Source of the DNA: Candidatus Thalassarchaeum betae
Lineage (GTDB): Archaea > Thermoplasmatota > Poseidoniia > Poseidoniales > Thalassarchaeaceae
DNA: 52,548 nt
Assembly: GCA_022447095.1 (NCBI GenBank)
Contig: JAKUUP010000007.1
Location: 1-52,548, forward strand
Direction: 5' to 3'
Shown: piece by piece, positions 1-52,548 of the stretch
Position numbering within the stretch: the first letter of the stretch is position 1
How the letters are laid out: every line of letters begins with the position of its first letter
Notes under the pieces: generated by a model
What the model was told of the DNA's origin: nothing
The model's database searches: none
The model's input: the letters and a program-made list of their open reading frames with translations, nothing else
Made by a program: the position numbers and the translations under genes

Positions 1-159
1 GGTCGCCTTGCCACCACCTGACGGGCCAATCATGGCTACGAGTTCGCCGGGCCCGATCTCGAGGTCTATGCCCTTGAGGACTTCCAGCCTTCGGCGACCG
101 GAGCCGAAACCCTTGCGCAAGTCGGAGACTTGAAGCACATATCTTCCAATTGCGAACAC
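1..159 (-). CDS. ABC transporter ATP-binding protein, N-terminal fragment
   Basis: Partial gene cut by the window edge; only about 53 N-terminal residues are present. The peptide runs through a typical ABC ATPase start (VLQVSDLRKGFGSG, then VLKGIDLEIGPGELVAMIG) into a Walker A loop GPSGGGKAT that keeps the nucleotide-binding lysine. The spacing fits the LolD/MacB/FtsE-like exporter class, but that subfamily is inferred. An in-frame TAA lies two codons upstream of the GTG at 157-159, so translation starts at this GTG or at the GTG at 136-138. It is followed upstream by the leftward glycosyltransferase gene, 35 bases away. Confidence 0.8.
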   Translation of the reverse strand, partial: MFAIGRYVLQVSDLRKGFGSGRRRLEVLKGIDLEIGPGELVAMIGPSGGGKAT

Positions 160-194
160 CGTTTAAGCGAGTTTGTATTGAGATTTGAAACTGT

Positions 195-1274
195 TCAACG
201 GCACGCTGTTTCATACGCTCTTGAAAGAGCCTCGCCATGCGCTTCTGGGCTCAATGAATCTCTCACGTAATCGATAAGAGAGTCATCTGGATTTCGGGGT
301 ACCCCACCTGCGCGCTTCCATGCCGAGTGCACCCTCACGACCTCGTCCACCCATGCCATGACATCGTTCGCTGGCAGAAGGCACCACTCCGGTATCACCT
401 CGTTGTGCGCGGGGAGATTGGCTGCGATGACAGGGCATCCGGCTGCCATAGCCTCTGCAGGAGGGTAGCCAAATCCCTCCGAGATGCTCGGGAACAGCAG
501 GGCCTCTGCATGCTGCAAGGCAGCTACGAGTTGTTCGTCAGAAAGCTCCACCTCGCTGCCGATGTGCAGCATGTGAATGTCCTGCGCCACCTCCTCGGGA
601 AGACTGGCGATGACGTCGCGCACGAAGTCGAGTCGCTTGCGCGGCTCGTCGCTCCCGACGGTAACCAGCAGGCACTTCGAGTCGTCGTCATGCTCGGCGA
701 TAAGGTCGCGTGAGCGCGGGCTTCCCTCCGGGTCCCAGTAGTCGAGGTCGATCTGGTGGCGAACGAGTGTAGTGGGCTTTCCAGGGAACATGCGCTCAAC
801 GTCCCTCTTCGTCATCTCCGAGATGCATATCAGGAGGTCCGCCCGCTCTAGCCCGGCTTTGAGGCGCTTAAGGTCGCGACGGCGGAACAGGCCTGGCCTC
901 TGATTGCCGACTTGGACCCTGATGTCGCCGGCCTTGATCTCGCGGGGCCTGAGGTGGAAGAGATCGTGGACGGTGACCACCACGGGCACCTCGCAATCCT
1001 CGGGAACTAGGTGGGCCTGCTCTTGGTCGGTGATGTGCAGGAGGTCGGCTTCAGAGCCTTCCATGGCGGCGGAGACGAAATCTGGATGCTTGCGCCACCT
1101 GGTCAGCAGTCTGCTGGGTGCAAAATGCAGGATGCTGTGCTCAAGAGTGGTGACCTTCGACCAGCCGGGCACAAGTGCACTCTGGAGCAGTGACTCGATT
1201 GCGTTGTGTGCGCGCCCCAAGCCCGTGCTCGATGGAAGGGCGGCTCCACGAGCCAGCACAACCCGCTTGACCAT
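195..1274 (-). CDS. glycosyltransferase family 4 (GT-B fold)
   Basis: Protein of 359 residues, likely transferring an activated sugar to an envelope glycan, lipid or S-layer acceptor in the cytoplasm. The N-terminal half has a GT-B acceptor-domain pattern (VVVTVHDLFHL, then a serine/threonine-rich ICISEMTKRDV). The C-terminal half has the donor-site motif PSISEGFGYPPAEAMAAGCP, the EX7E signature of family GT4, and VTVGSDEPRKRLD at the start of the nucleotide-sugar domain. The substrate cannot be read from sequence. It is divergent from a second family-4 enzyme, with 51 bases between the starts, so the two may be co-regulated and act on one glycan. Confidence 0.85.
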   Translation of the reverse strand: MVKRVVLARGAALPSSTGLGRAHNAIESLLQSALVPGWSKVTTLEHSILHFAPSRLLTRWRKHPDFVSAAMEGSEADLLHITDQEQAHLVPEDCEVPVVVTVHDLFHLRPREIKAGDIRVQVGNQRPGLFRRRDLKRLKAGLERADLLICISEMTKRDVERMFPGKPTTLVRHQIDLDYWDPEGSPRSRDLIAEHDDDSKCLLVTVGSDEPRKRLDFVRDVIASLPEEVAQDIHMLHIGSEVELSDEQLVAALQHAEALLFPSISEGFGYPPAEAMAAGCPVIAANLPAHNEVIPEWCLLPANDVMAWVDEVVRVHSAWKRAGGVPRNPDDSLIDYVRDSLSPEAHGEALSRAYETACR

Positions 1275-1325
1275 GTGGCCACCAAGGCGTATCGGACTTA
1301 AACGAGGGCGGGTGATGGGTCAGAT

Positions 1326-2555
1326 ATGATGAGTAATGGCGAGCGGGGTCGTGCGGCGGCAGGACTCGTCGTGGCGAAGGGTAGTTTCGCAGCGATGGGG
1401 GGTGCTGAGCGCGACTTGATGCGCAACCTGCCCGCGCTCGCTCAGAGATTCGCAGTGAGCGTCGCCACGCTCCATCCGGTGTCTGAACTGGAGGCTCTTT
1501 GCTCGGAGCTCGAAATTAGTCTCATCAGTCCCGAGAAACCGTGGGAACCACCAACCGGCGCACTCTCCACCGTTCTCGACGCGGGTATGGACAGCGCCTC
1601 ACGAGCCTGGACGGGATGCTCTGGTTTGCACGATGCCATCTCCGACTCTGACGTCGTCCACCTCGTCAGCGGCGACGGCAGCCTCGCTCTGCTGGATCAC
1701 GTGCCCGAGTCGGTGGCTGTACACCTCCACCTGCTCGAACCGCATCGGGGGCTGCACGAGGACGTGCTGCACCGCAAGATCGACGGCTCGCCGAAGCGGA
1801 ACCTCGGTCTGACCAGTGCGCTGCTGTCGAGGGCGAGGCGCCGTGACATCGAGTTCATTCGTGGACTCACCGACAGGCCGCGCTCTGCGATCAGCGGAAA
1901 CTCGAGTTACACTGCAGGACGCATCGGCGAAGTCTACGGCGTCGAGGCCGGCGTCCTTCTCCCCAGTGTAGTCGCTGACGAGTTCCCCTCCGAGGCTGGC
2001 TCGGACGAGCCAGTTGCAGTGGGCGATATGCCAAGGCCGTACGCCGTCAGCGTGGGCCGGGCCAGTTGGGTCAAGGGGACTTGGGAGGCAGTCTCGATGT
2101 TGGCTGACAGCGGAGTTTCTCTGGCTCACATCGGAGGCGGGGAGGCTGACGACATAGCCCGCCTTGCAGATCACGCCGGTTCTTGCGGGGTCGAGCTGTG
2201 GGTCGCCCCACGCCTCAGCTCTCCCGAGTTGGCTTCACTGATGCGCAACGCGAGGGCTGTTGTGAGCATGGCTCACGGCGAGCCTTTCGGACTCACGCCG
2301 GTCGAAGCTTTCTCCGTCGGTACGCCAGCCCTCTTCGTCGACGAGGGCGGCTTCCGCGACACCGTGATAGACGGCGCGAACGGCCGCCTCCTGAAGCGAG
2401 GCGACCAAGCGGCCTGGCACTCCGCTCTCGAACAGGCCGCGGATGCACAGACCCGTGCCCGCTGGGCCGAGGCGGGCCGCTCCAGGATAGCGGAACTTGA
2501 TCTCAGCCCAGAAACCCATTGCAGCCGCCTAGCCGCGATTCTGGACTCTCTTTGA
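1326..2555 (+). CDS. glycosyltransferase family 4 (GT-B fold)
   Basis: Protein of 409 residues starting at ATG 1326 or the adjacent ATG 1329. N-terminal GGAERDLMRNLPALAQRF resembles the acceptor-binding start of GT4 enzymes. The C-terminal half has PYAVSVGRASWVKGTWEAVS and the donor-site signature AHGEPFGLTPVEAFSVGTP followed by GGFRDTVIDGANGRLL. It is only distantly similar to the divergent neighbouring glycosyltransferase, so this is not a recent duplication. Role inferred: surface glycan or glycolipid assembly; substrate unknown. Confidence 0.85.
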   Translation: MMSNGERGRAAAGLVVAKGSFAAMGGAERDLMRNLPALAQRFAVSVATLHPVSELEALCSELEISLISPEKPWEPPTGALSTVLDAGMDSASRAWTGCSGLHDAISDSDVVHLVSGDGSLALLDHVPESVAVHLHLLEPHRGLHEDVLHRKIDGSPKRNLGLTSALLSRARRRDIEFIRGLTDRPRSAISGNSSYTAGRIGEVYGVEAGVLLPSVVADEFPSEAGSDEPVAVGDMPRPYAVSVGRASWVKGTWEAVSMLADSGVSLAHIGGGEADDIARLADHAGSCGVELWVAPRLSSPELASLMRNARAVVSMAHGEPFGLTPVEAFSVGTPALFVDEGGFRDTVIDGANGRLLKRGDQAAWHSALEQAADAQTRARWAEAGRSRIAELDLSPETHCSRLAAILDSL

Positions 2556-2559
2556 GTAT

Positions 2560-2576
2560 ATGATTCTACGAATCAT
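2560..2576. promoter_or_regulatory. perfect 7-3-7 inverted repeat overlapping a TATA-like box
   Basis: ATGATTC, then TAC, then its exact reverse complement GAATCAT. It begins 4 bases after the glycosyltransferase stop and overlaps a TATA-like GTATATG (2556-2562) placed 32-38 bases before the ATG at 2594. The position suits an operator that would compete with TBP or polymerase, or a short hairpin at the end of the upstream transcript. Function is inferred from geometry only. Confidence 0.45.
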
Positions 2577-2593
2577 TTAGTGAAATCATTGAA

Positions 2594-3403
2594 ATGGGGC
2601 ACAATAGACGGTTTTTCATGGACGACAGTCGCAAAGATACGACCGGAGACCGCTCAACCCAGATTGCCATGACCATGGGACTGTTGCTTTTCGCATCAGT
2701 CATACTCGGCTCGGGAGCCCTCGGAGACGACCGTGACTCCAACGCCGCTGGCGAGGACAGAGTCGATGATTCAGACGACCGAGTCGGTGACGATGTAAGA
2801 CTCACCCCAGAGATGTGCAGGGAGAGAGGTCTCGGCTGGGACGAGGGCACGCAAGAGTGCCTCTCGATGGAAAATGGCTGGGATGGCGAGTTCGCTCACG
2901 AGGACATGGATGATCGCGACAGGAGAGGGATGGATGAGCGACGCGGAGACGACGATCGCGACAGGGGTTCGGAGAATCAGATGCGCGTGCCCCCGGAGGT
3001 CCTCCGTGAGATGGCTGGTATGTGGTGCCATAATCACGTCTTCAACACCTTCTGGGAGAACACTCACGCTGTCGAGTTGGATGACGGTTCGGGCTTTGAG
3101 ATAATCACCTACGACGATGATGGTCATGAGGAGAGTACGGTAATCAGCCACGATGCGATGTGGCAGATTACATCCGGGCTCGAGCCACTCGTCGGGTCCT
3201 GCGCTGCCATGATGATGGAACTGATGGGAGTAGGAATGCAACCCCATGACCACGAAGACGACTGGGACGAGATGCGCTCGTTGGAGGAATACTGCGAGGA
3301 GCATCCCGATGACGAGGACTGCCATTGGGAAGACGACGAGGATGATTCAGACACGGACTGGAACGAGTCGGACGAGTCCGGTGAGGACGAGTCTCAGGAC
3401 TAA
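2594..3403 (+). CDS. acidic exported or membrane-anchored protein, unknown family
   Basis: Protein of 269 residues not recognised as a known family. After a short basic start comes one hydrophobic segment (about residues 24-42, AMTMGLLLFASVILGSGALG), which could be a signal peptide or anchor. The rest is very rich in Asp and Glu: a DDRD/RRGDDD-rich stretch (40-130), a middle region with MWCHNHVFNTFWENTHAVE that may be folded, and a C-terminal tail of almost pure D/E/S. Six cysteines occur outside the leader, including an ECLSM near residue 91 and DEDCHWEDDED near the end. The composition suggests an extracellular, cation-binding protein. An alternative start is ATG 2618. The stop overlaps the stop of the convergent gene. 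Confidence 0.7.
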   Translation: MGHNRRFFMDDSRKDTTGDRSTQIAMTMGLLLFASVILGSGALGDDRDSNAAGEDRVDDSDDRVGDDVRLTPEMCRERGLGWDEGTQECLSMENGWDGEFAHEDMDDRDRRGMDERRGDDDRDRGSENQMRVPPEVLREMAGMWCHNHVFNTFWENTHAVELDDGSGFEIITYDDDGHEESTVISHDAMWQITSGLEPLVGSCAAMMMELMGVGMQPHDHEDDWDEMRSLEEYCEEHPDDEDCHWEDDEDDSDTDWNESDESGEDESQD

Positions 3404-3999
3404 TCGAGTGAGATACGCTCGGTCTTGGGGCCGAGCCTGAACACCACGACCAGAGCGGCTATGCCGATGAGCATGAGCACGGCTGATATCATCGGGTTCA
3501 GAACTGTCGCAGAGTCTGAAGGCAACCATATCGGGAGGAGGTCGAACAGCGATTCGTTGCGGACCAGTTTGCCACCTATCGATGATGCCATCGTGGTCAT
3601 CAGGAAAGCCATTACTGCCGTTACTCCTTGGAGTCCGCTGAGCGGGCGGACCTGCCAGACATCCGGGCCAAATCGCACCCTGCCGATGACGTAAGAGGCC
3701 CAGAATCCCAGTGCTAGGCCGCTGTAGACGAACTTGTTGTACAGTAGTGCGTTAGTCACCGTGTTGTCTGCGGCGAAAGAGCCGCTGAGGATAGCGATTG
3801 GCAGGAAAGCCAGGCCGAGCGAGGCCCCGACCAAGGCTGCCTTGTCCATCGTCTCCATCATGTGCTTGGTAGCGAGCCTGCCTGCCATCCTCGGGAACAG
3901 GCTGGCCACGGTGCAGCCTACGGCGCACAGAGTAGCCAGCACTAGAGTGCCCACGACTACCTCAGCCATAGCCGCATGGAAGGTCGCTGCGCCGATCAT
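3400..3999 (-). CDS. multi-pass membrane protein, unknown function
   Basis: Protein of 199 residues (one more if GTG 4002 is used). About five hydrophobic helices are visible: residues 10-33, 52-75, 86-108, 125-147 and 168-190, with a short basic C-terminus. No catalytic motif is recognised. It is the last gene of a leftward three-gene unit: its ATG overlaps the upstream stop as TGATG, which implies translational coupling to the secreted CxxxCH protein. It may form a membrane partner for the two exported proteins. Its stop codon overlaps that of the convergent acidic-protein gene. Confidence 0.7.
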   Translation of the reverse strand: MIGAATFHAAMAEVVVGTLVLATLCAVGCTVASLFPRMAGRLATKHMMETMDKAALVGASLGLAFLPIAILSGSFAADNTVTNALLYNKFVYSGLALGFWASYVIGRVRFGPDVWQVRPLSGLQGVTAVMAFLMTTMASSIGGKLVRNESLFDLLPIWLPSDSATVLNPMISAVLMLIGIAALVVVFRLGPKTERISLD

Positions 4000-5120
4000 C
4001 ACTCATCGCCCCCAGGTGGATTGTTTGGGTCCGAAATCCACTCCTCCTCAACAGGATCCCATAGCCATCCGGGGTTCTCCTCTGACGGCACGAGCCTTGC
4101 CCAGTAGTCGTCTGCCGGCTGCGGCTCAAGTCCGGGCGGCGAGGGTGGGGCATCAGTCGCCTCGACCTCCTCTGTGTGGTCTATCTCTGGCCTTCCCTCC
4201 CACGGCGAGAACCGAGTCTGCAATGAAACTAGGAAGGAGAGTACGAGGAAGGCGAAGGCGAAGGACTGCAGGCGGGCGTCCCATATCCCCCCGTCGAAGG
4301 GCGGTGGGTCGGTCCCGACGGTCAGCCACGGCTGCACTATCGAGAACTCGCCGTTCGAAGTCGTCACCTGGTACTGCATCCTTGTATCGCCGATGGTCGC
4401 AGGCAGCATGGCCTCCCAGACATCACCTGCTCCGGTGACCTCGGCGTCATGAGGCAACCACTCCCCCTCGAGCATCCACTGCACCGTGACCGAGGTCGCG
4501 TTCCTGGTTCGAATCTCAGTGGGCGAGTCGACGCCTGTCACTCTCATCTCGGGGGTCCAGTCAAAGGCGAATCCGGGCAGATTATCTGGTACCGGCTGGA
4601 CATCCACCGTGTAACCCCTGGTGAGTGCGGAATAAGCCCAGTTGTTGCTGTTCGGGTTCACCCCGTGGTGGATCTCGACGAACAGGTTCTGCAGTCCGGT
4701 CTGCTCTGGTGCCAGCATCACCCAAGTCAGAGTCACGGAGCCGCTCGGCGGCACGATGACCTCGACGTAGTTGTGAGAGCCGCCGTTGGGGTCCTGCAGT
4801 ATGGCCCACCCGTAGTCCTCAGGGTGGTCGCCATTGCCGTTAGAAGAGCCAAGAAGGAAAACGCCAAGCAGCCTGTTTCCGGACAAGCTCATCCCGCTCG
4901 CGGTGACGTGCACGGCGGTCGCGGTACCCGAGAAAACCAATGCATCCACAGAGATAGACACAGTCCCGTCGGAGGGAGCGTTCAGAGCCGGATCACCGTG
5001 GCACGAGCCGCCGCAGGTGAAGTCCCGGTCCGCATCGCCCTCACCGCCGGGGTTGGCCACGCTGGCGCTGGTTGCTAGCAGTATCGCGATGATTGCGAGA
5101 ACGGCCGCGCGAGAGTGCAT
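3999..5120 (-). CDS. secreted, membrane-anchored protein with CxxxCH N-terminal domain
   Basis: Protein of 373 residues. A signal peptide (residues 1-22, AVLAIIAILLATSASVA) is followed by DFTCGGSCHGDP, a CxxxCH element where choice-of-anchor V/cytochrome-like domains carry CxxCH. Residues about 40-165 form a beta-rich domain, about 175-265 an Ig-like domain, and about 283-305 a transmembrane helix. The cytoplasmic tail is Pro/Glu-rich and ends with NPGWLWDPVEEEWISDP, a WW-like tryptophan motif. The start ATG at 5118-5120 overlaps the upstream stop as TAATG, favouring this start over a longer reading frame. The domain family assignment is from memory of the motif and therefore moderate. Confidence 0.75.
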   Translation of the reverse strand: MHSRAAVLAIIAILLATSASVANPGGEGDADRDFTCGGSCHGDPALNAPSDGTVSISVDALVFSGTATAVHVTASGMSLSGNRLLGVFLLGSSNGNGDHPEDYGWAILQDPNGGSHNYVEVIVPPSGSVTLTWVMLAPEQTGLQNLFVEIHHGVNPNSNNWAYSALTRGYTVDVQPVPDNLPGFAFDWTPEMRVTGVDSPTEIRTRNATSVTVQWMLEGEWLPHDAEVTGAGDVWEAMLPATIGDTRMQYQVTTSNGEFSIVQPWLTVGTDPPPFDGGIWDARLQSFAFAFLVLSFLVSLQTRFSPWEGRPEIDHTEEVEATDAPPSPPGLEPQPADDYWARLVPSEENPGWLWDPVEEEWISDPNNPPGGDE

Positions 5121-7786
5121 TATGCACCCCTCCTGCGACTCTCGAACAGAGTGATTCCAATGGCCGCTGCGCCTAGCAGCAGGAGCAGTGCGGCTACCGG
5201 GATGACAAGTAGTTTGGGCGATCCAGTTGGGTCGGTGTCGATTGAACTCGCCGCGGCGGTGGCATTGACGCTGACCATGTTCTCCCCATCGGCTATCCAC
5301 ACCACTTCGTGCCCGTCAATCACGGTGGTCACGGCATAGTACAGCATCGAAGCGACCGGGGCCGTCTCGCTCCAAGTTGTGTCGCTGGTCACTCCTACAG
5401 GCTCCATATCGAGCGGGACCGGTTCGCCCCACGCAGGGGTTGCGTCCATCGAGGTCAACCCGACCACAGTGGTGATAGGGCTGGTCGATCGATAGACACT
5501 GTACTCGGAGGAGGAGCCGGTCCAAGAGAGGTGGACCGTGGAGCCGTCGAGGCTGGCGGACAGCGAGGAGACGGTGATGACAGGTCCGAATATGACCTCG
5601 TTCTCTATGGTGTCCGAACCACCCATGTCATCGATAACAGTGAGTGAGACAGTGTGCACGCCTGCCGCTAGCAGGACATCTACCGACTGCCCGGCGAATC
5701 CGACTCCATCAATGGTCCAGAACCAGGTTACGATCTCGCCATCGGGATCGGATGCGCCCGAAGCGTCGAAACTCGCCATCGCACCCGGTATCGGAGGCTG
5801 TGGTGATGTCGACCAGAATGCTACAGGAGGCAGGTTGGGGATAGTGACGTTCTGCGAAGCAGAGCTGGAAAGCCCCCAAGGGTCGTTGGCGGACACCGTC
5901 ACGGTCCACAGTTGGCCGGGCTCGATTCTTGAGGCCGGAACCAGTTGTGATCCATCAAGATCTGGTACGTGGAACCCGTTCCTCGACCACCGGTAGTCGA
6001 ACAGCACTATCTCCTCGTCTGGGTCCTCGGACGATGCCTCGACGATGAGGTCGTGCAGTGAATCGGGCACACCGATGCTTCCGGAGAAATCGCCACCGAG
6101 GTTTACCTCAGGCGTGTCCGGAGCGGCGTTTTGTATCACGCGCGCGTTGGTCTTCATCGAGGTCCCAAGGTCCTCTCCGTCACCTGGTATGACTTGGACC
6201 GACCAATGCTGGTCTCTTATTGTCTCACCATGCCAGATAGTGCCCAAGTTGTCGTATTCACTCTTCCATTCCCCATCTACCCACCAACGGATCTGAGAAT
6301 TTTGTGATTCATCGCCATCAATGTCGCTCTGCTCCCATTCCACTGTCAGATTCATGGTGGTAATCAGGTCACCCTCCGGAAGCATCGAGATGGACGTTAC
6401 AACAGGTGGGGTGTTCTGAATGGTGACGGCACTGCTAGTAACCCAGTCAGACCACATCAGCCCGTCCGAGACCTTGGCCTCGGCTACCCATGTCTGCCCC
6501 TTGGTTGTGGCCTCCGGAGGCACCCAGTTCAAGTCGTTGTAGGCGGAAATTTGAACGAAATTACCATCACCGTCGTTGTCCATCATCCACCTAATCTCGG
6601 TCGATTCTTTCTCATCGCCGTCCGGGTCGCTGTAACCTACAATCACCTGAAGAGCATCAGTGGTAACAACATTGCCAGAAGGGGAAATGAATGCCGTAGC
6701 GGAAGGCTGGGTGTTGGATGAACCGATGACAATAACTCCGGTCCAAACAGTTTCGCCGTAGTCAGTTCCGTCATGCGGCTTCACTGAGGCCTGCCACTCG
6801 TCTCCGGACCTTGTCCAAAGGCTGGATACCGTGCTTGAGTCGTCCAACTCTGGAATCCTAGCACCATCCAGATACCATTGGGTGACCGTGTCCTGCTGAG
6901 TGTTGCCATCGAGGTCGAAATAATCGTAGTCCAGCACGAGGTCGTCCGTATCGATTGGATCGGAGGGGGAAACCTCCAGCTCCCTCGCTATCGGCGGGGT
7001 GTTGCCGATTGACACCGGGTTGAGTATCACGGCGTCGCCGTCTTCAGTGCCGTCGGAAGGGGTGACCTCGACCTGCCACTGCTGCCCCCTTCCCAGCCAG
7101 CTGTTCGGGACATCGTGCATGTCGTTAATCGTGGCCACCTGCAGACCGTCGCGCCACCACTTGATCTGAGTGCCCTGCTCCGAGTCGCCGTCGGCGTCGT
7201 GGAAGTCGTACGACACGCCCAGGCCGGTCGCCTTGGTCGGGCTCGTAGGGACGTATGTGACGTTGGATATGACTGGAGCAGTGTTCTCCGCTGAGCCGGC
7301 CTCCCCCAGAGTCCACGCCCCAGTGCCCCATGTGTCACCCGTGTTCTGGCCATTGCCATTGGCGTAAAGCACGGCGACGGTGAAATCAACGTCGCCGGTG
7401 CCTGTAGTTGGGGCGACCCAGTCTGCGGTCCACGAGCGGGCGGCATCGTTGCTGTGGGTCAGCTCGCCGTTCGCAATCTGGACGTGGGCACCAAGGTTCG
7501 TCCAACTCCCCGCGCTCACGTCGAGGTTGAATCCTCCATCGCCGGAGACATGGGGGCCGCCGTCCCATTGCAGGGAGTAGGTTGCACCTGGGGTGTAGCC
7601 ACCCGCGCCGAAGGGAAGTCCGTTCATGGACGGAGAAAGACCCCCCGAATTCGAATGGCAAGTGCAGCCGCTGACCGACTTACCCGTCATGCCTGTGGAC
7701 TGAGAGTAGGCCGAATGCGAGAGCGAGACCAGAAACAACAGCACCAGCACCACTGCTACACGCCGGCGTGGGGCCATGCCCGGCAC
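5120..7786 (-). CDS. large secreted surface protein: CxCH domain, tandem Ig-like repeats, PKD, C-terminal anchor
   Basis: Protein of 888 residues. A signal peptide (about 1-28, VAVVLVLLFLVSLSHSA) precedes a choice-of-anchor V-like domain (35-165) beginning VSGCTCHSNSGG, where the heme-type motif is shortened to CxCH. Then come about five tandem Ig/cadherin-like domains of roughly 95 residues, each with a DxDGD-type calcium-binding element (DADGDSEQ, DLDGNTQQ, DPDGDEKE, DIDGDESQ) and a WxVxVxPxDG-type strand. A PKD domain (ASDPDGEIVTWFW, near 680) and an FN3-like domain follow. A C-terminal helix LLVIPVAALLLLLGAAAIGI with a basic tail anchors it. First gene of the coupled leftward unit. An alternative start is ATG 7777. 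Confidence 0.85.
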   Translation of the reverse strand: MPGMAPRRRVAVVLVLLFLVSLSHSAYSQSTGMTGKSVSGCTCHSNSGGLSPSMNGLPFGAGGYTPGATYSLQWDGGPHVSGDGGFNLDVSAGSWTNLGAHVQIANGELTHSNDAARSWTADWVAPTTGTGDVDFTVAVLYANGNGQNTGDTWGTGAWTLGEAGSAENTAPVISNVTYVPTSPTKATGLGVSYDFHDADGDSEQGTQIKWWRDGLQVATINDMHDVPNSWLGRGQQWQVEVTPSDGTEDGDAVILNPVSIGNTPPIARELEVSPSDPIDTDDLVLDYDYFDLDGNTQQDTVTQWYLDGARIPELDDSSTVSSLWTRSGDEWQASVKPHDGTDYGETVWTGVIVIGSSNTQPSATAFISPSGNVVTTDALQVIVGYSDPDGDEKESTEIRWMMDNDGDGNFVQISAYNDLNWVPPEATTKGQTWVAEAKVSDGLMWSDWVTSSAVTIQNTPPVVTSISMLPEGDLITTMNLTVEWEQSDIDGDESQNSQIRWWVDGEWKSEYDNLGTIWHGETIRDQHWSVQVIPGDGEDLGTSMKTNARVIQNAAPDTPEVNLGGDFSGSIGVPDSLHDLIVEASSEDPDEEIVLFDYRWSRNGFHVPDLDGSQLVPASRIEPGQLWTVTVSANDPWGLSSSASQNVTIPNLPPVAFWSTSPQPPIPGAMASFDASGASDPDGEIVTWFWTIDGVGFAGQSVDVLLAAGVHTVSLTVIDDMGGSDTIENEVIFGPVITVSSLSASLDGSTVHLSWTGSSSEYSVYRSTSPITTVVGLTSMDATPAWGEPVPLDMEPVGVTSDTTWSETAPVASMLYYAVTTVIDGHEVVWIADGENMVSVNATAAASSIDTDPTGSPKLLVIPVAALLLLLGAAAIGITLFESRRRGA

Positions 7787-7871
7787 AGGTTCCGCCCGGC
7801 TGAATAAGTTCGCGGCGATGGGTCAGGTGTTTTTCCGTTGCATTGATGGACGCGAGGCAGGTCGCCGGAGC

Positions 7872-9374
7872 ATGCGCCCAGTCGAGAGCGTAGCAATCAT
7901 CGGTGCGGGCAACATGGGCTCTGGGATAGCCCAGAAGAGCGCACAGGAGCAGTTCGAGGTCCAGATGGTTGACCGGGAGCAGCAGTGGGTCGACCGCGGC
8001 CATGACATCATCTCCGAATTCCTGGAGGAGGCGGTCGGGAGACGTATCTTCTCGCCGGCGCAGGTCGAGGGCATCAAGGGACGGATCACAGGGGTGGTCG
8101 GGACCGAGAACGTCTCTCCTGAAACCGATCTGGTCATCGAAGCGGTGTTCGAGGACTTCGACATCAAAACCGAGGTATTCGGCATCCTCGACGAGGTGTG
8201 CGACGAGCACACCATACTAGCCAGCAACACCTCATCCCTCTCGGTTAACGCGCTAGCCGAGGCGGTCGGCAGGCCGGATAGGTTCGTCGGACTCCACTTC
8301 TTCTACCACCCGGCCAAGAACAGGCTGATCGAGGTCATCCCCGCTAAGACCACTTCTTCAGAGGCTCTGGCCGCGGTGGAGCAGTACTGCAAGACCATGG
8401 GCAAGGTCGTCATCGTCTGCAGAGACAGGCCGGGCTTCGTCGTCAACCGCTTCTTCGTGCCGTGGCTGAACGAGGCCTGCAGACTGCTCGAGGAGGGCGT
8501 TGGCTCGACCGCCCAGATTGATGCGGTGGCTCGCGACGCGTTCCGCATCGGTCTCGGACCGTTCGCGCTGATGAACCTGACAGGCTCTCCGATTGCACTG
8601 CACTCCACGGACTACCTAGCTGCTCAGTTGGACACACCGCGCTACTTGGCCACACAGAGCCTACGCGACCTCGTCGCAGAAGGCAGGACATGGGATATCG
8701 GAGAGGACGAGGGTTTCAGCGAAGAGGCTGCAGTGGTTATCCGCGAGCGTCTCCTCGGACAGGTCTTCGCCGTCTCATCCCAGATAGTGGCCGAGGGTAT
8801 CTGCTCGATGGAGGACGTCGACCGAGGCGCCAAGGTCGGTCTGCGCTGGGCACGCGGGCCGTTTGAGCTCGCCAACCGCATAGGTGTGGGAGAGGCTGTA
8901 CGTATGGCATCTGTCTACGCCGAAGAGGCGGGGTTGGAGTTGCCAAAATGGTTCACTGGCAGGGAGGAGTCGTTTGAGTTCTCGTACATCGACGTCGGAG
9001 TCGAAGACGGCATCGCCACGGTGCGCATAAACAGGCCCGAGGCGATGAATGCGCTGAACGTCACCGTCGTGTCGCAGCTTGGGGAAGCGTTGGACGGGCT
9101 GAACTCCCGCGCCGATGTCACCACAATCGCATTAGAAGGAGCGGGCAAGGCCTTCGTGGCTGGAGCGGACGTGAAATTCTTCGTCGACAAGATACGTGCC
9201 GACGCGATTCAGGACATCTACGACTTCACCGCGCACGGGCACGCCGTTCTGGACAAGTTGGAGAACAGCCCGAAGACTACGATCGCGCTGACCACAGGAC
9301 TGGCGCTCGGTGGCGGGCTCGAGCTGGCTCTGGCATGTGACTACAGAGTCGGCACCCGCCGCACCCAGTTCTGA
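7872..9374 (+). CDS. 3-hydroxyacyl-CoA dehydrogenase / enoyl-CoA hydratase fusion, 5' part up to an in-frame TGA
   Basis: Beta-oxidation fusion enzyme of the archaeal/FadB-like order: NAD-dependent 3-hydroxyacyl-CoA dehydrogenase first, crotonase second. The Rossmann motif VAIIGAGNMGSGIA opens the protein, GLHFFYHPAKNRLIEVIP carries the dehydrogenase catalytic histidine, and two HAD C-terminal helical domains follow (to about residue 370). The crotonase part starts near IDVGVEDGIATVRINRPEAM and includes the oxyanion and first glutamate region GLALGGGLELALACDYRVG. Translation stops at TGA 9372-9374, exactly where crotonases have the Gly of FG-x-PE, so the second catalytic Glu is lost. The same frame continues after the stop to 9932. 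Start ATG 7872 is chosen because it directly precedes the Rossmann strand; ATG 7818 is possible. Confidence 0.85.
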   Translation: MRPVESVAIIGAGNMGSGIAQKSAQEQFEVQMVDREQQWVDRGHDIISEFLEEAVGRRIFSPAQVEGIKGRITGVVGTENVSPETDLVIEAVFEDFDIKTEVFGILDEVCDEHTILASNTSSLSVNALAEAVGRPDRFVGLHFFYHPAKNRLIEVIPAKTTSSEALAAVEQYCKTMGKVVIVCRDRPGFVVNRFFVPWLNEACRLLEEGVGSTAQIDAVARDAFRIGLGPFALMNLTGSPIALHSTDYLAAQLDTPRYLATQSLRDLVAEGRTWDIGEDEGFSEEAAVVIRERLLGQVFAVSSQIVAEGICSMEDVDRGAKVGLRWARGPFELANRIGVGEAVRMASVYAEEAGLELPKWFTGREESFEFSYIDVGVEDGIATVRINRPEAMNALNVTVVSQLGEALDGLNSRADVTTIALEGAGKAFVAGADVKFFVDKIRADAIQDIYDFTAHGHAVLDKLENSPKTTIALTTGLALGGGLELALACDYRVGTRRTQF

Positions 9375-9932
9375 TTCCCGGAAACGGGGATCGGTCTCTA
9401 CTCCGGACTCGGAGGCACTCTACGGACGCCTCGTATCTGCGGTATCGAATGCGCTCGCTACGCAGTGCTCGCGGGTACCTTCCTCGATTCCTCGTCCGCC
9501 GAGGCACTCGGACTGCTAACCCATCTGGTCGAGCCCTCGCAAGTCGAAGCCACCGTGGCCTCGATAGCAGTTGCAGGCAAGCCCGAGGACAAGTACCCCG
9601 GTGGCCCAGCTGACCCGGAAAACGCTACGGTCGCCTTCGCGACCTCATTCTACTCGGACGGCAACATGTCCTCGCTGATGTCCGGAGAGGTCCCGGATGG
9701 TTTCGATGTCTCGGAAAAGGTGGTCTCTAGGCAGCTCAAGTCGCTGTCCCGGGCCGCGCCAATCGCACTCTCGATGGCGAACGATTTGCTCGACGCGGCT
9801 GCCGACTCGGATCTTGAGGCTGGCCTAGAGGGCGAGCTCAGAGGGCTGGAGGGGATTTTTGGATCCGCGGACGCGCTCGAGGGTCTGAGCGCCTTAATCG
9901 AGGGGCGCAGACCATCCTATACCAATGCGTGA
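9375..9932 (+). pseudogene. enoyl-CoA hydratase C-terminal part, separated by a premature stop
   Basis: The reading frame of the upstream fusion continues without a frameshift for 185 codons after the TGA. It begins FPETGIGLYSGLGGTLRTPR, the crotonase segment with the second catalytic glutamate (PE) and the GxGGTxR turn, then CARYAVLAGTFLDSSSAEAL and GLLTHLVEPSQV, and ends with the C-terminal crotonase helices. A GTG at 9465 could start a shorter polypeptide, but that would be only part of a fold. Read through, the whole gene 7872-9932 would encode a 686-residue enzyme, a normal length for the family. It is either a real nonsense mutation or a single-base sequence error (GGA to TGA). Confidence 0.8.
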
Positions 9933-9966
9933 GAAGCCTGAATACGGAAGGCTCGGCTGGAATATC

Positions 9967-10272
9967 ATGGCATATGGATGTCCGCGATGTGGTTGGACCG
10001 GTGATGAACCGATGGAGTCACGTGGCGTAGAAAGCAGCCACGTAGCGTATGGCGGCCACACAGACTGGAGGCCTTGGTTTCAAGACCGCGGTTTCGTAGT
10101 AAAAGAGAAGCAGCACGTTACCAGGAAATACTGCCCGCAGTGCCACAGACCTCTTCCTAGGTCTCAGCAGCCGGGAGCTGGAATGACTTCCGGGCAATCT
10201 GAACAGAGTATGGGAAGGATGTTGCTATTACTAGGGATAATTGCTGTAGTTGGATATATCGTACTTACCTGA
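9967..10272 (+). CDS. small zinc-ribbon membrane protein
   Basis: Protein of 101 residues. A CPRC near the N-terminus (residues 5-8) and a CPQC near residue 58 make a four-cysteine zinc ribbon with a long insert. A Ser/Gln/Gly-rich linker and a single C-terminal helix (MLLLLGIIAVVGYIVLT) follow, so it is probably tail-anchored with the ribbon in the cytoplasm. Start ATG 9967 sits just before the first Cys pair; ATG 9925 would overlap the preceding gene. The function is unknown; such proteins are often protein- or nucleic-acid-binding adaptors. Confidence 0.65.
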   Translation: MAYGCPRCGWTGDEPMESRGVESSHVAYGGHTDWRPWFQDRGFVVKEKQHVTRKYCPQCHRPLPRSQQPGAGMTSGQSEQSMGRMLLLLGIIAVVGYIVLT

Positions 10273-10312
10273 CCTAATCTGATTTGTCGGAGACTGAATC
10301 CAAGCAGGTGCA

Positions 10313-10320
10313 TTTTATAC
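10313..10320 (+). promoter_or_regulatory. TATA box of the HxlR-type regulator gene
   Basis: TTTTATAC lies 31-38 bases before ATG 10351. With the usual archaeal spacing of about 25 bases, transcription would start near 10340-10345, giving a leaderless or nearly leaderless mRNA. Sequence match and position only. Confidence 0.5.
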
Positions 10321-10350
10321 ACTAAATGCCGCCTGTACAACCTGTTGCGC

Positions 10351-10806
10351 ATGGCTCGTCCCCCTCTGAGAATCTCTGCCTCAGACCAAAAGAGGATTGA
10401 GCAGGCCATCTCTGAAGTCGAGGAAAACGGAGGGATGATCCGCCGCTCCTTCGAGTCTTACTACGACGACGATTTCGACGTCAGTTGGGAGGTCGATGCT
10501 GCCGTCGACGCTTTCTCGATCTTCAGTTCTAAGTGGACAATTGAGATTCTCGCAACACTGTACATCGCAGGCGATCGCCGCTTCAACGAGATGCGAGCTC
10601 TCCTACGCGGAATCAGCAGCAGGACCCTATCGGACAAACTGACGACCTGCGTACAGAACGGACTGGTCGACAGGGTCGTCGAAGATGGTCCGCCCATACG
10701 AGTCATCTACCGCCTGACCGGCCACGGCCGCGAGGCTGGCAGACTGCTGAGCCCGCTGGTCGCTTACATGAAACTGCATCAAGGACATGTTGTCGGTCCG
10801 AAGTGA
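10351..10806 (+). CDS. HxlR-family winged-helix transcriptional regulator
   Basis: Protein of 151 residues. After an N-terminal extension of about 50 residues, residues 55-140 match the HxlR (DUF24) winged helix: SKWTIEILATLYIAGDRRF, then FNEMRALLRGISSRTLSDKL as the recognition helix region, LVDRVVEDGPPIRVIYRLT as the wing, and a C-terminal dimerisation helix GHGREAGRLLSPLVAYM. HxlR proteins are dimeric DNA-binding regulators often sensing redox or small reactive compounds; the signal here is unknown. There is no conserved N-terminal Cys of the redox-sensing kind. ATG 10351 is preferred over TTG 10345. The unusual acidic N-terminal extension (YYDDDFDVSWEVD) is a feature to note. Confidence 0.85.
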   Translation: MARPPLRISASDQKRIEQAISEVEENGGMIRRSFESYYDDDFDVSWEVDAAVDAFSIFSSKWTIEILATLYIAGDRRFNEMRALLRGISSRTLSDKLTTCVQNGLVDRVVEDGPPIRVIYRLTGHGREAGRLLSPLVAYMKLHQGHVVGPK

Positions 10807-10880
10807 GGCGTTTACAGACCTGAGCATGGTCGATACAACCAACCGTATGCTTCAAAGGTCGTACGTCGACGAAAGGGGCT

Positions 10881-11534
10881 ATGGCTTTGATTGAGCAATG
10901 GCGCAGTACGCGGCCTTGGTTCGTGGATGGACTCGCTGCGCTTGCAGGCGGCGCCTTGGGTTTGGGGGCCCTGTTCCCGTTCATCGCCCCTGCCTCACAG
11001 GGAACTCTGGCCGCACCTCGCGACCACGCTTGGGAGCACCCACTCAGAAAGCGTATCCTGAATACGCTTGAGCGCTCGCCCGGAATCCACTACCGCGAAC
11101 TGCAACGTCAACTAGATGCAGCCAACGGCACCCTACGACACCATCTCGATGTCCTGATCAACGAACGGACGGTCACCATCATGCCCGTGAACGGACGCAC
11201 CTGCTACTACGCCGGCGCGCCGGCGCAGGTCGAGATCCTAGCCGGTTCAGGAGTGACCGACCAAAGCCAGGCTGCGGCGATGCTACCAGTCGGGCTGTCG
11301 ACCGTCCAGCGTAACATCGTGACCCGTCTCTCGAAAACCCCGGAACCTCCGTCGCAGGCTCAACTTGCCCGCGATCTCGGGCGCTCGCGGGCCTCGGTTC
11401 ACTCGGCTATAGGGGTCCTGCGCCAACGGGGTATTCTGTGCGCAGGCAGACTAGCACTGGCGCCTCATCTGTCCGGTCTGCGGACCTCGCAGGTTGATTA
11501 CCCGTGGCTCGACGTTCGCGTCGAATACGCGTGA
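10881..11534 (+). CDS. membrane-associated winged-helix protein with two HTH domains
   Basis: Protein of 217 residues. One hydrophobic helix near the N-terminus (about 15-38, VDGLAALAGGALGLGALFPFI) is followed by a winged helix at about 50-112 (HPLRKRILNTLERSPGIHYR, then RHHLDVLINERTV), resembling archaeal ArsR-like domains that read DNA. A second HTH lies at about 145-190 (LSTVQRNIVTRLSKTPEPPS, then LARDLGRSRASVHSAIGVLR). Membrane-tethered regulators of this layout are common in Euryarchaeota; here the signal and targets are unknown. It sits between two other wHTH genes on the same strand. Confidence 0.7.
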   Translation: MALIEQWRSTRPWFVDGLAALAGGALGLGALFPFIAPASQGTLAAPRDHAWEHPLRKRILNTLERSPGIHYRELQRQLDAANGTLRHHLDVLINERTVTIMPVNGRTCYYAGAPAQVEILAGSGVTDQSQAAAMLPVGLSTVQRNIVTRLSKTPEPPSQAQLARDLGRSRASVHSAIGVLRQRGILCAGRLALAPHLSGLRTSQVDYPWLDVRVEYA

Positions 11535-11573
11535 GTCGGCACTGAGGGCTGGCTAAGCCTCTTGAGCCTAGGA

Positions 11574-11592
11574 ATGCGCGCGGAGCGCGCAT
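11574..11592. promoter_or_regulatory. perfect 8-3-8 inverted repeat overlapping the start codon of a wHTH gene
   Basis: ATGCGCGC, spacer GGA, then its reverse complement GCGCGCAT; the last two bases are the first two bases of the ATG at 11591. A CCTAGG palindrome lies just upstream (11567-11572). It could be an autoregulatory operator for the dimeric wHTH product, or an mRNA hairpin that hides the start codon. Confidence 0.5.
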
Positions 11593-12676
11593 GTTCAGAA
11601 TCAGACTGTCGGAATCAGCCATGCCGACAGGAAGCAAGGACCCTGATGTTCTGCTCGCCTGGCTGCTTGATTCGATGGGACTAGTGAGAAGAAAATCAGA
11701 GGGAATGAGCATAGATGATGAGCAAGGGGCACTGCACCGCCTGATGCGCGAGACCTTGCTAAGTGAGCCTCTGAAAGGATGGGATACGAAGTCCCTAGGA
11801 GATGCCAGCGGACTCTCTAATACGGGTATGCACCATCAATTGGTAAAACTCAGGGAATCGGGACTCGTGGCCGCCGAGACTGAAGGGGGCTGGCATATCC
11901 ACGTCCTCCGCGGCGGCTCGATGAGCTCGGCTGTCGATCTAGTCTCGGTACAAGCACGTGCAATACTAGACCTGCGGCTCTCCGAAGTCGCTGAGAGGGT
12001 CACTGAGTCCGACATCAGGATGGTCATTCCTAGTGAGGATGGAGACGGCGGCTTCCAAATCGAGATCGCAGAGCCCGGTGCGACTGTAGAGGGAGAGGAT
12101 AGGCTCGATGCGCTGATGCGCGACCTCGGGTTGAACGGGGAGAGGGGGAAGCACAGTGACAGGCTCGCCCGTCAACTGTTCGAGGAGATATCTTCTAGCG
12201 GGCGGGCGACGACTCTGCTCGCGCTCGCTGACAAGACCGGGGACTCGCGCTCGCGTGTGCAGAGCGCGGTGGAGCGGATGCGAGCGGCCGGAATCGCAGA
12301 GCGGGTCCCAATGCTGGATCGTATCGCGCAGGATGTCTATGCCGGTCTGATGCGCCAGCATGATGCCCGTGGTGAGGAGTGGCTGATGACCCGAGGGGGA
12401 CTGGGACGTCTGGACGAATCGGTCTCGAAATCCCTGATTTCAGGAATCAGGAAGAAATCGCTGAACATAGAGAAGGTGCAGGACATCCTCGCCCCGGTGC
12501 CACTCGACACACAGAGGGTCCTGCTCAACACACTGGGAGGTAGGATGCCATACGGAATCAGAATCTCGGGTAAAGACGGTGCTGCGGTCAAGGAGCGGGT
12601 GATGCGTCAAGCCGACAGGACTCTGCGGCGTCTGAGGACGGTGGCGCAACGCCTCGACGAGTCGTTAGCATCGTAG
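11591..12676 (+). CDS. winged-helix DNA-binding protein, probable transcriptional regulator
   Basis: Protein of 361 residues. An HTH at about 50-110 (WDTKSLGDASGLSNTGMHHQ, LVKLRESGLVAAETEGGWHI) and a second HTH-like region at about 200-245 (TTLLALADKTGDSRSRVQSA, VERMRAAGIAERV) are separated by a possible ligand or dimerisation domain that opens IRMVIPSEDGDGGFQIEIAE. The C-terminal third is helical and basic (VMRQADRTLRRLRTVAQRLD). No catalytic residues are seen. Family not identified; DNA binding is inferred. It is the third consecutive wHTH gene on this strand. The perfect inverted repeat over its start suggests autoregulation. Confidence 0.65.
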   Translation: MFRIRLSESAMPTGSKDPDVLLAWLLDSMGLVRRKSEGMSIDDEQGALHRLMRETLLSEPLKGWDTKSLGDASGLSNTGMHHQLVKLRESGLVAAETEGGWHIHVLRGGSMSSAVDLVSVQARAILDLRLSEVAERVTESDIRMVIPSEDGDGGFQIEIAEPGATVEGEDRLDALMRDLGLNGERGKHSDRLARQLFEEISSSGRATTLLALADKTGDSRSRVQSAVERMRAAGIAERVPMLDRIAQDVYAGLMRQHDARGEEWLMTRGGLGRLDESVSKSLISGIRKKSLNIEKVQDILAPVPLDTQRVLLNTLGGRMPYGIRISGKDGAAVKERVMRQADRTLRRLRTVAQRLDESLAS

Positions 12677-13039
12677 TCAGGCGGCGTACTGCTCCAAAAT
12701 CTCCAGAGATACTATCTGTAGCGTCTCCTCATGGGTTGCCCCCAGTACTATGGGACATGCCACGCCTGCTTCGGTCGCGTCCTGCCAAGTCTGAGCACAT
12801 ACGCACCATCTGTCTCCAGGCTTCAACCCAGGGAAGTTGAACTCCGGTACGGGAGTGATGAGGTCGTTTCCCTGTTGCCGTGCGAACTCAAGGAAGTCCT
12901 CAGTAACCAAGCAGCAGACTGTGTGCAGGCCTGTGTCGTTGCGGTCGGTGTTACAGCAGCCGTCTCTGAACCAACCAGTGAGAGGGTCGGTCGAGCAGGG
13001 CTGAAGTTCCTCTCCGAGCACATTGAACGACGGGAACAC
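12677..13039 (-). CDS. DUF2237 family protein
   Basis: Cysteine-rich protein of about 120 residues matching DUF2237: FNVLGEELQPCSTDPLTGW, then FRDGCCNTDRNDTGLHTVCC, EFARQQGNDLITPVPEFNFP and GLKPGDRWCVCAQTW. The function of this family is not established. GTG 13037-13039 (VFPSFNVLG) puts the start close to where the family begins and avoids overlap with the dihydrouridine synthase gene; a longer form from 13108 would overlap that gene by 32 bases. It ends directly against the stop of the convergent wHTH gene. Confidence 0.8.
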   Translation of the reverse strand: MFPSFNVLGEELQPCSTDPLTGWFRDGCCNTDRNDTGLHTVCCLVTEDFLEFARQQGNDLITPVPEFNFPGLKPGDRWCVCAQTWQDATEAGVACPIVLGATHEETLQIVSLEILEQYAA

Positions 13040-13076
13040 GGCTCTCGCATCCGACAATCGCTGATTAACTCGCGTA

Positions 13077-14057
13077 TCAGGCAGCCACGGAGCGTGGCTC
13101 GGCGACATCCTCGAGGAACTTGGTAACTCTCCTGCCGAGTTCGGCCTGTTCTCCTATCGAATGCAGCTCGACCCTCATCGCCGAGGCGCCGGGAAGTCCC
13201 TTGGTGAACGAGACCGCGTGCCGCTTCAGATTCTTATTCTGCTGCGGCGCGTAGAGTTCTCCACTGAGTTCCAGATATCTCTTCCAGCACCACAATCTGG
13301 CTACTGTGGGGTCATCGTCACCCCAAGGAGGTACTTGGTCCGACCATCCCAAATCTCGCTTGATCTCGTGGAAGATGGTAGGCCGGCCGATAGCGCCACG
13401 ACCGATCATCAGACCTGCGGCGCCTGTCGCATCGAGGCAGGCGGTGGCCGTAGCGGCATCAACGACGTCGCCGTTCGCTATGACTGGGATGTCGACGGCT
13501 TCGACGATCTCACGAATCTGCTGCCAATCGGCTGCACCGGAGTACCTCTGTCTCAAGGTTCGGCCGTGAACGCAGATTCGCTCGATGCCTTCCACCTCAA
13601 GCCGCTTGGCAACCTCCAATGCGGTGTTCGGGCCACCGCCGGTACCGAGCCTGACCTTGACTGTGATCGGCACCTCTGCTACATCGAGGCAGGCTCGGAC
13701 CATCTCGACAACTCGGTCAGGATCCCTCAGAAGCGCTGCTCCGGCGTCGTTGCGGCAGACCTTGGGTGCTGGGCATCCGAAGTTGATGTCGATGGTGTCG
13801 GCCCTGTCCTGCAGAAGCTCGACGGTCTGCACCATCTCCTCGATGATACCACCGAATATCTGCGGGATGAAGGGTTTCTCGCGTGGATCGCTCTCGACCT
13901 TCAGCCAAGAGTGTGTGTTTCGACGGGTCAGGCCGGATGCCGCGGTGAACTCGGTGACCGTCACATCCGCCCCGCACTCACGCGCCAGAAGCCTGTAAGC
14001 GAGATCGGTGACCCCTGCCATAGGGGCTAGGAACAGCGGGGCTGGCTCACGAGTCAC
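13077..14057 (-). CDS. dus: tRNA-dihydrouridine synthase
   Basis: FMN-dependent TIM-barrel enzyme of 326 residues reducing uridine to dihydrouridine in tRNA D-loops. Signature elements: LFLAPMAGVTDLAYR at the N-terminus, PQIFGG, DINFGCPAPKVCRNDAGAAL with the catalytic Cys of the GCP motif, VKVRLG, ERICVHGRTLRQRYSGAADW, and IPVIANGDVVDAATA with GLMIGRGAIGRP for phosphate binding of FMN. The start is GTG 14055-14057; the frame upstream is open only as far as the S2 stop. It lies 42 bases downstream of the S2 gene and is probably cotranscribed. Confidence 0.92.
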   Translation of the reverse strand: MTREPAPLFLAPMAGVTDLAYRLLARECGADVTVTEFTAASGLTRRNTHSWLKVESDPREKPFIPQIFGGIIEEMVQTVELLQDRADTIDINFGCPAPKVCRNDAGAALLRDPDRVVEMVRACLDVAEVPITVKVRLGTGGGPNTALEVAKRLEVEGIERICVHGRTLRQRYSGAADWQQIREIVEAVDIPVIANGDVVDAATATACLDATGAAGLMIGRGAIGRPTIFHEIKRDLGWSDQVPPWGDDDPTVARLWCWKRYLELSGELYAPQQNKNLKRHAVSFTKGLPGASAMRVELHSIGEQAELGRRVTKFLEDVAEPRSVAA

Positions 14058-14099
14058 GAAGCGGCGGTCCGGTAACCCCTCTATGAGGGCGTCGAGGCC

Positions 14100-14714
14100 T
14101 CAGAAGGTGGATTCCCAGTCATCGACGTTCTGGGCGCGCTCCCAGTCGGCTTCGGAAACAGCGCCTCTGATCTTGAGCATCTCGCGCGCCAGCAGCCAGT
14201 AGACGAGCGCCAGCGAGCGCCGTCCCTTGTTATTGGCAGGAAGAGCGAGGTCGACGTTGCGCAGTCTGTTGTTGGCGTCGCATATCCCGACCACCGGCAA
14301 GCCCGTCTTCACGGCCTCAGAGAGGGCCTGAGAATCAGCGGCCGGATCGGTGACTAGGATAACGTCTGGCTCGATGTAGGTTCGTAGCCTCGGATTAGTC
14401 AGAGTACCAGGGATGAAGCGTCCGACTATGCGCATCGCACCGATGCTCTCAGCGAACTTGCGTGCCGGACGCTGGCCATACTGACGTGCGCTGACAACGA
14501 GAATCCTCTCGGACTCGTATCGGGACAGGAATTTAGCGACCATTCGGATACGTGCGTCGGTCTGGTGAACGTCGATTAGGTGCAGTCCGCCACCGTCCTG
14601 TCTGATGGTGTCGAGGAACTGCTTCATGTCGGCAGACTTCTGGTTGGTTCCAATGTGGACGGCATGCTGCTCGTACACATCGAGCGGCACCAAAGGGGCT
14701 AGACTCTCATCCAC
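14100..14714 (-). CDS. rps2: 30S ribosomal protein S2
   Basis: Archaeal/eukaryotic-type S2 (SA/p40) of 204 residues, part of the small-subunit body. Diagnostic segments: AVHIGTNQKSADMKQFLDTI, GLHLIDVHQTDARIRMVAKF, ILVVSARQYGQRPARKFAES, GRFIPGTLTNPRLRTYIEPD, VILVTDPAADSQALSEA, GLPVVGICDANNRLRNVDLA and PANNKGRRSLALVYWLLARE. Full length for an archaeal S2. An inverted repeat and a TATA-like TTATGAAT lie upstream. Confidence 0.95.
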   Translation of the reverse strand: MDESLAPLVPLDVYEQHAVHIGTNQKSADMKQFLDTIRQDGGGLHLIDVHQTDARIRMVAKFLSRYESERILVVSARQYGQRPARKFAESIGAMRIVGRFIPGTLTNPRLRTYIEPDVILVTDPAADSQALSEAVKTGLPVVGICDANNRLRNVDLALPANNKGRRSLALVYWLLAREMLKIRGAVSEADWERAQNVDDWESTF

Positions 14715-14766
14715 AATGAATCCTCAGCGTCGCGGCGACCTGACCGTGATTCATAAGCGCTACGCA

Positions 14767-14782
14767 TCGCCCCTTGGGGCGA
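14767..14782. promoter_or_regulatory. perfect 7-2-7 inverted repeat between the lipoprotein and S2 genes
   Basis: TCGCCCC, TT, then GGGGCGA. In the leftward direction it starts 7 bases after the lipoprotein stop and lies about 53 bases before the S2 start. It could end the upstream transcript or act as an operator for S2. Function inferred from position. Confidence 0.35.
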
Positions 14783-14788
14783 ATAGGC

Positions 14789-15406
14789 CTAATCGAAATC
14801 GGATAGGTAGGTGCAATCCCCTCCCTCATGCACCTCTGAGAAGCGCACACAGGGTCTGGTAATCGTCAGATAGACGTCGAAGTGGTCGTGAAACGAGAGT
14901 TGCTCGACAGGGGCGGTGATGCCGTAGCCGCGGGCCTCTACCTCAAAGGTCCACTTGCCCTGAATGAAAGTACCGTTGCCCAAGGTGAATCGTTCCAGCG
15001 GATAGTCCTGAGTCGCCCTCACCTCCCAGAATGGATCTCCGCCGGCTTCCTTCACGCCGGGCTCCCATAGTCTCACCTCGACATATCGGAGTTCGTTGGT
15101 CTCGTTACCGAAGAACTCCTCGATCTGCGAGGACCAAGGGAACTGCGCACGGAAGTTGATGACCAGCTTGGTCACGCTCTCGTCGAACTGTATCAACTCC
15201 TCCTGCTCGTACGGGTCGGCGGCTTCGATCCCGGTTGACTCGAAAGTGTGGTCCCACCCTGTGGTCTCCTCCTTCTCGATGACTATCGGCTCGTCTCGCC
15301 ACGACTCCATGATCTCGCGCTGGACGGCAAGACCGAGGCAACCGCTGGTCATCACCGAGGTGAGCAGGACGGCGAGGATGCAAATCGCGGTACTGGTACG
15401 CGTCAT
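14789..15406 (-). CDS. lipoprotein, unknown function
   Basis: Protein of 205 residues. The N-terminus is a lipoprotein signal: basic MTRTS, hydrophobic core AICILAVLLTSVM, and lipobox TSGC with Cys 23 as the acylated residue. The mature part is acidic and probably beta-rich (WTFEVEARGYGITAPVEQLS near the end, two Cys in the last 20 residues that may form a disulfide). No enzymatic motif is seen. ATG 15404-15406 is chosen because it places the signal peptide at the very N-terminus. Confidence 0.75.
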   Translation of the reverse strand: MTRTSTAICILAVLLTSVMTSGCLGLAVQREIMESWRDEPIVIEKEETTGWDHTFESTGIEAADPYEQEELIQFDESVTKLVINFRAQFPWSSQIEEFFGNETNELRYVEVRLWEPGVKEAGGDPFWEVRATQDYPLERFTLGNGTFIQGKWTFEVEARGYGITAPVEQLSFHDHFDVYLTITRPCVRFSEVHEGGDCTYLSDFD

Positions 15407-15558
15407 TGGTTGCCGGAAACGACTGGATATCTTCAATCCGCGTGTCGTTTGGTGCCTCTCGGTACTCATAGGGCACGTCAAAGCCGTTGGCTCAGTCACC
15501 CTTTCGTCGTCATTGAGGCGTCCGCTACGAGGATGGCGAAGGGGATGAACCCTGCGAA

Positions 15559-16254
15559 TCACTCTTCTTCTGCGACTGCGCGGGGCTCGTGGACTTCCCT
15601 GAACACAATCATGCCAACACCAAGGTGTTCACGCAGGGTAGTCACGAGGCTGAACTTGGCGTAAGCCCAGTTCTGGTCATACGCGAGGTTTTCTGGGGTG
15701 GTGATGGTCAGATCATCGTCCTCGAAGGATATTTCGAAGTCGTCGCGACCGGTGTTCATGTTGAGAAGGGTCTCGACCTTCTCAGTGCGGTCCTCTACGA
15801 GCTTTGTGACTCGGTAGTTGTAGCGCAGAGTCACGCCGGCCAGTGGATGGTTGTAGTCGATCCTCGCGCGCCCGGCACTGAGGAACTGCAGGACGCCCGT
15901 GCGGCCGCCGATCTCTACGGGTGCGCCGATGGCAAGCATTTCCGGATCGCGGACGCTGCGCATCAGGACGTTCTGGCCAATGGTCTCGACAAGGCTCGCA
16001 TCGCGCTCGCCGTAAGCCTCGGTGGCCTCGATGTCCAATGTGTAGTCGGTCTCAGCCTCGGCCTCAGCCAGATGGGCCTCGAACCCGGGGATGAGTCGCC
16101 CATCGCCGACGACGGTGACCATCGGAGAGTAGGTTCGGTCCTCTTCATGCACGTCATGCTCCTTGGCGACATCCTCACGAGTCGTCTCGATGAGCTTCTC
16201 AGTCTCCGCATTGAAGAGATCGTAATCGACGTGAACTATCGTTCCGTTATCCAT
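15559..16254 (-). CDS. FKBP-type peptidyl-prolyl cis-trans isomerase (SlyD-like)
   Basis: Protein of 231 residues, cytosolic. It starts with the FKBP strand MDNGTIVHVDYDLFNAETEK, has VVGDGRLIPGFEAHLAEAEA (the FKBP active-site loop LIPGFE), and then an inserted flap typical of archaeal long FKBPs/SlyD: EATEAYGERDASLVETI, GAPVEIGGRTGVLQFL, RARIDYNHPLAGVTLRYNY. The C-terminal 80 residues form an extra domain seen in long archaeal FKBPs. Expected role: proline isomerisation and chaperone action on nascent or stressed proteins. An inverted repeat lies 56-72 bases upstream. Confidence 0.88.
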   Translation of the reverse strand: MDNGTIVHVDYDLFNAETEKLIETTREDVAKEHDVHEEDRTYSPMVTVVGDGRLIPGFEAHLAEAEAETDYTLDIEATEAYGERDASLVETIGQNVLMRSVRDPEMLAIGAPVEIGGRTGVLQFLSAGRARIDYNHPLAGVTLRYNYRVTKLVEDRTEKVETLLNMNTGRDDFEISFEDDDLTITTPENLAYDQNWAYAKFSLVTTLREHLGVGMIVFREVHEPRAVAEEE

Positions 16255-16309
16255 GATTCGGGCCTCCTAGGCGACCCGGCGACCGGCTCCCCCTTTTTCA
16301 TACAAACGG

Positions 16310-16326
16310 TATCACCGTAGGTGATA
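16310..16326. promoter_or_regulatory. perfect 7-3-7 inverted repeat between ccmF and the FKBP gene
   Basis: TATCACC, GTA, then GGTGATA. It starts 6 bases after the leftward ccmF stop and lies just upstream, in the leftward sense, of a TATA-like GTTTGTATGAAA of the FKBP gene. It may be a terminator hairpin for ccmF or an operator for the isomerase gene. Confidence 0.45.
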
Positions 16327-16332
16327 TTCTGC

Positions 16333-18699
16333 TCACTCTGCTTCTTGTGAAACGCGGTCGCTTGAGGCTAGGGCCAGAACTCCCCCCAACATCACCAGAG
16401 TCCATCCGGCCCAGACCAAGTGGCTTCCCTTCAGGCTGTGCACGGTGACCCTGATGGTCTCGACATCATCGGTTCCGCCCATTATCATGGAACTCAGAAG
16501 GTCGTTGGACTGGAAGATGTCTAGGATCACGATGGTGTCGCCTGTCGGACCGGTTATCCTGTCGACCTCGGAACGCGAGTTGATTGCTCCGCTGGGAGAG
16601 TCGAACCGCAGCATCCCTGGAGTCAGGGTGTCTATGAGTTCGCCGTCCAGCCTCACTTCGATTACCACTCCCACAAAGCCGTCGCCGACGGCGAAGTCGT
16701 AGGCATCGTCATCCGCGGATATCAGTTCAGTGTCGACGAACATCAATTCGTAGCCGTCGTGCTCAACCGGCTGGTCCCTCTCAAGAGTGACAAGGTGTGA
16801 GGGGTCCGAGCGGTCGACCAGCGTGGTGGTGAGGACGTGCCCGATGAGCAGGAGCAGGATCCCGAGGTGGGCGAGGTGCGAGCCAAGCAGCCTCGCGCGC
16901 GCGGCGTTGCTTCTGACACGAACTCCTCCCTCTCTGAGTTTGGGCATCACTTTGGTGGCGGTACGCCACGCCTGCTGGACCGTCGGTGGGAGGGCGAAGA
17001 CAAGCCAAGTCAGTAGAAACAGCGCTATTGCGCCTCTGGTGATACCGCTGGTGACGATCAGATTGGGATCACCCGGGAGGGAGAACTGGTCGGATATGTA
17101 AGCGAGGGCGATTGAGGCGAACAGGGCCGCTGCTACGAGAGCGTTGCCTCGGCTTGCATCGATTGATTGGCCCCATGCATAGAGTGTGAGTGCGATTGCC
17201 AGCAAGCCGATGAGGGGGGCCCCGTAGAACTCGTGCGCCTCAAGACTGGAGCCGTCTATCTCCACAGTCAGCAGTAACCATGTGAGCAGTAGAAAGGCCG
17301 CGCCGCCGTACCAAGGAACGGTACGCGCAGCGCGCGTGCGTGCTGAGGTGTCCTCAAGCGGTAGGAGCACGTCCACCATCTCATTCTCATCTTCGGGAGA
17401 GAGTAACCACGGAGTGAGGAACGGCACCATCCCCGTCACCGCCTGAGTGATGTCAGCGAGCCAGAACCAGGCGGAGTAGAGCATCAGCAGCACACCGAGA
17501 GCGATCCAATGCAGAGGCGGTTTCTCCCCGTCACCGTGCACCACCAGCAGAATTAACGCGAGGCCGAGAGCGAATACCGCGCTCGAGCCGATCCAGAATC
17601 CGACGGTGATGTACGCCAACACGAGGCCGGCCGCCAACTTCGGTTTGGACTCAAGCATCGAGGTGCGACCAGTGGCGGCTAGTGCCAGCCACTGCTGTCG
17701 GCGTAGATGAGCGTAGGCGTAGTAGCCCAGTACAATAATTGCAACGAGGTAGGAAGTCACCTCGATTCCAACGGGAGTCAACTCGGCTATGTCGAGGACC
17801 CGTAGGTACGGGTCGTCGGCCAGCGTGCCCTCGCCGTCGGCTACGAAGGCGTGGACCGATGCCCAGACGCCGTTCGCACGCGTCACGAGAGTCGCATGGA
17901 AGGCCAGTGCACCTGCCAGCAGCCCGATTGCGGGTGAAACGGAGACTGCGCTAGAGGAATCTGGCTTCGCGCGCACGTGCACGATAAGAAGCAGTGCGAG
18001 CCAAGGCAGCAGCGAACCGGTCTCAACCGGATCCCAGGCCCAGTAACCTCCCCAGTCCAGTACCGTGTAGGCCCACAGGCCGCCGAGCCCTATGCCGATG
18101 CTGCCGAGAACGAAGCCGGCGCGCGCCCAGTGCAGTTGAGCGGCATGGATGGCATCGGCTGAGTCTCGCCTGAGCACGCCTGCGAGAGCCACACTAGCAG
18201 TTGCCAGACACAACGCGTAGTAGGAGAAGACCACTGGTGGGTGAATGACCATCAGGTCGGTCTGCAGCAGCGGGTGCAGTTCGCCCCGCCCCCCTGTCGC
18301 GGCGGCGAACGGTTCTAGCAGCCACGCCAATACGAACAGTGCTAGCACCCATGCGTGCATGATTCTGACTTCAAGAGCCGCGGGGCCACCTTCTCGGGCC
18401 ATGAACCAAGTCACTACGGCGAGTATCGCTGCCCACAGCAGCAGCGGACCTGCCCTGCCGCCCCACACAGCGGAAATTCGGTAGAACAGCGGTAGGCCGT
18501 CACCGCCGAAGCGAGCGACGAGGTCCAATGAGGAGGCGTCGAGGACGAAGGCGCCGACCAAAAGGGCGAAAGGAGCGATCTGCGAAGCCATGGTGACGTT
18601 GCGTACTACAGAGTCTCCGGCCTTCTCCGGGCGCGCAATCTGGTGCGCGCTGGTCAGGAGCGCGAGCGCGAGCAGGGCGCGCCCGAGCAAACTGAGCAC
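16333..18699 (-). CDS. ccmF: cytochrome c-type biogenesis protein CcmF (heme lyase)
   Basis: Membrane protein of about 788 residues with more than a dozen helices. It carries the tryptophan-rich heme-handling motif WGGYWAWDPVETGSLLPWLA, the HPPVVFSYYALCLA segment, and a C-terminal soluble domain after SHLAHLGILLLLIGHVLTTT, the usual CcmF order. The protein ligates heme to apocytochrome c on the outer face of the membrane. No other ccm gene is in this window. GTG 18697-18699 is preferred, since an ATG at 18738 would overlap the upstream reductase gene. Its presence implies that exported c-type cytochromes are made. Confidence 0.92.
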   Translation of the reverse strand: MLSLLGRALLALALLTSAHQIARPEKAGDSVVRNVTMASQIAPFALLVGAFVLDASSLDLVARFGGDGLPLFYRISAVWGGRAGPLLLWAAILAVVTWFMAREGGPAALEVRIMHAWVLALFVLAWLLEPFAAATGGRGELHPLLQTDLMVIHPPVVFSYYALCLATASVALAGVLRRDSADAIHAAQLHWARAGFVLGSIGIGLGGLWAYTVLDWGGYWAWDPVETGSLLPWLALLLIVHVRAKPDSSSAVSVSPAIGLLAGALAFHATLVTRANGVWASVHAFVADGEGTLADDPYLRVLDIAELTPVGIEVTSYLVAIIVLGYYAYAHLRRQQWLALAATGRTSMLESKPKLAAGLVLAYITVGFWIGSSAVFALGLALILLVVHGDGEKPPLHWIALGVLLMLYSAWFWLADITQAVTGMVPFLTPWLLSPEDENEMVDVLLPLEDTSARTRAARTVPWYGGAAFLLLTWLLLTVEIDGSSLEAHEFYGAPLIGLLAIALTLYAWGQSIDASRGNALVAAALFASIALAYISDQFSLPGDPNLIVTSGITRGAIALFLLTWLVFALPPTVQQAWRTATKVMPKLREGGVRVRSNAARARLLGSHLAHLGILLLLIGHVLTTTLVDRSDPSHLVTLERDQPVEHDGYELMFVDTELISADDDAYDFAVGDGFVGVVIEVRLDGELIDTLTPGMLRFDSPSGAINSRSEVDRITGPTGDTIVILDIFQSNDLLSSMIMGGTDDVETIRVTVHSLKGSHLVWAGWTLVMLGGVLALASSDRVSQEAE

Positions 18700-18703
18700 G
18701 GGA

Positions 18704-19933
18704 TCACCACCCGTAGTACTTGGCTCTACTATACCCAAATGCCAGCATCGCTGGAACCACCTTCTTGAGATACAAACCGGGACGACGCGAGAGCAGCCTC
18801 AGACCAACCATCGCCTTGCCAGGTACGCCCATGTCGGACATCTCGTCCGGGAAGCACCGGGCCATCACGGACATCTCGTCGTCGGTCAGATCGAACAACG
18901 CGTTCTTGCCGCGCAGTATCTTGTCATATGGTGGAAACTCGTCTTTCCAAAGCTTGGCGTAGATGGCTAGACGCTCTGCGCTGACATCGTCTTCAGCGAT
19001 GGCAGCGGCGGCTGTCTCGGCAGCGTACACCGCCGACTTCAGCGCTAGGTGCGAACCGCCCTCAAAGAGCGGTGAGGTGAAACCAGCGGCGTCACCAACG
19101 AGCATCAACCCGTCGTAGTGGGTGTTCTCGAACGGACCTGAAATCGGGATGGTTCCTCCGAAGGCGGGGTTACCCTTCTCCTTCCAGGGTGGAGGTACCT
19201 GCTCGAGTTCCTTGAAGTGGGTGATTCCGATGAACTCGTCAAGCGCCTTCTTGGTGCGCGGACGATCCTCGGTGACCAGCCCGACGTTAGCGCGGCCGTC
19301 GCACTTGGGAATCATCCACAGATACCCCTTCTCAGCGTACTTCGGCCAGATGTAGAAGTCGAGGTAGCCGTCAGACGGGACCTCTAGCAATTCGTACTGC
19401 ATCCCGGCAACCACCTTGCCCATGGTGTTCAGAGGTGTGTCCTCGTCGATATTGATGACCTTGGAGCACACCGCGGCCACGCCAGATGCGTCGATGACCA
19501 CCTTGGCCTGAATCGGAAACTGTTCTCCCTTGCCATCGCACTTCCAGCCAATGAATCGTCCGTCCTCCTCAACCCTATCCATCGAGGATAGTTTGTGACT
19601 GAGGTGCATGCTTGCTCCGGCCTCGACCGCCTTGTCGGCGATCCATCTCTCGAACAGGTGCTTCTCGAGGACGTATCCCTCCTCAGTCAAGCACTTCTCC
19701 GTGCCATCGGGGAATATCACCCGAATGCCATGGACCCTCTTACTAATGACGTGCTCGGGTAGATCTAGATTGAGATTGTCGCAGGCCAGATCAGAGATGC
19801 ATTCGCCGCAGTGTACCGGTGTCCCTATAGCTGAATGATCCTCGATGAGCATCGTAGAAAGGCCCTGCCGGGCGCACTGCAGGGCAGCGTTGCCGCCCCC
19901 CGGGCCCGCTCCGATGACCAAGACATCGCACAT
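18704..19933 (-). CDS. geranylgeranyl reductase family flavoprotein
   Basis: FAD-dependent reductase of about 409 residues. N-terminal dinucleotide site DVLVIGAGPGGGNAALQCA, then HCGECIS (the C-x-E-x-x motif of archaeal lipid reductases), YVLEKHLFERWIADKAVEAG, AKVVIDASGVAA, GYLWMIPKCDGRANVGL (the YxWxFPK-type signature) and GLMLVGDAAGFTSPLFEGGS. Such enzymes saturate isoprenoid chains of archaeol lipids or of menaquinone. The divergent UbiD/UbiA genes make a quinone side-chain role possible, but archaeal membrane lipid reduction is equally likely. Start ATG 19931-19933 directly precedes the Rossmann strand. It is followed by ccmF with a 4-base gap. Confidence 0.88.
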   Translation of the reverse strand: MCDVLVIGAGPGGGNAALQCARQGLSTMLIEDHSAIGTPVHCGECISDLACDNLNLDLPEHVISKRVHGIRVIFPDGTEKCLTEEGYVLEKHLFERWIADKAVEAGASMHLSHKLSSMDRVEEDGRFIGWKCDGKGEQFPIQAKVVIDASGVAAVCSKVINIDEDTPLNTMGKVVAGMQYELLEVPSDGYLDFYIWPKYAEKGYLWMIPKCDGRANVGLVTEDRPRTKKALDEFIGITHFKELEQVPPPWKEKGNPAFGGTIPISGPFENTHYDGLMLVGDAAGFTSPLFEGGSHLALKSAVYAAETAAAAIAEDDVSAERLAIYAKLWKDEFPPYDKILRGKNALFDLTDDEMSVMARCFPDEMSDMGVPGKAMVGLRLLSRRPGLYLKKVVPAMLAFGYSRAKYYGW

Positions 19934-20046
19934 GCTCACCGCTTCACCCACAGTACCCCCGGAAGGCTGGATATCAAAGAAACCGTCGGTTCCGCCATCT
20001 ATGATGGCGAGCGAACATTCTCATTCTGTGAGCGCCCCGGCGGAGC

Positions 20047-21918
20047 GTGGTCTGGAGGCGTCTCTCCCACTATGTCGAGGCTCTTGAGGAGTCGGACGAG
20101 ATGCTACGGATCGTTGATCCAGTCGATGTGGAGCTTGAGGCAGGCTGCTTCGCCGACCGCCTCGTGAAGAAAGGGGGCCCTGCTTTGAAGTTCGAGCAGC
20201 CCCGACTGCCAGACGGCAGCATCAGCCAGTTTCCCCTGCTGATGAACCTCTTCGGAACAAGAGAGAGGACTAACCGGGCTTTGGGCGTTGACGACCCGAA
20301 AGAAATCGGAGAGCGCATGGTCGCTCTGATGAAACCGGACGTCGGAGGCATACTCAAGGCGCCGTGGACCGGGATAGGGCTTGCCAAGCAGGGCATGACG
20401 ATGGCTCCTCGCAAGGTCTCGAAGGGGGCCTGCCAGCAGGTCGTGATGGAGGTACCCGACGTCACGAGGCTGCCGATTCCGAAGACCTGGCCAGAAGATG
20501 CAGGGCCGTTCATGACGCTGCCGCTGGTCGTCACCGCTGATGCAAACACAGGTGTCCATAACATGGGGATGTACCGAAGTCAGGTGTACGGGCCTACCGA
20601 GGTCGGACTGCACTGGCAGGCTCACAAGCACGGCGCGGACCACGCCGACGCTGCAAGTGGCAGGATGCCAGTTGCAATCTGTCTCGGTGGCCCTCCCGAA
20701 GTGATGTTCAGCGCAATTGCGCCGCTGCCGAACAACCTGACGGAGTACGAATTCGCAGGATTGCTCGGCGGTAGACGACTGTCCATCGTCAAGTGTGAAA
20801 CCAACGACCTCTGGGTTCCAGCCGAGTGCGACGTGCTGATAGAAGGCTACACATTGCCCAGCGAGACTCGTATGGAAGGACCATTCGGGGACCACTTCGG
20901 ATACTACTCGCTTGCCGAGCCCTATCCGGTTATGCACATCACGAGGATCACCCACCGCAAGGACGCGATGATTCCAATGACCATCGTCGGTATGCCACCT
21001 ATGGAGGACGGTTACCTCGGCGAGGCGATAGCCGATGCTTTTCTGCCCACTCTGCAGTTCCAGCACCGCGATGTGTCCGACCTATTCCTGCCACTCGAGA
21101 CGGGTTTCCACAACCTCGCTATCGTCGCCTCAAAGCAACGCTACCCCAGACAGGCTCGCAAGACCGCTCTAGGCTTATTGGGGGCTGGCCAGATGATGTT
21201 CCAGAAGGTGATAGTGACCGTCGACGAGGACCACCCGGTCAAGGATCTTGATGCGCTTCTTGATGCTCTGGACTACCGCGTCCACATACCAAACGACCTT
21301 GTCTTCCTCAGGGGCATGGTGGCCGACACACTTGCCCACGCAGCGCCTTGGGAGAATATCCACGACAAACTGATCATCGACGCCACCACGACTCCGGACA
21401 ACGACCCGCACTCGGGCCAGCCATCGCAACCGGGCTGCCCGGACTCCCTCGAGATTTCCGCCTCGGCTGTAAGCGGTGTCATACAAGCGCGGATGCTGCG
21501 CTCGTCCATGCTGGTGGTCACCACCAACATCGAAGGGGGGCCGAAGCCAGAGAGCAGCATGGAGGAGGTCAGTGAAGAGGGTGCTGCGCGGCAGCGGGAG
21601 ATCATCGGGGGCATCTGCGACGCGATATGGTCGCTGGAGGCAGCCCAGAACCTGCGCTGGCTGTTCATCACCGACGACGACGTCTACCTCGCCAGCGAGG
21701 AATGGAGGCGGCGATTGCTGTGGCAGTTGTTCTGCCGCTTCGATGTCGGCCGCGACCTGCACTTCGACGATTCGGGCGGCCGTCTAGCCTGGGACGCCAC
21801 CGCTCCAATCCCCTCGAGCAAGGGTCCGCTGCCGGTCCGGCGCTGGCCTGGCGTCACACTGCACGACCCCAAAGTGGCTGAGAGAGTCGATGCGTGGCTT
21901 GCCGAGGGTGGTTACTAA
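20047..21918 (+). CDS. UbiD family decarboxylase (quinone biosynthesis)
   Basis: Protein of 623 residues of the UbiD family, which uses prenylated FMN to decarboxylate aromatic acids. Key elements: LKFEQPRLPDGSISQFPLLM near the N-terminus, VHNMGMYRSQVYG, VAICLGGPPEVMFSAIAPLP, VPAECDVLIEGYTLP and RMEGPFGDHFGYYS, which includes the catalytic Glu of the Arg-Glu-Glu network. Downstream UbiA overlap suggests menaquinone synthesis by the futalosine route (MqnL-like) or another quinone route; the exact substrate is inferred. The start is GTG 20047, since an in-frame TGA lies six codons upstream. It is about 130 residues longer than E. coli UbiD, in line with archaeal/MqnL-type members. Confidence 0.87.
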   Translation: MVWRRLSHYVEALEESDEMLRIVDPVDVELEAGCFADRLVKKGGPALKFEQPRLPDGSISQFPLLMNLFGTRERTNRALGVDDPKEIGERMVALMKPDVGGILKAPWTGIGLAKQGMTMAPRKVSKGACQQVVMEVPDVTRLPIPKTWPEDAGPFMTLPLVVTADANTGVHNMGMYRSQVYGPTEVGLHWQAHKHGADHADAASGRMPVAICLGGPPEVMFSAIAPLPNNLTEYEFAGLLGGRRLSIVKCETNDLWVPAECDVLIEGYTLPSETRMEGPFGDHFGYYSLAEPYPVMHITRITHRKDAMIPMTIVGMPPMEDGYLGEAIADAFLPTLQFQHRDVSDLFLPLETGFHNLAIVASKQRYPRQARKTALGLLGAGQMMFQKVIVTVDEDHPVKDLDALLDALDYRVHIPNDLVFLRGMVADTLAHAAPWENIHDKLIIDATTTPDNDPHSGQPSQPGCPDSLEISASAVSGVIQARMLRSSMLVVTTNIEGGPKPESSMEEVSEEGAARQREIIGGICDAIWSLEAAQNLRWLFITDDDVYLASEEWRRRLLWQLFCRFDVGRDLHFDDSGGRLAWDATAPIPSSKGPLPVRRWPGVTLHDPKVAERVDAWLAEGGY

Positions 21919-22874
21919 TGGGAATCAAAGAGATACTTGACTTTGTCAAGATAGAACATTTGCTGTTCTCCCTGCCGTTCGTCCTGATTGGCTTCGTTCT
22001 CGCAGACAAGGAGTTCGGCTCTGTGCAAATGGACATAGTGTGGATACTGGTGGCCGCGATTGGGGCCAGAGGACTGGCCTTGTCACTCAACAGGATAATC
22101 GATCGTGACATCGATGCAGAGAACCCACGTACCGCTACAAGGCACCTTCCTTCGGGCACAATGTCCGTCCAAACTGCTTGGGTTCTTTCTGGGGGCTTCC
22201 TCTTGATGCTGCTGCTCGCTGCATGGATGTTGAACGTGGTTGCCCTACAGATGGCATGGCTACCGGTGCTGGTTTTCGTGATTTACCCGTATACGAAGCG
22301 CATTTCCTGGATATGCCACTTCTGGGTGGGACTGTGCCTAGCACTCGCTCCTGCCGGCGCATGGGTCGCAATAGCAGCCGATTCCCACGGCTGGGCGGCT
22401 ATCACCGGAATGCTGGATGGACGGTCCGAATTTCTGTGGTATCCGGAGGTGTTCTTCATCTCGTTCGGAGTAGCGCTTTGGATTGCAGCATTCGACATCA
22501 ACTATGCTTTGATGGACCAGGATGCGGACCGCAAGCAAGGAGTTCGCTCTTTCCCTGCAAGTTACGGTCAAGAGGCAACTAAGAAACTGAGTGTGGTTCT
22601 GACTATCGGCTGGCTAGTGTGTTTCCTGCTAACGGGCATGCACGACTTCACCGAAGGGCGTAACTATCGTTACATCTATTGGGTTCCTTCTGTGGCGCTG
22701 ATGGCACTGATCAATATCTTCGTGATGACTAAGGGAGCGGGGTCCGCAACGGAGTCTGACGAGGCGATGCAGGGGTTCCAGAAGACTCTGTTCCGTGCCT
22801 CGATGCTGACGGGATGGGCATTGCTGGCTAGTCTCATGTTCGTAGAATATTACATTGATGGACTGGAAGATTGA
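21918..22874 (+). CDS. UbiA family prenyltransferase
   Basis: Integral membrane protein of 318 residues that attaches a polyprenyl chain to an aromatic ring. The first Asp-rich motif is ALSLNRIIDRDIDAENPRTA (NxxxDxxxD) and the second is FDINYALMDQDADRKQGVRS (DxxxD type); around these are eight or so hydrophobic helices. The ATG overlaps the UbiD stop as TAATG, so the two are translationally coupled and almost surely work in one pathway. The best fit is MqnP/4-hydroxybenzoate polyprenyltransferase of menaquinone synthesis. Confidence 0.9.
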   Translation: MGIKEILDFVKIEHLLFSLPFVLIGFVLADKEFGSVQMDIVWILVAAIGARGLALSLNRIIDRDIDAENPRTATRHLPSGTMSVQTAWVLSGGFLLMLLLAAWMLNVVALQMAWLPVLVFVIYPYTKRISWICHFWVGLCLALAPAGAWVAIAADSHGWAAITGMLDGRSEFLWYPEVFFISFGVALWIAAFDINYALMDQDADRKQGVRSFPASYGQEATKKLSVVLTIGWLVCFLLTGMHDFTEGRNYRYIYWVPSVALMALINIFVMTKGAGSATESDEAMQGFQKTLFRASMLTGWALLASLMFVEYYIDGLED

Positions 22875-22883
22875 GGCCATACG

Positions 22884-25160
22884 ATGTTCCGACTGCACGC
22901 AGAGTACGACACCGCTGGGGATCAGCAGCAGGCCATCGACCAGTTGGTCGAGCAACTTGAGGCGGGTCAGGAGCGCTGCGTACTGCTCGGGATCACCGGC
23001 TCGGGCAAGACTTTCGCCATGGCCAAAGTCATCGAGAGTTTGCAGATACCGACGCTTATCCTCTCGCACAACAAGACGCTCGCTCGGCAGTTGTGGCAAG
23101 AGATGGGTGAGCTGTTCCCGGAGAACGCGGTCGAGTACTTCGTGAGCTACTACGACTACTACCAGCCCGAGGCCTACATCCCCGGGCGCGATCTCTACAT
23201 CGACAAGGAACTGCAGATGAACGAGCGCATCGAGCAGGAGCGTTTCTCGACTGTGGCCTCGCTGGTCTCGCGTCCAGACGTCATCACAGTTGGCACGGTC
23301 TCAATCATCTACGGGCTGAACCCCCCCGAGGTGTTCGAGCAGAACCACCTGAGACTGGCTGTGGGAGACCAAGCTGACCCTCAGGACATCGTCCGACAGT
23401 TGGTCGGTCTGCAGTACCGTCGCACGACCGGAGAGATCGCGCGCGGCGACATCCGGCTGCGTGGAGAGGTACTGGACGTATGGATGCCGAGCCGCGACGA
23501 TCCGTTGCGCATCCGCTTTGGATGGGACAGAATAGAGCGCATACAGGTCTGCGAGGCGGTCTCGTGGGAGCCGCTCGACGACTTCGAGGAGGCTTGGATT
23601 CACCCGCGCGAGTTCTACATGACCAGTGAAGAGCGTTTCAGTCAGGCGCTTGAGGACATCGAAGCCGAACTCGAGGATAGACTCGACTGGTTCCACTCCA
23701 AGGACAATGATCTCGAGGCGCACCGGCTAGAGCAACGCACCAAGTTCGACCTTGAGATGCTCACCGAGGTCGGCTCGTGCAAAGGCGTCGAAAACTACTC
23801 ACTGCACTTCGACCGCCGCAACCGTGGCGAGCGTTCGTACTGCCTGCTGGACTTCTTCTCGATGTGCGCGGAGAAGTACCACGGAGGGCAGGAGAGGTAC
23901 CTCGTCATCATGGACGAGTCCCATGTCACCCTGCCGCAGGTCACTGGAATGCACGGAGGCGACTTCTCGCGCAAGAAGAACCTCGTGGACCACGGCTTTC
24001 GGCTTCCTTCGGCTTACGACAACCGACCGCTTCGTATCGATGAGTTCCAAGAGCTCGTGCCGCAGATGATGTACGTCAGCGCGACCCCCGGAGAGCGCGA
24101 ACTGCGCCATCTGGCGGAAGTGACCGGACAGGGAGTTCCCGAGAGGTTGCTCCACGTCCAAGGCGGCGGTGGGGCGCGAACTGCGGAGCGGGACAAGCCG
24201 CGTGAGAGGGTCACAATGGAGAGGATCCTGTTAGATATCGACGGAATTGCGAGGATGGAGATAAGGCCGACTGGTCTGCTCGACCCCGGTATCGAAGTCA
24301 GGGCGACAGCAGGGCAGGTGCAGGACCTCGAGGAGGAGATCCGTAAGCGCGTCGAGGCAAACGAACGGGTCTTAGTGACCGTGATGACCATCAAGTTCGC
24401 GGAGGAGGTCGCCGCGTACCTTAATCGCCAGGGCTTCAAGGCCCATCACCTGCACAGCGAGATCGACACGCTGGAGCGAACTGAGATCATCAAAGCACTG
24501 CGTCTCGGCCACATCGACGTCATCGTCGGCATCAACCTGCTGAGAGAGGGTCTCGACATCCCGGAGGTCTCCCTAGTATCGATCTTCGATGCCGATAAGG
24601 AGGGTTTCCTGCGCAACGAGCGCTCGCTGCTGCAGACCATTGGCCGTGCGTCACGTAACCAGCACGGCTCGGTCATCCTCTACGCAGACTCGATTTCGCC
24701 CGCGATGGAGGCCGCGATCAGTCAGACGCTGGCAAGGCGCCGTATGCAGAGCGAGTACAATGAGAAGCACGGGATCGTCCCGCAGACCATCCGCAAGGCG
24801 CTCCCTGTGATGGGAGAGGAGGTCAGTGATCTGCTTTCCGGGGCAGCCGGCAAGGGAAAGAGAGGTGGCAGGCGTATGGTGGCCAAGGCACCCGGAAAGC
24901 GTGGGCTCGAGGGACTAGCGCAGAAGTTCGGCCTCGGGGCCGGGATTTGGAACGCCTCTGACTCGGTGCTCGACAACGTCAGCCAGCCCGAGTGGGTCAC
25001 TGCGGCCAACGAGGCCGTGGACAGAGAGGATGTGGGAGATACCGCAAAGCTGATCGCTCGGCTGGAGAGGGAGATGAAGCAGGCTGCGGCAAGACTTGAC
25101 TTTGAGCGCGCCGCCCAGTTGCGTGACCGTATATTCCAGCTTGAGAGTGCGTCGAATTGA
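22884..25160 (+). CDS. uvrB: excinuclease ABC subunit B
   Basis: Nucleotide excision repair helicase of 758 residues, bacterial type and thus horizontally acquired at some point. Walker A GITGSGKTF at about 36-44, beta-hairpin region YFVSYYDYYQPEAYIPGRD, helicase motif DESHVTLPQ, the NLLREGLDIPEVSLV and TIGRASRN motifs, and a C-terminal UVR domain (RLDFERAAQLRDRIFQLE). It is about 90 residues longer than usual: there is an insertion after QMMYVSATPGERELRHLAEV (near residues 415-460, glycine- and charge-rich) before MEIRPTGLLDPGIEVR, and a Gly/Lys/Arg-rich linker before the UVR domain. UvrA and UvrC are not in this window. Confidence 0.95.
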   Translation: MFRLHAEYDTAGDQQQAIDQLVEQLEAGQERCVLLGITGSGKTFAMAKVIESLQIPTLILSHNKTLARQLWQEMGELFPENAVEYFVSYYDYYQPEAYIPGRDLYIDKELQMNERIEQERFSTVASLVSRPDVITVGTVSIIYGLNPPEVFEQNHLRLAVGDQADPQDIVRQLVGLQYRRTTGEIARGDIRLRGEVLDVWMPSRDDPLRIRFGWDRIERIQVCEAVSWEPLDDFEEAWIHPREFYMTSEERFSQALEDIEAELEDRLDWFHSKDNDLEAHRLEQRTKFDLEMLTEVGSCKGVENYSLHFDRRNRGERSYCLLDFFSMCAEKYHGGQERYLVIMDESHVTLPQVTGMHGGDFSRKKNLVDHGFRLPSAYDNRPLRIDEFQELVPQMMYVSATPGERELRHLAEVTGQGVPERLLHVQGGGGARTAERDKPRERVTMERILLDIDGIARMEIRPTGLLDPGIEVRATAGQVQDLEEEIRKRVEANERVLVTVMTIKFAEEVAAYLNRQGFKAHHLHSEIDTLERTEIIKALRLGHIDVIVGINLLREGLDIPEVSLVSIFDADKEGFLRNERSLLQTIGRASRNQHGSVILYADSISPAMEAAISQTLARRRMQSEYNEKHGIVPQTIRKALPVMGEEVSDLLSGAAGKGKRGGRRMVAKAPGKRGLEGLAQKFGLGAGIWNASDSVLDNVSQPEWVTAANEAVDREDVGDTAKLIARLEREMKQAAARLDFERAAQLRDRIFQLESASN

Positions 25161-25185
25161 AGGTTCGGAAGCACTGCGGAGTCCT

Positions 25186-26169
25186 GTGTCGAGTTACGGC
25201 AAGGACGACTTCATCGCGCCTGTGAAGGACTACGACTTCACTGCCGTGGGCGATGTGCGCTCGCTCATCGACCAGATGGGGGACGCCGGCGGCTTCACTG
25301 CCACCAAACTCGCGCACGCGCGCGATGTACTGCGTGACTCGATTGCAATGAGTGATCAGGAAGGGGTGCTGAACTGGCTCTCATTCCCTGCCTGCCTGTG
25401 CGCCACCGGAACGCGCGGCTTCTTCCTTGAGGCTCTCAAGCGCAAGTCGTTCAACGTCGTCATCACGACCTGTGGAACACTTGACCACGACATCGCTCGC
25501 ACCTATCAGGACTATTTCCACGGCGACTTCCGTCTCGACGACATCGCACTAGCCGAGGAGGGACTCAATCGGTTAGGCAACGTCGTCATTCCCAATGAGT
25601 GCTACGGGGAGATTCTTGAGCAGGTGGTCCTCCCCTGGTTGCAGGAGATTGAAGTCGAGCGCCGCGAGGCCGATCCGGATAACCCGTGGCTGGGCTTCGG
25701 CTCAGTAGAGTTGTGCTGGGCCATGGGCGATCGCATCGATGATGAGTCATCGCTTCTCCACTGGGCTGCCAAGCACCGCATACCAATCGTCATCCCCGGG
25801 CTCTCAGACGGCTCCATCGGCTCGCAACTTTTCATGCACCGGCAGAAAAGCCCTGATTTCATTGTCGACTTCCTAGCCGACGAGCAGATACTCTCTGACC
25901 TAACTTGGACAGCCAAAGAAAGCCATGCCCTGATGGTCGGTGGAGGGATCTCGAAGCATCACGTCATCTGGTGGAACCAATACCGTGGGGGCCTAGACTC
26001 AGCGGTGGGTATCACGACTGCGACCGAGCACGACGGTTCCCTCTCAGGCGCTCGTCTGCGCGAGGCGATATCGTGGGGAAAGGTTCGCCCGGAGGCGCCT
26101 CAGGTCGTGGTTGAGGGCGATGCGAGTGTACTCCTTCCGATTCTCGGCGCGGATTTATTCCGCGATTAG
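25186..26169 (+). CDS. dys: deoxyhypusine synthase
   Basis: NAD-dependent enzyme of about 327 residues transferring an aminobutyl group from spermidine to a lysine of aIF5A. Visible elements: GGFTATKLAHARDVL, FPACLCATGTRGFFLE, VVITTCGTLDHDIART, HRIPIVIPGLSDGSIGSQLF, GGGISKHHVIWWNQYRGGLD and the active-site segment SGARLREAISWGKV, whose lysine forms the enzyme intermediate. GTG 25186-25188 is the likely start; earlier in-frame starts would sit inside uvrB. The gap to uvrB is 25 bases, suggesting cotranscription. Confidence 0.92.
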   Translation: MSSYGKDDFIAPVKDYDFTAVGDVRSLIDQMGDAGGFTATKLAHARDVLRDSIAMSDQEGVLNWLSFPACLCATGTRGFFLEALKRKSFNVVITTCGTLDHDIARTYQDYFHGDFRLDDIALAEEGLNRLGNVVIPNECYGEILEQVVLPWLQEIEVERREADPDNPWLGFGSVELCWAMGDRIDDESSLLHWAAKHRIPIVIPGLSDGSIGSQLFMHRQKSPDFIVDFLADEQILSDLTWTAKESHALMVGGGISKHHVIWWNQYRGGLDSAVGITTATEHDGSLSGARLREAISWGKVRPEAPQVVVEGDASVLLPILGADLFRD

Positions 26170-26172
26170 TGC

Positions 26173-26415
26173 GTGAAAACCCCACCAATGCCGGGCAAAC
26201 GCATAAGAGCGTTCGGCAAGGCGGCCGACCCCATGTCCGTTGAAACGATGGTACAGGGAATGATAGATGCACTAACAGATGCTATGGGAGATGCTGCAAA
26301 GCACGACCGTGGCAACAGCGCCGCAGGAACGCGCGTACGAAAGGCCATGCAGGTTTGCAAGGGCTGCGCTCAGGACGTCAGGATACAGGTCCAGTCCGAC
26401 AAGAACACGCGTTGA
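26173..26415 (+). CDS. small basic protein, unknown function
   Basis: Protein of 80 residues starting at GTG 26173 (ATG 26188 is an alternative), three bases after the deoxyhypusine synthase stop. A helical middle (VETMVQGMIDALTDAMGDAA) is followed by AAGTRVRKAMQVCKGCAQDV and a basic end. A CKGC pair could bind metal or form a disulfide. The RVRKAMQ...VRIQVQ pattern recalls small Hc1/H1-like chromatin proteins, but this resemblance is weak and I do not assign it. Confidence 0.6.
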   Translation: MKTPPMPGKRIRAFGKAADPMSVETMVQGMIDALTDAMGDAAKHDRGNSAAGTRVRKAMQVCKGCAQDVRIQVQSDKNTR

Positions 26416-26416
26416 A

Positions 26417-27097
26417 TCAGTCATTTCTGTGTGCGAAGACTTCCATCAGGGCCACCCTCATGGAAACCAAAGGGCGCCAGCCCTCGCCTCCTGCGCTCAG
26501 CAGCGCGTCGTGCAGGGGGGCCAGATCAGGCCTCGCTGGCATTGGCCTATAACTCGAGGAAGCAGGGCTTGGATATTCGGTAAGGGACTCTATCGTGTGG
26601 CTGTGATGCAGGGCGTTAGTGAAACGCAGCCACAGCATCCTCATCTCTTCGACGACAGACCTCGGTGTCCAAGCTCTGCGACCACTCATGTCCAGAACGC
26701 CCTGAACCATCGCGTCCGCGTCTGCGAGGATCAGCAATGAGAGAGCGTCGGTCGCGTCTCTGACATGGACCCAATGACGTGCCTCAATATCCGGTGGGTG
26801 AATCCCCTCCGCACCATCCTTGACCCAGTCAGCCCACTCGTGGAGAACCTCGGTCCCCCAGTCCACAGCGCCCTCAGGAACCAGTAGGTCGTGAATCCGG
26901 ACGACCAGTTCGGCTTCACCGTGATAGACATGGGCGGGGACGATGGCGACATCCCCGCTAGCGCCCTCTCCGATCGCGACCGTAATTTCGGCTTCTTCGG
27001 GATCTTCAGTCAGCGTCGCTCCGGCTCGGTGGAGCCGTTCGGCCAAAGAGTGGTAAAAGGCGTCGACTGCGCCACTAATGTGGACTATCTTGGGCAT
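26417..27097 (-). CDS. SDR-like (NAD-dependent epimerase/dehydratase fold) protein, degenerate
   Basis: Protein of about 226 residues. Residues from IEARHWVHVRDATDALSLLI onward, with VQGVLDMSGRRAWTPRSVVE, match the C-terminal half of extended short-chain dehydrogenases (VHVRDxxxAL as in NDP-sugar epimerases). No glycine-rich GxxGxxG nucleotide site and no YxxxK pair are visible, so it is probably not an active dehydrogenase. Start ATG 27095-27097 (MPKIVHISG) lies 7 bases after the lysine aminotransferase stop, so the two are likely cotranscribed. The function is unknown. Confidence 0.6.
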   Translation of the reverse strand: MPKIVHISGAVDAFYHSLAERLHRAGATLTEDPEEAEITVAIGEGASGDVAIVPAHVYHGEAELVVRIHDLLVPEGAVDWGTEVLHEWADWVKDGAEGIHPPDIEARHWVHVRDATDALSLLILADADAMVQGVLDMSGRRAWTPRSVVEEMRMLWLRFTNALHHSHTIESLTEYPSPASSSYRPMPARPDLAPLHDALLSAGGEGWRPLVSMRVALMEVFAHRND

Positions 27098-27104
27098 TCT
27101 ACCA

Positions 27105-28466
27105 CTAAGCCACGGCACTGGACTCGATGCTGTTCGCAACACTTTCGAGAATGTTGAGGCCTTCGTTGACTTCGTCAGAGGAGAAAGTCAGGCTTGGGCG
27201 CAGCCTGATGCTCTGCGTCCCTGAATTCAGGACGTGCATTCCCGCTTCAAGGCAAGCTGAGTTGAACCTGTTGCGTATATCTTGGCTGGGCAGTGTGAAG
27301 GCGGCGAAGAGTCCACGTCCGCGAACGCTGCTCACCATCTCGTGTGACGCCCCGAACTCATTGAGGCCGGCAATCAGTTCGGTGCCGACCACCTCGGCGT
27401 TTCTCACTAGGTCGTCACGCTCGATGGTCTCCAGTATCAGACGGGCACGAACGAAGTCGGTCAGGTTGCCACCCCATGTCGAGTTGATCCTGCTAGAAGT
27501 CGCGAAGACGTTGTCGTCGAACTCCTTCAGGCGCGGTCCGGCCATCAGTCCGCATACTTGTGACTTCTTGCCGAAGGCTATCATGTCGGGCTCGACACTG
27601 GAGTGCTGGTGTGCCCACATCCTGCCGGTGGCGCCTATCCCGGTCTGCACCTCATCGAAGATGTACAGAGCGCCGACCTCATCGCAGACCGACCTCATGT
27701 CACGCAGGAAAGAGTCGCGGAAGTGATTGTCACCGCCCTCACCTTGGATGGGTTCCATGATGATGGCCGCCATGGTTTCGGGATTGGCCTCGGCATGGGC
27801 CCTGATGGAATCCAAAGTGGCCGCCTCACAGGCGTCCAATCGTGCGTTCTCATCCTCATCCACAGGAAAGCGAATCTTTGGGTTATCGAAGCGCGGCCAG
27901 TCGAATTTGGCGAATCGCGCGGTCTTGTTCGGATCGGTGTTGGTGACCGAGAGTGTGTAGCCAGAGCGACCGTGGAAGGCCTCATGGAAGTGGCCGATAG
28001 TCAGGTGCGAGGATTTCTCCTGATCGGTATCCCAGTCGAACTTGTCCGATGCGTCAATCCCCCTCGCCTCGCGGTCGTGCGACTTCCAATCCATCGCCGC
28101 CTTCATGGTGTTCTCTACAGCGAGTGCGCCGCCCGAGACGAAGAAGTGATGAGGCAGATATGAAGGGGCTGCGATTCTACCAAACGCAGCCACAGACTCG
28201 GCCATCGCCTCTGTATAGAGGTCCGAGTTGGCGACCTTGTTGACTGACACCCGAGCCAACTCTCCCTTAGCTGCAAGGAGATCGGGATGGTTCCAGCCCA
28301 GTGGGAGCGAGGCGAAGCAGGAGAACATGTCGAGGATGTCCCGTCCGCTCCTCGAGTCGTGGAAGTGACAGCCGGCTGACTTGTCCAAGTCGATCACGAA
28401 GTCATACCCATCAGCCAGTATGTGACGGCCAAGGGTGGAATGGACCAAGTCGGCTCCCAACCCCAT
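27105..28466 (-). CDS. lat: L-lysine 6-transaminase
   Basis: Class III PLP aminotransferase of 453 residues converting the epsilon-amino group of lysine to an aldehyde that cyclises to piperideine-6-carboxylate. Family-specific segments: SGRDILDMFSCFASLPLGWN with HPDL, FFVSGGALAVENTMKAAMDW, FHEAFHGRSGYTLSVTNTDP, AIIMEPIQGEGGDNHFRDSF, ALYIFDEVQTGIGATGRMWA and MIAFGKKSQVCGLMAG, whose lysine binds PLP. The IFDEVQTG Asp is the PLP-ring partner. The FGKKxQVCG motif favours LAT over ornithine or acetylornithine aminotransferases. It may feed lysine catabolism to 2-aminoadipate. ATG 28464-28466 start. Confidence 0.88.
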   Translation of the reverse strand: MGLGADLVHSTLGRHILADGYDFVIDLDKSAGCHFHDSRSGRDILDMFSCFASLPLGWNHPDLLAAKGELARVSVNKVANSDLYTEAMAESVAAFGRIAAPSYLPHHFFVSGGALAVENTMKAAMDWKSHDREARGIDASDKFDWDTDQEKSSHLTIGHFHEAFHGRSGYTLSVTNTDPNKTARFAKFDWPRFDNPKIRFPVDEDENARLDACEAATLDSIRAHAEANPETMAAIIMEPIQGEGGDNHFRDSFLRDMRSVCDEVGALYIFDEVQTGIGATGRMWAHQHSSVEPDMIAFGKKSQVCGLMAGPRLKEFDDNVFATSSRINSTWGGNLTDFVRARLILETIERDDLVRNAEVVGTELIAGLNEFGASHEMVSSVRGRGLFAAFTLPSQDIRNRFNSACLEAGMHVLNSGTQSIRLRPSLTFSSDEVNEGLNILESVANSIESSAVA

Positions 28467-28559
28467 GCCATCAGCGAGGCCGAATCCTCACATCAACATT
28501 CTCCGGTATCGGGTTCTCAGATTCCGTCCCATTAGCCTCCGGAATCGTTGAAAACTCGA

Positions 28560-28680
28560 TTTCCGATAATCATACAATAAATCAAACTGACTTTAGTTTT
28601 CCAATTGAAAAATTCGATAAAAGAGAAATATTCCAATTGGATTATCAGTCTTGATAATCGTATAGTATAAGTGCCAAACC
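28560..28680 (+). promoter_or_regulatory. AT-rich regulatory region with inverted repeats and TATA box
   Basis: An unusually AT-rich block within a 278-base spacer between lat (leftward) and the gene at 28745. It has a 10-base palindrome TCCAATTGGA (28632-28641), an 8-4-8 inverted repeat with halves GATTATCA (28640-28647) and TGATAATC (28652-28659), another GATAATC copy at 28565-28571, and a TATA-like TATAGTATAA (28661-28670). The repeats lie directly upstream of the TATA box, as operators do. The remaining bases of the spacer show nothing recognisable. Confidence 0.5.
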
Positions 28681-28744
28681 ACCTACTGGTCACGCGGAGA
28701 ATTGCCCTGGGGATGCACTTCTCCTCCCAACGGGGGGGAACTGA

Positions 28745-29332
28745 GTGAGCGAAGAATACAGAATACAAGAATTACTAGAGAGAGATGTCTACGTTGGTGA
28801 GACTCGAGTCGGTGTGATAACAGGAGAGCGTTTTCACCCACGCGATGAACTCGTGCGATCGATGCGAATCCAAGTCGAGGACGACGTGGCTGAGGAATAC
28901 ATGAGAAAGCCCGCAGCGCACGCTCCACTACACAAGGAATTGGTGCACAGCATCAGAGCCGATGGCGGAATTAAGCTCTCAAAGTCGATGCGCGAGTTAC
29001 AGCGAAGGTGGAGGAACACGGTCCGTATCGATGAGAAGTTGTACGCGCCTGACGAGTTGCTCGACAGAGCCGTGCTCGACAACGACAACGAGGACTTGGG
29101 TAACGTTATCGACTTGGTTAAGATCAAGCGGACCTACAAGGGTCTGGTGGTGCAACCGCACTATATCATGCGCAAGCGGCACGGGCTACCAGAGACGATC
29201 GTCGTCCCGGTAGGCCAACTAGCTAGGACAACTGCTAGAATGGATGAAATCATACTGCGCTGCTCGATGAAGAGGCTCGTCACTCTCCCAAGTTATCTAA
29301 AGCTCAATCGAGAAGGCTCGGAAGAAGAGTGA
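28745..29332 (+). CDS. PRC-barrel-like protein, unknown function
   Basis: Protein of 195 residues beginning at GTG 28745 with no nearer ATG that keeps the first domain. Two small-barrel-like segments are suggested: RDVYVGETRVGVITGERFHP near the N-terminus and APDELLDRAVLDNDNEDLGN, VIDLVKIKRTYKGLVVQPHY later, ending with IVVPVGQLARTTARMDEIIL. PRC-barrels bind RNA or act in ribosome assembly and cell division; CdpB-like PRC-barrel proteins occur in archaea. The family assignment is tentative. The preceding AT-rich region points to a regulated or strong promoter. Confidence 0.55.
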   Translation: MSEEYRIQELLERDVYVGETRVGVITGERFHPRDELVRSMRIQVEDDVAEEYMRKPAAHAPLHKELVHSIRADGGIKLSKSMRELQRRWRNTVRIDEKLYAPDELLDRAVLDNDNEDLGNVIDLVKIKRTYKGLVVQPHYIMRKRHGLPETIVVPVGQLARTTARMDEIILRCSMKRLVTLPSYLKLNREGSEEE

Positions 29333-29386
29333 GTGCCCCCCTAGGAACATCTTGAAATCAGATTCGGGTGTCCCATGTCTGCTCAA

Positions 29387-29464
29387 GGGCGTGTAGCTTA
29401 GTTTGGCTGGAGCACCCGGCTGATAACCGGGAGGTCGCAGGTTCAAATCCTGTCATGCCCACCA
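29387..29464 (+). tRNA. tRNA-Ile (anticodon GAU)
   Basis: Cloverleaf readable by eye: acceptor 5' GGGCGTG pairs with 3' CATGCCC (one G-U), discriminator A at 29461 and an encoded CCA at 29462-29464. D-arm with AGCTTAGTTTGGCTGGAGC, anticodon stem CCCGG/CCGGG around loop CTGATAA giving GAT, T-arm GCAGGTTCAAATCCTGT. No intron. It lies between the PRC-barrel-like gene and the PRPP synthetase gene. Confidence 0.95.
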
Positions 29465-29527
29465 AAACAACCCACCCAGTGCCCGTCGGCAGAGTCATGA
29501 AGGGTAATCAGAGCGGCTCCTTGTCAC

Positions 29528-30457
29528 ATGCCGGTCGTGAGTGGCTCCTCCGGCCGCGATGTGGCAGCCTCTCTGGCTCCCCTTCTCGGGATGCAGCACA
29601 TCGAACTGGTGAGCCGTAGGTTCCCTGACGGCGAGGGTTACGTGCGCGTCCCGTCCGATGCTATCGACGCCGTTCGCGCCGAGCCGGTCGTGCTGGTATC
29701 GAACACCTACCCAGACTCCGGTGTCGTTCAGACCGTCCTCCTGCTCGAGGCGGTGGCGGACGTTCGCAAGGGCGAGCTTTCTAACCTCGAGGAAGAGGAG
29801 CCACAGAGTCTCGACGACGTAGGACCTGGCATCTACCTCGCGATCCCCTACTTCGGCTACTCGCGCCAAGACAAGCGCTTCTCAAAGGGCGAGGCACTCT
29901 CCGCCCGCGTCATCGCCGAGATCCTCGAGCGCAGCTGCGATGGCATCGCAATCCTCGACCTGCACGAGCCGGCGGCCCTAGAGGGAATGGGCGTGCCTAT
30001 GCAGTTCGTCAGTTCGATGCCGGAAATCGCCGAGCGGTTGCAAACTGAGGTCGGCCCCGATTTCATCCTCAGCCCAGACAAGGGTGCCATCGTCAGGGCC
30101 ACCGAGGTAGCGGGCCTGATCGGCTGCGAGTTCTCCTACCTCGAGAAGACCCGCGTCGATGCCCACACCATCGAGCACACCCCCAAGGACCTCGACGTCA
30201 ACGGCAAGGTCGTCGCCATCGTTGACGACATGATTAGTACCGGCGGCACCATCTGCCGTGCCAGCGACGCGTTGCGCCGTCAGGGCGCGGTCGAGGTCCA
30301 CGCCGCCTGCACCCACGGCCTGTTCACGGGTGGAGCGATCCTGAGGTTGGCTAGCCACGTCGACGGCGTGCACAGCACAGACTCGCTGCCCAACCCGAGG
30401 GCCGTGGTGAGTGCGGCACCGGCTCTGGCCCGAGGCCTGAAGCGGCTGATGAGTTAG
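29528..30457 (+). CDS. prs: ribose-phosphate pyrophosphokinase
   Basis: Protein of 309 residues making PRPP from ribose-5-phosphate and ATP for nucleotide, His and Trp synthesis. Motifs: ELVSRRFPDGEGYVRV, VVLVSNTYPD, AIPYFGYSRQDKRFSKGEAL (the catalytic flexible loop with ATP-binding Arg/Gln), AILDLHEP, PDFILSPDKGA and the PRPP loop VVAIVDDMISTGGTI. The sequence is of the archaeal class, with GLFTGGAILRL near the end. Start ATG 29528 lies 63 bases after the tRNA. Confidence 0.95.
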   Translation: MPVVSGSSGRDVAASLAPLLGMQHIELVSRRFPDGEGYVRVPSDAIDAVRAEPVVLVSNTYPDSGVVQTVLLLEAVADVRKGELSNLEEEEPQSLDDVGPGIYLAIPYFGYSRQDKRFSKGEALSARVIAEILERSCDGIAILDLHEPAALEGMGVPMQFVSSMPEIAERLQTEVGPDFILSPDKGAIVRATEVAGLIGCEFSYLEKTRVDAHTIEHTPKDLDVNGKVVAIVDDMISTGGTICRASDALRRQGAVEVHAACTHGLFTGGAILRLASHVDGVHSTDSLPNPRAVVSAAPALARGLKRLMS

Positions 30458-30496
30458 CCAATGCGACCTATGGTCGGTTTCTGTCAATCCGTTTCG

Positions 30497-30503
30497 TTTA
30501 TAT
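30497..30503 (+). promoter_or_regulatory. TATA box of the L7Ae-S28e-L24e operon
   Basis: TTTATAT, 46-52 bases upstream of the L7Ae ATG. Transcription would start near 30525-30530, leaving a short leader with a GAGGAG ribosome-binding sequence (30535-30540). Confidence 0.55.
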
Positions 30504-30548
30504 CAGCCACGCCGTGCGGCGGCTTACCTAACACGAGGAGTAGTTCCA

Positions 30549-30929
30549 ATGAGTGTACATATAGCATTTGAAACCCCGAACGACATACAAGAGCAGGTCT
30601 ACGAGATGGTCAAGTCTCTGGGCAAGGACGGTCGTGGCCGACTGAAGAAGGGGGCCAACGAGGTCACCAAGGCGGCAGAGCGCGGCAACGCGAAGATGGT
30701 CGTCATGGCCGAGAACGTGAATCCAGGCGAGCTTCTGGCTCACATCCCTATGATCTGCAGAGAGAAGGAAATCCCGTTCATCTACGTCGAGGACCAGGCA
30801 TACCTGGCTGAGGCGGCTGGGATGAGCCTAGGGACTAGGACTGCTGCGATAGCGGTCATGGAAGTCGATAATGAGGCCGAGGACAAGTTCAAGGAAGTCC
30901 GCGGCCACTACGAAACTCTGTCCGCGTGA
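30549..30929 (+). CDS. rpl7ae: 50S ribosomal protein L7Ae
   Basis: Archaeal L7Ae of 126 residues, a kink-turn RNA-binding protein in the large subunit, box C/D and H/ACA guide RNPs and RNase P. Diagnostic parts: GRLKKGANEVTKAAERGNAK, MVVMAENVNPGELLAHIPMI, CREKEIPFIYVEDQAYLAEA and AGMSLGTRTAAIAVME. It opens an operon with S28e (25-base gap) and L24e. A GAGGAG sequence precedes the ATG. Confidence 0.97.
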   Translation: MSVHIAFETPNDIQEQVYEMVKSLGKDGRGRLKKGANEVTKAAERGNAKMVVMAENVNPGELLAHIPMICREKEIPFIYVEDQAYLAEAAGMSLGTRTAAIAVMEVDNEAEDKFKEVRGHYETLSA

Positions 30930-30954
30930 GCACCGATAAAGGAGGAGATTTAGT

Positions 30955-31173
30955 ATGGCACAGGAGGCATGGCCCGCGGAGGTAGTCGAGGTCATCGGCC
31001 GGACCGGTATGAGTGGCGAGGCCACTCAGGTGAAGGTCCGCGTCAACGACTCGGCCAACCCCCGAGACATCGGCCGCATCATCACCCGCAACGTTCTGGG
31101 TCCAGTGCGCGAGGGCGACATCCTGATGCTGCACGACACGGGTCGGGAGGCCCGCCGTCTAGGTGGAAGGTGA
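30955..31173 (+). CDS. rps28e: 30S ribosomal protein S28e
   Basis: Protein of 72 residues with the S28e OB fold: [20 protein letters not shown] and [20 protein letters not shown], ending with the conserved [20 protein letters not shown] and ARRLGGR. A strong ribosome-binding site AAGGAGGAG (30939-30947) precedes ATG 30955. It is followed 5 bases later by L24e, the usual archaeal order. Confidence 0.97.
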
Positions 31174-31178
31174 GAGAG

Positions 31179-31370
31179 ATGCCAGAACGCCGCGTCTGCA
31201 GCTTCACCCACGAGGAGATCGAACCGGGCACTGGCATGATGTACGTCAAGCGCGATGGCAGCGTGTTCTGGTTCAAGGACAGCAAAGCTCGCAAGAACAT
31301 GCTCAAACTCAAGCGCAACCCGCGCCGGCTCAAGTGGACCCGTCGCTACGAGAAGGGCGGCATCAAGTAA
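31179..31370 (+). CDS. rpl24e: 50S ribosomal protein L24e, zinc ligands lost
   Basis: Protein of 63 residues; the start ATG 31179-31181 overlaps nothing and sits 5 bases after S28e. EIEPGTGMMYVKRDGSVFWF with KDSKARKNMLKLKRNPRRLK and WTRRY identify L24e. The family normally has four Cys ligands (CxxC and FCSSKC). Here the first pair is VCSFTH and the second region is FKDSKA, so only one Cys remains and zinc is probably not bound. The rest of the protein is well conserved, so it is likely functional. Confidence 0.93.
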   Translation: MPERRVCSFTHEEIEPGTGMMYVKRDGSVFWFKDSKARKNMLKLKRNPRRLKWTRRYEKGGIK

Positions 31371-31400
31371 CCTAGTCTAGGAAATCCGTTGCCCCTAGGG
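31371..31400. promoter_or_regulatory. CTAG palindromes after the ribosomal operon, upstream of ndk
   Basis: CCTAGTCTAGG (31371-31381) starts directly after the L24e stop, followed by CCCTAGGG (31393-31400). The core CCTAGTCTAGG recurs on the opposite strand upstream of the EF-1 alpha gene inside a longer inverted repeat (45021-45035). It may be a terminator element or a regulator site for translation genes; inferred only. Confidence 0.35.
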
Positions 31401-31449
31401 AATAGTGTCCTACTTTGCGTTGAAATAGGGGAGGGGGGTCGCCCGCCCC

Positions 31450-31872
31450 ATGGGAGACTCTCAGACCACCTTCATCATGATCAAGCCGGACGGCGTCCGG
31501 CGTGGTCTTGTTGACGAGATAATCGGACGCTTCGAGGGAATTGGTCTGCGGATGCTAGGCAGGCGCGATCTGACGCCCCCGCTGGAGTTGGCAGAGGAAC
31601 ACTACGCCGTTCACAAGGAGCGCCCGTTCTACCCTGATCTCATCGAATTCATCACCTCGGGCCCAGTAGTGGCCATGGCATGGAACGGGGAGGATGCAAT
31701 CGCAGCCTCTCGCAAATTGATTGGGGCTACAAACTGGGAGGATGCCGATCCGGGCACCATCAGGGCGGACTTCGCCCGCAGTATCGACCAAAACGTCATT
31801 CACGGCTCGGATGGCGAGGAAACAGCGGCTTTCGAATTGGGACTTTGGTTCCCCGGTGGTCTTGGGGACTGA
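31450..31872 (+). CDS. ndk: nucleoside diphosphate kinase
   Basis: Protein of 140 residues equilibrating nucleoside triphosphates through a phospho-histidine. It has [40 protein letters not shown] with [14 protein letters not shown], and the catalytic-histidine loop [20 protein letters not shown]. Normal length for archaea. It precedes the IF-2 gene by 28 bases, as in many Euryarchaeota (L7Ae-S28e-L24e-ndk-IF2 order). Confidence 0.96.
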
Positions 31873-31900
31873 AAAGAGGGAGTAGTATGAGGTGGGTCAC

Positions 31901-33679
31901 ATGGCAGGACGCAGACAACCCATCGTCGCCGTGCTAGGCCACGTCGATCACGGCAAGACCTCACTGCTGGACCACATCCGCAGCCTCGGCAAAGATGCCC
32001 GCGCGTCAGTGATGGATCGAGAGGCTGGAGGCATTACCCAGCACATCGGTGCAACCGAGGTCCCCTCTGACATCCTCAACGCCCTGTGCGCACCCTTGCT
32101 GGGTGGCAAGACGTTCGACTCGCCCGGCCTCCTGTTCATCGACACCCCCGGCCACCACTCGTTCTCCACCCTGCGTTCGCGCGGCGGCTCCCTAGCCGAT
32201 ATCGCCATACTGGTCGTCGATGTCATGGAGGGGGCTAGACCGCAGACTATCGAGTCATTGCGCGTCCTCAAGGAGGCAAAGACGCCTTTCGTCATCGCGG
32301 CCAACAAGATCGATCGTATCCACGGCTGGCACTCCGAGCACGACCGCTCGATGGCTGAAGCCATGGGTGACCAGTCGAAGGAGGCCATGGGGCTGTTCGA
32401 ACAGCGCTACTGGGAACTGGTCGGTCAGTTCGCCGAACACGGCTTCAACATCGAGCGCTACGACCGCGTCACCGACTTCACCAAGGACATCGCACTGGTC
32501 CCGCTCTCCGCTCGCGAAGGTGAGGGAATCCAGGATCTTCTTACTGTGGTAATCGGGTTGGCAGAGCGCTACCTCGCCGAGCAGTTGACCGACATCGAAG
32601 GTTCGGGCGAGGGCACGGTACTCGAGATGAAGGAGGAGCGCGGCCTCGGCAAGACGCTCGACGTCATCCTGCACCGAGGCTCGATCGAGAAAGGTGACGA
32701 GATTGTCCTCGTCACCGACGATGGTGGGCGCGCCACGCGCGTCAAGGGTCTGTTCACTCCCCGTGGTATGAGCGAGATGCGGGATGCGGGTAACCGCTGG
32801 GATGCTTCTGATGCGGCCCATGCCGCTAGCGGGCTCAAGATATCAGCCCCGGACCTCGATGGAGTTCTCGCAGGCACCACCCTTCGGGTAGTTCACACCG
32901 ATGCAGAGCGCACCGAGGCCCTAGCAGCCGCGCACGAGGAGTCCAAACTCTCGATCGAGCTCGAGGAAGAGGGTGTGTGCATCAAAGCGGACACTGTCGG
33001 AGGTCTCGAGGCGCTCGCCAAGGAGCTCAACGCCATTGAGGTCCCGATTCGCATGGCCAGCATCGGCCAGGTCAGCCGCAGGGACATTCGCAACACCGAG
33101 GCGGCCAGCAACCCGCTTCACCGCGTCATCATGGCATTCAGCACCGACATCCTGCCTGATGCCGTCACAGAGGTCGAGAGTTCCGAGGCCGGAGCCAAGC
33201 ACATCGGCTCCGACATCATCTACCGAATCCTAGAGGAGCATGAGGAGTGGGTCGAGCAGCGAAGCCGCGAGCTCGAGGAAGCCAGCCGCGAGATGGTCGT
33301 CTATCCGGGCAGGATCCTGCTTCTTCCCGACCACACCTTCCGCGTCTCCAAGCCGGCTGTGGTCGGCGTCAGGGTGGTGGCGGGTCGCATCCACGTCGGC
33401 CAGTACCTGCTCAAAGAAGAGAGGCGTATCGGGCGAATCAAATCGATCCGCTCCGGTGAGAATTCGATGAAGGAGGCGATGCAGGGGGACGAGGTCGCCA
33501 TAGCCATTGAAGGAGTCACTGTGGGGCGTCAGATCGACGAGGGTGACAGCCTGCTTGTGGACATCCCGGAATCGCATGCGAAGAAGCTCAGAAAGATGGA
33601 ACTGACATCGGCCGAACATGATGTATTCGATGAACTGCTAGACATTCATCGCAAGGAAGACCACTTCTGGGGCCGCTGA
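31901..33679 (+). CDS. infB: translation initiation factor IF-2 (aIF5B type)
   Basis: GTPase of about 592 residues that promotes subunit joining. G1 VAVLGHVDHGKTSLLDHIRS, switch region GGITQHIGATEVP, G3 LLFIDTPGHHSFSTLRSRGG, G4 FVIAANKIDRI, and the domain 2-4 region with VVGVRVVAGRIHVGQYLL. It is the archaeal/eukaryotic aIF5B form without an N-terminal bacterial extension. No intein is inserted at the G1 site. Start ATG 31901 (MAGRRQPIVAV) is favoured over GTG 31892. Confidence 0.96.
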   Translation: MAGRRQPIVAVLGHVDHGKTSLLDHIRSLGKDARASVMDREAGGITQHIGATEVPSDILNALCAPLLGGKTFDSPGLLFIDTPGHHSFSTLRSRGGSLADIAILVVDVMEGARPQTIESLRVLKEAKTPFVIAANKIDRIHGWHSEHDRSMAEAMGDQSKEAMGLFEQRYWELVGQFAEHGFNIERYDRVTDFTKDIALVPLSAREGEGIQDLLTVVIGLAERYLAEQLTDIEGSGEGTVLEMKEERGLGKTLDVILHRGSIEKGDEIVLVTDDGGRATRVKGLFTPRGMSEMRDAGNRWDASDAAHAASGLKISAPDLDGVLAGTTLRVVHTDAERTEALAAAHEESKLSIELEEEGVCIKADTVGGLEALAKELNAIEVPIRMASIGQVSRRDIRNTEAASNPLHRVIMAFSTDILPDAVTEVESSEAGAKHIGSDIIYRILEEHEEWVEQRSRELEEASREMVVYPGRILLLPDHTFRVSKPAVVGVRVVAGRIHVGQYLLKEERRIGRIKSIRSGENSMKEAMQGDEVAIAIEGVTVGRQIDEGDSLLVDIPESHAKKLRKMELTSAEHDVFDELLDIHRKEDHFWGR

Positions 33680-33767
33680 GAGTTTTGATGCGTTTCGCGT
33701 TCACGAGGACCGAAAACTCAAGTAGTGTATGAGTGGGCCTGAGGGCGTTAGTAGGTCAGGTTGTCAC

Positions 33768-34748
33768 ATGGCTCAATCAGCAGATCCTAAGGCTCGCGAA
33801 TTGATCCAGACGGTCGCCCAAATCTCAAACGGACTGATGAACGAAGTCGCCAAGGTCATCATCGGCAAGCAGGAGAACCTACGCAGGATCACAATCGGCA
33901 TCCTCTCGAACGGCAACACCCTCATCGAGGACTTCCCCGGACTGGCCAAGACCCTGATGGCGAACACCTTCGCCACTGCCCTCGGATGCAAGTTCAAGCG
34001 CGTCCAGTTCACCCCGGACCTCCTGCCTGCCGACATAATGGGGACCTACATGTACGATCAGCAGGCGGGCGAGTTCAAACTCCGCCCCGGGCCGCTGTTC
34101 ACCAATGTCCTTCTCGCCGACGAGATCAACCGCGCTCCGCCCAAGACCCAAGCCGCTCTGCTTGAGGCCATGGAGGAGAAGCAGGTCACCATCGAGGGCA
34201 TCACCCACAAGCTCCCGGCGCCTTTCATCACCATGGCCACGCAGAACCCAATCGAGCAGGAGGGCACCTACCCGCTGCCTGAGGCGCAGATGGACCGCTT
34301 CCTGATGAAGATGTCAATGGGCTACCCCGACCGCCAGGAGGAGAAGGCCATCCTGCAGCGCAGGAAGCTGCGCGGCAAGGACGAGTACGACATCGAGCAG
34401 ATCACCAGTCCGAAGAAGGTCGTCGCCATGCAGAAGGCGCTCGAGACGGTCCACGTCGACCCCGCCATCATGTCCTACATCGTCGAGTTGGTCCAGCGCA
34501 CCCGCGAGGACCACCGCGTCATCACCGGAGCTTCGCCGCGTGCCAGCCAGTCTCTGTTCAAGACCAGTCGTGCGTCCGCGGCTATCGACGGTCGCGACTA
34601 CGTCATCCCGGACGACATCAAGAACGTCGCACTCGAGGTCGTCAGCCACAGGATCCTCCTCAAGCCAGAATCGAAGATTCGCGGCGTCACCGGGCGGCAC
34701 ATCACTCGCAAGATACTGTCCGAAGTGCCCGTCCCAGTCATCCAGTGA
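33768..34748 (+). CDS. MoxR family AAA+ ATPase
   Basis: Protein of about 326 residues. Sensor and Walker elements: TLIEDFPGLAKTLMANTFAT (Walker A GLAKT), RVQFTPDLLPADIMGTYMYD, LLADEINRAPPKTQAALLEA (Walker B plus the MoxR pattern), ITMATQNPIEQEGTYPLPEA, QMDRFLMKMSMGYPDRQEE and GASPRASQSLFKTSRASAAI. MoxR ATPases act as chaperone-like remodellers that often insert metals or assemble complexes with VWA proteins; no VWA gene is nearby. ATG 33768 is preferred to ATG 33729. Confidence 0.92.
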   Translation: MAQSADPKARELIQTVAQISNGLMNEVAKVIIGKQENLRRITIGILSNGNTLIEDFPGLAKTLMANTFATALGCKFKRVQFTPDLLPADIMGTYMYDQQAGEFKLRPGPLFTNVLLADEINRAPPKTQAALLEAMEEKQVTIEGITHKLPAPFITMATQNPIEQEGTYPLPEAQMDRFLMKMSMGYPDRQEEKAILQRRKLRGKDEYDIEQITSPKKVVAMQKALETVHVDPAIMSYIVELVQRTREDHRVITGASPRASQSLFKTSRASAAIDGRDYVIPDDIKNVALEVVSHRILLKPESKIRGVTGRHITRKILSEVPVPVIQ

Positions 34749-34794
34749 TTCGCAAGATTCACGGTAGTCCCGCGGTTTTCCCCCAATGAGGGAC

Positions 34795-35703
34795 ATGTCT
34801 GCGCCGGTCGTGATTGCGGTTGTCAACCACAAGGGTGGGTGCGCCAAGACCACCACGGCTGTCAACCTGGCCTCGGCTCTGGCCGTGGGCAACGAGCAGA
34901 TGGGTATCTCCGGGCGCAGGGTCCTGCTGGTCGACCTCGATCCCAAGGGGAACGTAGCCACCACCTTCGGAATCGACAAGAGGTCACTGGGCCCGACGAT
35001 GAACGAGTTGTTCAAAGGAGGGGTTGACGGCGCGCCGGTCACCCTCAACGAGTGCCTGCTCGGCCCCGACAACCTGACTGAGGCTATGCGCGCGGCGTGG
35101 AAGCTCCACAACCCCGAACGCAAGCGGGGACCGCCCAAGGGCATCGCCATCGACAATCTGTGGCTGCTGCCCGCCGACCTCGACCTGTCAGGCGTCGAGA
35201 TCGATCTCGCCACCAGGATCGGACGTGAGAACCGGCTCAAACTGGCTCTCGAGCAGGCTGCGGGGCACTTCGACGTGGTCATCGTAGACACCCCTGCCTC
35301 GCTAGGCCTGCTGACCGTGAACGCGCTTGCCGCGGCCAACTGGGTGCTGATACCCATCCAAGCAGAGTTCTACGCGCTCGAAGGCATGGGGCAGCTGATC
35401 AACGCCATCCGAGAGGTGCAGAAGGCGATTAATCCAGAGCTCAAGATGTTTGGAATCGCTCTGACTATGGTTCAGACCAACAGCAACCTCGGCGAGACCG
35501 TAGCCGAGCGCGCGCGCAAGCACTTTGGAGACCGAGTGTTCGAGACTGCCATCCAGCGCTCGGTGGCAATTGCCGAGGCCCCGCTGGAGGGGGCACCGAT
35601 AGTCATCGCGAAGAAGCCGAACAAATCCAACCCGGGCAGCAAGGCGTACTGGGACCTCGCTAGGGAAGTGGATGCGCGCATCGAGCGGATACTGAGCGGC
35701 TAG
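34795..35703 (+). CDS. ParA/Soj family ATPase
   Basis: Protein of about 302 residues with a deviant Walker A NHKGGCAKTTTAVNLASAL (KGGxxKTT signature lysine), RRVLLVDLDPKGNVATTFGI (Walker A'), FDVVIVDTPASLGLLTVNAL and WVLIPIQAEFYALEGMGQLI. It shows the chromosome/plasmid-partition or positioning type of ParA. No ParB, centromere repeat or plasmid gene is seen next to it, so it is an orphan ParA. The convergent neighbour is a long coiled-coil protein that shares the stop region. ATG 34795 or ATG 34786 are both possible. Confidence 0.9.
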   Translation: MSAPVVIAVVNHKGGCAKTTTAVNLASALAVGNEQMGISGRRVLLVDLDPKGNVATTFGIDKRSLGPTMNELFKGGVDGAPVTLNECLLGPDNLTEAMRAAWKLHNPERKRGPPKGIAIDNLWLLPADLDLSGVEIDLATRIGRENRLKLALEQAAGHFDVVIVDTPASLGLLTVNALAAANWVLIPIQAEFYALEGMGQLINAIREVQKAINPELKMFGIALTMVQTNSNLGETVAERARKHFGDRVFETAIQRSVAIAEAPLEGAPIVIAKKPNKSNPGSKAYWDLAREVDARIERILSG

Positions 35704-36800
35704 TCCTCGCCCACTCTCTCGAGGGCTGACTGCTTCGCATCGAGCAGTGCGGCCTCCCACTTCGACTTGAGGACCGCCTCGAGCGACTTGAGGATCTCCT
35801 TGACCTCCTTCTTCGAAAGGTCGCCGCGCTTGGCGAACTGCTCCTCGAGCTTGGCCATCATCTCGCCCTCGCGCTTCTTGGCGAACTCGGCCACCCTGTG
35901 CTCCATCTCGACCTCTTGCTCAAGCGCCATCTCCTGGCGGCGAAGGGCGAGTGCAACCTCCATGGTCTCGCGCTCGGCTCGGAAGCGGCGGTCTAACTCG
36001 GCCAGCGCACTGCGCTCCGATTCCTCCTCGAGTTCCTTGATTCGTACGTCAACGTCGGCCTTCATCTCCTTCTCGAGCGATGCTCGCTCGCCCTTGAGCT
36101 GCTTCTCCAATTCCGCCTCTCTCTCCCTGCGGGAATCAGAGAGGCGTTCCCTCCTCTGCATCTCCTGATCCAAGCGATGGGCCTCGACCTTTCTGTGGAC
36201 TCCGCTCTCCATGGCCTCACGCAAGTCCATCTCGACCCGGCGCTGCATCCTCTCAACATCTTGGGACGCCTCGAGTTCCAGACGCTCCTCGAGGAACGCT
36301 CTGCGGCGCTCGTACTCGGTCTCCATCTCGTCCTTGAGCCTACTTCGCAGTTGGGTGGAATGCGCCTCTATGCGGCGATCACGTTCCAGATCAAGTTGCT
36401 CGCGCAACCGGTTCTCCTCGCGGCGAAGCCGATGTAGCATCTCCTCGCGAAGCAGCCTCTCCTCACGCTCGATGGCCTCGGTCTCGAGGCGTTCCATCTC
36501 GTCCTCGAGCTCGGCCCTGAGGTCTGCCTCGATCTGCTGCAGCCTCTCCTCGAACAGGATCTCGTTGGCCTTGCGCATCGCCCCGTGCATCCCGGAGACC
36601 CTCTCGGTCATCTCGGTGATGCGCATCCGGCGCTCGCGGCGGATGCCAGAGCGAAGTTTCGACTCCTCGTCCAAGCGCTCTCTGGCGCGTGCTACCGACT
36701 CCATGCTGGAAGAAGCGGAGAGGGCATGCTGGGCACGCAGTTCAGCCAGTTCGTCGATACCTTCGGTATCGTTGCCATCCGGCGACTTGCTCTCACTCAC
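35700..36800 (-). CDS. long coiled-coil protein, unknown function
   Basis: Protein of 366 residues made almost entirely of Arg/Glu/Lys/Leu heptads (residues 45-330; for example RLREQLDLERDRRIEAHSTQ and EMEHRVAEFAKKREGEMMAK), predicted as one long coiled coil with a low-complexity N-terminus and a helical C-terminus (KKEVKEILKSLEAVLKSKWE). It has no signal peptide or membrane helix. The terminal stop overlaps that of the ParA gene as CTAG (35700-35703). It may be a cytoskeletal or nucleoid-associated partner of ParA, but no motif proves that. Confidence 0.7.
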   Translation of the reverse strand: MSESKSPDGNDTEGIDELAELRAQHALSASSSMESVARARERLDEESKLRSGIRRERRMRITEMTERVSGMHGAMRKANEILFEERLQQIEADLRAELEDEMERLETEAIEREERLLREEMLHRLRREENRLREQLDLERDRRIEAHSTQLRSRLKDEMETEYERRRAFLEERLELEASQDVERMQRRVEMDLREAMESGVHRKVEAHRLDQEMQRRERLSDSRREREAELEKQLKGERASLEKEMKADVDVRIKELEEESERSALAELDRRFRAERETMEVALALRRQEMALEQEVEMEHRVAEFAKKREGEMMAKLEEQFAKRGDLSKKEVKEILKSLEAVLKSKWEAALLDAKQSALERVGED

Positions 36801-36905
36801 GGGTACCCATCCCCAAGTTGACGCTCATTTCTGAGTATTTGAGAGCGAAGGGTCCGAATCGGCTGATAAAAGCGGTTTCAGGGTACTATCGGAAGCAACG
36901 AGAGT

Positions 36906-37298
36906 CTAGAAAGTGACGTTGAAAGCAGACTCGCAGGCAGGGCAGGTGAGTTCACGAGTCCCGGGCCTCGGCCTGATCCTCAACGTCCTCTCGCAGCCCG
37001 GGCAGTCTATCTCCACCTTGACGATCTTGGCAGTGAGGGTGAAGCTGCCCATGCAGGCCCCGCAGGTCAACTCGATTGGTCTCTCGTCAGTGCCGGCGAC
37101 GACCACGGTGTTGCAGTGTGGGCACGGTAGGGACTCGTCGGTCAGCGAGTCGATGGTCGGCTGGTGGCTGACGCGACAAACCGCGCCGCAAACCTTGCAC
37201 TCCTTCTCACCTAGGCCCTGAGGTAGCATGTGGTCGCAGTGAGCACATTCCGCAAGCGGTGGAGCGTACTTCGATTCGACCTCGACCGAATCCGCCAT
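36906..37298 (-). CDS. protein with three zinc-ribbon motifs
   Basis: Protein of 130 residues with three Cys4 zinc-ribbon modules: ECAHCDHM...CKVCGAVC (about 18-42), PCPHCNTV...TCGACMGS (about 59-84) and DCPGCERT...TCPACESA (about 98-125). The spacing and repeated ITLTC-like strands suggest three tandem ribbons, possibly for binding RNA, DNA or a protein complex. No other domain. It lies between the coiled-coil gene and the metal ATPase gene, all leftward, but the 105-base gap suggests a separate promoter for the coiled-coil gene. Confidence 0.72.
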   Translation of the reverse strand: MADSVEVESKYAPPLAECAHCDHMLPQGLGEKECKVCGAVCRVSHQPTIDSLTDESLPCPHCNTVVVAGTDERPIELTCGACMGSFTLTAKIVKVEIDCPGCERTLRIRPRPGTRELTCPACESAFNVTF

Positions 37299-37323
37299 GG
37301 GCCTCGATTCCGGACTGGGTTAA

Positions 37324-40071
37324 TCAAGCGGTCGCAGAAGAGTCATCGTCTGAGAGGCCAATCGCAACCCTCAGCGCTTCGGCGAGGTCACGGCCAATCT
37401 CTCGACTTAAGTCGACTAGTGTCGTCACTCTCTGAGTCCCGGTTCCCGAAACCCACATACCGTTGAGGATGACTATCAGCGCGCTGGCCTCGTGCAGGGC
37501 CACACCTGCGAAAATGCTGGTTAACTCACCCATCAGGACAGTCGTCACAAGGAGTAGCGTGACTCCCACAGATATCGCTATGTTGGCGTATACAGCTCCG
37601 CGTGTCCTCTTGGCGAGGATGATGAGCCGAGAGAGGGCCCTTGGGTCCTCTCCGGGTATTAACACGTCAGCGGCGTCGAGGTTGACTTGCTCACCGCTGC
37701 CTACTGCCACTCCTACGTCAGCTGCTGCCAACGCGCCGGCGTCGTTGAAGCCATCACCCGCCATCAGGGTGCGTCGCGCCTTCGAGCGCTCGGAGACCCA
37801 CTGAGCCTTACTCTCTGGGTCTACGCCGCCTCGACATGCGGCAGAATCGAGTCCGAGGCGATGTCCGAACGCCTCGACGCTGGCTTGCTCATCCCCGCTC
37901 AGTATCTCGACGGTGACGTCGTTCTCAAGCAAGGCGGCGATGAGTTCCTCGACGCCCTCACGGGCGTCGTCGTGGGCGAAGCCAAACGCGGCGACCGCCT
38001 TGCCGTCGATGGCGAGCACGCTAGCGCCATACCCGGCCTTCCTGGATTTGGTGAGTGCCGAGTCTATGTCGAGTGGTATGCTGACGTCGTTCTCGAGCAG
38101 CCAGTCGGCCCGCCCGAGCAAGACCTCCTGCCCGCGCAACTTGCCTCTGACTCCGGCGTCTCCGTCGGTGATGTCGGTGACATTGCTAGCCTTGAGGGAG
38201 CGCTGCTCGGTCAAATCCAGGATGCTCTTGGCGTAGGGGTGGTTCGAGCGCTGCTCGAGCCCCGCGGCTATCTGCAGCACCCGGTACTCGTTCTCGTGTT
38301 CCGAGACTGTGAGGCCCGTCATCCTAGGACGTCCGCTGGTCAGCGTGCCGGTCTTGTCAAGCAGAGCCAGATTCACGCCCGCGGCCGCCTCGAGAACGTC
38401 GCCGCCGCGTGCGACCAGTCCCGAGGCGGAGGCGGAAGAAAGGGCGGCTGCGTGAGGCACCGGAGCAGCGAGAAGGAGCGAGCAAGGGCACGATACGACC
38501 CATAAAAGGAGTGTAATGAGGATAGCCTTGGATGTTAAGCCGTACGCGAGGAATGCTATCGCTGGCGCGCCCAGCATCACCAAGGGCACCCAGACTGCGG
38601 TGAATCTCTCGATGGCGCTCTGCGTCCTAGTAGGCTGGTCTCGGTAGCGCCTGACGAGATCGATGAGGCTCGAGAGCCGTGTGTCGTCTCCGCTTGCCTG
38701 AGCGCGGATCACCAGAGGTCCGCGTACTAGACTGAGTCCGGCCTCCACCAAATCCCCGGCCTTGACTGGAATGGGCAAGGGCTCGCCAGTGAGCGGAGCG
38801 CGGTCTATTGACCCAACGCCCTCGACGACGATGCCGTCTACTGGTACAACCTCACCCGAGCGGACCTCGACGAGATCGCCCGGTTCGAGAGCTTCCACCG
38901 GAGTGAGGTCCTCGCAGTGGTCATTGACTCCCCCCGTTGCTGCCGAAGATGGTAACACCGTCAGCGAGCGAGAGTGGGAGTGAGGCTCATGCTCGCTAGG
39001 TCTCGGCTCAAGCAGTCGTGCCCTACGCGGCAGCCTGTCCAAGCCCCCCTGCATAGACTCCCGGGCCTTGATCAGCGCCCTGTCCTCGAGATTGGAGGCG
39101 AATCCGACGAGTCCGACCACCATCAGCGCTTCAGCCCATTCGTGCAGGTACATTGCACCGATGACGGCGAGCGAGGTCAGAACTTGGAAACCTAGGATCC
39201 TGTTCTGGATGCTGGCGAAGGCTTCTTGGAACATCTGATGGCCAGCGAAGATGACTCCGAAGAAAGCCACCCCGGCCGCCAACGTATTCGGGATAACGTG
39301 GATTTGCTCTATGGCGATGACGCCGCCAATGAGCGGAACGGTCAACGCCGCGCCCAGCAGTCGAATCTGATCGGGCCTGAGCCTAGCGCTCTTGGAGGGC
39401 ACCAACTTAGCTTCGGGTCCCAGTATCTTGCGCATCCTCAGCTCGGAGACCTCTCTGATGCTGGTATCGTCGAGCCAGAGGCGCTGCATCTCGATCTTGC
39501 CGTCATCCAAACGGACGTTGAGCACTCCTGGGATATCCATGAGAGTGGTTCTCAGTACCCGGCGATCAACGCCTATCCTTGCAGCGACCTCCCTCGGGGT
39601 CTGCCCTACCACGGCCAGCCACTCGATGTCGGGGCTGTGGCCGAGGTTCTCCAATACCGAGGAAGTTCGGGATATCGCCCCCTTGCTGATGTCCAGATTG
39701 ATTCTCACTCGGCCGTCAGTGGCCGAGACCCGGCACTCCTCGATTCCCGGTAGGCGCTGTACAGCTCTCGTCGCCTTCATCGCGCAGTCGGGGCAGTCCA
39801 TGCCCCGGATGTCCCATTCGAACTCGTGTACGCCGTCCGCTGCGAGGTCGGCGTCGAGTACGTCACCAGCCGATTCAGCAACCGCATCGATGGCGGGCTC
39901 AGGCTTCGGCGACGGCTTCTCCTTGGACTTCGGACGCAAGAAGTCTGGCAACTTGAGTGAGGTTATCTTGGGCATGGGGGGCAGTACAGGAGGCTCTTCC
40001 GGTTTCTCCGAAACCGAAGTCTCCTCGTCATCGTCGTCGAGAACTAGGAAGTCCTCATGCTCCTCGTCCAT
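37324..40071 (-). CDS. P1B-type heavy-metal-translocating ATPase, probable Zn/Cd type
   Basis: Protein of 915 residues. An acidic, Pro-rich N-terminal extension (about 80 residues) precedes a metal-binding domain with GMDCPDCAMKATRAVQRLPG (CxxC at 93-96). Transmembrane helices follow, then actuator TGEPLPIP, the membrane motif WVVSCPCSLLLAAPV, the phosphorylation site LLDKTGTLTSGRP, an HPYAKSI P1B signature and the hinge MAGDGFNDAGALAAADVG. The C-terminal HEASALIVILNGMWV segment resembles the ZntA-type (P1B-2) helix more than Cu pumps. A short His-rich run (EHEPHSHSRS) lies in a cytosolic loop. Efflux of Zn or Cd is inferred; copper cannot be excluded. Confidence 0.88.
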   Translation of the reverse strand: MDEEHEDFLVLDDDDEETSVSEKPEEPPVLPPMPKITSLKLPDFLRPKSKEKPSPKPEPAIDAVAESAGDVLDADLAADGVHEFEWDIRGMDCPDCAMKATRAVQRLPGIEECRVSATDGRVRINLDISKGAISRTSSVLENLGHSPDIEWLAVVGQTPREVAARIGVDRRVLRTTLMDIPGVLNVRLDDGKIEMQRLWLDDTSIREVSELRMRKILGPEAKLVPSKSARLRPDQIRLLGAALTVPLIGGVIAIEQIHVIPNTLAAGVAFFGVIFAGHQMFQEAFASIQNRILGFQVLTSLAVIGAMYLHEWAEALMVVGLVGFASNLEDRALIKARESMQGGLDRLPRRARLLEPRPSEHEPHSHSRSLTVLPSSAATGGVNDHCEDLTPVEALEPGDLVEVRSGEVVPVDGIVVEGVGSIDRAPLTGEPLPIPVKAGDLVEAGLSLVRGPLVIRAQASGDDTRLSSLIDLVRRYRDQPTRTQSAIERFTAVWVPLVMLGAPAIAFLAYGLTSKAILITLLLWVVSCPCSLLLAAPVPHAAALSSASASGLVARGGDVLEAAAGVNLALLDKTGTLTSGRPRMTGLTVSEHENEYRVLQIAAGLEQRSNHPYAKSILDLTEQRSLKASNVTDITDGDAGVRGKLRGQEVLLGRADWLLENDVSIPLDIDSALTKSRKAGYGASVLAIDGKAVAAFGFAHDDAREGVEELIAALLENDVTVEILSGDEQASVEAFGHRLGLDSAACRGGVDPESKAQWVSERSKARRTLMAGDGFNDAGALAAADVGVAVGSGEQVNLDAADVLIPGEDPRALSRLIILAKRTRGAVYANIAISVGVTLLLVTTVLMGELTSIFAGVALHEASALIVILNGMWVSGTGTQRVTTLVDLSREIGRDLAEALRVAIGLSDDDSSATA

Positions 40072-40158
40072 ACACAGGCCATTCAGTGGTCCCGCTTGAA
40101 CATGATGCGAGGGGTCTTGTGCGGTGGAATCATCATCCCAGTGCCGCCCCGGTCAGCT

Positions 40159-40878
40159 ATGGTGGAACTTCCTCAGGACCGTACTTGGGATATGATCGTG
40201 TTCGATGTGGACGGCACTCTGATGGACGCCGGGGGTTTTCATCCCGACCTGATTCCGCTGATTCGCGAGGTCGAGGTGCGCGGTCTTCCGATCTCGCTCG
40301 CATCCGGTCGCACGCTTCCCAACGTCACTCCTATCAAGCAGTCTCTCGGCGCATCGGGGTTCATCGTAGCCGAGAACGGAGGCATGGTCTGGGACAGCGG
40401 CGAGGGGCACGAAATCATCACGCTGGCCGACGGCTCCCGCGCTAGAGCAGCCGTACAGTGGCTGGCCACTCAGATAGAAGACTTCGATGCGGCGGGGATA
40501 GAATCGAATCGCTGGCGCGAGACCGAATGGTGCCTATTCGAAAATGGAAATGAAGATTTGATTCGCGAACTCCTCGCTGGAAGCGAGTGGTCTGACCTCA
40601 TCGTCGTACCCACTGGTTTCGCGGTTCACATCACAGTCCCTGGAATAGACAAAGCAGGGGGCCTGCGGGTGGCCTTCGAACAGCGTGGTGTAGACCCCGA
40701 GAGAGTGCTGGTGTGCGGTGATGCGCCGAACGATATCTCGATGTTCGAACTCTGCGGCTTCTCCGTCGCAGTCAACGACGAGCGAGAGGATGTGGTGGAT
40801 GCGGCCGACTGCCTGACTGTGGCACGCGGGATAGAGGGCTCGCTTGAGTTCCTCAGGGCCGTGATTGCTATCCTGTGA
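40159..40878 (+). CDS. HAD-family phosphoglycolate phosphatase
   Basis: Protein of about 239 residues with HAD motif I DMIVFDVDGTLMDAGGFHPD, motif II LPISLASGRTLPN, and motif IV VLVCGDAPNDISMFELCGFS, with FIVAENGGMVWD and a C2 cap, as in archaeal phosphoglycolate phosphatase/sucrose-phosphatase-like members (TA0175 type). It would remove phosphate from 2-phosphoglycolate or a sugar phosphate. ATG 40159 (MVELPQDRTWD) is used because it directly precedes the first HAD strand; the divergent metal ATPase starts 88 bases away. Confidence 0.8.
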   Translation: MVELPQDRTWDMIVFDVDGTLMDAGGFHPDLIPLIREVEVRGLPISLASGRTLPNVTPIKQSLGASGFIVAENGGMVWDSGEGHEIITLADGSRARAAVQWLATQIEDFDAAGIESNRWRETEWCLFENGNEDLIRELLAGSEWSDLIVVPTGFAVHITVPGIDKAGGLRVAFEQRGVDPERVLVCGDAPNDISMFELCGFSVAVNDEREDVVDAADCLTVARGIEGSLEFLRAVIAIL

Positions 40879-40885
40879 GAGTCAT

Positions 40886-40970
40886 TGGTGCAGGTGGCAG
40901 GATTTGAACCTGCGAAGCACTACGCATCGGATCTTGAGCCCGACCCCTTTGACCACTCGGGTACACCTGC
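40886..40970 (-). tRNA. tRNA-Leu (anticodon CAA)
   Basis: Read on the reverse strand. Acceptor GCAGGTG (40964-40970) pairs with CACCTGC (40890-40896), discriminator A at 40889, and CCA is encoded (40886-40888). The anticodon loop is CTCAAGA inside a TCGGG/TCCGA stem, giving CAA. It has a long variable arm, as class II leucine tRNAs do, and a T-arm with GGTTCAAATCC. No intron. Confidence 0.93.
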
Positions 40971-41082
40971 GGCGCTGCTAGGGAAGTTTGCCTCTTGATA
41001 CTCGCGCCTCGGGGGCTTTTGCCGGATGTCGCGAGGAATTGTTCAATAGTCTCCCTCCACCCACCTCTGACAGGTTGCTCTG

Positions 41083-41961
41083 ATGGACGAAGATGATGCT
41101 GCGCCTAGGCTAAACAGGAACCAGTTGCAATCCATCGAGAAGTCTCTTTTTGAGCTCTCTCGCAAGCAGAAGTCCCAGACTGTTCCAGTCGACCTACCCG
41201 TACCTGCATTCTGGGGCTCAGTGGGACAGTTGCTGCACCATCTGGAAGTGGAGCTTGCAGAGACCATCAGGGACGAGGGTATGACTGCCAAGGCGCAACT
41301 CAAGTCACGACGGCTGGGCATAATCCGGACCTGCGTCAGCGACCTGACTCGCCTGCGGCTGAACGCGTTCACCCAGCACGCTGTCCTCTCGAACCTGCTT
41401 AAGTCCCCACAGGGCGATGCGGTGAACGTGGCTGCGAATTTCGAGACGATGGACTGGGAGAGGCATGACCCCTCGGAAAGGGCATACTACTCCGGGGTCG
41501 GTCACCTCGTTGAGAAGTACAAGCACGAAGTCTCGTGGAACGCCCTGCTAAGGGGCTCCAGCATCGAGGTTCCCGAATCGGCTAATATCACCGGACACGC
41601 TCCTCTTACTGAGTTCGTCGAGCAGGATGAGAAAGTATCCTACACGACACCCGATGCAGTACGGACACCGCCCAGTGGCAACTGGGAGGACCCCGAGATT
41701 GACGAGGAGGATCGGATTCGGCAGATTGATGCGTTTCCGGGCCGTGCCACTGGTGCTGCCCCACCTGCACCTCTTGAGGAGCCCCTTGCTGAAGATGAGA
41801 GCGGGCTGCGCCGCATCCGCATCTTGAAGGACCTCTCCGATCCCATAATCACCGAAGATGGTTCGGAGATAGTGCTGACTGCTGGTGATGTCGAATCATG
41901 TGCGGCTCCCATTGCTGATACCCTAATCGCTGCCGGCTTCGCCGAGCCCGCGCCGCTGTGA
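41083..41961 (+). CDS. archaeal GINS subunit (Gins51 type)
   Basis: Protein of 292 residues. The N-terminal 190 residues are helical with KSRRLGIIRTCVSDLTRLRL, NAFTQHAVLSNLLK and YYSGVGHLVEKYKHEVSWNA, resembling the Sld5/Psf1 A-domain. After a disordered, Pro/Asp-rich linker (about 195-245), a short C-terminal B-domain appears: RRIRILKDLSDPIITEDGSE with a GDV-type strand and LIAAGFAEPAPL. A-then-B order marks the Gins51 subunit of the replicative helicase complex (CMG-like). The assignment is by pattern; the linker is unusually long. It precedes the C1 peptidase gene. Confidence 0.68.
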   Translation: MDEDDAAPRLNRNQLQSIEKSLFELSRKQKSQTVPVDLPVPAFWGSVGQLLHHLEVELAETIRDEGMTAKAQLKSRRLGIIRTCVSDLTRLRLNAFTQHAVLSNLLKSPQGDAVNVAANFETMDWERHDPSERAYYSGVGHLVEKYKHEVSWNALLRGSSIEVPESANITGHAPLTEFVEQDEKVSYTTPDAVRTPPSGNWEDPEIDEEDRIRQIDAFPGRATGAAPPAPLEEPLAEDESGLRRIRILKDLSDPIITEDGSEIVLTAGDVESCAAPIADTLIAAGFAEPAPL

Positions 41962-41996
41962 TTCTCGCAATGACTTAGTGTCGTCGTCACTCGAAG

Positions 41997-42017
41997 TGGC
42001 TCACCAAAGGTGAGCCA
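41997..42017. promoter_or_regulatory. perfect 9-3-9 inverted repeat immediately before the peptidase start codon
   Basis: Left half TGGCTCACC (41997-42005), spacer AAA, right half GGTGAGCCA (42009-42017). It ends on the base before ATG 42018. The right half contains GGTGA, which resembles a ribosome-binding site, so a hairpin could mask translation; alternatively it is a protein-binding operator. Confidence 0.5.
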
Positions 42018-43343
42018 ATGGGCAAGACGATTACCAGAAAACAGGTTGCAGAATTGAGGAAGGGTTTCGCGGCGGACCCATCGAACAAGGTCGCGCAGAA
42101 CGCCGTGACAAACGTGCAGTTGCCCGATTTGACTTTGGACAGGAGCCTAGTTCAGAACATGGACTCCTCTTTCAGCACCAAACTGGATGATTGGAAGGTG
42201 ACCGCTCAGATGAGGAGTGGTCGGTGCTGGTTGTTCGCGACTCTGAACCTGTTCAGGGTCGGTGCGATGAAGAAGATGAATCTCAAGAACTTCGAGTTCA
42301 GCCAGGCCCACATTCACTTCTGGGACAAGTTCGAACGTGCCAACCACCTGCTCGAGGCCATCATCAAGACGGCTGAACGCCCCGTCGACGATCGCACCAT
42401 CCACTTCCTGCTCTCCGATCCGATCGGCGACGGCGGTCAGTGGAACATGGCGATGAACCTGATTCGCAAGCACGGTCTAGTCCCCAAGTCGGCCTATCCA
42501 GAGTCTAACACCAGCAGCGCGACACGCTGGATGAATACCGAGTTGAAAAACATCCTAAGGAGTTCGGCCTGTGAGATCCGGGCCATCCTCGAAGGAGGTG
42601 GCACGGAAGACGAGGCCAGAGAACACAAGGAGAAGAGGATAGCAGACATCTGGAAAATGCTGTGCATCCACCTAGGTACTCCACCCAAAACATTCGACTG
42701 GCAGTGGCGCGACAAGGATGACAAGTTCCACCGCAAGGGCAGGATGACTCCGCAGCAGTTCGCCGCTGAGTACGTCGACATCGAGTGGGAGGATTACGTC
42801 TGCATCGTCAACGATCCCCGCAATGAGTACTACCGGACCTACACCGTAGACTTCCTGCAGAATGTCGCCGGCGGACCTCCCGTAGTCTACCTGAATGTGC
42901 CGAGCAAGGAGATGAAGGCGGTCACGCGGAGGCTGCTCGAAGACGGCATGCCCGTCTGGATGGGTTGCGATGTCGGCAAGGAAATGGATCGCAAGAAGGG
43001 CCTCTGGGACGCCGACCTGTTCGATGTCGAGGGACTCTACGGGGTCGAGTACGGCATGGACAAGGCAGACAGGTTGCGCCACAACCAGACCATGATGACA
43101 CACGCGATGCTGTTCACAGGTGTCGATGTGGTCAATGGGAGGGTCCGACGCTGGCGCGTCGAGAACTCTTGGGGTGCGGACACCGGTCAGAAGGGCTACT
43201 ACACGATGAACGACAGCTGGTACGACCAGTACATGTTTGAGATCGCTGCTCCGACTTCGTACCTGAATGAGAAGATGGTCGCCGGACTCGAGACCGAGCC
43301 CGTGGTGCTTCCGGCTTGGGACCCAATGGGCAGCCTAGCCTAG
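42018..43343 (+). CDS. pepC: aminopeptidase C / bleomycin hydrolase family (C1B) cysteine peptidase
   Basis: Cytosolic papain-fold peptidase of 441 residues. Catalytic Cys in QMRSGRCWLFATLNLFR, catalytic His in MMTHAMLFTGVDVVNG, and Asn in WRVENSWGADTGQKGYYTMN. Internal segments GDGGQWNMAMNLIRKHGLVP with KSAYPES match the C1B family. Such enzymes form hexameric barrels with restricted access and trim peptides; a C-terminal tail that blocks the active site is typical. Only four bases separate the left edge of a possible ribosome-binding site from the ATG, inside the inverted repeat. The stop overlaps the convergent S10 stop. Confidence 0.9.
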   Translation: MGKTITRKQVAELRKGFAADPSNKVAQNAVTNVQLPDLTLDRSLVQNMDSSFSTKLDDWKVTAQMRSGRCWLFATLNLFRVGAMKKMNLKNFEFSQAHIHFWDKFERANHLLEAIIKTAERPVDDRTIHFLLSDPIGDGGQWNMAMNLIRKHGLVPKSAYPESNTSSATRWMNTELKNILRSSACEIRAILEGGGTEDEAREHKEKRIADIWKMLCIHLGTPPKTFDWQWRDKDDKFHRKGRMTPQQFAAEYVDIEWEDYVCIVNDPRNEYYRTYTVDFLQNVAGGPPVVYLNVPSKEMKAVTRRLLEDGMPVWMGCDVGKEMDRKKGLWDADLFDVEGLYGVEYGMDKADRLRHNQTMMTHAMLFTGVDVVNGRVRRWRVENSWGADTGQKGYYTMNDSWYDQYMFEIAAPTSYLNEKMVAGLETEPVVLPAWDPMGSLA

Positions 43344-43664
43344 GTTGCGCAGAGAGAGTTCGATGGTGACCGAGTCGGGGATCGGGATTCGCAGAACCTT
43401 TCGGAGCGCCTTCTCGTCCTTGGCGGTGTTAGTCACCAGTTCAAGCAGGCGCTTGTGGACTCGCATCTCCCAGTGGTCCCAAGTCTCCGCGCCCTCTCCG
43501 TCAGGGCTCTTACGGCAGGGCACGACTAGGCGGCGCGTAGGCAGGGGAATCGGGCCACGCAGATTTACGCCAGTCTCCTCTGAGATTGTCTTGATGTGCT
43601 CGCAGACTAGGTCTACGTCAGTGTGATTCTCTCCAGTCAACTTGATGGTGGTGACGACTGGCAT
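43335..43664 (-). CDS. rps10: 30S ribosomal protein S10
   Basis: Protein of 109 residues. TTIKLTGENHTDVDLVCEHI, TGVNLRGPIPLPTRRLVVP, CRKSPDGEGAETWDHWEMRV with HKRLLELV and ALRKVLRIPIPDSVTIELSL are S10 elements. It contacts the 30S head. It lies directly downstream of the EF-1 alpha gene (19-base gap), the classical archaeal tuf-rps10 pair. Its stop lies 9 bases inside the end of the convergent peptidase gene. Confidence 0.96.
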   Translation of the reverse strand: MPVVTTIKLTGENHTDVDLVCEHIKTISEETGVNLRGPIPLPTRRLVVPCRKSPDGEGAETWDHWEMRVHKRLLELVTNTAKDEKALRKVLRIPIPDSVTIELSLRNLG

Positions 43665-43683
43665 CAACTCACCGTTAACCGAA

Positions 43684-44967
43684 TCACTTCTTCTCGACCT
43701 TCATACAGACGCCAGCGGCGACTGTCTTGCCCATGTCGCGGATTGCGAAGCGGGCTAGTTCGGGGAACGCGTCCATCTGCTCGATTGCCATGGGTTTTGT
43801 CGGCATGAAGCGAACGAGAGCAGCGTCACCGGTCTTCAGGAACGGAGGGTTGGCCTCCTTGGTCTTCGAGTTCTCAAGAAGATCGACGAAGCGCACTGCT
43901 ACCTGCGAGGTGTGGGCATGGAACACCGGGGTGTATCCGGAGCCGATGGCCTTCGGGATGTCCATTAGTTGGATCTGTCCGACGAAGGTCTCGTCGTGGC
44001 GGACGAACATCGGAGGTGTGTCCGTGTATCCTGCGACGTCGCCCCGGCGGATGTCGGTGGCCGACAGACCGCGGACGTTGAAACCGACGTTATCGCCGGG
44101 CTCAGCCTTCTCGACCATGGTGTGGTGCATCTCGATGCTCTTGACCTCAGCGGACTGCTGGCTCGGATTGAACACGACGGTCTTGCCGGCGTTCAGCACT
44201 CCGGTCTCTATCTTGCCGACCGGCACAGTGCCGATTCCGCTAATCTTGTAGACGTCTTGGATAGGCAGGCGCAGTGGTCTGTCGGTGGGCTTCGGAGGCA
44301 TCTGTATCTTGTCGATAGCTTCGAAAAGCGTCATGCCGTTGTACCAAGGCATGTTGTCGCTCTTGTTGAAGACGTTGTCACCGGCCAGTGCAGCACAGGG
44401 GATGAACGGAACCTCGTCGGTGTTGAAGCCTGCCATCTTGAGCAGTGCGGTGACCTCGGTGACAACGCTGTCATACTTTTCCTGAGAGTAGTTGACGCCG
44501 CTGATGTCCATCTTGTTGACGTTCACGATCAGTTGCTGGACGCCTAGGACGCGGGCCAAGAAGGCGTGCTCCTTGGTCTGAGCGTTCACACCGTCGTCGG
44601 CGGCGACGCAGAGGACTGCGGCGTCAGCCTGGCTGGTGCCGGTGATCATGTTCTTCACGAAGTCGCGGTGACCTGGCGCGTCGATGACGGTGAAGTAGTA
44701 GTTGGGGGTGAAGAACTCCTTGTGAGCGACGTCGATGGTGATGCCTCGCTCGCGCTCCTCCTTCAGTCCGTCCATGACGTAGGCGAAGCCAAATCCGGCC
44801 TTGCCTCGCTCGGATGCTTCCTTCTCGAACTTCTCAATCACGTGTGCCTCGATGTGTTCGCTGTCAAGCAGTAGTCTGCCGACCGTTGTCGACTTCCCGT
44901 GGTCCACGTGACCAACGAATACGATATTCAAATGCGGCTTGCTCTTATCTTCCCATTGTGAACCCAT
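43684..44967 (-). CDS. tuf: translation elongation factor EF-1 alpha
   Basis: GTPase of about 427 residues delivering aminoacyl-tRNA. G1 [20 protein letters not shown], switch I with [16 protein letters not shown]3 [21 protein letters not shown]4 [16 protein letters not shown], domain 2 [20 protein letters not shown] and a C-terminal beta domain. ATG 44965-44967 ([12 protein letters not shown]) is the start; an upstream in-frame extension would enter the palindrome. It opens the tuf-rps10 operon and has a CAAATA-type TATA element and a palindrome upstream. Confidence 0.96.
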
Positions 44968-45017
44968 AATGTACACCTTCTGAGTGTCCCGCCGACCGAT
45001 GGGGTGTATTTGAATCT

Positions 45018-45037
45018 CTCCCCCTAGACTAGGGGAG
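45018..45037. promoter_or_regulatory. CTAG-centred inverted repeat upstream of EF-1 alpha
   Basis: CCCCTAG, A, CTAGGGG (45021-45035), extended by near-matching flanks to 45018-45037. It lies on the upstream side of a TATA-like TCAAATACA, about 40 bases before the EF-1 alpha start. Its core CCTAGTCTAGG recurs after the L24e gene. A regulator site or structured element is possible. Confidence 0.4.
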
Positions 45038-45076
45038 GTCACTTCTGAGCAGCCTAGCGTAAAGGAAGCCAGAAGG

Positions 45077-46258
45077 CTAGCGGTACTGCAACTCGACGAC
45101 CATCTGCTTGACTTCGGTGTTGTGGGTCTTCTCGTTGACTATGTCGACTGTCCAGTCTCCTGGTACGAATCCTCGGACTGTCGAGCCGCCCACCACCATC
45201 CAGACGCAGCGGTCGCCGGATGCGCAGTCCCCAGCGTCCCTGCTCTCGTCGTCGATGGCCGAGGTGTTGGCGACTTCCTCGTCGGTGCCGTTGTACAGAT
45301 AGAGGTCGAGTTTGTTCTCCGTATCTATTCCTCCGAAGGGCTGGTCATCGTCCTCGGCCGGGTATGTCAGCTTGACCCTGAGATAGCGGATCCTGTCTCT
45401 GGTATCATCATCGTAGGTGACGGGGAACTCCCAGGTCATGATTACCGGATCTTGGTATCGGCGGTCGATCACGAAGTCCTTCCAGACCCCTCGGTAGTTG
45501 ACGTAGACTGTCGAGTCGACGTGGTCAATGAGGCCCTGGTCGTCGGTGACCGAGAGTCGGATGTCCCATGCCCCAGCAGGCAGGTCCTCCCACTCATAGG
45601 TCTCGCCGGAGGCGTCGATGTCGTTCTCCGGGTTCCCATCGCCGTCGGAATCGGTGTTAGTGTCGAGGTCCCAGTTGTACTCGACCAGATACTCCTCGGC
45701 GTAGCATTCGGCATGATCGGGGTCGCATCCCGCCCATGAATCCGAACCATCGAGTGAGACGGTGGCCGAGACGCTAATCTCCCTCTCATTCTCGTCCTTG
45801 TCGTCCTCGCAGACCCATACCAAGACGAAATCGCCGTTGGGTGGCTCCTCGCCCTCGCAGTCGTCATCCTTGTTGGCAGTGATCTCAGCGTGCGGCTCGC
45901 GCGCCGAGGCGTCAACAACCGTGATGGTCTTGCTGGCCGTGGCCTCGTGGGTGCCGTCGCCGACCGCCAGACGGGCGGTGTAGTCGCCTGGTTGGGCGTA
46001 CGAGTGGCTAGTGGTCAGACCTGTCCCAGTGTTGCCGTCGCCGAAGGTCCAAGAGAAAGTCAGGGAGTCGCCGTCGGGGTCAGATGAGCCGACGGCGCTG
46101 AAGGTGAGTGAGTCGCCGGCCTTGGCTGTTCCCGGTGGGTCAACCGACATCGCCGCTGTAGGCGGTTCGTTTCCACTGAGCATATCCAAGCATCCGGCCA
46201 AGGCCGAGCAGAGCAGGATTGCGGACAGCATCGGAGCGAGCACACGCATGCGAGCCAT
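45077..46258 (-). CDS. PKD-domain lipoprotein
   Basis: Protein of 393 residues. Lipoprotein leader [20 protein letters not shown] then AGC (lipidated Cys 23). A PKD domain at about 30-115 has [19 protein letters not shown], the classic WxFGDG turn, then [16 protein letters not shown]. The rest is acidic and beta-rich, with a second PKD-like portion ([14 protein letters not shown], calcium-type) and several paired Cys. The C-terminal 150 residues ([40 protein letters not shown]) resemble jelly-roll/pre-peptidase-like domains. Likely a surface protein on the cell membrane; no enzyme motif is seen. Confidence 0.82.
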
Positions 46259-46345
46259 TAGCCCGGTCTGGCGGACCGGATGAAATCAACCCTACGCTGT
46301 CCAGTACACATCCAATGGTAGTTAGACAGGCTTCCAATGTAGCGA

Positions 46346-48970
46346 TTAGAAGTCAAATAGGGTCTGTTGGCGCGAGCCTGACATAAGTTCGGTATCACCC
46401 CACCCGAAGGCCTCTGTTATCCTACCTAGAGCGGTCGCGAGGCGTCTCGCGTAATACTCAGGGTCATATCTGGGCGGATCCTCGCCAATCTCATCGACGA
46501 GCCAAGGCTCCACATCCATGGGGCTGTTCTTGGCGTTGGTGACGACGTAGCCCACCTTCATCCCGGGGGTGAAGGGTAGGTCTCTCTCGATTCTCTTCTT
46601 CGCCGCACGCACGTAAGGTAGTCCGTTCGGGTTATTGTAGACCTTGGAGAAGTCAACTGTGCCGTCGCGCTTCAGCGTACCCTTGCAGGAACGGCTGATG
46701 ACCAGATCGGCTGCGTCGACACGTCTAGCCTTCACATCGTCGATGACTGACTTGGTCATCTCAACGGCGGCCCATTCCTCACCGTTTAGGATCATTTCGA
46801 ACATCTCCGTCATCGTGCGAGTCAGAAGTGCGAAGGAGTCGGTCCTGCGAACCTCATAGCCGCGAATCAGCATCTCCTCTCGCGGCCACACGACGCGCCC
46901 GACGTAGCGTTTCTTGGCGCCGTGGCTGAAGAAAGCGGAAAGCGCGGTCTCGAGTTCTAGTTCAGCTCCTTCCTTGGTGAATTCTGAGGCCAGACTCTCC
47001 CCGAAGCGAAGCGTCTCTGCCTTCGCCCTCTCCCAATCCGCATGAATCGGTGAATCCTCTGACGGCTTATTGATTGGAGACTCCTTGTCTACCGGGGCTT
47101 TGACGAATATCGAATCGGTATCAGAGTAGACCACCTCGTGGCCGTCCTTCTCCACGTAAGCGATGATTTCGCGGATGTTGTGGCGGGCCCATTCTGTTAT
47201 ACTGGCGCCGAGGTCTGGGTGGGTGAAGCGGTAGAAACTCGAGGCAAAGACTCCGTAGAAAGAGTTCATCAGAATCTTGACTGCGTATTGCAACTGGTCC
47301 TGCAGGAAGGCCTCGGCCTCGTCGCCAGACTCTCTGGCAACTGAGAGGGCGGCCTTGTGGACCTCCCTGCTCTGCATCAGCTGCTCCAGAAGTTGCGGGA
47401 CCAGCCCTAAGCGGTCCTCCTTCGAGAGATATCGCGTCTTGGTGATAGGAGATACGCTGTGCGAATCGTCGACTGAGCCATCTCTCAGTAGGGTGGTAGA
47501 GCATATGTTGTTTGCAATCATGATCGATGGGTACATCGACTTGAAGTCGAGTACGACAACCCATGGCTCCAGTCCCGCTTCCACCTCGTGGACATATCCG
47601 CCGGTGATCTGATCCCTCCTCCGAGGTCCCGAGTTAGTGGTCGGGACGGAGACGTTTCTGCGGTCCGCCAGACGGATCACCAACGAGTCGAGCCACTGGC
47701 TGGTGGTTCCAGAGGAGGCTGTTTCGACTGTTGTCAGTGATACCGAGGCGAGAGCCTCCTTGCGGGCGACTGATTGCAGACGATCAAGGATGTCCAACGG
47801 AAGAACCGTGTCTCGAACGCAGTACTCGAGGACCTCCTCGGGCCTCTCGGCCCACTCCCTATCCATCTGGCTGGCATCGATGTCCAGTTTGTGCTTGTCC
47901 TCGTCTTCCGGCCAGAGCAACTTGGAGACATATCTCAGAGTCTCCCGCTGAGGTCGGAGGGTCTGGCGTGCCTGCCACCAAGCATCGAGAGGGATTCTTC
48001 CTGGAATTCTCCAGACGCGGTTCTGCTGGCGGCTGGGTAACAGCCTCCTGTTCTCGCCCTGCAGCATCGGGACTCTGCCCCAGCCGTACAGCGCGGCGGC
48101 CTCCATCCTTGAGCGACCTGCTAGGACGTCCGCCCTCTCCTCCATCCGAGGCAGGTCGAAGTTGTCGATGTTATAGCCGGTGATGATGTCGGGGTCCTCC
48201 GAGCGCAGCAGCTTGGTCAGACCCTCCATGATATCGCCCTCCTCGCCTTGGAAGGTGTGCTCAGTGCGCTCCCCTCCCCTGTCGATGACAGCCGCGGCAC
48301 ACAGGATTCTGTTCGACTGGATGCTCGTCTCCAGATCGAATGAGAAAGTGACGAATGGGGTTCGGAATGGCTCGGTGATTGATAGGTCATCCACAGTGCA
48401 AGACAGAACCATATCGACCGGGTAGAGACCTGCTCCACCGACCTCGGTGATACGCCCAGCAGCGGTAGCGCGATCCGTGGTAGACTCGTCACGGGCCTCG
48501 ACCGGCGCGCGCTCGCCGGCCCAGAGTACCTCACCACAGGCAGAGATGTGGGGTCCGAGGTCGTAGTCCAGCAGCAATCTGCGCTCAAACAATATGTCGG
48601 CGCTGCTGACCTCCCAACTCTCCTGCAATGCCTTCCTAATATTCGGGCCTCTGGTAATCATCCAGGGTTGTGGCACCTCGACCTTCCAGTGCGGCTTGTC
48701 GCCGTCCGGGGTCCACTTGTCACCGATTGGGGTGACGTCGACCGCCCAGTCCATGCTCCGTAGATAATCCAGTGCCGAATCGGCCTCGGAAGCTGGTCGT
48801 GGTTTGCCGGGCAGTGCGATTACGACATACGGTCGAAGCCCGTTCACCAACAGGGTCACAGAGTGCCCAGCACGAGAGCGGCACCAGAGTTCAACGGTGG
48901 TTCGGTGGGGCTTCCCCTCACTCGATTGATAGGAGCCTGATATGATGCACATCTCCTCCTCCCACTGCAT
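46346..48970 (-). CDS. polB: family B DNA-directed DNA polymerase
   Basis: Protein of 874 residues with 3'-5' exonuclease and polymerase domains. Exo I FSFDLETSIQ (about 209-218), exo II GYNIDNFDLP, exo III EYCVRDTVLP; polymerase motif A VVVLDFKSMYPSIMIANN, motif B VKILMNSFYGVFASSFYRF and motif C VVYSDTDSIFV (about 613-623), plus KKRYVGRV. The C-terminus ends QQTLFDF, a PIP box that would dock on PCNA. No intein interrupts motifs A or C, which are frequent insertion sites in archaea. ATG 48968-48970; ATG 48952 is an alternative. Confidence 0.95.
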   Translation of the reverse strand: MQWEEEMCIISGSYQSSEGKPHRTTVELWCRSRAGHSVTLLVNGLRPYVVIALPGKPRPASEADSALDYLRSMDWAVDVTPIGDKWTPDGDKPHWKVEVPQPWMITRGPNIRKALQESWEVSSADILFERRLLLDYDLGPHISACGEVLWAGERAPVEARDESTTDRATAAGRITEVGGAGLYPVDMVLSCTVDDLSITEPFRTPFVTFSFDLETSIQSNRILCAAAVIDRGGERTEHTFQGEEGDIMEGLTKLLRSEDPDIITGYNIDNFDLPRMEERADVLAGRSRMEAAALYGWGRVPMLQGENRRLLPSRQQNRVWRIPGRIPLDAWWQARQTLRPQRETLRYVSKLLWPEDEDKHKLDIDASQMDREWAERPEEVLEYCVRDTVLPLDILDRLQSVARKEALASVSLTTVETASSGTTSQWLDSLVIRLADRRNVSVPTTNSGPRRRDQITGGYVHEVEAGLEPWVVVLDFKSMYPSIMIANNICSTTLLRDGSVDDSHSVSPITKTRYLSKEDRLGLVPQLLEQLMQSREVHKAALSVARESGDEAEAFLQDQLQYAVKILMNSFYGVFASSFYRFTHPDLGASITEWARHNIREIIAYVEKDGHEVVYSDTDSIFVKAPVDKESPINKPSEDSPIHADWERAKAETLRFGESLASEFTKEGAELELETALSAFFSHGAKKRYVGRVVWPREEMLIRGYEVRRTDSFALLTRTMTEMFEMILNGEEWAAVEMTKSVIDDVKARRVDAADLVISRSCKGTLKRDGTVDFSKVYNNPNGLPYVRAAKKRIERDLPFTPGMKVGYVVTNAKNSPMDVEPWLVDEIGEDPPRYDPEYYARRLATALGRITEAFGWGDTELMSGSRQQTLFDF

Positions 48971-49021
48971 GACTGTCCCTCAGGCTCAGGCTGGACTCAA
49001 ACGCCTTCAATCTATGTAATC

Positions 49022-50137
49022 ATGAGAGCCCAAAACGATAGTGGAAGAGATGGGAGCGGAACCGTTGAAAACCGACCCCCTCACCTGCGACATAATCGGG
49101 GTGCATTGGTGTTGGATAATGACGGCCCAGCAATCGACTGGGACAGCATGATATTCAGTTACCAGAAGACCGATCGGATGTACATCTCCCACTGCAAACA
49201 GGGTGGGAGCTGGAGCTCTGGGGTGATGCAGGACTTCCAGGATCTCAGCATGTCACCTGCCGCTGGGGTTCTCAACTACGGCCAGGGCCTGTTCGAGGGT
49301 CTGAAGGCACAGCGCGCGGCCGACGGCAGCATCGTCATGTTCCGGCCCGATCGAAACGCGAGTCGTATGCAGGACGGCGCGAAGCGCCTCGGGATGCCTG
49401 TCGTCCCTGAGGAGATGTTTCTCGACGCGGTCCGCAAGACCGTTCACGAGAACAGCCGTTGGATCCCCCCGATGGGCAAGGGCGCGCTCTACATCCGACC
49501 GCTTCTGATGGGCAGCGGCGCAATCCTCGGTGTGGCACCCGCACCCGAGTACACTTTCCTAGTCTACGTCTCCCCAGTAGGGCCCTACTTCAAGGGCGGC
49601 CTCAAGCCAATCTCGCTGAAGATCTCGGATAATTTCCACCGCGCCGCCCCGGGCGGCTCGGGGGGAGTAAAGGCGATCGGTAACTACGCGCCCGGGATGG
49701 TTCCATCGAAGGACGCCAAGTCTGAGGGTTTCGCCGAGATCATCTACCTCGACGCCGTTCACCATAGGTATGTCGAGGAGGTAGGAGCGGCCAACTTCTT
49801 CTGCGTCAAGGACGGCATCATCTCGACGCCTGAGCTGACCGGGACTATACTGCCGGGAGTCACAAGAGAGTCGGTCATCGAGATCGCGAAGGATATGGGT
49901 TACGAGGTCCGCGAGGAGAAGATCGATGTCGACTACGCTCTGAGTGCCGACGAGTGCTTCTGCGCCGGCACAGCCGCTGTGGTTGCCTCCATCGGCTCGA
50001 TTCAGCACGGCGACAATGTCGCCGGTTTCGGCGAAGGCGAGGTCGGACCGATTACTCGAATCCTGCATGACGAACTCACGGGCATCCAGCAGAAGCGGAT
50101 TCCTGACGAGCGCGGATGGAACGTGGCCGTCGAGTGA
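49022..50137 (+). CDS. ilvE: branched-chain amino acid aminotransferase
   Basis: Fold-type IV PLP aminotransferase of 371 residues, the last step of Val, Leu and Ile synthesis. DWDSMIFSYQKTDRMYISHC near the start, AGVLNYGQGLFEGLKAQRAA, GALYIRPLLMGSGAILGVAP, GGVKAIGNYAPGM with the PLP lysine, EEVGAANFFCVKDGIISTPE and LTGTILPGVTRESVIEIAKD. The sequence resembles the eukaryote-like BCAT class. ATG 49022 gives a short N-terminal extension; the family core begins by residue 35. Divergent from the polymerase gene with 51 bases between them. Confidence 0.94.
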   Translation: MRAQNDSGRDGSGTVENRPPHLRHNRGALVLDNDGPAIDWDSMIFSYQKTDRMYISHCKQGGSWSSGVMQDFQDLSMSPAAGVLNYGQGLFEGLKAQRAADGSIVMFRPDRNASRMQDGAKRLGMPVVPEEMFLDAVRKTVHENSRWIPPMGKGALYIRPLLMGSGAILGVAPAPEYTFLVYVSPVGPYFKGGLKPISLKISDNFHRAAPGGSGGVKAIGNYAPGMVPSKDAKSEGFAEIIYLDAVHHRYVEEVGAANFFCVKDGIISTPELTGTILPGVTRESVIEIAKDMGYEVREEKIDVDYALSADECFCAGTAAVVASIGSIQHGDNVAGFGEGEVGPITRILHDELTGIQQKRIPDERGWNVAVE

Positions 50138-50138
50138 A

Positions 50139-50288
50139 TCACTCGCGTACTACGCCTTGGAAGTACCCGGCAAAGCCGAACGGGAGGTTCATCGGCCCAC
50201 CCGTCGGGACCCAGCCGTCTTCCAAGGCGGCGTTGACTTCCTCCTCTAGGCTCTCGAGGGTCTTCGACTTGATGATGCGGTACTCCAT
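50139..50288 (-). CDS. DUF1737 family protein
   Basis: Short gene of 49 residues. MEYRIIKSKTLESLEEEVNA followed by ALEDGWVPTGGPM and GYFQGVVRE matches the DUF1737 pattern (MEYRII...L...V...L..GW.P.GG...YYQ.MV). The function is unknown; this is a small single-domain protein. It ends 1 base after the convergent aminotransferase stop (50135-50137). An ATG at 50286-50288 is the only plausible start. Confidence 0.8.
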   Translation of the reverse strand: MEYRIIKSKTLESLEEEVNAALEDGWVPTGGPMNLPFGFAGYFQGVVRE

Positions 50289-50325
50289 GGCCCGTCATGC
50301 GAGGCGACGAACAAGGTGATTGCGG

Positions 50326-50763
50326 TCAGCGGCCGAACTTCTTGCGCCGCTGGCCGCTCTTCTGCTTGAACGACTTGCGCTGAGCGCGCCTCTGGCGGTC
50401 GCCCTTCGATGGTCCTCTGGCCTGAGTCTTGCTATCCTGCTCCTTGGCCTCCTTCATCTGGCTGCGCAGGCGAAGGCCGATCGACTGCATGACACCTTCC
50501 TTGCTGTCTGCATTGGTGGCGCTGAGAGCGTCCTGGGTGGAGAGTACGAGACGTCCCTCCTGATGGTGCGGGCGGGAAGGGTGGCTGGCCTCCGCCTCGC
50601 GCTTCATCTTGGATATCCCGACGGCTTTGGCCGCCCAAGCGACCGCTTCAAGAGTGGGTTTTGGCACGCTGGCCTCCTTGGGGACGCGTCGACCACCAGA
50701 TCGACTCAGTCTGGAGTCGAAGTAGCCGGTCCAGATGTTCATTTTGCTGGCGTCGCGGGGCAT
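50326..50763 (-). CDS. srp19: signal recognition particle protein SRP19
   Basis: Protein of about 145 residues. MNIWTGYFDSRLSRSGGRRV and PKEASVPKPTLEAVAWAAKA match the SRP19 core (WxxYxDxxxSRSxGRRVPKxxAVxxPTxxE), with SHPSRPHHQEGRLVL as its end. SRP19 helps SRP54 bind 7S RNA. The family is normally about 90-100 residues; here a 50-residue tail rich in Arg, Lys and Gln (DRQRRAQRKSFKQKSGQRRK) follows, probably for RNA contact. ATG 50761-50763 is preferred because a start at 50841 would overlap S8e. Confidence 0.85.
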   Translation of the reverse strand: MPRDASKMNIWTGYFDSRLSRSGGRRVPKEASVPKPTLEAVAWAAKAVGISKMKREAEASHPSRPHHQEGRLVLSTQDALSATNADSKEGVMQSIGLRLRSQMKEAKEQDSKTQARGPSKGDRQRRAQRKSFKQKSGQRRKKFGR

Positions 50764-50812
50764 GCTGTCGCTACCTCCCCGTCTGCGGAGTGACTTGAGG
50801 GCTTCGCGAGCC

Positions 50813-51199
50813 TCAGTCCTCGAGAAGGACACCGCTGACAACGCCGTGCATGCCGGGCCTGCTGGTAACGCGCACTCGTCCTACATCGGTATCGACGACG
50901 GCGCCCTTGGTGATGATGTTGCGTCGGACGTAGTTGGGGTCGGCGTCGTTCTCGGCGACGCTGTTGATGGTCGCCTTCACTGTCTTGCCCTCCTTAGGGT
51001 CGTTGACGTTGATGTGCCTGGCCGACTGGACTCTCATGGTCTGGGACTTCGCCCGCTTGCGGTAGGCCTTGCTCTTGTCCTCCTCGCCCACGTACGCGAA
51101 CTGGTTCTCGCTGGATATCTCCCCTCGGCGCTTGCCGCGCGGTCGCTTCACGCGGCCGCCGCTCGGCTTTCTGCGGGATATGCCATGCCACTTTGCCAT
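50813..51199 (-). CDS. rps8e: 30S ribosomal protein S8e
   Basis: Protein of 128 residues. WHGISRRKPSGGRVKRPRGK with RRGEISS, RVQSARHINVNDPKEGKTVK and ADPNYVRRNIITKGAVVDTD are S8e features, ending with GRVRVTSRPGMHGVVSGVLL. A TATA-like TTGAAATAAG lies about 25 bases upstream, so the mRNA is probably near leaderless. The stop is 49 bases from the SRP19 start; both are likely one operon. Confidence 0.96.
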   Translation of the reverse strand: MAKWHGISRRKPSGGRVKRPRGKRRGEISSENQFAYVGEEDKSKAYRKRAKSQTMRVQSARHINVNDPKEGKTVKATINSVAENDADPNYVRRNIITKGAVVDTDVGRVRVTSRPGMHGVVSGVLLED

Positions 51200-51242
51200 G
51201 CGTCCCGCCGACCGACCGCCCTTATTTCAATGGATTGGAGGA

Positions 51243-51860
51243 CTATTCGCCCATAGCCGATGCGGCTTGCTGGATGGCGTCGCGCAGTTCGGTGTAGTTC
51301 GTGGCCACCGGGTACTGAGAGAACTCGTCGACGACGTTCTGCGGGGGGTTGATCAGGATGCCCGCGTTGGCTGCGGCCAGCATCGTGGTGTCGTTGTACG
51401 AATCACCTGATGCGATGACGTTGAAGTTCATCGCCCGGAGAGCCTCGACCGTGCGGCACTTCTGGTCCTCGAGGCGGATGGTCCAGTCAGTGATTCTTCG
51501 TGAGTCCTCGTCGATCTCAAGGGTGTGGCAGAACAGGGTCGGTCGGCCGAGCTTGTCCATCATCGGGCCGGCGAACTGGGAGAAGGTGTCTGAGAGGATG
51601 ATGACCTGCCAGTTGGACCTGAGCCAGTCGAGGAACTCCACTGCGCCGTCGAGCGGCTCCATCCCCTCGATCACATCGGTGATGTCGTCGATGGTCAGTC
51701 CGTTGGCATCGAGGATGTCTAGCCGGTACCTCATCAGCTTGTCGTAGTCGGGCTCTTCACGGGTCGTGATGCGGAGTTCTGGGATGCCCGTGCGCTCGGC
51801 GAAGTTGATCCAGACCTCTGGCATGAGAACGCCCTCTAGGTCGAGGCAGACGACTAGCAT
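51243..51860 (-). CDS. thrH: phosphoserine phosphatase / homoserine phosphotransferase (ThrH type)
   Basis: HAD-family protein of 205 residues. CLDLEGVLMPEVWINFAERT with GIPELRITTREEPDYDKLMR, RLDILDANGLTIDDITDVIE, VEFLDWLRSNWQVIILSDTF and VIASGDSYNDTTMLAAANAG match ThrH, including the DLEG motif I in place of the usual DxDxT/S. ThrH dephosphorylates phosphoserine and can transfer the phosphate to homoserine, linking Ser and Thr synthesis. No Thr or Ser genes are adjacent. The assignment is on overall pattern. Confidence 0.88.
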   Translation of the reverse strand: MLVVCLDLEGVLMPEVWINFAERTGIPELRITTREEPDYDKLMRYRLDILDANGLTIDDITDVIEGMEPLDGAVEFLDWLRSNWQVIILSDTFSQFAGPMMDKLGRPTLFCHTLEIDEDSRRITDWTIRLEDQKCRTVEALRAMNFNVIASGDSYNDTTMLAAANAGILINPPQNVVDEFSQYPVATNYTELRDAIQQAASAMGE

Positions 51861-51950
51861 CGGGCCGACGCCGGCGAGCGTCCGTCTTCAACGTGTTCGT
51901 CACTGCGCCGATGCAGTATGTTCTTCTCGGTAGCGCATTCACAGCGGTGC

Positions 51951-52454
51951 GTGAGCGAGAAGAGGTTGCGTCGGCGCACGCCTGTCAGATTCAAGCAGGT
52001 GCGCGAGGACATTCGCCAGCTCGGCGAGTCCGTGGGTCTCGAGCTGGACCTCGCTGAGAGCTTCCTCGAGAGGGGGCACTTCGAGGGGCGTGACCTGATC
52101 CTGGGCGACCGGGTCCCTCTGGGGATACAGGTCGAGACCGAGGGAGGGACCTCCTGGTTCCCGACGCTCCGAGGCATCATCGCTTGGCAGCCCGAGCACC
52201 GCTGGGCCGCCGTCGACCACGGCGCCATCCCGTTCCTGATGAACGGCGCTGACTGCATGGCGGCCGGCGTCCAGCTCGCCGATCCCTCGCTGGAGGCCGG
52301 CGACCTGGTCTGGATCCGGGACGAGGAGCACGGCAAGCCCCTTGCCACGGGGGTCGCACTCGTCAGCGGGGACGAGATGCGGGAGCTGAGTAGCGGCACA
52401 GCGGTGAGCACGCTCCACTGGGTCGGCGACGAGTTGTGGGGGCTCGAAACCTGA
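51951..52454 (+). CDS. PUA-domain protein, MCT-1 like
   Basis: Protein of about 167 residues, a pre-PUA helical/beta domain (RRTPVRFKQVREDIRQLGES) followed by a PUA domain: WFPTLRGIIAWQPEHRWAAV, VDHGAIPFLMNGADCMAAGV, GDLVWIRDEEHGKPLATGVA and AVSTLHWVGDELWGLE. This is the archaeal relative of eukaryotic MCT-1/Tma20, which binds the 40S subunit in translation reinitiation and recycling; the archaeal role is inferred. GTG 51951 (VSEKRLRRR) fits the family's N-terminus; ATG 51918 is an alternative. Confidence 0.8.
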   Translation: MSEKRLRRRTPVRFKQVREDIRQLGESVGLELDLAESFLERGHFEGRDLILGDRVPLGIQVETEGGTSWFPTLRGIIAWQPEHRWAAVDHGAIPFLMNGADCMAAGVQLADPSLEAGDLVWIRDEEHGKPLATGVALVSGDEMRELSSGTAVSTLHWVGDELWGLET

Positions 52455-52472
52455 GCCAAGAGGATTCATTTG

Positions 52473-52548
52473 GTGCAAGTACGCCGTCGGGGCATGCGCA
52501 GGTCGGTCATACTGGCAGTCATCCTGCTGCTGCCGCTGGCGACCGCGG
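52473..52548 (+). CDS. N-terminus of an exported protein, cut by the window end
   Basis: About 25 codons are present from GTG 52473, or 18 from ATG 52494. MRRSVILAVILLLPLATA is a typical signal peptide with a twin-Arg-like basic start and a hydrophobic core. Nothing of the mature protein is visible. Confidence 0.5.
   Translation, partial: MQVRRRGMRRSVILAVILLLPLATA

Follow-up and report, generated by a model that had tools for sequence, protein, structure and literature searches.

Poseidoniales are abundant archaea of the surface ocean, and the 52,548-nucleotide stretch of DNA analysed here (the window) encodes two coupled exported proteins, each with a heme-like motif near its N-terminus, namely CxCH in P0001 and CxxxCH in P0002. 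The question that this locus raises is what these motifs do, that is, whether they attach heme, bind another metal or form disulfides. The evidence that we have collected is indirect, and it suggests that both surface proteins may be heme proteins of a non-standard kind.

Three overlapping genes encode two exported proteins and a membrane protein

The initial annotation described a unit of two genes. Actually, the unit is longer. P0001 (888 aa, positions 5120–7786) and P0002 (373 aa, positions 3999–5120), both read by translation of the minus strand, share one base (TAATG at 5120), and the stop codon of P0002 is overlapped by the GTG start (GTGA) of P0003 (positions 3400–4002, minus strand), so the coupled unit consists of three genes. 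Of 80 Poseidoniales loci, 73 show the order P0001-P0002-P0003, and the contigs of the other seven end too early. These loci were found with the search pattern CGG[SA]CHGD, of which the P0002 motif is a part. In this analysis the operon with P0002 and P0003 was seen in Poseidoniales only, and some genera have genes for the choice-of-anchor V (CAV) domain and Ccm-type genes without it. Inspection by eye of the operon's surroundings in the 80 loci revealed no conserved respiratory neighbours.

P0001 is composed of a signal peptide, a CAV (Reeler-like) domain with the CxCH motif, a run of Ig/PKD-like domains and a C-terminal transmembrane anchor, where the signal peptide, the repeats and the anchor were judged by eye. 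The CAV domain (residues 19–156, positions 7319–7732, minus strand) matches NCBIfam NF041895 with an E value of 9.8e-24 and 84.1 bits, over the curated cut-off of 42; by sequence, P0001 is a CAV protein. One repeat (residues 652–729, positions 5600–5833, minus strand) matches the Pfam PKD domain PF18911 (PKD_4) at 1.2e-7. The motif itself, C41-T-C43-H44 (positions 7655–7666, minus strand), lies about 12 residues past the signal peptide. No paper in the literature searched uses the term "choice-of-anchor V domain", nothing relevant-looking was among the matches listed for reeler and archaea, and a plasmid search with the CAV domain gave no match.

P0002 has a signal peptide, an Ig-like domain with CxxxCH (C36-GGS-C40-H41, positions 4998–5015, minus strand), a second Ig-like domain, a transmembrane helix and a cytoplasmic tail. 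In its AF2 model (mean pLDDT 81.8), residues 279–304 (positions 4209–4286, minus strand) form a helix which is hydrophobic by eye and which we take as the membrane anchor. Neither Pfam nor NCBIfam contains a family that P0002 matches at E up to 1, and it does not reach the NF041895 cut-off. Both motifs are indeed in frame as first reported, with GC-T-CHS in P0001 and CGGSCHG in P0002.

P0003 (200 aa) appears by eye to be a multi-pass membrane protein, and we found no clear family or PDB relative for it. A weak match to DUF2231 (PF09990, best 0.0058) is seen in 4 of 16 family members, and in the window's own protein there is none. The invariant residues of the family include H9, D53, N89-K90, R108, E150 and D154. 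A bis-His heme b inside P0003 is unlikely, since only a single His is invariant.

CxCH is the norm of the CAV family

It had been assumed that CAV domains usually show CxxCH, which our counts do not bear out. Among the 80 operon loci, 74 CAV domains are readable, one is truncated where its contig stops, and five are out of view because their contigs contain less than 2.2 kb of sequence upstream of P0002. All the readable copies carry the motif, as CxCH in 72/74 and as CxxCH in 2/74. We have also sampled the 30 best-scoring loci each from Thermoplasmatota and from a second, apparently bacterial phylum. CxCH was read in 32/34 copies of the former (CxxxxCH in 2/34; locus L042, which repeats L003, was left out) and in 25/30 copies of the latter (CxxCH in 3/30, CxxxxCH in 2/30). 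That is, CxCH is the norm in all three samples, and the motif of P0001 is therefore typical of its family rather than exceptional.

For P0002, the homologs that were fetched by protein similarity and not selected by motif, the window's own included, show CxxxCH in 30/30 cases. The spacing is thus mostly fixed across the lineage, as the initial annotation had asked: this holds for CxxxCH of P0002 and for the dominant CxCH of CAV, and it fails for the rare CxxCH and CxxxxCH copies of CAV. With all of these P0002 homologs and 74/74 operon CAV domains carrying the motif, chance is excluded.

The alignments tell the same at the level of single residues. The CAV alignment A4 comprises 53 of 54 listed sequences plus the window, each trimmed to the surroundings of a C(1-5)CH match. 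Only four of its Cys/His columns are invariant (54/54), namely C38, C40, H41 and H108; the last, which has the same number in the structural model, is H111 of P0001 (positions 7454–7456, minus strand). In the P0002 alignment A3 (57 of 60 listed sequences plus the window), they are C36, C40, H41 and H152 (58/58). Since the loci of A3 were found with CGG[SA]CHGD, its first three columns were selected for, while the column of H152 (positions 4665–4667, minus strand) lies outside the search pattern. Overall, two Cys and one His of the motif and one further His, the sole other one, are invariant in each family, and the lack of Cys/His conservation that the initial annotation named as a refutation is not seen.

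The CAV family (NF041895) is present in 53/145 Thermoplasmatota genomes and in 87/296 genomes of the second phylum. In several second-phylum copies we have seen by eye an xLxQNxPNPFN-like stretch after the domain, which presumably resembles a type IX secretion tail.

The CAV domain is predicted to be a Reeler-type sandwich

The model of the CAV domain matches the Reeler structure 2zot in Foldseek (E 2.7e-6, probability 1.00, TM 0.52/0.65) and has it on top in VIA-align (Z 11.5, 3.1 Å, 113 residues), which models the domain as a Reeler-type sandwich. Cytochrome f comes second in VIA-align, with 1q90 (1q90_A) at Z 11.3, 2.8 Å and 126 residues, and 1ctm at Z 10.5; chains of other kinds start at Z 10.1, and rows within 1 Z are to be read as tied. 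Cytochrome f is not among the best 50 Foldseek rows for the same model. The VIA alignments with it extend into the N-terminal part of the model, and the motif region there is of low confidence (pLDDT below 50). The predicted match is one to a common sandwich, and what CAV would share with cytochrome f is the common fold only. At the sequence level, PF02014 (Reeler) shows weak similarity in 14 of 54 CAV members (best E 1.4e-4), and P0001's own CAV domain matches no Pfam family, PF02014 included. The apocytochrome f family of Pfam is absent from the 20 (A4) and 18 (A3) families listed at E up to 10.

The structural neighbours of P0002 over residues 40–271 are generic Ig-like, and its match to cytochrome f (Z 8.0 at an rmsd of 20 Å) is no better than unrelated rows. 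When the domains of P0001 and P0002 were compared by hhalign, the value was 95 percent with signal peptides, 3.8 percent without them, and 0.2 percent without signal peptides and motif; with the second P0002 domain as a control, it was 2.3 percent. As the value collapses once the signal peptides are removed, we do not claim homology of the two domains.

The Reeler match bears on a first alternative, namely that the Cys pair is a structural disulfide which pins the N-terminal segment of the sandwich, so that the proteins would be surface adhesins or stalks with no redox cofactor. The closest fold, that of the eukaryotic Reeler domains such as that of F-spondin, is not known to hold heme; P0001 with its PKD-like repeats and C-terminal anchor is adhesin-like; and the tail-like stretch of the second-phylum copies fits as well. 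On the other hand, the adjacent His and the distant one are both invariant, although a disulfide requires neither. CxC disulfides are strained and rare, and the co-occurrence of CAV with Ccm-type genes (below) would be left unexplained. We consider this alternative unlikely.

CAV domains co-occur with Ccm-type genes where no ordinary cytochrome c was found

The window encodes a CcmF-type heme lyase (801 aa, positions 16333–18738, minus strand) with a PF01578 match of 3.3e-22, over the cut-off; against TIGR00353 (CcmF/NrfE) it reaches 1.1e-36, below the whole-protein cut-off. It contains WGGYWAWDPVE, which we take to resemble the WWD motif. Its distance of 8.5 kb, measured from the start of P0001, agrees with the initial annotation. 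A second PF01578 gene lies elsewhere in the same genome (G000:C1). CcmE and CcmH were not found in this genome; CcmE is present in two genomes of the same genus.

Genes of the PF01578 (CcmF/CcmC) type are found in 52 of 53 Thermoplasmatota genomes with CAV, versus 14 of 92 without it; in the one remaining genome (G050) the CAV match is weak (E 8.2e-5). At the family level the association reads 13/1/9/13 (Fisher p 0.002), with 36 families assumed and the lineages being related. Each of the 34 listed genomes of the window's own order has at least one PF01578 match. In the second phylum, PF01578 occurs in 294/296 genomes, which makes co-occurrence with CAV uninformative there.

What would these Ccm-type proteins act on? 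The standard cytochrome c profile PF13442 reaches its cut-off in none of the 145 Thermoplasmatota genomes, and among all 116 CxxCH-coding DNA sites of the window's own genome no frame resembles an exported cytochrome by eye. As far as the published excerpts go, PF00034 and PF01322 cytochromes are absent from all Thermoplasmatota genomes of one study (PMC9287336), and most Poseidoniales are described as having cytochrome b and a Rieske protein and no canonical bc1 complex (PMC6336850, in part). With this co-occurrence, and with ordinary cytochrome c not found, the Ccm argument is stronger than the initial annotation could know.

The Cys and His residues of each domain could instead make up a non-heme metal site (Cu, Fe or Zn) of a secreted Ig-like domain, the link to Ccm then reflecting an aerobic lifestyle. 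Two Cys and two His per family would also suit four ligands, a Cys spacing of one occurs in metal sites, CAV has copper-bound YcnI as one of its structural neighbours (Z 8.4), and the family-level association is modest among related lineages. A metal site with Cys spacings of 1, 2 and 4 within one family would be unusual, and the Ccm genes would be left substrate-less just where no ordinary cytochrome c was found. We consider this explanation rather improbable.

A P0002 search of 40 genomes gave no match in five (G013, G014, G016, G021, G023) and a tail-only match in four (G002, G010, G018, G032), several of these nine genomes being incomplete. This distribution touches the possibility that heme is bound by CxxxCH of P0002 only, with CxCH of CAV doing something else. 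CX3CH is an atypical heme motif of ImcH-type cytochromes in the accessible part of PMC6295460, CxCH was met as a search string only, and homology of the two domains is unsupported once the signal peptide is removed. Four of the genomes (G014, G016, G018 and G021, completeness 88 to 94 percent) each combine 2 to 8 CAV domains with 2 matches to PF01578 and have no N-terminal P0002 match, so P0002 alone would not explain the retention of Ccm; moreover, in some CAV copies the same position is taken by CxxCH or CxxxxCH. This restricted reading is quite unlikely. Separately, a replacement of cytochrome c1/f for the whole order is unsupported as a general claim, given the nine genomes without an N-terminal match and the lack of a respiratory neighbour by eye.

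A possible pair of surface heme proteins

The reading that we prefer, with a probability of roughly 45%, is that P0001 and P0002 are surface-anchored covalent-heme proteins in a membrane-anchored redox unit and are matured by the archaeal Ccm. It rests on the conservation of the motifs, the three-gene order, the Reeler-like predicted fold, the co-occurrence of CAV with CcmF/CcmC-type genes, and the failure to find ordinary cytochrome c. We infer the heme, its ligands, its maturation and the electron transfer as follows. Each protein would have a single c-type heme covalently attached to its motif-bearing domain, which is of the CAV/Reeler type in P0001 and Ig-like in P0002. Both Cys would hold the heme; the His next to them would supply one axial ligand, and the second would probably come from the only other invariant His, H111 in P0001 and H152 in P0002. 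Attachment would be performed by CcmF and its partners in the archaeal Ccm pathway, P0003 may serve as the membrane partner, and the proteins of the unit would transport electrons on the outside of the membrane.

The CAV spacings of 1, 2 and 4 at one place support the heme reading. CxxCH is canonical, and CX3CH and CX4CH are used as heme motifs in the parts of papers available to us. CxCH does not count among the established sites of covalent heme attachment; in the excerpts matching CXCH and heme, the string appears as a search string only. According to the accessible part of a review, a change in the distance between the Cys makes System I attachment err by adding a sulfur, and a specialised enzyme is required for CX15CH.

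A wider claim is doubtful, though conceivable: the CxCH CAV domains might be an overlooked and widespread c-type heme class on a Reeler/cytochrome f-like sandwich in archaea and bacteria, which together with the CxxxCH protein would be the true substrates of an otherwise substrate-less Ccm in Poseidoniales and other Thermoplasmatota, and surface electron carriers. If the CxCH and CxxxCH proteins do carry heme, the puzzle of Ccm genes without cytochrome c in Poseidoniales would be solved, the definition of the covalent heme motif would widen, abundant marine archaea would gain surface electron carriers, and cytochrome searches based on CxxCH would be missing a family of 53/145 Thermoplasmatota and 87/296 second-phylum genomes. 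If they carry none, the role of Ccm in those genomes becomes a sharper question.

Comparison with known systems

At the domain level P0001 is like other members of NF041895 (84.1 bits) and does not differ from them, CxCH being their common motif. With the Reeler domain of F-spondin (PF02014), CAV shares the predicted fold at about 20 percent identity, and the CxCH motif and any cofactor set it apart.

Cytochrome f, the petA product, is a c-type cytochrome whose fold is Ig-like. It shares the sandwich, being the second-ranked structural neighbour of CAV, and likewise has an N-terminal motif and, as P0002 does, a C-terminal transmembrane helix. Its motif is CxxCH, whereas CAV and P0002 have CxCH or CxxxCH and no apocytochrome f family listed. 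Moreover, an axial ligand of cytochrome f is provided by its N-terminal amine, while CAV and P0002 have an invariant internal His.

The archaeal Ccm of Methanosarcina consists of CcmABCEF without CcmH/I in the portion of PMC9084895 available, and the genome studied here is alike, with CcmF, a second PF01578 gene and no CcmH found. That system is described there for CXXCH cytochromes, and no such substrate was seen here. The ImcH-type cytochromes, as far as the accessible part of PMC6295460 describes them, have a Cys spacing of three as in P0002; they contain several CX2CH motifs besides CX3CH, whereas P0002 has one motif on a predicted beta-sandwich.

Operon structure and conservation

Translation of the minus strand reveals a single overlapping run of three genes at 3400–7786. 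P0001 (5120–7786, 888 aa) and P0002 (3999–5120, 373 aa) both start with a signal peptide, shortly followed by C41-T-C43-H44 and C36-GGS-C40-H41, respectively, while P0003 (3400–4002, 200 aa) is the third gene. Base 5120 is shared by the TAA stop of P0001 and the ATG start of P0002 (TAATG), and the GTG start of P0003 overlaps the P0002 stop (GTGA, 3999–4002). The initial annotation of two coupled exported proteins was right in its coordinates and in both motifs, but it omitted P0003. In the family profile search, P0001 matches the choice-of-anchor V domain (CAV, NF041895) well above the cut-off, together with a single PKD match, and its C-terminus is a hydrophobic segment; no family passes a cut-off for P0002 or P0003. 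The closest named records are from Candidatus Thalassarchaeum and other Marine Group II archaea.

In a scan of named genomes, which kept 80 of 191 relatives, 73 of the 80 loci have CAV, P0002 and P0003 in this order and on the same strand; for the remaining seven, the contig ends before the CAV place (5) or the P0003 place (2). No respiratory gene was recognised by eye in the printed neighbour clusters beyond the three genes. Convergent with the operon lies an acidic, probably exported protein of 269 aa (2594–3403, plus strand), whose CP12-like match falls slightly short of the cut-off (21.9 versus 22.7 bits); frames resembling it by eye occupy the same position in 19 of the 80 loci. One P0002-P0003 contig of Poseidoniales type (L256, NZVP01000003.1) sits in a MAG titled Flammeovirgaceae (G171) that gives no CAV hit, and is possibly a contaminant.

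The protein search with P0002 covered 40 genomes, own included: matches reach the N-terminal domain in 31, four show a tail match alone, and five have no match. For the tail, residues 345–367 (4020–4088, minus strand; NPGWLWDPVEEEWISDP region), short matches turn up within further large frames (872–2302 aa, many about 1450 aa) in many of these 40 genomes. Given these sizes, they are perhaps mainly one other protein family, and the region may be a shared tail motif.

Cys/His spacing and invariant residues

CAV domains were initially expected to show CxxCH as a rule, and this is contradicted by all samples. CxCH is found in 72 of 74 operon copies (the other two, L241 and L251, have CxxCH, and one further copy is cut), in 32 of 34 Thermoplasmatota domains (including five from the own genome, P0001 among them, and some that are this operon elsewhere), and in 25 of 30 loci of a second, apparently bacterial phylum, the latter two samples being the best-scoring loci. 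The remaining copies are CxxxxCH in two own-genome paralogs, and CxxCH (3) or CxxxxCH (2) in the second phylum. As CxCH dominates everywhere, it is the normal motif of the family, and the rare variants indicate that the spacing can change while the order of Cys and Cys-His is kept. For P0002, all 30 loci fetched by protein search, own included, carry C[GA]G[SA]CH; the named-genome scan is uninformative here because the motif served as its search pattern. Thus, to the initial question of whether spacing is fixed across the lineage, the answer is yes for P0002 and only mostly for CAV.

Few alignment columns hold Cys, His or Met in at least half of the rows. In the CAV alignment, C38, C40, H41 and H108 are each present in 54/54 rows, and in that of P0002, C36, C40, H41 and H152 in 58/58, followed by H151 (46/58), H224 (29/58) and the start Met (30). 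A second His (TH or IH) was seen by eye in 28 of 30 second-phylum CAV copies. The two exceptions, L307 and L309, are both CxxCH and have ELTH replaced by ELVQ, a hint that the Cys pair and the lost His belong to one site, though these are two cases and the third CxxCH copy (L303) keeps the His.

We favour covalent heme on both the CAV domain of P0001 and the motif-bearing Ig-like domain of P0002. The axial ligands would be the His adjacent to the Cys pair and the distant His, and the proteins may act as surface electron carriers with P0003 as membrane partner; we infer heme from the conserved residues, and electron transfer from heme. On the other hand, CxCH does not count among accepted heme sites, and an excerpt of PMC3601427 reports that altered spacing disturbs System I attachment. 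A metal site formed by the Cys/His residues, or a disulfide of the Cys pair, is a less likely alternative. According to an excerpt of PMC9084895, CcmH/I, apocytochrome binders elsewhere, are missing from archaeal cytochrome c maturation (Ccm); its spacing demands may therefore differ, which is our conjecture.

Ordinary cytochrome c and the link to Ccm

None of 145 Thermoplasmatota genomes has a match at or above the cut-off of the standard cytochrome c profile PF13442, and a single one (G103) has a sub-cut-off match; an excerpt of PMC9287336 reports PF00034/PF01322 cytochromes absent from that study's Thermoplasmatota genomes. The own genome (G000; 1.35 Mb, 97.8 percent complete) has 116 CxxCH-coding DNA sites against 83 for the reversed-pattern control. 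We listed and read 100 of them, the other 16 being on remaining contigs and the window, and judged open frames of at least 50 aa by eye, mostly from context lines, with eight printed at length and one (L138) compared with family profiles. The gene-like frames encode a thioredoxin-plus-membrane protein (L138), an iron-sulfur protein (L144), an HNH-like protein (L169), a zinc-ribbon-like protein in the window, a protein without evident signal peptide (L166), and an RND/MMPL-looking transporter by eye (L273, G000:C69:1-20000, minus strand), whose CQLCH is possibly in an external loop. None appeared by eye to be an exported cytochrome c, though genes may be missing from the MAG.

Among the 145 genomes (E up to 0.001), CAV occurs in 53, PF01578 (CcmF/CcmC-type) in 66, and both together in 52; the sole CAV genome without PF01578, G050, matches the CAV profile weakly (E 8.2e-5). 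As relatedness inflates genome-level counts, we also counted by family, with the total taken as 36, the highest label seen: both 13, CAV only 1, Ccm only 9, neither 13 (p 0.002). CcmE turns up in 44 of the 145 genomes, including two of the own genus (G011, G012). Searches for CcmE and CcmH found neither in the own genome, the latter in line with archaea in general lacking CcmH (excerpt of PMC9084895).

Four genomes (G014, G016, G018 and G021; 88 to 94 percent complete) have 2 to 8 CAV domains and two PF01578 matches each, without a P0002 match to the N-terminal domain. If Ccm is kept for one of the two families, CAV is the consistent one. The absence of P0002 there also argues against its serving these archaea as a general cytochrome c1.

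L138 (G000:C12:44900-48000, frame 1529–3088) combines, by eye, a thioredoxin-like segment with CGNCH and a multi-pass CcdA/DsbD-looking part. Pfam and NCBIfam searches gave no match; the protein may serve as a thiol reductase in cytochrome maturation.

Comparison with known folds

The CAV family is already known by name; our searches of open PubMed Central papers found no description of CxCH as the usual motif of the family, of the conserved operon or of the Ccm link.

In the P0002 model (mean pLDDT 81.8), two Ig-like domains are followed by a helix at the C-terminus, and the structural matches are generic. For the CAV model (mean pLDDT 74.9; below 50 at residues 19–34 and 36–38), the top Foldseek match is F-spondin Reeler domains (E 2.7e-6), cytochrome f being absent among the 50 matches listed, and a PDB profile search also places Reeler first (weak E 0.023). 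VIA-align, which re-examines the candidates proposed by Foldseek and in which rows within 1 Z count as tied, puts Reeler 2zot (Z 11.5) and cytochrome f 1q90 (Z 11.3) at the head of its list; the cytochrome f entries span Z 10.1–11.3, and sandwiches of cohesins and integrins follow, starting at Z 10.1. Given such ties and how widespread this fold is, the predicted likeness to cytochrome f is a pointer rather than proof. Its interest is that cytochrome f is itself a c-type cytochrome on a sandwich fold of this sort.
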